Shown: piece after piece, positions 1 to 41,581 of the stretch
How the letters are laid out: every line of letters starts with the position of its first letter
How positions within the stretch are numbered: the stretch's first letter is position 1
Assembly (NCBI GenBank): GCA_014381545.1
Contig: JACNLL010000065.1
Coordinates: 1 to 41,581, forward strand
Source: Candidatus Desulfaltia bathyphila
GTDB taxonomy: Bacteria; Desulfobacterota; Desulfobacteria; Desulfobacterales; ETH-SRB1
DNA: 41,581 nt
Direction of reading: 5' to 3'
Notes under the pieces: model-generated
Told to the model about the DNA's origin: nothing
Database searches by the model: none
What the model saw: the letters and a program-made list of their open reading frames with translations, nothing else
Translations under genes and position numbers: made by a program

Positions 1-1022
<1,022 letters not shown>

Positions 1023-1100
1023 GAATACATTGATCGGGCATTAAAAGTCGGAGAACCAGTAACGAGTACCGCAGAATATCAAAGTGAAAAATATTATTTT

Positions 1101-1160
1101 ACCACGAAGTTCACGAAGAATATAAAAATTAAACTTCAAAATCTTCGTGTGCTTCGTGGT
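1101..1160. repeat. Inverted repeat ACCACGAAG...CTTCGTGGT
   Basis: The two 19-20 nt arms (ACCACGAAGTTCACGAAGA and TCTTCGTGTGCTTCGTGGT) are complementary apart from two positions, around an AT-rich centre. Single arms of the same family lie at about 1690-1706 and 15066-15081, and a CACGAAAA 8-mer run lies at 11503-11530. Confidence 0.75.
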
Positions 1161-1186
1161 TTATTAAAAGAGGGAGGGATTTAATT

Positions 1187-1405
1187 GTGGAGGAAAAAAT
1201 TAAGGAAACAATAGATAAAATCAGGCCGATGCTCCAGGCGGACGGCGGCGATGTTGAGTTTGTTGGTTTTGAAGACGGAGTGGTGAAAGTACGGTTAAAG
1301 GGAGCATGCGCCGGATGTCCCATGTCGCAGATGACGATAAAGAACGGGATTGAAAGGCTGCTGAAACAGAAAATTCCTGAGATTAAGTCTGTGGAAAGGG
1401 TATAG
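1187..1405 (+). CDS. NifU-like C-terminal-domain Fe-S scaffold protein
   Basis: A 72-residue protein consisting only of the NifU C-terminal (Nfu) domain. It shows the opening IDKIRPMLQADGGDVEFV and the cluster-binding CxxC motif in KGACAGCPMSQMTIK near residues 41-44. Nfu domains carry a [4Fe-4S] cluster between subunits and pass it to apoproteins; this is known for the family, not shown here. The GTG start at 1187 is chosen because the purine-rich AGAGGGAGGG sits just upstream and the next in-frame Met lies inside the conserved domain. It stands alone between two repeat-filled spacers, so no operon partner can be inferred. Confidence 0.9.
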   Translation: MEEKIKETIDKIRPMLQADGGDVEFVGFEDGVVKVRLKGACAGCPMSQMTIKNGIERLLKQKIPEIKSVERV

Positions 1406-1409
1406 AAAA

Positions 1410-1550
1410 GGGGTCGGGTGTCAGGGATCAGGGGTCAGGTGCCGGGGATCAGGGGTCAGGGAACGAGTAGCGAGTAACGAGCAACCGCAGAATGTTGAAC
1501 AAGGAATTTCGAATGATGAAGTTTTCTTAAGAGCATCAATTCGATATTCG
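1410..1550 (+). repeat. In-register 7-mer mosaic between nfu and the aminotransferase gene
   Basis: Begins five bases after the nfu stop. Eleven 7-mers read without a break: seven GGGGTCA-type units (1410-1458), then GGGAACG, AGTAGCG, AGTAACG and AGCAACC (1459-1486). After a 4-nt slip a third type follows (AATGTTG, AACAAGG, AATTTCG, AATGATG, 1491-1518). The rest of the spacer to 1732 includes an inverse-orientation GACCCCTGATC-type stretch at about 1614-1644 and a CTTCGTGG arm at about 1697. Confidence 0.8.
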
Positions 1551-1732
1551 ATGATAAGAGAGCAAAAATTGGGAGAATGCTTAATGGGTTATGAAGGTCT
1601 ATCAAGAAAAAGACCGATCCCTGACCCCCGACCCCTGATCCCTATTAATGGCTATTATATAACACCCGACATGTTTTTTATATTCTTCTTGTGCTTCGTG
1701 GTGAAAAATAATCTTTTTACGGAGAATATATT

Positions 1733-2926
1733 ATGACAATAGCGAAAAATGTTGAAATAATGCTGTCAAAGTCGTCCTGGATACGGAAGATGTTTGAAGA
1801 GGGGGCGCGTCTTAAGGCGGAGCACGGCGCGGATAAGGTATATGATTTCAGCCTGGGAAATCCAAATCTTCAGCCTCCTGAAGAGTTCAGAAAGGTTTTA
1901 ATCGACACTGTTAATGCGTCCGGAACCGGAGATCATGCTTATATGCCCAACATCGGCTATCCGCATGTTCGAAAGGCTGTCGCCGATTATCTTGCAGCCG
2001 AGCAGCAGGTAAACATCTCTGCAAATGAGATTATCATGACATGCGGAGCAGCAGGAGCCTTAAATGTTATCCTGAAGGCCATACTTGATCCAGGTGATGA
2101 GATTATTACGCCGGCCCCTTATTTTGTTGAGTACAATTTTTACGCTGACAACCACGGCGGGGTCTTGAAGACGGCGCCGACAAAGCCCGACTTTTCCCTG
2201 AATATTGATGCGATTTCTTTTGCGATAAATGAAAAGACCAAAGCGGTTCTGGTAAATTCTCCTAACAATCCCACGGGGCAGGTATATTCCAGGCAAAGCC
2301 TGAGCGAGCTTGGCGCACTTTTAAAGGAAAAGAGCAGATCGTTAAACAAAACTATCTATCTTATATCTGATGAACCGTACAGGAAGATTGTTTATGACGG
2401 CCTTGATGTGCCGAGCATATTTTCCTGCTACAACGAAACTGTAATAGCCACCTCGTATTCCAAGGACCTTTCCATTCCCGGGGAGCGGATAGGATTTATT
2501 GCAATTAATCCGGCTGCGGCCTGTAAGGATGATTTATTTGGCGGCATGGCTCTTGCCAACAGGATTTTAGGATTTGTAAATGCGCCTGCGTTTATGCAGC
2601 GTGTTGTCGGATCATTGCAGGGTGTAAGCGTGGACATATCCGGATATGCGAGGAAAAGAGAGCTGCTGTGTGACGGTCTTGCTGATTGCGGGTATAAGTT
2701 TCTCAAGCCTTCGGGAGCTTTCTATCTTTTTCCTGAAACTCCGGTTCCTGATGATGTAAAATTTGTAAAAACACTCCAGGATGAATTGATTCTTACTGTG
2801 CCGGGAAGCGGTTTCGGCGGCCCGGGTCATTTCAGGATCGCATTTTGTGTGGATGATAAAACCATAATTAATTCTATGTCCGGGTTTAAGAGGGCAATGG
2901 ATAAGTATAGGAAATTAAGGAATTGA
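1733..2926 (+). CDS. Pyridoxal-phosphate-dependent aminotransferase, class I/II
   Basis: A 397-residue fold-type-I aminotransferase of usual length. Recognisable elements are the N-terminal FSLGNPNLQPP, the Gly-rich GAAGALN cofactor loop, NSPNNPTGQVYS (conserved Asn), SDEPYRKIVYDG with the Asp/Tyr that contact the cofactor, the Schiff-base lysine in SYSKDLSIPGERIGF, and the C-terminal substrate arginine in GHFRIAFC. The family moves amino groups between amino acids and 2-oxo acids; the substrate cannot be read from sequence (aspartate/alanine-type is plausible). The ATG at 1733 has GGAG about 9 nt upstream. The stop codon lies within an AATTGAGG 8-mer repeat. The gene precedes the methylmalonyl-CoA genes but need not belong to that pathway. 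Confidence 0.93.
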   Translation: MTIAKNVEIMLSKSSWIRKMFEEGARLKAEHGADKVYDFSLGNPNLQPPEEFRKVLIDTVNASGTGDHAYMPNIGYPHVRKAVADYLAAEQQVNISANEIIMTCGAAGALNVILKAILDPGDEIITPAPYFVEYNFYADNHGGVLKTAPTKPDFSLNIDAISFAINEKTKAVLVNSPNNPTGQVYSRQSLSELGALLKEKSRSLNKTIYLISDEPYRKIVYDGLDVPSIFSCYNETVIATSYSKDLSIPGERIGFIAINPAAACKDDLFGGMALANRILGFVNAPAFMQRVVGSLQGVSVDISGYARKRELLCDGLADCGYKFLKPSGAFYLFPETPVPDDVKFVKTLQDELILTVPGSGFGGPGHFRIAFCVDDKTIINSMSGFKRAMDKYRKLRN

Positions 2927-3024
2927 GGGATTAAGGGATTGAGGTCAGGGGTCAGGGGTCAGAGGTCAGAGGTCAGAGGTCAGAGGTCAGAGAACGAGCA
3001 ACGAGCAACGAGTAACGAGTAAGG
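2911..3024 (+). repeat. 8-mer then 7-mer tract leading into the mce ribosome-binding site
   Basis: 8-mers of the type AGGGATTG/AGGGATTA (2911-2940) overlap the aminotransferase stop codon. From 2941 twelve 7-mers follow in one register: seven GRGGTCA units, then GAGAACG, AGCAACG twice, AGTAACG and AGTAAGG. The last unit runs into the GGGAG Shine-Dalgarno of the epimerase gene. Confidence 0.88.
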
Positions 3025-3032
3025 GAGATTTC

Positions 3033-3434
3033 ATGAAAGTAATAAAAATTGATCATATCGGGATCGCAGTAAAGAGCATAACTAAGGGAAAAAAATTCTG
3101 GGGCGATGCTCTTGGGCTTTGGCTTGAAGACTCTGAAGCAATGGCAGAGGAGAAGCTTATTACCACTTTTTTTCCGATCGGAGAAAGTGAGATCGAGCTG
3201 CTTGAAACCACCGACCCTGAGGGGCCTATCGGGAGATATCTGAAAAAGAGGGGAGAGGGGATACATCACATTGCTTTGCGTGTTGAAAACATAGAAGAGG
3301 CTTTGAAAGAATTAAAGGAAAAAGGTGTAAGGCTTGTTGATGAAAAACCGAGAAAGGGCGCCGGAGGCGCAAAGATAGCTTTTCTGCACCCGAAAGCAAC
3401 AAACGGGGTTCTGGTTGAATTGTGTGAAAGGTAA
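3033..3434 (+). CDS. mce: Methylmalonyl-CoA epimerase
   Basis: Interconverts (S)- and (R)-methylmalonyl-CoA, the step between the carboxylated product of propionyl-CoA and the B12-dependent mutase. The 133-residue length and VOC (glyoxalase) fold are typical. Metal-ligand positions are visible in IDHIGIAVKSI (His near residue 7), ETTDPEGPIGRYLKKRGEGIHHIALRV (Glu and His in the middle) and the C-terminal GVLVELCE (Glu). The product starts MKVIKIDHIGIAV. The ATG at 3033 follows GGGAG by 6 nt. It directly precedes the mutase gene, supporting the assignment over other VOC proteins. Confidence 0.96.
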   Translation: MKVIKIDHIGIAVKSITKGKKFWGDALGLWLEDSEAMAEEKLITTFFPIGESEIELLETTDPEGPIGRYLKKRGEGIHHIALRVENIEEALKELKEKGVRLVDEKPRKGAGGAKIAFLHPKATNGVLVELCER

Positions 3435-3482
3435 ATTAAGGATTGAGGGATTAAGGGATTGAGGGATTAGGGGATTGAAAAA
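3435..3482 (+). repeat. 8-mer tract (GGATTGAG type) after mce
   Basis: Starts at the mce stop codon and consists of about five units alternating GGATTGAG, GGATTAAG and GGATTAGG. This is the same family as after tgt and the aminotransferase gene. Confidence 0.8.
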
Positions 3483-3485
3483 AAT

Positions 3486-3708
3486 GAACATCGAACACCC
3501 GCCGTGCCTGCGCCCGTCGCGGCAGGTCGAACGTCCAACATCGAATGTTGAATGGGAAAAAAGGAACTCAGGGAGACACAGAAATAGCTGATTATTGTTC
3601 GGTATTGGGTGTTTGTTTTTTTCATTCGATTTTAGAATTAATTTGAGGAGCGGAGCGACATCATTATTCGATGTTCGACGTTCAATGTTCGATGTTCGAC
3701 GTTCATCG
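3486..3708. repeat. Element bracketed by inverted 7-mer runs (TCGAACG ... TTCGATG)
   Basis: The left part carries TCGAACG, TCCAACA, TCGAATG and TTGAATG in register (3527-3554) with a GC-rich hairpin around 3506-3526. The right part carries six units of the opposite strand sense, TTCGATG/TTCGACG/TTCAATG (3667-3708). The middle (3560-3660) shows no ORF and contains a GAGGAGCGGAGCGAC motif also found before rodA. The element ends just before the ribosome-binding site of the mutase gene. Confidence 0.75.
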
Positions 3709-3724
3709 TAAAAGGAAATATACT

Positions 3725-5854
3725 ATGGCGATGCATCCGGATAAAGAGAAATGGATTGAGCTCGTGGAGAAGGAGCTAGGGGGGAGGTCTGTTGACTCGC
3801 TGAACTGGATGACCCCGGAAGGGATAAATATAAAGCCCATTTACACTGCCGAAGACTTGGAAGGCCTTGAATCTGTGAATACACTTCCCGGGTTTGCTCC
3901 TTATACCCGTGGAGTGAGAGCAACCATGTATGCCGGCCGGCCGTGGACTATCCGCCAGTATGCCGGTTTTTCCACGGCAAAGGAGTCTAATGAGTTTTAC
4001 AGGAAAAACCTTGCCGCAGGCCAGAAAGGGCTTTCGGTGGCCTTTGATCTGGCCACTCACAGGGGCTACGATTCGGATCATCCAAGGGTAGTTGGTGATA
4101 TTGGAAAGGCCGGCGTAGCAATTGACTCTGTAGAGGATATGAAAATCCTTTTTGATCAGATCCCCTTAGATGAGATGTCTGTTTCCATGACCATGAACGG
4201 CGCTGTGCTGCCGGTTTTGGCCGGATATATAGTCGCCGCTGAAGAGCAGGGCGTATCTGCGGATAAGTTAAAAGGGACTATTCAAAACGACATCTTAAAA
4301 GAATATCTTACAAGAAACACATATATATATCCTCCTAAACCCTCCATGCGGATAGTTTCAGATATTATTAAATGCTGCTCGGAAAATATGCCCAAATACA
4401 ACACAGTCAGCATAAGCGGTTACCACATGATGGAGGCGGGAGCGGATTCGGTTCTTCAAACAGCCTTTACACTGTCCGACGGGCTGGAATATGTAAAGGC
4501 GGCCCTTGCCGCTGGTCTGGATATCGATACTTTTGCTCCGCGACTTTCCTTTTTCTTCGGCATAGGGATGAACTTTTTCATGGATATTGCCATGTTAAGG
4601 GCTGCCCGTTTTTTATGGGCCGAGATAATGAGCCGGTTTAACCCGAAAAATCCCAAATCTCTTATGTTAAGAACCCACTGCCAGACTTCAGGATGGAGCC
4701 TGACCCAGCAGGACCCTTATAACAATATCATACGCACAACCCTTGAATGTATGTCTGCTACGCTGGGGGGAACCCAGTCTCTTCATACAAACTCCTTTGA
4801 CGAGGCTGTGGGCCTTCCAACTGAATTATCAGCCAGGATTGCCAGGAATACCCAGTTGATAGTTCAGGAAGAATCCCGGATCTGTCATGTGGTCGATCCG
4901 CTTGGCGGCTCATATTATGTGGAAGCATTGACTAACGGAATAATCCAAGAGGCTAAAAAGATTATTAAGGAGGTGGAGGATCTGGGAGGAATGGCCGAGG
5001 CTATAGAATCCGGGATGCCGAAGATGAGAATAGAAGAATCGGCGGCCAGAAAGCAGGCCCGGATAGACCAAGGCAAGGATGTTATTGTTGGTGTAAATAA
5101 ATACCGGATAGAGGAAGAAGATCCTCTTGATGTTCTTGAGGTTTCAGATTCTGTTCGTGATGAGCAGGTCGCAAGATTAGAAGAGATAAAGGCAAAACGG
5201 AATTTAGCTGTTGTGGGAAAGGCTCTTGAGGTTATTACGAAATGTGCTGAATCCGGAGGGAATCTCCTTGAAGTATGCATTCCCGCTGTTAGAGCAAGGG
5301 CAACAGTTGGAGAGATTACAGATGCCATGGAAAAGGTTTTCGGGCGGTATGTGGCTACAAGCCAATGTATATCCGGAGTTTATTCCGCTGAATATGGAGA
5401 CAGCGAAATAATCGCTTCGATCAGGAAAAGAACCGAGACCTTTATGGAAAAAGAGGGAAGAAGACCGAGAATACTTGTCGCAAAGATGGGGCAGGACGGT
5501 CATGACCGGGGGATTAAAGTTGTTGCCACAGCATACGCCGATTTTGGATTTGATGTGGATATAAGCCCCATGTTTCAGACTCCGGAGGAAGCAGCCAATA
5601 TGGCTGTTGAGAACGATGTGCATGTTGTGGGAGTCTCAAGCCTTGCCGCGGGTCATAAAATTCTTGTTCCACAGCTTATAGATGCCCTGAAAGAGAAAGG
5701 CGCCGGGAATATTATGGTGTTTGTCGGAGGTGTAATACCGCCAGGGGATTATGATTTTCTTTATGATGCAGGCGTAAAAGGGATATTCGGTCCTGGAACG
5801 GCTTTGACGGAATCGGCAAATAAGACGATGAAGGTTTTGGAGAAGAAGGATTAG
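3725..5854 (+). CDS. mcm: Methylmalonyl-CoA mutase, single-polypeptide form with cobalamin-binding domain
   Basis: Adenosylcobalamin enzyme that rearranges (R)-methylmalonyl-CoA to succinyl-CoA. The 709-residue protein contains the TIM-barrel catalytic domain (active-site region [58 protein letters not shown]) and a C-terminal B12-binding domain whose DGHDRG motif (His near residue 595, the lower cobalt ligand) is intact. It is therefore an active large-subunit type rather than a split enzyme. The frame is open for 18 codons further upstream, but those residues ([11 protein letters not shown]...) are translated from the 7-mer repeat. ATG 3725, preceded by AAAGGAAA, is the better start. The stop TAG lies in a GGATTAGGGGATTAG repeat. 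Confidence 0.97.
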
Positions 5855-5878
5855 GGGATTAGATTTAAATGCAAAAAT
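5851..5878 (+). repeat. Direct repeat GGGGATTAGATTTAAATGC, copy 1 (at the mcm stop)
   Basis: Closely similar copies are at 6141-6167 (ending at the meaB start codon) and 14160-14184 (at the hypA stop). All three contain GGGATTA followed by an ATTTAAA-like core and an A-rich tail. Two of the three overlap a stop codon and the third abuts a start codon. Confidence 0.6.
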
Positions 5879-5882
5879 TATA

Positions 5883-6131
5883 TTTCACCGCCCGCTTCGC
5901 TCAAGGCGCAGAGACCGCAGAGGGAAAATATTATTTCTTTTCTGCTGAGAGGGCAGAAAAGAAATTATCTCCATCGCTTCGCGATTTTTAAGGATACCAA
6001 AAAATCGAATATTATCTTAAGAAACGCATTATTAAGATTGTCATTAGACGGGTTGGTTTTTTAAATTGTCGCCTCTCACGACAATTTAAAAGAATAAATT
6101 TCTCAGCGTTCTTTGCGGCTCTGCGGTGATA
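5883..6131. repeat. Terminal-inverted-repeat element with twin hairpins between mcm and meaB
   Basis: About 250 bp bounded by TTTCACCGC... and ...CTCTGCGGTGATA, with CGCAGAG motifs on both sides. It contains four hairpins: 5934-5964 (12-bp perfect stem, loop TGAGAGG), 5973-5985 (ATCGC-TTC-GCGAT), 6014-6038 (ATCTTAA/TTAAGAT) and 6061-6089 (11-bp perfect stem TTAAATTGTCG, loop CCTCTCA). The first and last loops are exact reverse complements. No coding potential is visible. The 312-bp gap between mcm and meaB is filled by this element and the flanking direct repeats. Confidence 0.75.
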
Positions 6132-6166
6132 AAAAAAGCTTAGGGATTAAATTTAAATACTAAAAA

Positions 6167-7141
6167 ATGATTGCGGATAATCCTCAATATTATATCCAGG
6201 GGGTACTGAAGCGGGACAGGCCTGTGCTTGCAAAGACTATTACGCTGATTGAAAGCTCCCTTGCATCCCATCAGGATTTGGCGAGGACAATTATCGACAG
6301 CCTTCTTCCTTATACTGGGAAGGCTGTGCGGTTAGGGATAACCGGGATTCCGGGCGCTGGTAAAAGCACTTTTATTGAGAGCCTTGGCATGACCCTTGTC
6401 GAGAATGGACGTCAGGTGGCTGTTCTCGCAGTTGATCCAAGCAGCACAAGAAGCGGCGGGAGCATCCTTGCGGACAAGACCCGAATGGAAAGGCTGTCTG
6501 TTGAAAAAAAGGCTTTTATCCGGCCATCTCCATCAGGCGGTACTCTTGGTGGGGTTGCGAGGAAAACCAGAGAGACAATGCTTGTCTGCGAAGCAGCCGG
6601 CTTTGATGTAATCATCGTTGAAACGGTCGGAGTCGGCCAGTCTGAAACCGCTGTGGCATCAATGGTCGATTTTTTTCTGGTTCTTATGCTGGCAGGGACC
6701 GGAGATGAGCTTCAGGGAATTAAAAAAGGGGTTTCTGAGCTGGCTGACGCCATAGCCATAAACAAGGCGGACGGCAATAATATTGAAAAAGCAAAAAGGG
6801 CAAAAAAGGAGTATGAAACCGCACTGCATTTGTTGAGCCCTGCATCTCCGACCTGGACGCCTCCTGTTTTGACGTGCAGCGCCCTTGAAATGACTGGTAT
6901 TGACGATATATGGGAGACTGTTTTAGATCACAGGCAAAGTCTTATTGCCACGGGCGAACTGGAGGCAAAACGGAAAAAACAGGCTGTTGACTGGATGTGG
7001 TCTTTGCTGGAGGAAGGGCTTAAAGAGAGGTTTTATAATAATCCTGATGTTAAAAGGCTGCTGCCGAAGATGAAAAGAGAAGTGGAGAAAGGCTTAATCG
7101 CACCAACAAATGCGGCGCAGAGACTGCTTAATTTTTTGTAG
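6167..7141 (+). CDS. meaB: Methylmalonyl-CoA mutase-associated GTPase (MeaB/ArgK family)
   Basis: G-protein chaperone that gates cobalamin loading of methylmalonyl-CoA mutase and protects it from inactivation. The 324-residue length is usual. Motifs are the P-loop GIPGAGKST (about residues 60-68), the switch/base regions VLAVDPSSTRSGGSILADKTRM and IIVETVGVGQSE, the guanine-specifying NKADG, and the family C-terminal helical part. The ATG at 6167 is preceded only by an A-rich stretch (no strong Shine-Dalgarno), and the preceding 27 nt are a copy of a local direct repeat. Its position just after the mutase gene is the classical arrangement. The product is cytosolic. Confidence 0.95.
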   Translation: MIADNPQYYIQGVLKRDRPVLAKTITLIESSLASHQDLARTIIDSLLPYTGKAVRLGITGIPGAGKSTFIESLGMTLVENGRQVAVLAVDPSSTRSGGSILADKTRMERLSVEKKAFIRPSPSGGTLGGVARKTRETMLVCEAAGFDVIIVETVGVGQSETAVASMVDFFLVLMLAGTGDELQGIKKGVSELADAIAINKADGNNIEKAKRAKKEYETALHLLSPASPTWTPPVLTCSALEMTGIDDIWETVLDHRQSLIATGELEAKRKKQAVDWMWSLLEEGLKERFYNNPDVKRLLPKMKREVEKGLIAPTNAAQRLLNFL

Positions 7142-7164
7142 GATTACCGGATTGCCGGATTAAC
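7141..7164 (+). repeat. Three 8-mers GGATTACC/GGATTGCC/GGATTAAC after meaB
   Basis: Starts at the last base of the meaB stop codon and ends exactly where the GGTAAGG element begins. Confidence 0.7.
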
Positions 7165-7377
7165 GGTAAGGGCCAAAATAAATTTTTAAAGCGAAATATT
7201 CTACCTTAAGCTTCGACAACGGCACCAATAACAAACGTTAAGATAATGCTTGAAGCCACGTATGAGTTCAATAAGTTATATATTCTTTGTGCCTGTCCTC
7301 GGCATAAGTCGTGGAGTGCTGGTTAAAAAAGACAGATAAATCATTTCGCTTGAAAAATTGAATTCGGCTCCTTTACC
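7165..7377. repeat. 213-bp element with GGTAAGG-GCC terminal inverted repeats
   Basis: The left end reads GGTAAGGGCCAAAATAAATT and then TTTAAAGCGAAAT. The reverse complement of the right end reads GGTAAAGGAGCCGAATTC, then AATTTTTCAAGCGAAAT. The arms align over about 33 nt with a few mismatches. The interior has no convincing ORF. A 33-bp version in which the two ends are joined almost directly is found at 29261-29293. Confidence 0.75.
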
Positions 7378-7380
7378 ATA

Positions 7381-7492
7381 TTCGAAATTTCTTGTTCGAT
7401 ATTCCATATGCAGATATCGGTCAAGTTTGTAATTGTGGGGTCAGAAGACAGGAGTCATAGGTTTCTTAACACCTAACACTTAACACCTTGCA
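7381..7492 (+). repeat. 7-mer mosaic before the carboxyltransferase gene
   Basis: Four units of TTCGAAA type (7381-7408) are followed, after about 28 nt, by eight units in one register: GGGGTCA, GAAGACA, GGAGTCA, TAGGTTT, CTTAACA, CCTAACA, CTTAACA, CCTTGCA (7437-7492). The change from GGGGTCA-type to CTTAACA-type units occurs without loss of phase. The tract ends about 17 nt before the next gene, with the AAGGAAA ribosome-binding site between. Confidence 0.8.
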
Positions 7493-7509
7493 ATGAAAGG
7501 AAATAGATA

Positions 7510-9063
7510 ATGGGGATTGTTGAAGATAGAATAAGGCATCTAAGGGAGATGGAAGAGAAAATCCTGAAGATGGGCGGTGAAAAAGCGGTTGCGAAGCAGC
7601 ATGAGAAAGGGAAGCTGACAGCGAGGGAGAGATTAAAGCTGTTATTCGATCCTGATACATTCCGGGAAATCGATATGTTAGTTGCTCACAGGTGCCTAAA
7701 TTTCGGCATGGAAAAGGTCGAAATTACATCCGACGGAGTGATAACAGGTCATGGTCTTGTTAATGGAAGGCATGTGTTTGCCTTTTCACAGGACTTTACA
7801 TCCAGGGCCGGCAGTCTGGGTGAAATGCATGCAAAAAAGATATGCAAGGTCATGGATCTTGCCCTCAAGGCAGGGGCGCCTTTTGTGGGCATTAATGATT
7901 CAGGAGGGGCCAGGATACAGGAGGGGATTGATGCCCTTTCAGGATACGGTGAGATCTTTTTTCGTAATTCAGCCGGTTCCGGAGTTATTCCACAGATTTC
8001 AGCGATTATGGGGCCCACAGCCGGAGGAGCGGTTTATTCGCCGGCCATGACCGACTTTGTTTTCATGGTAAAGGGCAGCAGCTATATGTTTATTACCGGC
8101 CCTGAGGTTATAAAATCCGTTACAGGAGAGGAAATTACCTTTGAGGAGCTCGGCGGGGCCATGGCGCATAACGAAAAAAGCGGGGTTGCCCATTTTGCTG
8201 GTGAAAACGATGAAGACGCCATAAATAAAATAAAACAACTCCTTTCATATCTGCCGTCAAACAACATGGAGGATCCGCCTTTAGTGGATACAGGAGACAG
8301 CCCAGCCCGAACAGATCCGGCTCTTAATACAATTATTCCGGATAATCCCAATCAATCATATGACATGAAAGATGTTATATGTTCGATTGTTGATAATGGT
8401 GAAATTTTTGAGCCGCATGAGCATTATGCTAAAAATATAATTGTATGTTTTGCCAGGCTTAACAAGAGAAGCATAGGCATTATCGCAAATCAGCCCAAGG
8501 TGTTAGCTGGATGCCTTGATATTGACGCTTCGGACAAGGCTACGCGATTTATACGTTTTTGCGATTCCTTTAACATCCCGATACTGACTATAGCCGATGT
8601 GCCTGGTTATCTTCCCGGAAGTCAGCAGGAATGGGGCGGAATTATCCGTCATGGAGCAAAGCTGCTCTGGTGTTATTCAGAGGCAACTGTTCCGAAGATG
8701 CTTCTCATTACCCGCAAGGATTACGGAGGAGCCTATATCGCGATGTCTTCAAAACATCTGGGCGCAGACATGGCCTTTGCGTGGCCGGGCGCTGAGATTG
8801 CCGTAATGGGAGCCGGGGGAGCGGCTAATATCATCCATCGCAGAGTGATTAAGGCAGCCGAAGATCCTGTTGCAATGCGCAAAGAAAAAATTGAAGAATA
8901 TGAGGATCTTTTTTCAAATCCTTATTGCGCGGCAACCAGGGGCTATATTGATGCCGTGATTGTGCCGGCAGAAACAAGGCCCCGTTTAATCGATGCCCTT
9001 GAGGTGATGTGCAGCAAGCGGGAGACCAGGCCTCCTAAGAAACATGGGAATATTCCGGTGTAA
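7510..9063 (+). CDS. pccB: Biotin-dependent acyl-CoA carboxyltransferase (PccB / MmdA / transcarboxylase 12S type)
   Basis: Carboxyltransferase that moves CO2 between biotin and propionyl-CoA/methylmalonyl-CoA. At 517 residues it matches the family. It shows the N-terminal KLTARERLKLLFDPDTF, the first crotonase-fold half with GINDSGGARIQEGIDALSGYGEIF and IMGPTAGGAVYSPAMTDF (oxyanion/CoA pocket), and the second half with ADVPGYLPGSQQEWGGIIRHGAKLL and KDYGGAYIAMSSKHLGAD. The substrate is inferred from the neighbours: mutase, epimerase and MeaB upstream, and a biotin-carrier carboxyltransferase downstream. No biotin carboxylase gene is in the window, which favours a transcarboxylase or decarboxylase role over ATP-driven propionyl-CoA carboxylase. 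ATG 7510 follows AAGGAAA by 7 nt. Confidence 0.92.
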   Translation: MGIVEDRIRHLREMEEKILKMGGEKAVAKQHEKGKLTARERLKLLFDPDTFREIDMLVAHRCLNFGMEKVEITSDGVITGHGLVNGRHVFAFSQDFTSRAGSLGEMHAKKICKVMDLALKAGAPFVGINDSGGARIQEGIDALSGYGEIFFRNSAGSGVIPQISAIMGPTAGGAVYSPAMTDFVFMVKGSSYMFITGPEVIKSVTGEEITFEELGGAMAHNEKSGVAHFAGENDEDAINKIKQLLSYLPSNNMEDPPLVDTGDSPARTDPALNTIIPDNPNQSYDMKDVICSIVDNGEIFEPHEHYAKNIIVCFARLNKRSIGIIANQPKVLAGCLDIDASDKATRFIRFCDSFNIPILTIADVPGYLPGSQQEWGGIIRHGAKLLWCYSEATVPKMLLITRKDYGGAYIAMSSKHLGADMAFAWPGAEIAVMGAGGAANIIHRRVIKAAEDPVAMRKEKIEEYEDLFSNPYCAATRGYIDAVIVPAETRPRLIDALEVMCSKRETRPPKKHGNIPV

Positions 9064-9066
9064 GGG

Positions 9067-9160
9067 AAAGAGCATAGAGCATAGAGGAAAGAGCATAGAG
9101 TATAATAGAGTATAGAGGAAAGAGTATAGAGGATTGAAAGATTGAGGGATTGAGTGGGGA
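9067..9160 (+). repeat. AGCATAG 7-mer tract followed by GGATTGAG 8-mers
   Basis: Degenerate 7-mers AGCATAG, AGGAAAG, AGTATAG (with one 2-nt slip) follow the carboxyltransferase stop and pass into GGATTGAA/AGATTGAG/GGATTGAG 8-mers. The remainder of the spacer contains GGAACGGAGC just before the next start codon. Confidence 0.75.
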
Positions 9161-9202
9161 AGTGGTCGAGTGATCGACTAATTACGGAACGGAGCAAAGC
9201 TA

Positions 9203-9433
9203 ATGGAAAACAAAAATAAAAAGGTTGCCGCAATTTCTGCGGTGATAAGTTATATTAAAACAGAAGAAGAGGCTTTCAGCATGCAGCCTGCGGTTGTGGC
9301 CGACAGGGCTGATTTTGTATTGAGACAGGTTTCATTAAATCTGTGGGGTATAAGCGGCCGGCAGGCGCAGATGCAGATGCGTAACCTGATGCAGATGAAG
9401 GCTTTTCATGGAGTAAGGAGAACTATAAGATGA
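9203..9433 (+). CDS. Small OadG/MmdD-like subunit of a biotin-dependent carboxyltransferase complex (putative)
   Basis: A 76-residue protein sandwiched between the PccB-type and PycB-type genes and overlapping the latter by ATGA, so translation is probably coupled. The core VAAISAVISYIK followed by DFVLRQVSLNLWGISGRQAQM resembles the cytoplasmic C-terminal segment of OadG/MmdD-type subunits (a helix of the form AAI(S/A)A, then an R-hydrophobic-W-x-x-x-GR motif). In contrast to membrane OadG there is no hydrophobic transmembrane helix. I infer a soluble assembly factor for the carboxyltransferase complex. The family link is by eye, not by search. ATG 9203 has GGAG about 12 nt upstream. Confidence 0.6.
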   Translation: MENKNKKVAAISAVISYIKTEEEAFSMQPAVVADRADFVLRQVSLNLWGISGRQAQMQMRNLMQMKAFHGVRRTIR

Positions 9434-11475
9434 GCGATCATAATCAGGTGAAAATTGCGAAAATGGATTACAGCAAGGACAGGCCCAAGGCAAAAAACCC
9501 TCTTAAAATAATGGATTTATCCTTGCGTGACGGCCATCAGTCTTTGTTTGCTACAAGGGGACGTACTGAAGATATGATTCCTGTTGCGGAAATGATGGAT
9601 AAAGTCGGGTTCTGGGCCGTGGAAACATGGGGAGGCGCCACTTTTGACACTATGCACCGTTTTTTGAATGAGGACCCATGGGAAAGGATCAGGGTTTTAA
9701 AAAGATATTTTAAAAAGACCCCAATGTCCATGCTGCTCAGGGCGCAAAACCTGGTGGGATACAGGAATTACGCCGATGATGTTGCCAAAGCGTTTGTTGA
9801 CAGAGCTGCCGCAAACGGCATTGATGTTTTCAGGATATTTGATGCTTTAAATGACTTTCGTAACTTTAAGACGGTTGTCCCTGTTGTCAGGAAATGCAAA
9901 AAACATTTTCAGGGCTGCATATGCTTTTCAATAACCGAGCCGCGTATGGGCGGAGACGTCTATAACCTTGAATATTACGTAAATAAAGCAAAAGACCTCG
10001 AAGGGATAGGCGCGGACAGCATTTGCATAAAGGATATGGCGGGCATGATAGCCCCTTATGACGCATATGCAATTGTCAAGGCATTAAAAGCGGCTGTATC
10101 GGTTCCAGTTCATCTTCACAGCCATTTTACTTCAGGCATGGCGGACATGGCTCATTTAAAGGCTATAGAAGCGGGTGTTGACATTATTGACACCTGCCTG
10201 TCCCCTTATGCGTACCGCACATCACATCCGGCTGTTGAGCCGTTTGTTATGTCCCTTCTGGGAACGAACAGAGACACCGGATTTGATATCAAGCTACTGG
10301 CTGCCATCAACGAAATTCTTGAAAGGGATATTATTCCGAAGTACAGACACTTGCTTGACGATACAAAACTTTCGATAATCGACATCAATGTTCTTCTCCA
10401 CCAGACTCCGGGAGGGATGCTGTCCAACCTTGTCAACCAGTTGAGAGGAATGGATGCTCTTGACAGAATAGAGGATATATATGCCGAACTTCCCAGGGTC
10501 AGGAAAGATCTCGGTCAGGTTCCCCTTGTTACTCCTACCAGCCAGATTGTCGGCGTTCAGACTGTCAACAACGTCTTGTTTGACGGTGAAAAGGAGAGAT
10601 ACAAGATGATTACAGACCAGGTTAAAGCCCTGTGCTACGGCCTGTATGGAAAAACCCCTGTTCCCATTGATTCCGAAGTTAAGGCAAAAAGCTTAAAAGG
10701 CTACTCAAGGGGAGAAACGCCGATTACCTGCAGACCTGCCGAGGTTTTGGAGCCTGAGCTGAAAAAGGCCAGAGAGGATGTGAAAGACCTTGCGGTGGAT
10801 CTGGATGATGTCCTTATATATGCGCTTTATCCTGTTACAGGAAAAAGGTTTTTGAAATGGAAATACGACAAAGAGGGGCCCCCTGCGGAGGTCAAGCCAC
10901 GAACAATGGCCGATGTTAAGGCTGAGCAGAGTCTTATTAAAAAGGCCCTTGCCGGAAAGCTTGTTGAAAAGCCTGAAAAAGAGGCTCCCCTCAAGAGCGA
11001 AGGCCTGCGCAGGTTTAACGTGTTTGTTGATGATGAGTACTTCGAAGTCGGAGTGGAAGAGTCGGGAGGATCGCCGGTTGTGAGCTATGTCCAGCAGATA
11101 CCTGCATCAGCATCTGTTTCGACTGTACCGCCGGCAGCCGTAGCGCCTGTGCCTTCTGCTTCTTCTGCACCGCCTGCAGTTCCTGCACGGCCCGCGCCGG
11201 CAGCTGCTCCCGTTTCTCCACCGGTTAAGGGACCTGCGTCTGCCTCCGTGGCGCAGGGTAATGGCACCCCTCTCTCGGCTCCGATGCCCGGTATAATAAT
11301 AAGCTATAAAAAAGAGATAGGAGATGCTGTAAAGAAAGGAGAAACAATTGTTATCCTGGAGGCCATGAAGATGGAGAATGCCCTTCCGTCTCCGGCAGAC
11401 GGCATAATCAAATCCATTAATTTCAGCACAGGCGATTCTGTTGCAAATGGTGATGTGCTTTGTGTTATTGAGTGA
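9430..11475 (+). CDS. pycB: Pyruvate/oxaloacetate carboxyltransferase with biotinyl domain (PycB / OadA / transcarboxylase 5S-1.3S type)
   Basis: Transfers a carboxyl group between enzyme-bound biotin and pyruvate/oxaloacetate. Domains over 681 residues: an N-terminal HMGL-like TIM barrel (MDLSLRDGHQSLFATRGRTE near residues 29-47 with the metal-binding Asp; VETWGGATFD; HLHSHFTSGMADMAHLKAIE with metal His; catalytic Lys region CIKDMAG), the conserved PYC/OADA domain, an Ala/Pro linker of about 60 residues (roughly 560-615), and a C-terminal biotinyl domain with the biotinylated lysine in EAMKMEN (residue 647, 34 from the end). With the PccB-type protein this gives all parts of a methylmalonyl-CoA:pyruvate transcarboxylase. 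An oxaloacetate decarboxylase alpha subunit is the alternative, but no membrane beta subunit is present nearby. Confidence 0.93.
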   Translation: MSDHNQVKIAKMDYSKDRPKAKNPLKIMDLSLRDGHQSLFATRGRTEDMIPVAEMMDKVGFWAVETWGGATFDTMHRFLNEDPWERIRVLKRYFKKTPMSMLLRAQNLVGYRNYADDVAKAFVDRAAANGIDVFRIFDALNDFRNFKTVVPVVRKCKKHFQGCICFSITEPRMGGDVYNLEYYVNKAKDLEGIGADSICIKDMAGMIAPYDAYAIVKALKAAVSVPVHLHSHFTSGMADMAHLKAIEAGVDIIDTCLSPYAYRTSHPAVEPFVMSLLGTNRDTGFDIKLLAAINEILERDIIPKYRHLLDDTKLSIIDINVLLHQTPGGMLSNLVNQLRGMDALDRIEDIYAELPRVRKDLGQVPLVTPTSQIVGVQTVNNVLFDGEKERYKMITDQVKALCYGLYGKTPVPIDSEVKAKSLKGYSRGETPITCRPAEVLEPELKKAREDVKDLAVDLDDVLIYALYPVTGKRFLKWKYDKEGPPAEVKPRTMADVKAEQSLIKKALAGKLVEKPEKEAPLKSEGLRRFNVFVDDEYFEVGVEESGGSPVVSYVQQIPASASVSTVPPAAVAPVPSASSAPPAVPARPAPAAAPVSPPVKGPASASVAQGNGTPLSAPMPGIIISYKKEIGDAVKKGETIVILEAMKMENALPSPADGIIKSINFSTGDSVANGDVLCVIE

Positions 11476-11502
11476 GCAGGTAAAGAATTAAAAAGCAATC
11501 AC

Positions 11503-11530
11503 GAAAACACGAAAACACGAAGACACGAAA
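11503..11530 (+). repeat. CACGAAAA 8-mer run
   Basis: Four units (CACGAAAA twice, CACGAAGA, CACGAAAC) lie soon after the pycB stop. The motif is related to the arms of the ACCACGAAG inverted repeat. Confidence 0.65.
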
Positions 11531-11570
11531 CAGAAAAAATAAATTTCTTTGCGTTCTCTGCGACTCTGCG

Positions 11571-11691
11571 AGACCTTTGCAAAACACCAATTTTGTCATT
11601 GCGAGCGAAGCGAAGCAATCTCAAAACATGTTGATAATCCACAAGATTGCCACGTCGCTTTGCTCCTCGCAATGACAAAATTCAAAGGTCT
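11571..11691. repeat. AGACCTTTG-ended element containing CATTGCGAG palindrome, nested in another repeat
   Basis: 121 bp running from AGACCTTTGCAAAA to CAAAGGTCT. Inside, arms TTTTGTCATTGCGAGCGAAG and CTCCTCGCAATGACAAAA form a long inverted repeat of a type common in many bacterial genomes. It is flanked by the 7-bp direct duplication CTCTGCG (11564-11570 and 11692-11698). Removing the element plus one copy restores a stretch (TTTCTTTGCGTTCTCTGCGA then CTCTGCGGTGA) that matches 6093-6129 closely. A 63-codon ORF across it is a repeat artefact. Confidence 0.85.
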
Positions 11692-11739
11692 CTCTGCGGT
11701 GAATATAAAAATGGTAAAAAATTTTGAGGAAGATAGATA

Positions 11740-12936
11740 ATGCGGATACACGAATATCAGGCAAAAGAATTATTTAGAAGATACAATATTCACATACCGT
11801 ATGGAGGGATTGCCTTTGATCCTGACGAAGCCCGATCCATAGCGCGTAGAATCGGCAGCTTTCCGGTTGTTATTAAAGCCCAGATTCATGCTGGTGGGCG
11901 GGGGAAAGGCGGAGGTGTCAAGCTTGCGGAATCAACCGATGAAGTTTATAGCCTGACGCACGGCATTATCGGAACAAAGATTATTACCAGCCAGACAGGG
12001 CCTGAAGGAAAGCTTGTCAGAAAGGTGCTTGTGGAAGAGAATCTGGAAATAGATAAAGAACTTTACCTTGGCATTATTATTGACAGGAAAACTTCAAAAA
12101 TACTTATCATGGCAAGCGAGGAGGGCGGAATCGATATTGAAGATGAGACCGTTGCAATGTCTGAAAAGATAATCAGGCTTTATATTGATCCCAATATGGG
12201 AATCCAGCCTTTTCACTGCAGGGAAATCGCTTTTGACCTGAAACTTACATCTTCTGTCTGGAAGCAGTTTGTTTTAATGCTTCAGAACCTGTACAGGCTC
12301 TTTGCTGATTATGACTGCTCCCTGGTGGAGATAAATCCGCTTGTGGTCACAGCCAAACAATCTATTATAGCTCTGGATGCGAAGATAGAGATTGATGACA
12401 ATGCCCTGTTCCGTCACAGGGGCATCATTGAATATCGAGATATAGAGGAGGAAGATCCACTTGAAGTTGAAGCGTCAAGATTTAATCTCAGTTATATCAA
12501 GATGGATGGAAATGTCGGCAATATGGTAAACGGCGCCGGCCTGGCAATGGCGACCATGGATATAATAAAGCTTGCAGGCGCAGCGCCGGCTAACTTTCTT
12601 GATGTGGGCGGCGGCACTACCATTGAAATGGTTGAAAAAGGTTTCGGGATTATTCTCAGCGATAAGGATGTCAAACTGGTTTTTATAAATATTTTTGGCG
12701 GGATACTTCGTTGCGACGTGCTGGCAAAAGGGGTTGTTCAGGCTGCTGAAAAGACAGATGTAAATATACCTGTAGTAATTCGCATGAACGGAACCAATAT
12801 TGAGGAAGGCCGCAGAATTCTTTTTGAATCCAGCTTTAAGCCGATTTATACCGCCGACCTTAAGGATGCGGCGCAAAAGATTTCAGAGTTTGCAGGGCCA
12901 GGCTCTATGCTGGGCGGGGAAAGGCATAAAGTGTGA
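11740..12936 (+). CDS. sucC: Succinyl-CoA synthetase (ADP-forming), beta subunit
   Basis: Forms succinate from succinyl-CoA with substrate-level phosphorylation (or the reverse), following the mutase in propionate metabolism and also serving the TCA cycle. 398 residues, the family's usual length. It shows an N-terminal ATP-grasp domain ([45 protein letters not shown]; Mg-binding VEINPLVV) and a C-terminal CoA-ligase domain ([33 protein letters not shown]). ATG 11740 has GAGGAAG at 11727-11733. It overlaps sucD by 4 bp. Confidence 0.96.
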
Positions 12937-13808
12937 GCATATTTGTTGATAAAAATACACGGCTGTTAGTTCAGGGAATAACCGGAAAAGAGGGGCGGTT
13001 TCACACACGTCAATGTATCGCGTACGGCACAAATGTTGTTGCAGGAGTAACCCCGGGCAAGGGAAGGGGAAAAATTGATGATATCCCTGTGTTTAATACA
13101 GTTGGCGAGGCTGTTGATAAGACCGGCGCAAACTGCAGTATAGTTTTTGCTCCTCCGCAATATGCAACCGATGCAATTGTGGAAGCGGCAGATAACGGGA
13201 TTGAAATTATCGTTGCAATTACTGAAGGTATTCCTGTTCAAGATATGATGAAAGTTAAAAATTATCTTGGGAATGTAAGGTCGCGTCTCGTGGGCCCAAA
13301 TTGTCCCGGCATTATTACACCAGGCCTGTGCAAGGTCGGCATTATGCCGGGATTTATACACAAACCAGGCGGCCCCATAGGTGTTGTGTCCCGTTCCGGC
13401 ACACTGACATACGAGGTTGTAAACCAGTTAACTTTACAGGGAATAGGACAGACTACCTGTATAGGCATTGGCGGTGATCCAATAATCGGAACAAGCTTTA
13501 TAGACTGCCTGGATGCCTTTGAAAGGGATCCTGATACAAAAGGGATCGTTATGGTCGGAGAGATTGGGGGCAGCGCGGAAGAGGAGGCAGCCGAGTTTGT
13601 CTCTAAAAATATGAAAAAAAAGGTTGTTGGCTTTATCGCCGGTTTAACAGCGCCACCGGGGCGGCGGATGGGACATGCCGGCGCAATTGTGAGCGGCGGC
13701 AATGGCACGGCACAGGAAAAAATTGCTGTAATGAAAGAAAACGGGGTTCATGTCTGCGAAGATCTATGCACCCTGGGCGAGTTTTGTGCCGAGGTATTCG
13801 AGGATTAA
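12933..13808 (+). CDS. sucD: Succinyl-CoA synthetase (ADP-forming), alpha subunit
   Basis: Partner of SucC; carries the CoA-binding Rossmann domain and the phosphohistidine. 291 residues with [14 protein letters not shown] (CoA binding), [24 protein letters not shown] and the active-site [14 protein letters not shown] (phospho-His near residue 247). It starts at GTG 12933 within GTGA, overlapping the sucC stop, so the two are translationally coupled. The nearest in-frame ATG is far inside the CoA domain, which supports the GTG. Confidence 0.96.
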
Positions 13809-13811
13809 TAT

Positions 13812-14162
13812 ATGCACGAGATGGGCATTGCAATGGAGATAATCGATATCGCAATATCTTCAATACCTGATAATGTAAAAAATGCGTGCGTTGAAAAGAT
13901 CAATTTGAAGGTGGGCAAACTTGCTGCGATTGTACCGGATAGCCTTCGGTTTTGTTTTGATATTGTATCAAAAGATACACCTCTTGCCGGAGCAAAGCTG
14001 AATATTGAAGAGATTCCGGTTGTTGCAAGATGCAAGGAATGCGATTTTAAATGGACTATAAACACCCCTGTTTTTAAATGCAAAAAATGCAAAAGCGGAT
14101 TAATTGATATTGTTTCCGGAAGGGAACTTGATATAATCTCGATTGAGGTTGTGGAAGAATAG
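13812..14162 (+). CDS. hypA: Hydrogenase/urease nickel incorporation protein HypA
   Basis: Nickel chaperone delivering Ni(II) during [NiFe]-hydrogenase maturation. 116 residues beginning MHEMGIAMEI, where His2 and the N-terminal amine form the nickel site, with a zinc site of two CxxC pairs (RCKECDF and KCKKCKSG, about residues 74-95). It starts 3 bp after sucD, with the SD (GAGGA) inside the sucD end. It is probably co-transcribed with hypB 32 bp downstream. The target hydrogenase and hypC-F are not in the window. The stop codon lies in a TAGGGGGATTAA repeat copy. Confidence 0.95.
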   Translation: MHEMGIAMEIIDIAISSIPDNVKNACVEKINLKVGKLAAIVPDSLRFCFDIVSKDTPLAGAKLNIEEIPVVARCKECDFKWTINTPVFKCKKCKSGLIDIVSGRELDIISIEVVEE

Positions 14163-14194
14163 GGGGATTAATTTTAAAGCAAAAGGATATCAAC

Positions 14195-14866
14195 ATGGAA
14201 ATAAAAGTAGTTCGCAAGGTTCTGGATGTTAACGAAAAAATGGCGGAGCAAAATAGAAAATTTTTTGCGGAAAAGGGAGTTTTTGTGCTTAATGTCATGA
14301 GTTCCCCAGGATCAGGCAAGACAGCAACCCTTGAAAAAACCCTGTCTTATATCATGCCCGAGATTAAAAGCGCTGTTGTCGTGGGAGATATCTGCACTTC
14401 AAATGACGCTGATAGACTTGCCGGGACAGGAGTTCCTGTTGTGCAGGTAAATACAGATGAGTTTGGCGGCGACTGTCATCTTGCCGCTCATGTCATTGAA
14501 AAAGCGGCGGACAACATTGATCTGGATGACATTGAGCTTTTAATTGTGGAAAATATCGGGAACCTGGTTTGCCCTGCTGAATTTGACATTGGAGAAGACG
14601 CGCGCGTGGTTGTTCTTAGCGTCACAGAAGGGGAAGATAAGCCTGTAAAGTATCCTCTGATGTTTCGCGAATGTGACGCAGCGATATTAAATAAAATAGA
14701 TTTACTCCCGTATCTGGATTATGACATCAAAGAAACAATTCATAACATTAAGCAGATACATCCTGACATGCCTGTCTTTGAAATTTCGGCGACAAAGGAT
14801 AAGGGCCTTGAACCCTGGATCGAGTGGCTTAAGAGTAAAGTAAACAGTAAACAAAAGAGACTCTAA
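14195..14866 (+). CDS. hypB: Hydrogenase nickel incorporation GTPase HypB
   Basis: GTP-hydrolysing partner of HypA for nickel insertion. 223 residues: P-loop MSSPGSGKT (about 38-46), nickel/zinc site residues in VVGDICTSNDADR and GGDCHLAAH, switch region VENIGNLVCPAEFD, SVTEGEDKPVKYP, and base-specifying NKIDLLPY. The high-affinity N-terminal CxxCGC and histidine-rich stretches of some HypB proteins are absent, leaving only the G-domain metal site. RBS AAGGATA is upstream of ATG 14195. It is followed directly by a long 7-mer tract. Confidence 0.95.
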   Translation: MEIKVVRKVLDVNEKMAEQNRKFFAEKGVFVLNVMSSPGSGKTATLEKTLSYIMPEIKSAVVVGDICTSNDADRLAGTGVPVVQVNTDEFGGDCHLAAHVIEKAADNIDLDDIELLIVENIGNLVCPAEFDIGEDARVVVLSVTEGEDKPVKYPLMFRECDAAILNKIDLLPYLDYDIKETIHNIKQIHPDMPVFEISATKDKGLEPWIEWLKSKVNSKQKRL

Positions 14867-14873
14867 CTGATGA

Positions 14874-14992
14874 GGGGTCGGGGGGCAGGGGTCGGAGATC
14901 AGAGGTCAGAAGTCAGAGGTCGGAGGTCAGAAGTCTGAGATCAGAGGTCAGAAGTCTGAGATCAGAGGTCAGAAGTCTGAGGTCGGAAGTAA
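14874..14992 (+). repeat. Seventeen in-register 7-mers (GAGGTCA type) after hypB
   Basis: All 119 nt parse into 7-mers of consensus G-R-R-R-T-C-N, from GGGGTCG at 14874 to GAAGTAA at 14992. The later part has a higher-order 21-nt period (GAGATCA, GAGGTCA, GAAGTCT) repeated. The tract begins 7 nt after the hypB stop codon. Confidence 0.9.
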
Positions 14993-14994
14993 TT

Positions 14995-15049
14995 GTAGGT
15001 TGGGTTGAGTGAAGCGACACGAAGTGAAGCCTGCGCTAAACCCAACATA
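14995..15049. repeat. Inverted repeat GTAGGTTGGGTT ... AACCCAACAT
   Basis: The arms TGTTGGGTTT and GGTTGGGTT pair around a purine-rich centre containing GAAGCGACACGAAGTGAAGC. This follows directly on the 7-mer tract. A CTTCGTGCGCTTCGTGG arm follows at about 15064-15080. Confidence 0.6.
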
Positions 15050-15114
15050 AGGGCTTCAAAATTTTCGTGCGCTTCGTGGTAAAAAAGCGATTTATTAAAA
15101 ACAGGGTGATGACA

Positions 15115-15972
15115 ATGAATGTTAGAAAAGCGATCTTTGCCGGAAGCTGGTATCCTGACAGCGCCGGCGAGTGTGAAAAAGAAATTGATCATTTTATCAG
15201 GGAAATCAAAATTAAGGAACCCTTACAAGGGGAATCGATTGGAGGAGTTGTGCCCCATGCAGGGTGGTACTTTTCAGGCAGTATTGCCTGCAACGTAATC
15301 CGTTATCTAAAGGATGAAAAACATACGGATGTGATAATTATTTTTGGAATGCACCTTCATCCGGGTTCTGCCTGCTATATTATGAAAGAGGGATCGTGGG
15401 AAACCCCGTTTGGTGAAATTCCAATCGAAAAGGAGCTCGCAGAGGAGCTTGCCGGGAAATTTACATTTAATATTGAAACTCCTGACCACTTTATGCAGGA
15501 CAACACAATAGAACTTCAACTTCCTTTTATAAAATATTTTTTTAAAGATGTGAGAATCGTTCCAATGGGCGTTTCTCCTGATAAAAGCTCTCTTGAAATA
15601 GGAAAAGCAGCAGCAGAGATCGCAACAAAGCTTGGCCTTCGGGTAAAGGTTATCGGCTCCACAGATCTTACACATTATGGCACAAACTACGGGTTTATGC
15701 CCGAGGGGACCGGCCCTGCATCAATTGATTGGGTGCGCAATGAAAATGATCGCAGGATTATTGAAATTATGCTCAAAATGGATCCTGAAGGTGTTATAAC
15801 CGAAGCCTTAGCCCACCAGAACGCCTGCTGTGCCGGCGCTGCCGCAACAGCTATAGCGACCTCAAAACAGCTTGGAGCAAAACACGCAGAATCGATCGCC
15901 TATGCTACGAGCTATGATAAGAGCCCTGGCGACAGCTTTGTTGGATATACAGGGATAGTTTTTAAGGATTAA
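15115..15972 (+). CDS. MEMO1-family protein (AmmeMemoRadiSam system protein B)
   Basis: Belongs to the MEMO family, found from bacteria to humans and in bacteria often near an AMMECR1 protein and a radical-SAM protein. Its biochemical role is not settled. About 285 residues; the metal/active-site positions look intact: His in GVVPHAGWYFSG, His in IIFGMHLHPGS, the DLTHYG stretch, and Cys in HQNACCAGAA. The frame is open back to a GTG at 15067, but that part is encoded by a CTTCGTGG repeat; ATG 15115 (or 15109) after AGGGTG is preferred. The stop overlaps that of the convergent aacS by a few bases. The usual partner genes are not in the window. Confidence 0.88.
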   Translation: MNVRKAIFAGSWYPDSAGECEKEIDHFIREIKIKEPLQGESIGGVVPHAGWYFSGSIACNVIRYLKDEKHTDVIIIFGMHLHPGSACYIMKEGSWETPFGEIPIEKELAEELAGKFTFNIETPDHFMQDNTIELQLPFIKYFFKDVRIVPMGVSPDKSSLEIGKAAAEIATKLGLRVKVIGSTDLTHYGTNYGFMPEGTGPASIDWVRNENDRRIIEIMLKMDPEGVITEALAHQNACCAGAAATAIATSKQLGAKHAESIAYATSYDKSPGDSFVGYTGIVFKD

Positions 15973-17924
15973 TCTTCCAGAAGTTCCTTTATATTAGCAT
16001 AGTAATCAAGTGCCTCGGGGTTTCTTAAAGCGTCTTTATTGAGCACAGCCTGGTTGTGAATAATTTTTTTAACCGCAAGTTCAACCTTTTTCATATTATG
16101 GGTATATGGCACATCCGGCACAGCCAGGATTTTGGCCGGGACATGTCTCGGGGAGGCGCTGTTTCGGATGGTTGCTTTTATCTTATTCCTGAGATCATCA
16201 GTTAAATCAAACCCTCGGGGCATTTTTACAAACAGAATAACACGGACATCATTATTCCAGTTTTGGCCAACAACAACACTGTCTTCTATCTCTTCAATCT
16301 GTTCAATCTGACGATAGATTTCGGCTGTGCCTATCCTGACTCCTCCCGGGTTCAAGGTGGCATCTGATCGCCCGGACATAATTACACCTCCTTGATCTGT
16401 GATTTCAATATAGTCGCTATGTGCCCAGATATTTGGATAAACCTCAAAATATGCGGAATGGTATTTTTTGTTGTCCGGGTCGTTCCAGAAATAGATCGGC
16501 ATGGAAGGAAAGGCGGCTGTGCAAACCAGCTCTCCCTGCCGGTTGATAACCGGTTTTCCGTTTTCATCAAAGGCTTCGACTTTCATGGCCAGTCCTCTGC
16601 ACTGCAGCTCTCCTGCATAAACCGGGATCATGGGATTACCAAGAGCAAAACAGCCGTTTAGGTCTGAGCCCCCGGCAATTGAGGACAGCTGAATATCCTC
16701 TTTAATCTCTTTGTAAACATATTCGAAATCTTCTACGGAAAGAGGGGATCCGGTAGAAAGTACGGTTTTAAGTGATGCCAGGTTATACTCTTTACCGGGC
16801 TTTGCTCCGGCCTTTTTCAGGGCTGCAATGTATCCTGCGCTTGTTCCGAAAATGGTGATTTTTTCATTTTGCGCTATTTCCCAGAGGGCGCCGGGAACAG
16901 GGTGAAAGGGGTTGCCCTCAAACAGAACAATTGTGGCCCCAACGGCTAAAGAACTGGTCAGCCAGTTCCACATCATCCAGCCGCATGTGGTAAAATAAAA
17001 AATTGTGTCCTCTTGTTTTAAATCTGTATGGAGCATGAGTTCCTTCATGTGGTGAATAAGAATTCCGCCCGCGCCCTGAACCATACATTTCGGCAGGCCG
17101 GTAGTCCCGGAGGAATACATGATATAAAGGGGGTGGTCAAAAGGAAGCTGCTCAAATTGAATCTCCAGGCCGGTTTGCGAAGATCTGAAATTTCTATAAA
17201 GGATGGAATTCGGAATAATATCGATATCGGGACTTTGATTTGTATACGGCACAACAACGACCTTTTCAATGGACGGAAGCTCCTTTATGATATTTGAGAT
17301 ACGTTCAAGGCTGTCAAAGCGCTTCCCTTTGAAAAAGTATCCATCTGCCGTAAAAAGAACTTTAGGTTTAATCTGACCAAACCGGTCAAGAACTCCCTTT
17401 ATTCCAAAATCAGGAGAACATGAAGACCATGTTGCGCCGATGCTCGTGGCAGCCAGCATTGCAATGATTGTCTCAGGAAGATTCGGCATAAAGCCGGCCA
17501 CCCTGTCTCCCGGCTGAACACCCGCATCTCTTAAAGATATGGCCAGGCGCGCCACCTCGTCATAAAGCGCTGCATAGCTTATTTTAATGGAATCCTGATG
17601 CTCCCCCTTGAAGATTATAGCCAGCTGATCATCTCTGTAACGAAGAAGATTTTCGGCAAAATTAAGCCTGGCTCCTGAAAACCATCTGGCTCCGGGCATT
17701 TTGCCAGGATCATCAACTACCTGATCAAATGGTTTTGATGCTTTAATTTCGCCGAATTCCCACATCGATTCCCAGAAATCAGGGATATTTTCAATCGACC
17801 ATTGATAGAGAGAATCATAATCGGCTAAATTCAGGCCGTACTTATTATTAACAACATGCATGAATCTGTACATGTTTGAACTTCTGATTCTTTTTTCCGA
17901 AGGTTTCCATAATAGTTTGGACAT
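15969..17924 (-). CDS. aacS: Acetoacetyl-CoA synthetase (acetoacetate--CoA ligase)
   Basis: ATP-dependent activation of acetoacetate to its CoA thioester, feeding ketone bodies or poly-hydroxybutyrate carbon into acetyl-CoA. 651 residues, the usual length. The N-terminal ACAS_N-like region (SKLLWKPSEKRI...FWESMWEF) is characteristic of acetoacetyl- rather than acetyl-CoA synthetase. ANL motifs are YIMYSSGTTGLPKCMVQ (P-loop), CGWMMWN, the hinge region HSDYIEITDQGG, and C-terminal NMKKVELAVKK with the catalytic/acetylatable lysine. The ATG is preceded by GGAAGT on the minus strand. It is convergent with the MEMO-family gene, with overlapping stop codons. Confidence 0.93.
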   Translation of the reverse strand: MSKLLWKPSEKRIRSSNMYRFMHVVNNKYGLNLADYDSLYQWSIENIPDFWESMWEFGEIKASKPFDQVVDDPGKMPGARWFSGARLNFAENLLRYRDDQLAIIFKGEHQDSIKISYAALYDEVARLAISLRDAGVQPGDRVAGFMPNLPETIIAMLAATSIGATWSSCSPDFGIKGVLDRFGQIKPKVLFTADGYFFKGKRFDSLERISNIIKELPSIEKVVVVPYTNQSPDIDIIPNSILYRNFRSSQTGLEIQFEQLPFDHPLYIMYSSGTTGLPKCMVQGAGGILIHHMKELMLHTDLKQEDTIFYFTTCGWMMWNWLTSSLAVGATIVLFEGNPFHPVPGALWEIAQNEKITIFGTSAGYIAALKKAGAKPGKEYNLASLKTVLSTGSPLSVEDFEYVYKEIKEDIQLSSIAGGSDLNGCFALGNPMIPVYAGELQCRGLAMKVEAFDENGKPVINRQGELVCTAAFPSMPIYFWNDPDNKKYHSAYFEVYPNIWAHSDYIEITDQGGVIMSGRSDATLNPGGVRIGTAEIYRQIEQIEEIEDSVVVGQNWNNDVRVILFVKMPRGFDLTDDLRNKIKATIRNSASPRHVPAKILAVPDVPYTHNMKKVELAVKKIIHNQAVLNKDALRNPEALDYYANIKELLED

Positions 17925-17949
17925 GATTTACTTCCACCATATTGTAAGT

Positions 17950-18144
17950 GACTAAAGTGAGCTAAAGTGCCTAAAATGCCTAAAGTTGTGGTACGCCTTC
18001 GGCGTGCTATAGATTTTAAGGGCTTGGTTATAAGTTCAGATAGAAACAAAGTGAGCAAAGTTGTATGGTGAAAAAAAATTAAAATTGGCAGCGCCGAAGG
18101 CGCATTCCTTAACTTTAGGCACTTATGTCCGCACCAAAGGTGCG
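17950..18144. repeat. Inverted-repeat element with three short GC hairpins (between the HD-domain gene and aacS)
   Basis: Runs of about 9 nt (GTGACTAAA, GTGCCTAAA, ATGCCTAAA) at 17950-17985 face the complementary CTTTAGGCACTTA at 18112-18124. Three small perfect hairpins lie at 17993-18005 (ACGCC-TTC-GGCGT), 18091-18103 (GCGCC-GAA-GGCGC) and 18130-18144 (CGCACC-AAA-GGTGCG). The last abuts the stop codon of the HD-domain gene. No ORF is visible. Confidence 0.7.
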
Positions 18145-18786
18145 CTAACTTGTTCCCTCATATTCTTCTAAAAAACGTTTAAAGAAAGCCTCCATAAATA
18201 AGTGACGCTCTTTTGCGATTTTCCGGCCTTCCCCTGTAAGTATTTTGTTCCTGATCTTGTTGAGTTTTACCTTAAATTCTCTGTATCCTGTGTCGTCTTT
18301 AGAATAAGATTCTGCTTCTTCGACATTAATTTCCGGGCTGTGAAGCCGCGCGCCAAGCTCGCCGGCAAACAGATATGCTCTGGCTACTCCGATAGCGCCA
18401 ATGGCATCCAGCTTGTCTGCATCAAATAATACTTTTGCTTCAGCCGATTTCGGGGCATGATTTCCCCGAAACCTGTGCGCTTTAATACAGTGGACAACAT
18501 TTTCTTTTTGCTTTTTTGAAAGGGGAAGATCCTTTATGATAAACTGCGCCATCAGGGCGCCCTTTTCAGCGTGGCAAACAGCGCCGTTTGAAGCATCCTG
18601 GCAGCTTCTTCCGATATCGTGCAGGTAGGCTGCAATAAGTAGCACATCCATATCAGCGCCTTCAACAGGCCCGATACGCTCACATAACTTGTATACACGA
18701 AGCGTGTGATCCCAGTCGTGACTTCCGCTTGCATCGATGAACAGCTTTTCAGCATGCGCTTTAACGATTTTTAGATTATCTTTCAT
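18145..18786 (-). CDS. HD-domain phosphohydrolase of unknown substrate
   Basis: A 213-residue HD-superfamily protein. Metal-binding residues are visible as H in SHDWDHTLRV, the HD pair in AAYLHDIGR, and the distal Asp in LFDADKLDAIGAIG, in the order typical of small YedJ/YfbR-like metal-dependent phosphohydrolases. The open frame extends 77 codons further upstream into gltA on the same strand, but Met at 18786 (MKDNLKIVKAHAEKLFID) begins the homologous part, giving an 11-bp overlap with the gltA end and suggesting co-transcription with citrate synthase. The substrate is unknown; nucleotide or polyphosphate hydrolysis would be guesses. Confidence 0.8.
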   Translation of the reverse strand: MKDNLKIVKAHAEKLFIDASGSHDWDHTLRVYKLCERIGPVEGADMDVLLIAAYLHDIGRSCQDASNGAVCHAEKGALMAQFIIKDLPLSKKQKENVVHCIKAHRFRGNHAPKSAEAKVLFDADKLDAIGAIGVARAYLFAGELGARLHSPEINVEEAESYSKDDTGYREFKVKLNKIRNKILTGEGRKIAKERHLFMEAFFKRFLEEYEGTS

Positions 18787-20056
18787 CAATGGGTATGTAT
18801 TTTGTTTTTGTTGGTCCAGTGTAAATTTGACGGGGCCGGCTGAGTCTCCATTTGGGATCATCCGCGCTTTCTTTCCATTGCGCAATCCATCCGGGAAGCC
18901 TGCCGATGGCAAACATGACTGTAAACATTTTTGTAGGTATTCCCATTGCGCGCAGTAAAATGCCGCTGTAAAAATCGACGTTCGGATAAAGATTATGGTC
19001 GATAAAATAATTATCATTTAAAGCGATCTCTTCCAGCTTCTTTGCGATATCAAGTAAAGGATCGTTTATTTTAAGCTTTTTTAGAACTTTGTCGCACATT
19101 TTTTTCATGATTTTAGCGCGTGGATCATATGTTTTGTAAACCCTGTGTCCGAAACCCATCAACCTGAAAGGATCATTTTTATCTTTAGCTTTTTTAATGA
19201 CCGTGTCGATATCGCCGCCATTTTTTGCAATATCGGACAGCATTTCAATAACTGCCTGATTTGCGCCCCCATGCAGAGGCCCCCATAGGGCAGCTATTCC
19301 AGCGGAAATTGCCGCATAAAGATTAACCCTTCCGCTTCCGACAACCCTTACCGCTGATGTGGAACAGTTTTGCTCATGATCAGCATGGAGAATCCAGAAA
19401 ACATTTAATGCTTTTACCATATCTCTATTTATACGATAAGGTTTTACCGGGCTGTCAAACATCATGTTCAGAAAGTTTGCGCAATAAGGCAGATCAGTGC
19501 GTGGGTATATAACTTTATGCCCCCTGGATATTTTATAAGACATGGCTGCCAGGGTTCTGGTTTTTGAGAGAAGACGCGTGACCGTTTTGTTGATTTCCTC
19601 TTCCACGGTCTGGAGTTCCGGATAAAAGCTTCTTAACGCATTTACCATTGAAGATAAAATGCCCATTGGATGAGAAGCCCTTGGAAAGTTCTGATAAAAA
19701 ATCTGCATATCTTCATGTACAAGCGAATTGTCGTTTAACAGAACAGAGAACCGGTTGAGCTCATTTCTGGTTGGCAAAACACCGTTTATCAGAAGATATG
19801 CCGTTTCAGTAAAGGTGGAATGCCTGGCAAGCTCCTCAACCGGTATTCCGCGATAACGAAGGATTCCCTTTTCACCGCTCATGAATGTTATGGAGCTTAT
19901 GCAGCTGCCGGTATTGGCAAATCCTGGATCAAGCGTGATCAATCCGGTTTTTTGGCGCAGTGTGGATATATCGATAGCTTTTTCCCCTTCTGAACCTTTA
20001 ACAACAGGCAGTTTATATGTTTTGCCTTCATATGTTATCTTTGCATAATTATCCAT
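18776..20056 (-). CDS. gltA: Citrate synthase
   Basis: Condenses acetyl-CoA and oxaloacetate. 426 residues, the long bacterial (hexameric, type II) form with an N-terminal beta-rich region. The catalytic triad positions are intact: GPLHGGAN (His), GFGHRVYK (His) and NVDFYSG (Asp). Also present are HADHEQNCSTS and the C-terminal LPGWIAQWKE. Minus-strand ATG at 20056 follows AAGGAATAAAAG. A Si-type citrate synthase next to an acetoacetyl-CoA synthetase and near sucCD suits an organism running an oxidative acetyl-CoA/TCA route. A plausible promoter lies at 20133-20161. Confidence 0.96.
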   Translation of the reverse strand: MDNYAKITYEGKTYKLPVVKGSEGEKAIDISTLRQKTGLITLDPGFANTGSCISSITFMSGEKGILRYRGIPVEELARHSTFTETAYLLINGVLPTRNELNRFSVLLNDNSLVHEDMQIFYQNFPRASHPMGILSSMVNALRSFYPELQTVEEEINKTVTRLLSKTRTLAAMSYKISRGHKVIYPRTDLPYCANFLNMMFDSPVKPYRINRDMVKALNVFWILHADHEQNCSTSAVRVVGSGRVNLYAAISAGIAALWGPLHGGANQAVIEMLSDIAKNGGDIDTVIKKAKDKNDPFRLMGFGHRVYKTYDPRAKIMKKMCDKVLKKLKINDPLLDIAKKLEEIALNDNYFIDHNLYPNVDFYSGILLRAMGIPTKMFTVMFAIGRLPGWIAQWKESADDPKWRLSRPRQIYTGPTKTKYIPIDER

Positions 20057-20132
20057 CTTTTATTCCTTTATTCCTTTGAACCTGTGAACCCAAGTACCAA
20101 TACCTCAATTGAGCGAAATGCTTAACTTAAAA

Positions 20133-20161
20133 TATATATACATAATCTTTATGATAAGCAA
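20133..20161 (-). promoter_or_regulatory. Candidate sigma-70 promoter for gltA
   Basis: On the minus strand, TTGCTT and TATATA are separated by 17 nt, about 75 nt upstream of the gltA start. This is a sequence match only, in an AT-rich stretch, so false positives are likely. Confidence 0.4.
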
Positions 20162-20194
20162 CCGGCAATTTGATTTATCCTGTCTATACCTTTA

Positions 20195-20353
20195 CCTAAA
20201 TTGAGCGATTTTTTACTCGATCTGCACAGATCACTTGCGCATCAAGGATTCGCGAAAATCCTCGACATATCCACGGGTATGCCTGTGGTTTTCGCAAACC
20301 ATTATGCATCAAGATCTCGGCACATATCTTCGCAATAAATCGCTCAACTTAGG
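20195..20353. repeat. Inverted-repeat element with CCTAA-TTGAGCGATTT ends
   Basis: The left end CCTAAATTGAGCGATTT faces the right end AAATCGCTCAACTTAGG (one mismatch). The interior contains GGATT...AATCC and CCACGGG...CCTGTGG hairpins and a GCATCAAG direct repeat. A lone copy of the end (CAATTGAGCGAAAT) is at 20106-20119. It fills the spacer between the divergent gltA and the unknown gene at 20459; no ORF is visible. Confidence 0.65.
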
Positions 20354-20458
20354 CTTTATTAATTGATTAATTGACTTTGATGGCCTAAAATTATAAAAAA
20401 GCATTAAAATTTTACCACAGAACACACCGGGATCACAGAAAAAAAAGAGGTGATAAGC

Positions 20459-21247
20459 ATGTCCTTTAAAGAAAATCTTTTGAAAAAGATCAAGATCGAT
20501 AAAATGACAGGTATTATTCTCAATTCTATCGGACCGCCCGACAGTGGCCGCAAGGTTGACAAGCAAACAATGCGCAGTCTTCTTGAAAAGGGTTCTTATC
20601 AATTCATACAAAAGCGTGATCTTGATCTCTATATTTTGCAGGAAAATGGTGATCTGAAAAGGATTCTGGTCCTTGATAATGGACTTGCCATTTACAATAC
20701 TACGGTCGAAGATGTTGTGTTGCGTAAAAGTCCAACTGTCAAGGAAATGCTTAACATACGAAATATTATCAAGATATTAAATGATAAAGATGTGGTTCTT
20801 AGTAAAAGGGAGGGATCTGTTAAAACTATACAGAAAGAATGCATTGATATGCTGGATCTTTCCTATAATGAATCTGATATCGAGGAGATTGAGAAGGATG
20901 GCACAGCAGCGCTGGAAAGAGGGGATGCTGACGGCGTGATTGAATGTCTTACACTGTTTGCCGAACTGCTCGGGTACAGTCCTCCGCCAAAGGCAATGAA
21001 AACAGGCGATCACCATGTTGTTGGCGCTTTAAGCAAAGGTGAAAACAATGAAGATCTTTTTGGCCCTGTTGTAATGTACAGCTTAACCTATAATTTGCTG
21101 AAGCTTATTGACAGGCAAATCAGCAGTTTTGACAAGGGGGAAATCGAGCTGATGCACCAGGTAGCAATAGGAAAGGAGAAGGCCTCAAAAGAGGGGCATT
21201 TTGTCTTTACATATTTAAAAGAGGCGGTTGTTTTGAAGAATTTATAA
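20459..21247 (+). CDS. Conserved-looking protein of unknown function
   Basis: I do not recognise this 262-residue protein. It is acidic to neutral with no signal peptide, no long hydrophobic segment and no classical motif. The N-terminal half is mixed alpha/beta ([28 protein letters not shown]), the centre is helical and acidic ([22 protein letters not shown]), and a short stretch [18 protein letters not shown] precedes a helical C-terminus. Codon usage and a good AGAGGTGAT ribosome-binding site before ATG 20459 indicate a real gene; the frame is open to GTG 20450 but that overlaps the SD. It is divergent from gltA and followed by the opposite-strand tRNA-Pro. Confidence 0.8.
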
Positions 21248-21269
21248 TGGATTTGCAAAAGGTATATTC

Positions 21270-21346
<77 letters not shown>

Positions 21347-21356
21347 ACAGATATTA

Positions 21357-21385
21357 TTTATAATTCTTTAAGCCTTGCATGTCAA
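21357..21385 (-). promoter_or_regulatory. Sigma-70 promoter of tRNA-Pro
   Basis: Minus strand TTGACA (21380-21385) and TATAAA (21357-21362) are separated by exactly 17 nt, placing transcription start about 4 nt before the mature tRNA 5' end. This implies a very short leader. Confidence 0.75.
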
Positions 21386-21403
21386 TATATCTATGTAAAA
21401 TTC

Positions 21404-21434
21404 GGGAATTAAGGGATTAGGGGATTAAGGATTA
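21404..21434 (+). repeat. 8-mer tract (GGGATTAG type) upstream of ldcA
   Basis: About four GGAATTAA/GGGATTAG/GGGATTAA/GGATTAGA units. The first possible ldcA ATG (21436) lies right at its end. Confidence 0.7.
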
Positions 21435-21453
21435 GATGGTCGGAGATTTTCTG

Positions 21454-22374
21454 ATGGGTGCTAAAAAAAATATACAATTATTACCGGGCAGACTAATGCC
21501 TGGCGATACCATCGGTATTGTTGCTCCTGCCGGCCCTTTTGACAGGAAAGAGTTTGACCGGGGTGTTGCGGTTCTAAAAGCTATGGGATTTCGCCTGATT
21601 GTCCCTGATGATATCCATATAAAAAACGGGTATCTTGCCGGGCCGGATATTCATCGGGCCAATCTTATAAACACTTTTTTTGCCGACAGGAAAATAAAGG
21701 CAATTATTTGTGCAAGGGGTGGGTTCGGCTCTATGAGGATACTTTCGTTGTTAGATTTTGAATCAATTAAGAAAAATCCGAAAATTTTTATTGGATTCAG
21801 CGACATATCCGCAATTCTGTCGGTTTTATACACGAAGTGCGGTTTTGTCGTCTTTCACGGGCCTATGGTGACATGTTTGGGCGATGCTTCCAGGAAGACA
21901 AGGAAGGCATTGCTTTACGCTGTTTCATCAGACGCCAGGCTTGCAATAATGGCAAAAACAGGGAAAACGATCAGGCATGGCTTAGCTTCAGGGCCGGTTG
22001 CAGGAGGCAATCTTACCACTTTGTGCCATCTTATCGGGACACCTTTTGAACCTATGTTTAAGGGGCATATTTTGTTTCTGGAAGATAAGGGCGAAGCAGG
22101 TTACCGAATTGACAGAATGCTAAGCCATATGAAGCTTGCCGGATGTTTCGAGGGCTTGGCAGGACTTGTTCTTGGTTCTTTTGAAGATTGTGGTCCTGGT
22201 AGTGAAATTGTCGGGGTTGTGGATAGCATTTTCAAAGAGGATAATATCCCTATACTTGCCGGTCTTGAAGTTGGGCATGGAAAAAATAATATTACAGTTC
22301 CGATCGGTCTTAATGCAACTCTTGATGCCGACAGGCAGTTATTGTCGTTTCATGAATCGGCAACCGCACACTAA
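21454..22374 (+). CDS. ldcA: LD-carboxypeptidase (muramoyltetrapeptide carboxypeptidase, S66 family)
   Basis: Cytoplasmic serine peptidase that removes the terminal D-Ala from murein tetrapeptides during peptidoglycan recycling. About 306 residues. The S66 catalytic triad positions are visible: nucleophile Ser in IGFSDISAIL, Glu in LEDKGEAGYRIDRML, and His in EVGHGKNNITVPIG. The family's GDTIGIVAPAGP start and ICARGGFGSMRIL are present. ATG 21454 (MGAKKNIQLLPGRL) with GGAG upstream is preferred; ATG 21436 is in frame but sits on repeat DNA. The stop codon is embedded in a perfect hairpin (22369-22396). Confidence 0.93.
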   Translation: MGAKKNIQLLPGRLMPGDTIGIVAPAGPFDRKEFDRGVAVLKAMGFRLIVPDDIHIKNGYLAGPDIHRANLINTFFADRKIKAIICARGGFGSMRILSLLDFESIKKNPKIFIGFSDISAILSVLYTKCGFVVFHGPMVTCLGDASRKTRKALLYAVSSDARLAIMAKTGKTIRHGLASGPVAGGNLTTLCHLIGTPFEPMFKGHILFLEDKGEAGYRIDRMLSHMKLAGCFEGLAGLVLGSFEDCGPGSEIVGVVDSIFKEDNIPILAGLEVGHGKNNITVPIGLNATLDADRQLLSFHESATAH

Positions 22375-22396
22375 TTGAGCCAAAGCTCAATTAGTG
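22369..22396. repeat. Perfect 11-bp hairpin spanning the ldcA stop codon
   Basis: CACTAATTGAG, loop CCAAAG, CTCAATTAGTG. The TAA of ldcA lies in the left arm. There is no T-tract after it, so a simple rho-independent terminator is unlikely. GGGATCAGGGG-type 7-mer remnants follow to about 22430. Confidence 0.75.
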
Positions 22397-22446
22397 AGGG
22401 ATCAGGGGCCAGTATTCAGGGATCAGCAGGGTATAACGAATGTCAA

Positions 22447-23541
22447 ATGACTAATAATTTCGAACAAGTCGACAGCCTTATGAGATATGCAATATCTGAT
22501 AAGGTTTTTCCCGGAGCAGTACTCCTGGTCGCAAGGAATGATTCGATAGTTTTTTTTGAAGCTTATGGATATGCCAATATATTTTCAAGACGTAAAATGA
22601 CCATAGATACCATTTTTGACCTGGCATCCCTTACAAAACCGCTTGCAACAACACCGGCTGTTATGAGGCTAGTCCAACAACGCAAACTCAGTCTTGAGCA
22701 AACACTTGAATCAATCTTGCCCTGTTTTAAAAAAACAGACAAGGGGCAGATAAAGATAAAATCTCTTTTGTGCCATAATTCCGGCCTTGCTGCTTATCGT
22801 GAATATTATTATAAGCTAAGCAAGGTCCCGCCTGATGCGAGAAGGAAGGTATTAGAGAGCCTTCTTATAAAAGAATTTATGTTGTATCCTACAGGAAAAA
22901 AGGTGTTATACAGCGATCTTGGGTTTATGATTCTTGGATGGGTGGTTGAAACTGTGACCGGAAGACGTCTTGATCATTATGTAAGTGATGAGATATACAG
23001 GCCGCTCGGCATAGATTCAGACAAGGGACTGTTTTTTGCAGGTATTAATGCAAAGCCGATTATAGAAGAATTTGCAGCTACTGAAATATCTCCCTGGCGA
23101 AATATCCTTTTAGAGGGAGTAGTGCATGATGAAAACGCCTATATGATGGGAGGTATTGCAGGACATGCCGGCCTCTTTGGATCTGCCGGCAGCTTGCATA
23201 TTCTCCTGTCGTCTCTGTTGTCGGTTTTTCACGGCAGCCCGTCAATCAATATGTTTGGGAAAGATCTTCTTCACACTTTTTTTAAGCAGCAGAAAGGAAC
23301 AGATAAAGCACTCGGATTTGAAACCCCATCATTGGCTAACTCCAGTTGCGGAGACTATTTTTCAAAAAGGAGCGTAGGGCATCTTGGTTTTACAGGCACT
23401 TCCTTCTGGATGGACATTAAGCGAAATATTATTGTTATACTTTTGACCAATCGTGTACACCCGTCACGTGAAAACGATAAAATAAAGTCCTTCAGGCCGA
23501 AAGTCCACAATGCCGTTATGAATTGCCTTTTAAAATTATGA
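22447..23541 (+). CDS. Serine hydrolase of the beta-lactamase/PBP-like family (class C type)
   Basis: About 364 residues. The catalytic motifs of the serine beta-lactamase fold are visible: SxxK as SLTK in FDLASLTKPLATTPAVM, the Tyr motif YSDLGFMILGWVVE, and a KTG-equivalent GFTGTSFWMD near the C-terminus, with GGIAGHAGLFGSA between. Members include D-aminopeptidases, esterases and cell-wall peptidases; no signal peptide is evident, so a cytoplasmic role beside LdcA in wall recycling is possible but unproven. The frame is open back to TTG 22375, but those 24 codons cover the hairpin and repeat; Met at 22447 is chosen although its ribosome-binding site is weak. Confidence 0.85.
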   Translation: MTNNFEQVDSLMRYAISDKVFPGAVLLVARNDSIVFFEAYGYANIFSRRKMTIDTIFDLASLTKPLATTPAVMRLVQQRKLSLEQTLESILPCFKKTDKGQIKIKSLLCHNSGLAAYREYYYKLSKVPPDARRKVLESLLIKEFMLYPTGKKVLYSDLGFMILGWVVETVTGRRLDHYVSDEIYRPLGIDSDKGLFFAGINAKPIIEEFAATEISPWRNILLEGVVHDENAYMMGGIAGHAGLFGSAGSLHILLSSLLSVFHGSPSINMFGKDLLHTFFKQQKGTDKALGFETPSLANSSCGDYFSKRSVGHLGFTGTSFWMDIKRNIIVILLTNRVHPSRENDKIKSFRPKVHNAVMNCLLKL

Positions 23542-23602
23542 CCTCATAAATACATCATGTTGTATATTCCAATGATATTTCTCTTGTAATGGCAGAATCT
23601 AT

Positions 23603-23632
23603 TTGATAGATTAATAAGAATTAGCGTATAAA
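23603..23632 (+). promoter_or_regulatory. Candidate sigma-70 promoter of the mre cluster
   Basis: TTGATA (23603-23608) and TATAAA (23627-23632) are 18 nt apart, giving a leader of about 33 nt before mreB and its GAGGA ribosome-binding site. Confidence 0.6.
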
Positions 23633-23665
23633 TGAATTTAATTATATTTATATATGTGGAAATGA

Positions 23666-24712
<1,047 letters not shown>

Positions 24713-24716
24713 TTTC

Positions 24717-25550
24717 ATGTTCTCAAAAAAGATTGTAATGATCGTTGGTGTAATTGTTCTGATTGCTGTTAACCTAATAGCCCTTTCTATTACAGGCCGC
24801 CGCTATCATACCCATGGGCCCGGGCAGGTCGCCATTTCCCTTATAACCCCTTTTCAAAAAATTACTACCCGTTCGATTTCTTTTATAAGAGATATTTGGA
24901 GTCACTATTTCTGTCTTGTTACAGTAAAACAGGAGAACGATAAGCTTAAGAAAGCTTTAAGTCGCGCTATTGAAAAAAACAACCGGTTTAATGAGACAGA
25001 GCTTTTCAATCTCCGGCTTCGAAAGTTATTGAATTTCCGAAAAAACATGGCCAGCCAGGTGCTTGTTGCCGAAGTAATCGGCAAGGACCCCTCTCACTGG
25101 TTTAAAACCATAATCATAGACAAGGGTAAATCGGATGGCATAGAAAGAGGATTGCCAGTATTAGTGCCTGAAGGAATTGTGGGTCAGGTTATTGATGCTT
25201 CACTCCATTCTTCCAAGGTGCTTCTCATTATTGATCAGATTAGCGCTATTGATGCTTTGGTGCAAAGGACCAGAGCGCGCGGGATTGTAAAAGGTGGTTC
25301 GACCGGTCAATGCTTTTTCATATATGCCCTGCGCAAACATGATATCAGGGTCGGAGATACTATTGTTTCGTCCGGGCTGGACACTGTTTTTCCAAAAGGA
25401 CTGCGTATCGGGAAAGTTTCGGAAGTTATTAAGCGTAATTTTGGTATCTTTCAGGAAGTAATAGTTACACCTTATGTTGATTTTGAAAAACTGGAAGAGG
25501 TTTTAGTTGTATTGAATGCCAAGCCGATATCAGATGTGAGCGACCAATGA
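24717..25550 (+). CDS. mreC: Rod shape-determining protein MreC
   Basis: Periplasmic scaffold linking MreB to PBP2/RodA. 277 residues: a single N-terminal transmembrane helix (about residues 6-27, IVMIVGVIVLIAVNLIAL), a coiled coil (about 65-105, VKQENDKLKKALSRAIEKNN), then the beta-barrel domain typical of the family (VLVAEVIGKDPSHWFKTIIIDKG; GLPVLVPEGIVGQVID; VGDTIVSSGLDTVFPKGLRIG). It begins 4 bp after mreB, with no strong ribosome-binding site, and overlaps mreD by ATGA. Confidence 0.96.
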   Translation: MFSKKIVMIVGVIVLIAVNLIALSITGRRYHTHGPGQVAISLITPFQKITTRSISFIRDIWSHYFCLVTVKQENDKLKKALSRAIEKNNRFNETELFNLRLRKLLNFRKNMASQVLVAEVIGKDPSHWFKTIIIDKGKSDGIERGLPVLVPEGIVGQVIDASLHSSKVLLIIDQISAIDALVQRTRARGIVKGGSTGQCFFIYALRKHDIRVGDTIVSSGLDTVFPKGLRIGKVSEVIKRNFGIFQEVIVTPYVDFEKLEEVLVVLNAKPISDVSDQ

Positions 25551-26092
25551 CCTATTGCTTTCACATTGCCGCCTGCCTATGCCTGGTAATCTTTCAGACA
25601 ACAATTTTGCCCTGTTTTCCCTTATTCGATACATTTTACGACCTGTTAGCCCTCTATATTGTTTATATGGGTCTTTTTTTCGGTGTTCGTGAAGGCATAC
25701 CTGTCGCCCTTATTACAGGGCTAATAATGGATGGCCTTTCCGGAGGCTCTTTCGGACTGTATTTAACAACATATCTCTGGCTATTTATCGGTGTGAGACA
25801 GCTCGTAAAAGTTTTTCATGTGAGCAATTATATTCTTTTCCCTGTTGTTGTTACAGCAGCCATATTAATAGAGAATGTAATATTGTTTGGAATCTTTGCC
25901 ATGCTGGAGCCGGATACGCAATTTTCTTCATCTGCCATAAATAGTGTTGTAATGCAGATTATATGGGCAATATGTACAGGGCCGTTTGTTATTCAATTTT
26001 ATAATTTCACCTATAAAAGATGGAATAGATTATTTAATAAACTGATTGCCGTTTTTTCACATAAACAACCGCCGGAAAATAACAGACAATAA
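25547..26092 (+). CDS. mreD: Rod shape-determining protein MreD
   Basis: Integral membrane component of the elongation complex. 181 residues with about five hydrophobic segments and the family stretch FGVREGIPVALITGLIMDGLSGGSFGLY. Assignment rests on the membrane profile, that motif and its position between mreC and mrdA. The start overlaps the mreC stop. Confidence 0.93.
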   Translation: MTYCFHIAACLCLVIFQTTILPCFPLFDTFYDLLALYIVYMGLFFGVREGIPVALITGLIMDGLSGGSFGLYLTTYLWLFIGVRQLVKVFHVSNYILFPVVVTAAILIENVILFGIFAMLEPDTQFSSSAINSVVMQIIWAICTGPFVIQFYNFTYKRWNRLFNKLIAVFSHKQPPENNRQ

Positions 26093-26105
26093 AAAGGGCG
26101 CAACT

Positions 26106-27944
26106 GTGGGCGAGTATTTAAAGACAGCTGACAGTGATTGGTTCAAGCAACGATTAATCGTGGTTATGTACTGCGTTATAGCCGCCTTTGTTGTGCTTAT
26201 TTGTCGATTATTTTATTTGCAGGTGATTGAAGGGGAGGAGTTCAGGCGACTTTCTGAAAATAATTGCATACGGCTCCAGAGCATAGATCCCCAAAGAGGA
26301 CTTATATACGACCGCAACAGGGTATTGCTGGTGGACAATCGCCCATCCTTTGATTTGAGTATAATTTTAAAGGATGCCAAACCTGTAGATGATACAGTTG
26401 AAAAACTGTCCGGGTATATAAAGGTTCCCGCTGATGTCCTTATGTCCAAGATTAAGAAGTGCAAGGGAATCTCTATCTATAAGCCGTTCTTGTTGAAACG
26501 TGATATTGGACGGGATGCGCTGGCTGCGATTGAGGCCCACAAATATGATCTTCCCGGTATCAAAATTAATGTAAGGCCCCGAAGGCATTACATTAACAGG
26601 CAGATTGCGGCACATCTTATAGGATATTTGAGCAAAATAAGTTCAGATGAGCTTAAAAGCGGCAAATATCCGGCATGCAGGAGCGGAGATTTTATTGGGA
26701 AGTTTGGCGTTGAAAAGGCTTATGGGGCTTATTTAAGAGGAAAACGGGGCGGCAGACAGGTCGAAGTAAATGCCACAGGACAGGTTGTTAGAATCTTGCG
26801 GACGGTTGATGCCTGGCCCGGTCATAATATTTATCTTACCATTGACCTTAAGCTCCAACAAAAGGCTGAAAAACTTTTGGAAGGTGTGGCAGGCGCTATA
26901 GCAGCTATAGATCCGGCCACCGGAGAGATTCTTGCTCTGGCGAGCAGCCCTTCCTTTGACCAGAATAGTTTTGTTAACGGCATGTCGCATAAACAATGGC
27001 ATGCACTGGTTTCCAACCGGTTCAGACCCATGGAAAACAAGGCGGTTCAGGGAGAGTACCCGCCGGCATCGATTTATAAAATCGTAACAGCCATCGCCGG
27101 TCTTGAGGAAGGAATTATAAATAACAATACTACATTTTACTGTTCGGGTCATTACAAATTTGGCGATCGTGATTTTCGATGCTGGAAAAAGAGGGGGCAT
27201 GGTAATGTTGATGTTGTGAGGGCATTAGCCGAATCATGCGATGTTTTTTTTTATCAGCTAGGTCAAAAACTGGGCATTGACCGGCTCGCATGGTATGCCA
27301 AGGCCTGTGGACTCGGAGCTCCTGCCGGGATAAAGCTTGATCAGGAGGCATCCGGATTAATTCCTACCGCTGCCTGGAAAAAGCGTCGCACCGGCATCGC
27401 ATGGCTGCAAGGAGAAACCCTTTCGGTTGCAATAGGGCAGGGATATAATCTTGTATCTCCCTTGCAGATGTTGGTGTTGACCTCAGCGGTGGCTAATGGC
27501 GGCATAAGGTATAAGCCATTAATTTTGAAAACAATTGAAACATCTGAAGGCAAAATTATAAGTGATGATAGCCTCCATACCAAAAGAAAAATCACAGGTA
27601 AGTTGCCTGCAAGCAGACAAACTCTGGAGATTGTTAAAAAAGGCCTGTGGCAGGCTGTAAATGTTAGAAAAGGAACCGCGAGGATTGCGCGTATTGACGG
27701 CATTGCTATCAGCGGAAAAACGGGGACAGCTCAGGTGGTTGGCCGTCAACAGGATGAGGATAGCGATGAAGAGGATAGGGCATTCCATTTAAAGCCACAT
27801 GCCTGGTTTGTAGCCTTTGCTCCATCTGATGATCCTAAAATAGCTGTTGTCGTTATCGTGGAACACGGAGAGCATGGCTCAACCACAGCGGCTCCGATAG
27901 CAAGAGAACTTATAAGGACATATTTGGGGAAACTTGAAACTTGA
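26106..27944 (+). CDS. mrdA: Penicillin-binding protein 2, peptidoglycan transpeptidase of the rod complex
   Basis: Class B PBP that cross-links new murein during elongation. 612 residues from GTG 26106: cytoplasmic tail, one transmembrane helix (about residues 17-37), the PBP dimerisation domain (LQSIDPQRGLIYDRN; RRHYINRQIAAHLIGYL) and the transpeptidase domain with SxxK (S322-I-Y-K in PPASIYKIV), SxD-type second motif (ESCDVFFYQLG) and KTG (K538 in SGKTGTAQVV). The frame is open to ATG 26046, but that would overlap mreD by 47 bp and add a charged extension; the GTG with AAGGGCG upstream is preferred. Its last codons (GKLET) and stop are encoded by GAAACTT 7-mers. Confidence 0.94.
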   Translation: MGEYLKTADSDWFKQRLIVVMYCVIAAFVVLICRLFYLQVIEGEEFRRLSENNCIRLQSIDPQRGLIYDRNRVLLVDNRPSFDLSIILKDAKPVDDTVEKLSGYIKVPADVLMSKIKKCKGISIYKPFLLKRDIGRDALAAIEAHKYDLPGIKINVRPRRHYINRQIAAHLIGYLSKISSDELKSGKYPACRSGDFIGKFGVEKAYGAYLRGKRGGRQVEVNATGQVVRILRTVDAWPGHNIYLTIDLKLQQKAEKLLEGVAGAIAAIDPATGEILALASSPSFDQNSFVNGMSHKQWHALVSNRFRPMENKAVQGEYPPASIYKIVTAIAGLEEGIINNNTTFYCSGHYKFGDRDFRCWKKRGHGNVDVVRALAESCDVFFYQLGQKLGIDRLAWYAKACGLGAPAGIKLDQEASGLIPTAAWKKRRTGIAWLQGETLSVAIGQGYNLVSPLQMLVLTSAVANGGIRYKPLILKTIETSEGKIISDDSLHTKRKITGKLPASRQTLEIVKKGLWQAVNVRKGTARIARIDGIAISGKTGTAQVVGRQQDEDSDEEDRAFHLKPHAWFVAFAPSDDPKIAVVVIVEHGEHGSTTAAPIARELIRTYLGKLET

Positions 27945-28094
27945 AACTGGACAAATGACTCTGTTGATTTAGTCCGATTTCGAAAATTAAAGTACATTTG
28001 CAACTAAACATTTCGATTTAAGTCAAAGCGCTAAGGTGGGACGATTTTAACCAAGTTTCAAGTTTCAAATTTCCAGTTTCAGGAGCGGAGCGAC
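27929..28094. repeat. Element bracketed by inverted 7-mer runs (GAAACTT ... AAGTTTC)
   Basis: Left: GAAACTT, GAAACTT, GAAACTG (27929-27949), overlapping the mrdA stop. Right: AAGTTTC, AAGTTTC, AAATTTC, CAGTTTC, then in the same register AGGAGCG and GAGCGAC (28053-28094), the last two giving the rodA ribosome-binding site. The approximately 100-bp interior has no ORF. Confidence 0.85.
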
Positions 28095-28095
28095 T

Positions 28096-29199
28096 ATGTT
28101 TGATCGGCGGCTTGTACATTACTTTGATTGGGGCTTATTAGGTCTGACCATTATATTTGGATTTGTGGGCATTCTGATTCTTTACAGCGCTGTAATGGCA
28201 GGAACTCCTGGTCCGCAAAAGATGCTGTGCATAAAGCAGTTGGTCTGGTATTTCATCGGATTGGTTGCAATGGTAATTTCCTTTTTGTTTAATTATAAAA
28301 TGCTGGAACGATGGGCCCACGCAATTTATGCTATATGCATCATGCTTTTGATCGCGGTCTTATTTTTCGGAAGTTATGCGGGAGGGGCAAAGCGCTGGTT
28401 GATATTAGGGCCGGTTTCAATTCAACCGTCTGAGATGGTTAAAATAGCTGTAATAATTATTTTGGCCCGTTACTATTCTAAGCATGCAAATATCGGTGGT
28501 TTAACATTACGTGAACTAATAACGCCGTTAATATTTACATTAATCCCTTTTGTTTTGATAGTTAATCAGCCTGATTTAGGGACAGCTATTCTGCTTATAT
28601 TGATTGCCGGCTCAATGACCGTTTTTGTAAAAATTGAAAAGCGTTCATATATATATATAACGGCTTTTTGTTCTATATCGATTCCAGTTATATGGTTTTT
28701 GCTTAAAGAATACCAAAAACAACGAATATTAACATTTTTGAACCCTGACCGCGACCCGCTTGGCGCTGGTTATCATATTATTCAATCCAAAATCGCTGTA
28801 GGTTCCGGCATGATTTTTGGAAAGGGGTTTTTGCAGGGAACTCAAAACATACTTGCTTTTTTACCTGAACAGCATACCGATTTTATATTTTCAGTGCTGG
28901 CCGAGGAGTGGGGTTTTATTGGCTCTCTAATTGCGCTTCTTTTTTTTCTACTGCTTGTTGTTCGGGGTTTGACTATTGCCTATGGGTGCAGAGATACTTT
29001 TGGCACCATACTTGCCGGCGGAATTACTATATTGATATTTTGGCAGATTGTTATAAATATCGGTATGGTTATGGGATTAATGCCGGTTGTAGGAGTCCCT
29101 CTGCCGTTTATCAGCTATGGTGGTTCATCAATAATAACTGTAATGATCTGCATTGGTATCTTAATGAATATAAGCATGAGGCGGTTTTTGATAGAATAA
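28096..29199 (+). CDS. rodA: Rod shape-determining peptidoglycan glycosyltransferase RodA
   Basis: SEDS-family glycosyltransferase that polymerises lipid II with PBP2. 367 residues with about ten hydrophobic helices. SEDS signatures are GAKRWLILGPVSIQPSEMVKIA, QPDLGTAILLILIA, FLPEQHTDFIFSVLAEEWGF (catalytic Asp region) and the C-terminal GVPLPFISYGGSS. Separated from mrdA only by a repeat element, which carries its Shine-Dalgarno (AGGAGCG). RodA rather than FtsW because of the mre-mrdA context. Confidence 0.96.
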   Translation: MFDRRLVHYFDWGLLGLTIIFGFVGILILYSAVMAGTPGPQKMLCIKQLVWYFIGLVAMVISFLFNYKMLERWAHAIYAICIMLLIAVLFFGSYAGGAKRWLILGPVSIQPSEMVKIAVIIILARYYSKHANIGGLTLRELITPLIFTLIPFVLIVNQPDLGTAILLILIAGSMTVFVKIEKRSYIYITAFCSISIPVIWFLLKEYQKQRILTFLNPDRDPLGAGYHIIQSKIAVGSGMIFGKGFLQGTQNILAFLPEQHTDFIFSVLAEEWGFIGSLIALLFFLLLVVRGLTIAYGCRDTFGTILAGGITILIFWQIVINIGMVMGLMPVVGVPLPFISYGGSSIITVMICIGILMNISMRRFLIE

Positions 29200-29234
29200 T
29201 TTCAAGTTTCGCCACCTTTTTGTTTATTAAAGTC

Positions 29235-29259
29235 TTTAACCCGCCTAAGGAGGGTTAAA
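29235..29259 (+). repeat. 8-bp hairpin TTTAACCC/GGGTTAAA after rodA
   Basis: Perfect stem with 9-nt loop, 36 bp after the rodA stop. There is no T-run downstream, so terminator function is doubtful. It abuts the GGTAAGG mini-element. Confidence 0.55.
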
Positions 29260-29260
29260 C

Positions 29261-29293
29261 GGTAAGGGCCAAAATTGAATTTGGCTCCTTTAC
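29261..29293. repeat. 33-bp minimal version of the GGTAAGG-GCC element
   Basis: GGTAAGGGCCAAAAT is followed at once by GAATTTGGCTCCTTTAC, so the two ends of the 213-bp element at 7165 are joined with no interior, giving a near-perfect palindrome. It sits between rodA and the bactofilin gene. Confidence 0.75.
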
Positions 29294-29317
29294 TACAACC
29301 GGAATTCAGGAGGAGGC

Positions 29318-29728
29318 ATGAAAAAAGGAAAGAAAGCAGACTCGATAAACACATTTTTGGGGCCTGATGCCGGTATTGAAGGAAAAATCGAATTTCGGGG
29401 TACTATAAGGATAGATGGAAAGGTTAAAGGTAAAATTTGCAGTAATGGAGGCACTGTCGTCGTAGGAGAAAAAGCCGTTATTGATGCAGAGATTCTTGTT
29501 GATAAGGCAATCATCATGGGTGAGATCAACGGCAGTATAAATGCAAACAACAGAATTGAAATTTATCCTCCTGGCCGTGTTATTGGTGATATTCAGGCAA
29601 ATGTTATTTTAATTGAATCCGGTGCTGTGTTTAATGGAAAATGCAGCATGAAAAACAGGGGAATTTCATCAGAAAAGCCAATAGATTCCGCTAAAAAACT
29701 TAATAATTTAAAGACAAATAAAACCTAA
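29318..29728 (+). CDS. Bactofilin (polymer-forming cytoskeletal protein)
   Basis: 136 residues with the DUF583 right-handed beta-helix: IEGKIEFRGTIRIDGKVKGKI, VVGEKAVIDAEILVDKAIIMGEINGSINAN and IYPPGRVIGDIQANVILIESGAVFNGKC, i.e. repeated short strands with Gly-turns. Bactofilins self-assemble without nucleotide and localise wall enzymes or polar structures. A strong AGGAGGAGG ribosome-binding site precedes ATG 29318. Its position beside the mre/rodA genes suits a role in morphology. The C-terminal ~25 residues are polar and probably disordered. Confidence 0.92.
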   Translation: MKKGKKADSINTFLGPDAGIEGKIEFRGTIRIDGKVKGKICSNGGTVVVGEKAVIDAEILVDKAIIMGEINGSINANNRIEIYPPGRVIGDIQANVILIESGAVFNGKCSMKNRGISSEKPIDSAKKLNNLKTNKT

Positions 29729-29737
29729 AAAAAACCT

Positions 29738-29767
29738 TTGACAATATACTGTTACAGATGCTATGAG
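29738..29767 (+). promoter_or_regulatory. Promoter remnant ahead of the atp operon, -10 interrupted by a repeat element
   Basis: TTGACA at 29738-29743 is followed after 18 nt by TA at 29762-29763, where the element starting TGAGACC begins. The base run TAAT needed to complete TATAAT occurs right after the element (29984-29987). As it stands, the -10 reads TATGAG (4 of 6). Confidence 0.5.
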
Positions 29768-29985
29768 ACCTTTGAAAAATACCAAATTTTGTTCAAGTTC
29801 AAGGAAGGCGAAAATTTGAGCCCTGATGCTTTACTGCGTGTAACCGTAGGAATACATTGATTTCGAGGATAGCGCTAAAGCTTCACTCCGTGCCAAAATT
29901 TGAGCCTGACGCTGACACGAAGTGACACGCAGTAAAGCATCAGCGTTCAATTGGGCAAAAGGGGGCGTTTTGCAAAGGTCTCATA
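29762..29985. repeat. 224-bp element with TATGAGACCTTTG terminal inverted repeats
   Basis: Ends TATGAGACCTTTG and CAAAGGTCTCATA are perfect 13-bp inverted repeats, related to the ends of the 11571 element (AGACCTTTG). The interior differs. It contains a perfect 19-bp inverted repeat (CTGATGCTTTACTGCGTGT at 29823-29841; complement at 29925-29943) and a direct repeat AAAATTTGAGCC. No ORF. It fills most of the 276-bp gap between the bactofilin and atp genes. Confidence 0.85.
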
Positions 29986-30004
29986 ATGTGATGGAGGATT
30001 TCTC

Positions 30005-30433
30005 ATGGTTAGTGTTGATGGATCACTTTTTATACAAATCGCCAATTTCATCTTTTTAATATGGGTTTTAAATGTCGTTTTATATAAACCGATCCGGAAG
30101 GTTCTGACCCAAAGAAAGGAAAAAATTACCGGTTTCGAGCAGAGAATTGATACGATTGGGAAGGATGTTAAGGAAAAGGATGATGCCTTTAGCCTGGGAA
30201 TTAAGGAGGCAAGGGCTAAGGGATTGAATGAAAAAGGGGTTTTGTTGCAGGAAGCCGCTGATGAAGAAAGAGAGATAATTGAAAAAATAAATAAAAAGGC
30301 TCAGGCAAACCTGGCGGAGATTCGCGCAAAAATCGCAAAGGATGTAGAGAGCGTCGGCAAATCATTGCAACAGGAACTGGATGTTTTTGCAAATGAGATT
30401 GGTCAAAAAATTCTGGGGAGGGCTTTTGAATGA
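30005..30433 (+). CDS. atpF': ATP synthase F0 subunit b' (second b-type stator subunit)
   Basis: One half of a b/b' peripheral stalk. 142 residues: one N-terminal membrane helix (about residues 7-28, LFIQIANFIFLIWVLNVVLY), then a long charged helix (KPIRKVLTQRKEKITGFEQ...EKINKKAQANLAEIRAK). Shorter and without the long C-terminus of the following b subunit. Strong GGAGG before ATG 30005; ATGA overlap with atpF. Confidence 0.92.
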   Translation: MVSVDGSLFIQIANFIFLIWVLNVVLYKPIRKVLTQRKEKITGFEQRIDTIGKDVKEKDDAFSLGIKEARAKGLNEKGVLLQEAADEEREIIEKINKKAQANLAEIRAKIAKDVESVGKSLQQELDVFANEIGQKILGRAFE

Positions 30434-31038
30434 AGCTGTTTAATAAAAAAGAGCCTGGTATTAGCCGGAAGCGTAATTTAATTGCAATTATGACAATTGT
30501 TGTTGTGGTTTTGATATTTTCCGGAGTTGCCTTTGGCTCATCCGGAGGGGAGCATGGGCCAAAAGGTTGGGTGGCTACAGATACTTACAAGGTCATGAAT
30601 TTTACTGTTTTAATCGTGGCCTTGTTTTTTCTTTTACGGAAGCCTGTGGCTCAGGCGCTAAATGCGCGCATTAAAGGGATACAGGATCAGTTAGACGAGC
30701 TGGAAGTTAAGAAAAAGGAGGCTGAGAAGAAGCTGGCCGAATATAACGAAAGGCTTTTCCTGTTAGATAAAGAGGCCGAGAAGATAGTCGCAGAATACAT
30801 TAAACAGGGGAATGAGGCCAAGGCGAGAATACTTGAGGAGGCTGGATCAGAAGCTAAAAAACTTGAGGAACAGGCCAAAAGAAATATTGAGAATGAATTT
30901 AAACAAGCCAAGTCAAAGCTTCAGGAAGAGATATCTGAAAAGGCCCTTTTAAAAGCCGAAGAGATTATTAAAAGCAAAATTACGACTGAAGATCAGGATA
31001 GACTTATAGATGAATATTTAGAGAAGGTGGTGGCATAA
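30430..31038 (+). CDS. atpF: ATP synthase F0 subunit b
   Basis: Peripheral-stalk subunit. 202 residues, longer than the usual ~160 because of an N-terminal extension with its own hydrophobic segment (about residues 16-36, ending VAFGSSGGEHG, which looks like a cleavable signal) before the normal membrane helix (about 55-72, VMNFTVLIVALFFLLRKPV). A long coiled-coil tail follows (LDELEVKKKEAEKKLAEYNE and onward). Such an extended b subunit is common, to my knowledge, in deltaproteobacteria with b/b' stalks. Overlaps both neighbours. Confidence 0.94.
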   Translation: MKLFNKKEPGISRKRNLIAIMTIVVVVLIFSGVAFGSSGGEHGPKGWVATDTYKVMNFTVLIVALFFLLRKPVAQALNARIKGIQDQLDELEVKKKEAEKKLAEYNERLFLLDKEAEKIVAEYIKQGNEAKARILEEAGSEAKKLEEQAKRNIENEFKQAKSKLQEEISEKALLKAEEIIKSKITTEDQDRLIDEYLEKVVA

Positions 31039-31589
31039 TGAAGAATTTGACTATTGCACGGCGTTATGCCAGGGCGCTTCTGCTTATTGGCAAAGAGGAC
31101 GGCCAGGCCGAAACTTATAGAGATGAACTTGATATGATTTCAGGTTTGATCCAGAAGGAGCCGGAGCTTGAGCAGGCAATCTGTAATCCTCTTTACGATG
31201 TTGAAGGCCGGAGAAAAGTTTTGAAGGCAATCATTGATAAACTGAATCCTACTAAGATTATGTCATCATACCTTTTGTTGCTGTTTGATAAGGGGAGGAT
31301 TGGGTTTTTGAATAATATCAGCGGGTTTTATAAAAAACTGGCTGATGAGTTAAAAGGCATTGCGCGTGCCAGCCTGGTTTCGGCTACCGAGCTTTCATCC
31401 GAAACCATTGAGAAGATTCGCAGTGCTCTGTCGAAAAGGACAGGCAAGGAGGTTATACTGGAGGTGGAACAGGATCCTGAACTTATCGGCGGAATTGTTA
31501 CCAGGATAGGTGATCTTGTTTTAGACGGGAGTGTTGAAACACAATTACTCAATATGAAAGAATCTTTAAAAAGGAGTGAGAGTGTATAA
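31038..31589 (+). CDS. atpH: ATP synthase F1 subunit delta
   Basis: Connects the peripheral stalk to the alpha3beta3 head. 183 residues with the N-terminal [18 protein letters not shown] and the C-terminal signature [26 protein letters not shown]. Starts in the atpF stop (TAATG) and its own stop overlaps the atpA start in the same way, so translation is coupled. Confidence 0.96.
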
Positions 31590-33106
31590 TGGAATTAAAA
31601 GCCGAAGAAATAAGTCAAATTATTAGAGAGCAGATTACCGACTATGACAAGAAGGTCGAGTTAAGCGAGACAGGGGTCGTATTGTCGGTAGGTGATGGGA
31701 TCGCCAGGATATATGGTCTTGAAAAAGCCATGGCATTGGAACTTGTTGAATTTCCGGGCAATATTCTGGGGCTTGTATTGAACCTCGAAGAAGATAATGT
31801 GGGTGTCGCGATTATGGGCGAAGATATCCATATTAAAGAGGGTGATATGGTCAAGCGTACTGGACGTATTGCTCAGGTACCTGTGGGTGAAGCAGTTCTG
31901 GGACGCGTAGTATCAGCCGTCGGTGAACCCATTGACGGTAAAGGCCCTATCGACGCAAAAGAGTTCAGAAGGGTCGAGATGGTTGCGCCGGGTGTTATTG
32001 CCAGAAAAGGTGTACATGAACCCATGTACACCGGTCTTAAAGCTATCGATTCCATGACACCGGTCGGTCGTGGTCAGCGCGAACTTATAATCGGTGACCG
32101 GCAGATCGGCAAGACAGCGATCGGAGTCGATGCCATCATTAATCAAAAGGGTAAAGATGTATATTGCATTTATGTTGCATGCGGTCAGAAAAAATCGACG
32201 GTTGCCCAGATAGTTGCGGCTCTTGAAAAACATGGGTCTATGGAATATACCACAGTAGTGGCGGCATGCGCCAGTGACCCTGCAACCTTGCAGTTTATAG
32301 CCCCCTATTCAGGATGCGCTATGGGGGAATATTTCCGTGATAAAGGGCAGCATGCGCTGATAATTTATGATGATCTTTCAAAACAGGCAGCGGCATACCG
32401 TCAGGTTTCTCTTCTTTTGAGACGCCCGCCGGGCCGTGAAGCATTTCCAGGTGATATTTTTTATAACCATTCTCGGCTTCTCGAGCGCGCCGCCAAACTG
32501 AACGATGAGCTCGGCGCCGGTTCTCTGACAGCCCTTCCGATTATTGAAACCCAGGCCGGTGACATTTCAGCGTATATTCCGACAAATGTTATATCCATTA
32601 CCGACGGCCAGATATTTCTTGAGCCGGGTCTGTTCTTTGCAGGTATAAGGCCTTCAATCAATGTCGGCCTTTCCGTATCGCGTGTGGGTGGAGCTGCCCA
32701 GGTCAAAGCCATGAAACAGGTGGCAGGTACTCTTCGGCTCGATCTGGCGCAGTATCGGGAGCTGGAAGCGTTTGCCGCTTTTGGAAGCGATCTTGACGCC
32801 GCAACTCAGAAGCAGCTTGCACGGGGTGCAAGACTTGTCGAGATTTTGAAGCAGGGGCAATTTCAACCATTATCGATGGAAAAGCAGGTGTCCATACTTT
32901 ATGCAGGCACAAAAGGTTTCCTTGACAATTATCCTCTCGATGTTCTGGCAAAATATGAGGCAGGTCTTTACACATTCTTAGAGGAAAGATACCCCAAAAT
33001 ATTTACCGAGCTTGCAGATAAACAGGAAATTTCAGACGATCTGGACAAGACAATGGCAGAGGCATTCAAAGCTTATGACGAAGAGTTTAAAGATACGATA
33101 AAATAA
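31589..33106 (+). CDS. atpA: ATP synthase F1 subunit alpha
   Basis: Non-catalytic nucleotide-binding subunit of the rotary head. 505 residues: N-terminal beta-barrel, P-loop [13 protein letters not shown] (the common Thr after GDRQ is Ile here), and the signature [22 protein letters not shown] with [10 protein letters not shown], followed by the C-terminal helical domain. ATG within TAATG at the atpH stop. Confidence 0.98.
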
Positions 33107-33118
33107 AGGCTGGGCTCT

Positions 33119-34012
33119 ATGGCAACGTTAAAAGAGGTCGAAACAAAGATAGGTGCGGTAAAAAAGACAAAGCAGATAACAAAGGCCATGAATATGGTGG
33201 CCACTTCCAAGCTGCGCGGCGCCCAACAGAAGATGGATGCGTTCAGGCCATATGCCTTCAAATTTGCTGAGGTTTTGGGGAGCCTTGCAGAAAAGGCCGG
33301 AGAGGAAGCAAGCCCGTTGTTGATACCCCGAGAGGAAGTTAAGAAGATACATGTTATTTTGTGTACTTCAGACAGGGGATTATGCGCTGGCTTTAATGCA
33401 CATCTTATTTCAATGGCCCAAAAATTTGCAAAGGAAAAATCTGAGCAAAACATTGAGGTTGTATTTACTAATTTTGGCAAGAAGGGGCGTAACTGGTGCC
33501 GTAAAAGCGGTTTTCCTATTTTAAATGAACATCTTGGCATCGTGGGGGCAAAATTTGGATTTAGCATCGCAACTGTTGCCGGTCAGAGGGCTGTTGATGG
33601 ATTTTTAGATGAAGAATACGATGAAGTTTACATTGTTTCTTCAGAATTTGTTAGTATGGCAAGACAGACCCCGGTAATGCAGCAGCTTTTGCCGATACAG
33701 CCTATTGAATTGCCTGAGGAAGAGACAACTGAGGAGGAAAAGCCTTATCTCGCGGAACATATCTGCGAGCCTTCAACAAATGAACTGCTTGGCGATATGC
33801 TTCCAAGGCATGTTTATGTTCAATTATACAGCGCACTTCTGGAGACATCCACAAGCGAACATGCTGCGCGCATGACCGCCATGGATAATGCTACAAAAGC
33901 CTGTGATGACATGGTTGATGCTTTAACGCTTGCATATAATAAGGCGCGTCAGGCCGGCATTACTGCTGACTTGATGGATATTGTCGGTGGCGCTGAAGCG
34001 CTTAAAGGATAA
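33119..34012 (+). CDS. atpG: ATP synthase F1 subunit gamma
   Basis: Central rotor shaft. 297 residues with the conserved N-terminus ATLKEVETKIGAVKKTKQIT KAMNMVATSKL and C-terminal EHAARMTAMDNATKACDDM helix, which contacts the head. An acidic insertion (PEEETTEEEKPYLAEH, about residues 200-216) lies between the two, as in several related bacteria. 12 bp after atpA. Confidence 0.97.
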   Translation: MATLKEVETKIGAVKKTKQITKAMNMVATSKLRGAQQKMDAFRPYAFKFAEVLGSLAEKAGEEASPLLIPREEVKKIHVILCTSDRGLCAGFNAHLISMAQKFAKEKSEQNIEVVFTNFGKKGRNWCRKSGFPILNEHLGIVGAKFGFSIATVAGQRAVDGFLDEEYDEVYIVSSEFVSMARQTPVMQQLLPIQPIELPEEETTEEEKPYLAEHICEPSTNELLGDMLPRHVYVQLYSALLETSTSEHAARMTAMDNATKACDDMVDALTLAYNKARQAGITADLMDIVGGAEALKG

Positions 34013-34077
34013 ACCTGGAACTGAATTAATCGTTAATCGAATAACGAGTAATCAATAACAGATTTGGAGGTCTATAG

Positions 34078-35493
<1,416 letters not shown>

Positions 35494-35511
35494 AAATATA
35501 GAGGGAAAATT

Positions 35512-35922
35512 ATGGCTGGAAATATCCGTTTAGAAGTAGTTACGCCGGAAGCATCTGTTGTGAGTGAAGATGCTCAGATTGTGGTGGCCCCCGGTACCCT
35601 TGGAGAGTTTGGCGTTTTAATCGGCCATACCCCTTTTTTGACAACCCTTAAGCTGGGCACAATTCGTTATAAGGCTGCAGATGGGGTTGAAAAATGCGTT
35701 TTTATTAGTTCCGGGTTCGCGGAGGCGCTTCCTGATAAGGTAACTGTGCTGGCTGAGTCTGCTGAAAGAAGACGCGATATAGATATAGAACGTGTTAAAG
35801 AAGCTCTAAAACGCGCTCAGGAGCGTTTGGCCTCAAAGAAACCAGATATTAATTATGAGAGAGCCAGGGCAGCTCTGGCAAGAGCATTGCATCGCATTAA
35901 GCTTGTTGGAACAAGAGGGTAA
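35512..35922 (+). CDS. atpC: ATP synthase F1 subunit epsilon
   Basis: Central-stalk subunit that can inhibit ATP hydrolysis. 136 residues with the N-terminal beta-sandwich (IRLEVVTPEASVVSEDAQIVVAPGTLGEFGVLIGHTPFLT) and the C-terminal two-helix region (RRRDIDIERVKEALKRAQERL). Last gene of the operon, followed by two hairpins. Confidence 0.96.
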   Translation: MAGNIRLEVVTPEASVVSEDAQIVVAPGTLGEFGVLIGHTPFLTTLKLGTIRYKAADGVEKCVFISSGFAEALPDKVTVLAESAERRRDIDIERVKEALKRAQERLASKKPDINYERARAALARALHRIKLVGTRG

Positions 35923-35940
35923 GGGTGTAATTGATATAAA

Positions 35941-35968
35941 ACCTGTTTTTCGCCCTGAAATAACAGGT
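35941..35968 (+). terminator. Hairpin ACCTGTT/AACAGGT after atpC
   Basis: 7-bp perfect stem with a 14-nt loop, followed by ATTCTTTTAT; a weak first terminator candidate 18 bp after atpC. Confidence 0.5.
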
Positions 35969-35992
35969 CAATTCTTTTATAAATATTGCAAC

Positions 35993-36025
35993 AAGGGCGG
36001 ACCATAATATGGTTTGCCCTTTTTT
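35993..36025 (+). terminator. Rho-independent terminator of the atp operon
   Basis: AAGGGCGGACCATA pairs with TATGGTTTGCCCTT (one mismatch) and is followed by a run of six T. It ends 22 bp before the next start codon. Confidence 0.85.
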
Positions 36026-36046
36026 ATTAATTCAAGTCGGTGATAG

Positions 36047-36817
36047 ATGCGAAATATTGCGGGAAATGTTGCTGTTATTATTCTGGCGGCTGGAAAGGGC
36101 ACACGCATGAAGTCCGGCAATGCCAAGGTGCTGCATAAAATTCTTGGCAAACCCATGGTGATATATGTTGTCGAAACAGCAAAAAGGGTTGCCGGAAATA
36201 ATGTGATACTGGTTGTAGGCAACCAGGCTGATAAGATACGTGCAATAGTATCAGAGAAGGAAAATGATGAGTTGATTTATGCTGCGCAGAAAGATCAGCT
36301 CGGAACAGGTCATGCTGTTTTGTGTGCGCTGCCTTATATACCTGAACATATAGAAGATGTGGTTATATTATGCGGTGATGTGCCGCTGCTTAGTTCAGAT
36401 ACCGTTATACGGCTTATAGATGATCATATTAGGGCAAAACGCGACATATCCCTTTTAGCGGTTGAGATCGACAATCCTACAGGTTACGGCAGGCTTATAT
36501 TGGATGAAGACTTGCACGTTTCTAAAATAGTTGAAGAAGCGGATGCAACAGACGAACAAAAAAGGATAAAGACTATAAATGCAGGCATCTATTGCGTAAA
36601 AAAGGAATTTTTATTAGATTCTTTGGGAAAGATAAAATCGGATAATGCTCAAGCCGAACTTTATCTTACAGATATAGTCGAAATAGGGTATAGAGAAAAA
36701 AAGGTTCTTGGTGTATTGGTGGGTAGAGATTTTGAAGAGGTTATAGGTGTTAATACCTGTCAGGATCTAATAACGGTTGAGGCTATCATGCATAAAAGGT
36801 TAGGTAAAATATCTTGA
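36047..36817 (+). CDS. Nucleotidyltransferase of the GlmU N-terminal (UDP-GlcNAc pyrophosphorylase) type, lacking the acetyltransferase domain
   Basis: 256 residues that match only the uridylyltransferase half of GlmU: VAVIILAAGKGTRMKSG (nucleotide loop), AKVLHKILGKPMV, KDQLGTGHAVLCAL, LCGDVPLLS (Mg-binding Asp), GYGRLILDED, IVEEADAT, INAGIYCVKK, NAQAELYLTDIVEI. Bifunctional GlmU is about 450 residues with a left-handed beta-helix; here the frame stops at MHKRLGKIS, just where the linker helix would begin. The next gene starts 46 bp later, so no frameshifted remainder can fit. It probably makes UDP-GlcNAc or a similar UDP-sugar, with GlcN-1-P acetylation done elsewhere. Confidence 0.9.
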   Translation: MRNIAGNVAVIILAAGKGTRMKSGNAKVLHKILGKPMVIYVVETAKRVAGNNVILVVGNQADKIRAIVSEKENDELIYAAQKDQLGTGHAVLCALPYIPEHIEDVVILCGDVPLLSSDTVIRLIDDHIRAKRDISLLAVEIDNPTGYGRLILDEDLHVSKIVEEADATDEQKRIKTINAGIYCVKKEFLLDSLGKIKSDNAQAELYLTDIVEIGYREKKVLGVLVGRDFEEVIGVNTCQDLITVEAIMHKRLGKIS

Positions 36818-36862
36818 CTTTAGCTTATAGAAAAGATTAAATATAGATAATGAGGTGTAAGA

Positions 36863-37102
36863 TTGGATAACGACTTGATTTTACAACAGTTTGAAGAAAT
36901 TGAAGAAAAAGTTGTAAGATTGGTTGATTTCTGCAGGTCACATGAAGCGGCTGATGCAGAACTTAGAAAAACGATTGAAAGATTGGAACAGGAGCTTCAA
37001 AGTAAGGTTGAGGCGGAAGAGAGTTATTCAGAAGAAAGGGATTTGGTGCGGTCAAAGGTTGATGGTTTGTTGGTCAAATTAAATAATATCATAGAATCTT
37101 AA
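36863..37102 (+). CDS. ZapB-like coiled-coil cell division protein (putative)
   Basis: 79 residues, almost entirely helical with heptad character (ILQQFEEIEEKVVRLVDFC, then ELRKTIERLEQELQSKVEAEE, ending KVDGLLVKLNNIIES). Size and composition are like ZapB, and it is immediately upstream of zapA, which supports a divisome role. TTG start at 36863 with AGGTG 7 nt upstream; the frame has no ATG near the beginning. Confidence 0.75.
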   Translation: MDNDLILQQFEEIEEKVVRLVDFCRSHEAADAELRKTIERLEQELQSKVEAEESYSEERDLVRSKVDGLLVKLNNIIES

Positions 37103-37142
37103 TACCAGCAGCCAACAAAATGAAAGGAAGAATACTTATTCA

Positions 37143-37436
37143 TTGGAACAACTCGTCACAATAGAGCTATTTGGGCAGCCTTATACATTTAAAGCTGAAT
37201 CAGAAATCACAGAGGCAAAAGAGGTCGCTGAATCACTGGTAAAAGAGGTAACCAGGGTTGAAACTCAGCAATCAGGCAAAGCATCTGATATTACGAAGCT
37301 GGCGATATTGATTTTAGCTGCTCTAAACATTGCTAATGAAAATTTTGAGCTAAAAAGGAATTATTCGGATTTATTACAGGAGCTTTCTAAACGTTCAGCA
37401 AGTTTAATACGTACATTAAGCGCTAATATGCAATAA
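37143..37436 (+). CDS. zapA: Cell division protein ZapA
   Basis: FtsZ-ring-associated protein that cross-links protofilaments. 97 residues with the family N-terminus VTIELFGQPYTFKAESE, the helix ITKLAILILAALNIANENFEL, and a C-terminal coiled coil. TTG start at 37143 with AAGGAAG upstream. Followed by 6S RNA, the same neighbour pair as in gammaproteobacteria, where zapA (ygfE) precedes ssrS. Confidence 0.9.
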   Translation: MEQLVTIELFGQPYTFKAESEITEAKEVAESLVKEVTRVETQQSGKASDITKLAILILAALNIANENFELKRNYSDLLQELSKRSASLIRTLSANMQ

Positions 37437-37489
37437 TATAAGCAGCTGTCAGGTTGCAACCAAATGAATAAGCGGATCGCTTAAAAGGT

Positions 37490-37671
37490 ACGACCCCTGC
37501 CGTGTTCGTGATTGGAAGATGTTCTTTGACCCAACATTCATATTTAAGGGAGCTTTCACTGGTTTTGGTGAGCAGGTTCTGCTTGTACAGAAAAGCCTAA
37601 AGAAACTATAAGGCGCCCACTTTGAGCCTTGGCTCAAAGACCTTCTAACACGGCTATTTGGCGGGGGTCCT
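37490..37671 (+). ncRNA. ssrS: 6S RNA
   Basis: The ends pair as a closing stem (GACCCCTGCC at 37492-37501 with GGCGGGGGTC at 37660-37669, one G-U), followed by a second stem GTGTT/AACAC. The central bulge hallmarks resemble E. coli 6S: GGTTTTGGTGAGCAGG..., AGAAAAGCCTAAAG, and a downstream stem TTTGAGCCTTGGCTCAAA like the CUUGAACCAAGGGUUCAAG stem. It lies directly after zapA. 6S RNA binds the sigma-70 holoenzyme and mimics an open promoter. The exact ends are estimated to within several nt. Confidence 0.9.
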
Positions 37672-38103
37672 CCTTAATTACAAATAGGACGTTAACTTTA
37701 AATAAAGAGTATATTGTCAATCCAATTCAGCTTCCCGAACATCTCATCCCAAATCCACCTTACACCAGATTATTTTTGGTCTTTTTATAAGTTCGTCAAA
37801 TTTGATGATTTTCTGAAAAGTTTTGAACAGCGACCGTAAGGAAGTTAGCCATTTTTAGATTGTTTGCAGCCCATTGCTCCGCACGGGCATGCAAACTTAA
37901 ACAATGGCACTTCGTGCTTCTTTGTTTTGCGGCTTGCAGCCGCCCAACAAAGCCATCTGCTGCGCAGGTGGTTATTTAGGCGCTCGCCAACCCCGCAGCA
38001 AGCTACGGGGAATGCGCTCGCTATTGCGGTTCAAACGCCATTTTAATAATTTTGATTTAGTGCAAATTATGTGGTTTTTTATATATATCCATGGAGATTA
38101 GCA
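37672..38103. repeat. Hairpin-rich non-coding spacer between 6S RNA and rny
   Basis: No convincing ORF. It contains GTTTGCA...TGCAAAC (37862-37896, including complementary GCCC/GGGC), GCTTGCAGCC motifs, GCTGCGCAG, and CCCCGCAGCAAGCTACGGGG (37991-38010; 8-bp stem with one mismatch), a palindrome type seen in many unrelated genomes. The rny promoter is probably within the AT-rich last 60 bp. Confidence 0.55.
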
Positions 38104-39666
38104 ATGAATGCATATAATATATTATTTGGCATAATCGGCTTTATGTTAGGTTGTGTCATTGCCTGTTGGGTGAAGGGAAGGATTATTTCTCAGAAGCTTA
38201 AGTCGGCTGAGTTGGAGGCATCACGGCTGTTAGAGGATGCTAAACGGAGATCACAAACACTGATAAAAGAGGCTAAGTTCGAAGCAAAAGATAGACTTTT
38301 CAACATGAAAAGTGAATTTGATGCTGAAACAAAAGAGACTCAATCTGAATTAAAGAAAAAAGAAAGAAGGTTGATACAAAAAGAGGAGAGCGTCGATAGA
38401 AAAATTGAGCAACTTGAGCGGAGAGACAGAGAAATTTTCAGAAAAGAAAAGCAGTTGGTAAAAAAGGTTGAGCATGCTGAGCAGAGCGAAACAAACTATA
38501 ATAAATTAATAGAAGAACAAAAAAAACAGCTTGAAAAGATTTCCGGTTTGGCGGCCGGGCAGGCCAAGGAGTTATTGATCAGGGCGATGGAAAACGAGGC
38601 GCGACATGAGGCTGCCAGACTAATTAAAATAATAGAGAATGAAACAAAAGAACAAGCAGATAAAAAAGCCAAAAAAATTATAGCTACAGCCATCCAGAGA
38701 TATGCCGGAGATTTTATTGCCGAACGAACTGTGTCTGTTGTGCAACTTCCCAGCGATGAAATGAAGGGGCGTATAATCGGCAGAGAAGGGCGTAATATAC
38801 GCGCTATTGAGGCTGCTACAGGTATCGATCTTATTATAGATGATACTCCTGAGGCGGTTATACTGTCGGGTTTTAATCCTGTCAGGCGGGAGGTGGCTCG
38901 GCTTTCACTTTTGAAGTTGATATCAGATGGTCGAATACATCCGGCACGGATAGAAGATGTTGTAAAAAAGATTGAGCAGGAAATTGATTTGGCAATAAAG
39001 GAGGCAGGAGAACAAGCTGCTTTTGATTTAGGGATTCATGGTATTCATAATGAGCTAATTAAGATAGTTGGTAGATTAAAATTCCGAACAAGTTATTCGC
39101 AGAATGTTTTGCAACATTCAGTTGAGGTGGGGTTTTTATGTGGTATTATGGCCTCTGAATTAGGACTTAATCAAAAACTGGCAAGACGTATGGGATTGTT
39201 GCATGATATTGGAAAAGCGGTGGATCACGAGGTCGAAGGGCCACATGCTTTGATCGGTTCTAAGCTTGCTAAAAAATTTGGTGAATCCACGAAGGTTGTA
39301 GATGCTATAGCTGCTCATCATGAAGATATACCACCTGGTTCAGTCTATGATTTGTTGGTACAGGCTGCTGACGGGCTTTCCGGGGCAAGGCCTGGAGCGC
39401 GAAAAGAATTACTTGAAAAATATATTAAACGACTGGAAGATCTTGAAAAAATAGCTAATTCATTTAAAGGAGTTTCCAACACTTATGCTATTCAGGCCGG
39501 CAGGGAACTTAGAGTAATAGTTGAAAGTGAAATAATTTCAGATGATGAGTCTGTTTTTTTAAGCAAAGATATTGCAAAAAAGATTGAGGAGTCATTAACA
39601 TTCCCAGGCCAGATCAGGGTTACAGTTATTAGAGAAACCAGAGCAGTGGAATATGCAAATAAATAG
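38104..39666 (+). CDS. rny: Ribonuclease Y
   Basis: Membrane-anchored endoribonuclease initiating mRNA decay. 520 residues: N-terminal transmembrane helix (about 5-23), a long coiled coil (about 30-190, with [20 protein letters not shown]), a KH domain ([20 protein letters not shown], about 215-275), and an HD domain with [24 protein letters not shown] and [12 protein letters not shown] 38104 ([13 protein letters not shown]) follows GGAG by 7 nt; the frame opens 11 codons earlier but without a ribosome-binding site. Ten bp before tyrS. Confidence 0.96.
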
Positions 39667-39675
39667 GGAAAGTGT

Positions 39676-40965
39676 ATGAATAATTTAATCGATATTTTTT
39701 ATGAGCGTGGTTTTATTGAAAAAACCACTCATAATGATGAGTTGGTTGAATATTTTGATCAGGGAAATATTACTGGTTATATCGGTTTTGATCCAACAGC
39801 ATCAAGTCTGCATATTGGAAATCTTGTGCCTATAATGTCGCTTGCCCATATGCAGAAACATGGGCACCGTCCTATAGCTCTTATTGGAGGCGGGACAGGG
39901 CTTGTTGGAGACCCGAGCGGCAAGACTGAGACGCGAAAGCTGCTTACGCCTGAAATGGTGGAACATAATGCGCGGAGGATAGAAAAGCAGCTGTCTCGCT
40001 TTATAGATTTCAGCAAAGGGAAAGCCCTTATATTAAACAATGCCGACTGGTTGACCGAATTAAAATATATACCTTTTCTCAGAGAGATCGGAAGGCATTT
40101 CAGCGTCAATCGAATGATAAAGGCGGAAAGCTATAAGATGCGCCTTGAATCGGAAGAAGGGTTGAACTTTATTGAATTCAATTACATGCTTTTACAGGCA
40201 TATGATTTCCTAAATCTTTTTGATACATGTGGTTGTAAACTCCAGATGGGAGGAAGTGACCAGTGGGGGAATATAATTAGCGGTATCGAGCTTATTCGAA
40301 AGATGCGCAGAGAGACCGTTTTTGGTATAACCTTTCCATTGATTACTACAAGTAGCGGCGCAAAGATGGGAAAAACAGCCGAAGGAGCTGTTTGGCTTGA
40401 TTCTGAAAGAACGAGCCCATACGAATATTATCAGTACTGGATCAATACAGATGATAATGATGTTGTCCGTTTTTTGGCCCTTTATACTTTTTTGCCTATG
40501 GATGAAATTAGAGATGTTGAAAAGCTGGAGGATGATGATTTAAACAGCGCTAAAACGGTACTTGCTTTCGAAACCACTCAACTTGTTCATGGTCGGCAGG
40601 AGGCAGTAAAAGCTTATCATGCAGCAGCAAGTATGTTCGGTGTTCGTATAGTATCGGAGAGGGTAATGCCTACAAGCACTATCCCACGAGATGAAGCCGA
40701 TTTTGATGATATTTCAGTGCCGCATTCATTTTTTGATTTGGAACAGATCCAGGCAGGCATTCCTGCATTTAAATTATTTCATTTTGTAGGGCTTGTCCCA
40801 TCAGGAAGTGCGGCAATGAGGCTGATCAAGCAGGGGGGGGCATATATAAATAACAATCGAATTAATTCAACTGAATATATGATAAACGAGAATGACCTTA
40901 ATAATAAGGAGATATTGTTAAGAGCGGGAAAAAAACGTTTTCACAAAATAAAGATTAGATGTTAA
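39676..40965 (+). CDS. tyrS: Tyrosyl-tRNA synthetase
   Basis: Charges tRNA-Tyr. 429 residues: class I HIGH motif as HIGN (residues 46-49, in ASSLHIGNLVP), GGGTGLVGDPSGKTETR, tyrosine-binding YMLLQAYDFL and GGSDQWGNI, a KMSKS equivalent GAKMGKTAEGAVWL, and a C-terminal S4 RNA-binding domain (MRLIKQGGAYINN). AGGGAAAG precedes ATG 39676. Probably co-transcribed with rny. Confidence 0.97.
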   Translation: MNNLIDIFYERGFIEKTTHNDELVEYFDQGNITGYIGFDPTASSLHIGNLVPIMSLAHMQKHGHRPIALIGGGTGLVGDPSGKTETRKLLTPEMVEHNARRIEKQLSRFIDFSKGKALILNNADWLTELKYIPFLREIGRHFSVNRMIKAESYKMRLESEEGLNFIEFNYMLLQAYDFLNLFDTCGCKLQMGGSDQWGNIISGIELIRKMRRETVFGITFPLITTSSGAKMGKTAEGAVWLDSERTSPYEYYQYWINTDDNDVVRFLALYTFLPMDEIRDVEKLEDDDLNSAKTVLAFETTQLVHGRQEAVKAYHAAASMFGVRIVSERVMPTSTIPRDEADFDDISVPHSFFDLEQIQAGIPAFKLFHFVGLVPSGSAAMRLIKQGGAYINNNRINSTEYMINENDLNNKEILLRAGKKRFHKIKIRC

Positions 40966-40971
40966 ACGGTT

Positions 40972-41140
40972 TCGTAAATTCGTTTTTTTTTACGATACCA
41001 TCAAATATGATACATTCGTAAAAACTCAAAAAATCATTTTTTACGAAACGTGTAAAGTGTTAGGTGTTAAGTGTTAAGAGCCTGATAAAACAGATAATTA
41101 CTTTAACCTAACACTTTACACCTGATGAATTCGACTTTTT
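40972..41140. repeat. Nested inverted repeats between tyrS and the rRNA leader
   Basis: Outer arms GTTTCGTAAA (about 40968) and TTTTTTACGAAAC (about 41038-41050) form one inverted repeat. Immediately after, TGTAAAG, TGTTAGG, TGTTAAG, TGTTAAG (41051-41078) face CTTTAAC, CTAACAC, TTTACAC (41101-41121). A further ACTTTTTACGAATTTATCAA follows. The 7-mer register is again visible. Confidence 0.7.
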
Positions 41141-41321
41141 ACGAATTTATCAAACATGATGACTTATTAAAAATGTTACTTGACAATTATAAGTTTTATG
41201 TAGAAAATATAAATAATCGACATGATCAAAACTTTATGCAGCAAGCTGAGGGCTTAGCGTTTGCTTTTGCAGTTCAGATAAATATATTTTTATATATTAA
41301 TAAAAATTAAGAAGAAACTTC

Positions 41322-41350
41322 TTGACACCATGCAATAGATATCTTAGAAA
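41322..41350 (+). promoter_or_regulatory. Candidate rRNA promoter
   Basis: TTGACA at 41322-41327, 17-nt spacer, and TAGAAA (4 of 6 -10 matches) at 41345-41350, about 140 nt before the 16S start. The only good -35 in the leader; the -10 is weak. Confidence 0.4.
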
Positions 41351-41410
41351 AAACTTTTTCGAAAACAGCGAGCGCATTTTTTGAAGCCTGCTGCAGAGAA
41401 TTTTAATCTT

Positions 41411-41424
41411 GATCTTTGAAAACT
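41411..41424 (+). promoter_or_regulatory. boxA-like antitermination site in the rRNA leader
   Basis: GATCTTTGAAAACT resembles the boxA sequence that recruits NusB/S10 in rRNA leaders, and is placed about 70 nt before 16S as expected. A GTTGCAAAAGCAAC hairpin follows at 41464-41477. Confidence 0.55.
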
Positions 41425-41488
41425 AAATAGTGACAGCTTGTGAGTTAGGTCTCTTGTAAATTTGTTGCAAAAGCAACTTAAAGAAATT

Positions 41489-41581
41489 TAATTGGAGAGT
41501 TTGATCCTGGCTCAGAATGAACGCTAGCGGCGTGCTTAACACATGCAAGTCGCACGAGAACTCTTTAGCTTGCTAAAGATA
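41489..41581 (+). rRNA. rrs: 16S ribosomal RNA, 5' end (truncated by window edge)
   Basis: The conserved GGAGAGTTTGATCCTGGCTC lies at 41494-41513, then GAACGCTAGCGGCGTGCTTA and ACACATGCAAGTCGCACGAG. The start is set by alignment to the E. coli 5' end. GGCGGCGTGCTTAACACATG is typical of deltaproteobacterial 16S. The rest of the gene is outside the window. Confidence 0.97.

Follow-up and report, generated by a model that had tools for sequence, protein, structure and literature searches.

The attC sites of integrons and the ends of IS200/IS605 elements are read by their enzymes as folded, single-stranded hairpins, in which the stems are largely free in sequence and a few unpaired bases are fixed. 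The enzymes concerned are a tyrosine integrase or a Y1 transposase. The ends of the element described here may work in a comparable way, the difference being that the gene of its family codes for a PD-(D/E)XK protein instead. Prokaryotic miniature elements (MITEs) offer a second likeness, since they are small non-coding copies with terminal inverted repeats and share their ends with a gene-bearing parent; an internally deleted intermediate (L116) and presence or absence at orthologous sites are likewise seen in the present family. Unlike MITEs, the family has a parent gene that is no known transposase, and it carries loop-tagged hairpins just inside its ends. In the main text of a 2024 MITE review (PMC10969869), the words “hairpin” and “nuclease” are absent.

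The REP/BIME/RAYT systems also consist of short palindromes, often in inverted pairs and in many copies. Complementary stem changes are on record for REPs, and their conserved part is the terminal tag, the loops being variable (PMC3733652). The present family differs in having no regular GTAG/CGTC foot tag, a fixed 7-nt loop and a PD-(D/E)XK gene. The repetitive hairpin and double-hairpin elements of mitochondria are dispersed perfect hairpins, sometimes double and some with 7-nt loops, and in sponges their stems are conserved and their loops vary (PMC2800124); this is the opposite of the fixed loop and varied stems described below. REPs (tag conserved, loops varied) and mitochondrial hairpins (stems conserved, loops varied) are the nearest published patterns seen.

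The gene found between the hairpins of the full-length relatives is a member of the GxxExxY family (TIGR04256; PF13366, PDDEXK_3). These names appear rarely in the literature searched, which left most subscription papers outside, and no description of the inverted-repeat element or its hairpins was found there. One published mention is a domain label beside a reverse transcriptase. Searches of that literature by family name, repeat string and description found no prior account of GxxExxY elements with loop-tagged hairpins.

An Element with Two Hairpins Between mcm and meaB

The window, that is, the whole stretch of DNA analyzed, is 41,581 nt of contig JACNLL010000065.1 (GCA_014381545.1) from Candidatus Desulfaltia bathyphila. 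Its features of interest are as follows.

3671..5854, plus strand: methylmalonyl-CoA mutase (mcm) open reading frame, neighbor outside the element (NCBIfam)
5884..6129: whole element, about 246 bp, a MITE-like member of the loop-tagged hairpin family with no coding sequence, between mcm and meaB
5884..5923, plus strand: left terminal inverted repeat TTCACCGC...GCGCAGAGACCGCAGAGG, with an extra CCGCTTCGCTCAAGG
5933..5965, plus strand: hairpin 1, perfect 13-bp stem 5933-5945/5953-5965 (covariance model R1, 52.5 bits, match 5932-5966)
5946..5952, plus strand: loop TGAGAGG of hairpin 1
5982..6007, plus strand: minor internal palindrome CGATTTTT/AAAAATCG
6014..6038, plus strand: minor internal palindrome ATCTTAAGAA/TTATTAAGAT
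6059..6091, minus strand: hairpin 2, perfect 13-bp stem 6059-6071/6079-6091
6072..6078, minus strand: loop CCTCTCA of hairpin 2 (TGAGAGG on the minus strand)
6102..6129, minus strand: right terminal inverted repeat CTCAGCGTTCTTTGCGGCTCTGCGGTGA
6167..7141, plus strand: MeaB open reading frame, neighbor outside the element (NCBIfam)

The initial annotation had reported two hairpins with exactly reverse-complementary 7-nt loops, and both lie where it placed them, each with a perfect stem of 13 bp. The inverted-repeat element to which it assigned them was drawn too narrowly, however, at 5934-6091; the terminal inverted repeats widen it to about 5884-6129. The hairpin pair with complementary loops is real and beyond chance. 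Hairpins 1 and 2 are the only cases in the 41,581 bases of a perfect stem of at least 11 bp around a 7-nt loop, and 200 first-order Markov simulations of the window gave a mean of 0.015 such hairpins and 0 pairs with complementary loops. The folding of the element is strong compared to shuffles, both as RNA (5900-6130, z -7.26) and as DNA (5880-6135, z -7.08). An Rfam search of the element returned only matches far under the gathering scores, and a terminator-like pattern (a GC-containing stem and a U tract) is present in hairpin 1 on the minus strand only and in hairpin 2 on neither strand.

Several copies have a short GC-rich run (CCGCTTCGCTCAAGG or the like) that breaks up the terminal repeat after CACCGC, namely at 5890-5906 of the window, at L043:752-767, and at L230:300-325 and 890-917, the last locus (L230) being from Syntrophaceae.

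A Constant Loop on Many Different Stems

The genome of the window is a 2.07-Mb draft in 107 contigs, in which a DNA search gave 12 matches to the element (itself included) and covariance model R1, built on the hairpin, found 24 hairpins at E <=1. Read by eye, the copies begin and end in inverted repeats of the TTCACCGCAGAGCCGCAGAGG...CCTCTGCGGCTCTGCGGTGA type, of which several are degenerate. At E <=0.001, R1 finds hairpins in 15 of 38 genomes, that of the window included, and in 5 of 24 genera, with up to 36 per genome. Among 395 genomes drawn from the phylum, at E <=0.0001 and with stricter filters, it finds them in 15 (again including that of the window) and in 12 of 245 genera; these filters lose matches, as genome G001 yields 15 there and 36 in the 38-genome search. 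Loop-tagged hairpins are spread over different genera and families. The initial annotation had placed the hairpins in mcm-meaB mRNA; the location is incidental because the same element sits at many other sites.

Covariation of the stems was measured in 94 distinct hairpins picked for their exact loop, two loci from named genomes (L229 and L230) among them, in which stems of about 13-14 bp surround the fixed 7-nt loop. Standard pairs make up 95.7% of 1316 cells compared to 70.6% after shuffling, cells altered on both sides number 308 compared to 71.8, and the covariation score is 0.649 compared to 0.163. None of the three values was reached by any of 500 shuffles, and the signal is lost when the stem partners are slid. 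A change on both sides is seen in 13 of 14 stem pairs, a measure that carries no weight because 73 of the 500 shuffles equal it.

The rows of this comparison had been chosen for their loop, so loop constancy was tested on the partner hairpins. For each of 156 exact-loop anchors, the nearest inner hairpin within 260 nt was sought with any loop of 3-12 nt; a partner was located for 105 anchors, and 51 had none within that distance. The exact inverted loop is present in 95 of the 105 partners, and the other 10 have near-variants (including TGAGATAG, TGAGGGG, TGAAAGG, and GGAGATGG), with 0 unrelated loops. Together with the compensated stems, this bears out the early proposal that structure and loop identity are kept, with stem sequence changing under compensation. 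Among 251 TGAGAGG sites in the loci examined, the number of paired positions out of the 12 flanking ones is 10-12 at 180 sites, 8 at one, and 0-7 at 70.

The two stems of one element are also dissimilar to each other. Leaving out 9 of 168 hairpins, with loops that were unrelated or of the second type described below, none of 58 pairs has stems that differ at 2 or fewer of 12 positions, compared to 12.4 expected from re-pairing. This is explained by the hairpins being mostly two stem lineages, tied to the 5' and 3' sides of the gene. A rule that stems within one element always differ was tried and fails, being broken by L358 (distance 1) and L363 (distance 2), which are among 12 further pairs, one of which (L359) is a G001 copy counted before. 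At L002:1430-1500, a GC-rich insert lies beside the TGAGAGG loop of the left hairpin, and the outer stem is still paired.

A GxxExxY Gene Inside the Longer Relatives

On contig C94, a long version of the element has a 135-aa open frame between its hairpins, and its product is a GxxExxY protein by both family models (TIGR04256, 153.1 bits with a cut-off of 35; PF13366, 148.8 bits with a cut-off of 22). The interiors of 59 elements with two exact loops and a loop distance below 900 nt were then searched, for GxxExxY only. All five elements with loop distances of 429-641 match it (L358, L061, L229, L059, and L162, the last in pieces), and the loops of the elements without the gene are 242 nt or less apart. 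At L116, where that distance is 242, both ends of the gene are kept and the middle is deleted. L048 is a further gene-bearing element, and its right loop reads CCTTCTCA. In L048, L059, L061, L229, and L358, the gene lies between the same ends as those of the non-coding copies. The gene in the long elements is that of the PD-(D/E)XK protein and not of a known transposase.

A search of the loci for gene copies at >=70% identity gave 13 stretches that amount to 11 copies, given that L100 shows the L059 gene cut short and L162 is in two pieces. In 10 of the 11, at least one side of the gene has a loop-tagged hairpin no more than 160 nt away; the remaining copy is part of a broken gene in L041, with its right hairpin farther off. 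In the full-length copies, a hairpin stands directly on either side of the gene. The TTTTCCTTTCTGT kind of stem is present upstream in 5 of the 8 copies that have a hairpin there, the TTATTGTTTTCCGT kind is present downstream in 8 of 9, and L358 has TTATTGTTTTCCGT-kind stems on both sides. The repeated element to which the window copy belongs ends in TTCACCGCAGAG-type terminal inverted repeats and has a hairpin within each end. The window copy is non-coding, and in its gene-bearing relatives the stretch between the hairpins encodes a GxxExxY PD-(D/E)XK protein.

Presence, Absence, and Exchange at Orthologous Sites

A second element of locus L047 in the window’s genome (about 9460-9690) is absent at the orthologous site in G003 and G006, where the empty site reads TTGATGACAATT, apparently an overlapping stop and start. 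The same site has the terminal repeats only in G004, with both hairpins gone, the right end only in G001, and other inverted-repeat elements in G002 and G005. No clear target-site duplication was found at the orthologous sites compared; the only shared letters are ATG/GATG, at a single site with an apparent overlap of stop and start codons.

Between mcm and meaB, G001 has an orthologous element (L193), the right half of which matches that of the window from about 6014-6038 rightwards. In the left half, the stem is TTTTTGTTTTCCGT where the window has TTTCTTTTCTGC, and the loop is the same. Stems thus seem to be swapped as modules, in addition to changing by compensation. In the sequence at hand from G002, G004, G006, and G007, the window-type element is missing at mcm-meaB, and other repeats are present in such relatives. 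The gap in G006, G004, and G007 (L192, L194, and L196) holds different inverted repeats made of GAACATCGAACGTCCAAC-like units. Within one subfamily, L041:2630-2800 and L042:830-1020 were compared by eye, and one copy is without the right hairpin at its foot, as though only the hairpin had dropped out.

The Wider GxxExxY Family

Outside these genomes, 80 GxxExxY loci were sampled as the best of the matches listed, and 79 were measured, one being too short. They span Acidobacteria, Planctomycetes, Proteobacteria, Bacteroidetes, Verrucomicrobia, Chloroflexi, spirochaetes, methane-cycling archaea, and others. Among these best-listed matches, 45 of the 79 genes have an inverted repeat 12 nt or longer in the 200 bp to either side, compared to 1 of 258 shifted controls, with a recurring motif, TTCACCRCRGAGRCRCRGAG, read by eye; the window-type terminal inverted repeat flanks many GxxExxY genes of other phyla. 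Loop-tagged hairpins occur at few of the 80 best-listed loci, with the TGAGAGG loop at L229 and L230 and a GGAGAY loop at L231 and L232. Such hairpins are missing from most of the GxxExxY genes examined, two intact genes of the window’s genome (L049 and L050) among them, so the wider family does not need them. This little-studied family gains a genomic context, as its genes are framed by a common type of inverted repeat in a sample drawn from many phyla.

In a tree of 51 proteins, from which L298 was left out because of a stop codon, the six proteins with TGAGAGG hairpins fall into a single clade (99/90), and the three near GGAGAY hairpins into another (100/97). Both nest in a weakly supported group of 11 (81/91) that includes the hairpin-less L234 and L238. 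Loop type follows protein clade in the few cases at hand, which comprise two loop types and nine proteins. The arrangement differs in some cases: at L066 the hairpin pair (L185) lies upstream of or beside the gene rather than around it, at L231 the upstream hairpin is inside a separate inverted-repeat unit of its own, and at L232 only a downstream hairpin was found.

The PD-(D/E)XK core (D..ExK) is invariant in the 51 sequences, as D74, E84, and K86. A PDB sequence search gave no GxxExxY relative, and an AlphaFold2 model of the protein is confident (pLDDT 92.7, pTM 0.86). Foldseek matched this model best to SSO0001 (E 1.6e-3), a Cas4 protein, and next to lambda exonuclease. VIA-align gave Z 8.9 for SSO0001 (rmsd 3.4, 98 aligned) and Z 5.5 to 6.4 for Holliday-junction resolvases; middling Z values are common, and this comparison therefore supports the fold and not a function. 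The predicted nuclease fold would not by itself be a sign of DNA-inserting ability. A role in defense was considered and set aside, as PADLOC gave weak Cas4 matches only (E ~0.001, in 2 of 3 proteins). None of 50,697 phage records matched, and 8 of 72,556 plasmid records did, every one under 60% identity.

How the Ends May Be Recognized

The hairpin elements are very probably a mobile family in which GxxExxY is the gene of the full-length form. The explanation that we lean toward, with slightly better than even confidence, is a mobile element with ends that are recognized through the loop-tagged hairpin, probably by the GxxExxY nuclease; binding, cleavage, and transposition are steps that we infer. 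Recognition of the loop is probably at the level of DNA rather than RNA, and whether GxxExxY is itself the loop reader is a close call that falls just short of even. In this mechanism, the nuclease would read the loop (a 5'-TGAGA core) of a hairpin that is extruded or single-stranded at each end and would then start excision or copying, and it would mobilize the non-coding copies in trans. The stem would only need to pair because it is the loop that is read. Stems could drift through compensated changes and exchange between copies, with the reader holding the loop fixed.

More tentatively, one could consider a class of mobile elements moved by a stand-alone PD-(D/E)XK (GxxExxY) nuclease, with a range that takes in many phyla of bacteria and also some archaea. 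In one branch, the ends would be hairpins that are read by the loop alone, leaving the stems free and the loop to change only with the nuclease. The context of GxxExxY suggests a testable role as a mobility nuclease, and if this is true, one more kind of enzyme moves DNA in bacteria and one family of intergenic repeats is explained. With one loop repeated on dozens of compensated stems of different sequence, the case comes near to a text-book natural experiment in the structure-based recognition of DNA (or RNA).

The loops could instead be kept the same by pairing with each other, as the initial annotation had it with its kissing complex. The two 7-nt loops would pair in RNA or in one DNA strand and join the ends, and pairing would preserve their identity. 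Fully paired 7-nt loops are a known kissing format, seen in RNA I and RNA II of ColE1, and the exact complementarity in 95 of 105 partner pairs, sought with any loop, agrees with it. The altered loops do not: TGAGATAG, TGAGGGG, TGAGAAGG, TGAAAGG, and others stand opposite an unchanged TGAGAGG or a differently altered partner, and no compensating change was seen among the altered loops of the pair lists, although a TGAGGGG loop could keep pairing via G-U in RNA. Copies with TGAGATAG even recur in G010 opposite a TGAGAGG partner (L106, L155, and L159). At L230 (Syntrophaceae UBA3084), an open gene is framed by two hairpins whose loops are both CCTCTCA on the same strand; being identical and non-complementary, these loops cannot pair. 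The second-clade loops of L231, which read GGAGACAA and GTATCTCC, pair incompletely. Kissing is thus improbable as the reason for loop identity. In our view, the loops are complementary simply because each end is an inverted copy of the other: hairpins that are the inverted ends of one element have loops in opposite orientation.

A role in RNA is unlikely, if less so than kissing. Here the hairpins flanking the nuclease message, and copies beside host genes, would be processing or stabilizing stem-loops or sites of GxxExxY self-regulation, which would fit the strong RNA fold, the hairpins directly before and after the gene in full-length copies, and the position of the window copy between the co-directional mcm and meaB. 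The Rfam result and the restriction of terminator likeness to the minus strand of hairpin 1 count against it, and so does the lack of a G-U excess over A-C mismatches on the TGAGAGG strand (13 vs 22), which is a weak test and, with copies present in either orientation, cannot tell RNA from DNA. Another enzyme acting in trans, such as a Y1 transposase of the RAYT or IS200 type or a host hairpin nuclease, could recognize the ends and have GxxExxY as cargo. Y1_Tnp genes are indeed present in 5 of 5 genomes tested, with 5 matches in that of the window, but the TGAGAGG hairpin was found at 0 of the 12 Y1_Tnp loci examined (of 41 matches), within the stretch fetched. Foot tags of the REP type (GTAG/GTGG/CGTC) are present in only 17 of 179 hairpins, yet this is above the 3 of 179 control stretches. 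We give this alternative about as little credence as kissing. Least probable of all is that the palindromes are passive, their perfect stems being maintained without selection, through template-switch correction of quasi-palindromes and exchange between copies. The module exchange at mcm-meaB, where G001 and the window have unlike left halves and an orthologous right half, is in its favor, but a fixed 7-nt loop among many stems, genera, and families is left unexplained.

Other Repeat Families Nearby

Genes of PF05635 (23S rRNA intervening-sequence, four-helix bundle; L199-L228) are multicopy in these genomes, and 11 of 22 loci measured have inverted repeats of at least 12 nt, with other tandem motifs. 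The TGAGAGG hairpin was found at 0 of 30 PF05635 loci. It is as if this were a second gene family with a similar element plan.

At L186 (G030:C99), a different family of hairpins has 5-nt loops (CGGAA/CGGAC and GTCCG/GTTCG), mostly closed by TTC-GAA, on varied stems, and many copies lie in 5.5 kb that also contains GxxExxY genes. In the window at 1100-1161, there is an inverted repeat of TACCACGAAG/CTTCGTGGT, and the same intergenic place in G001 (L116:5800-5880) has one of TCACCGCAGAG without hairpins, so that different repeats of one general type occupy one site. A tRNA-Pro (ggg) gene lies at 21270-21346 of the window, on the minus strand.
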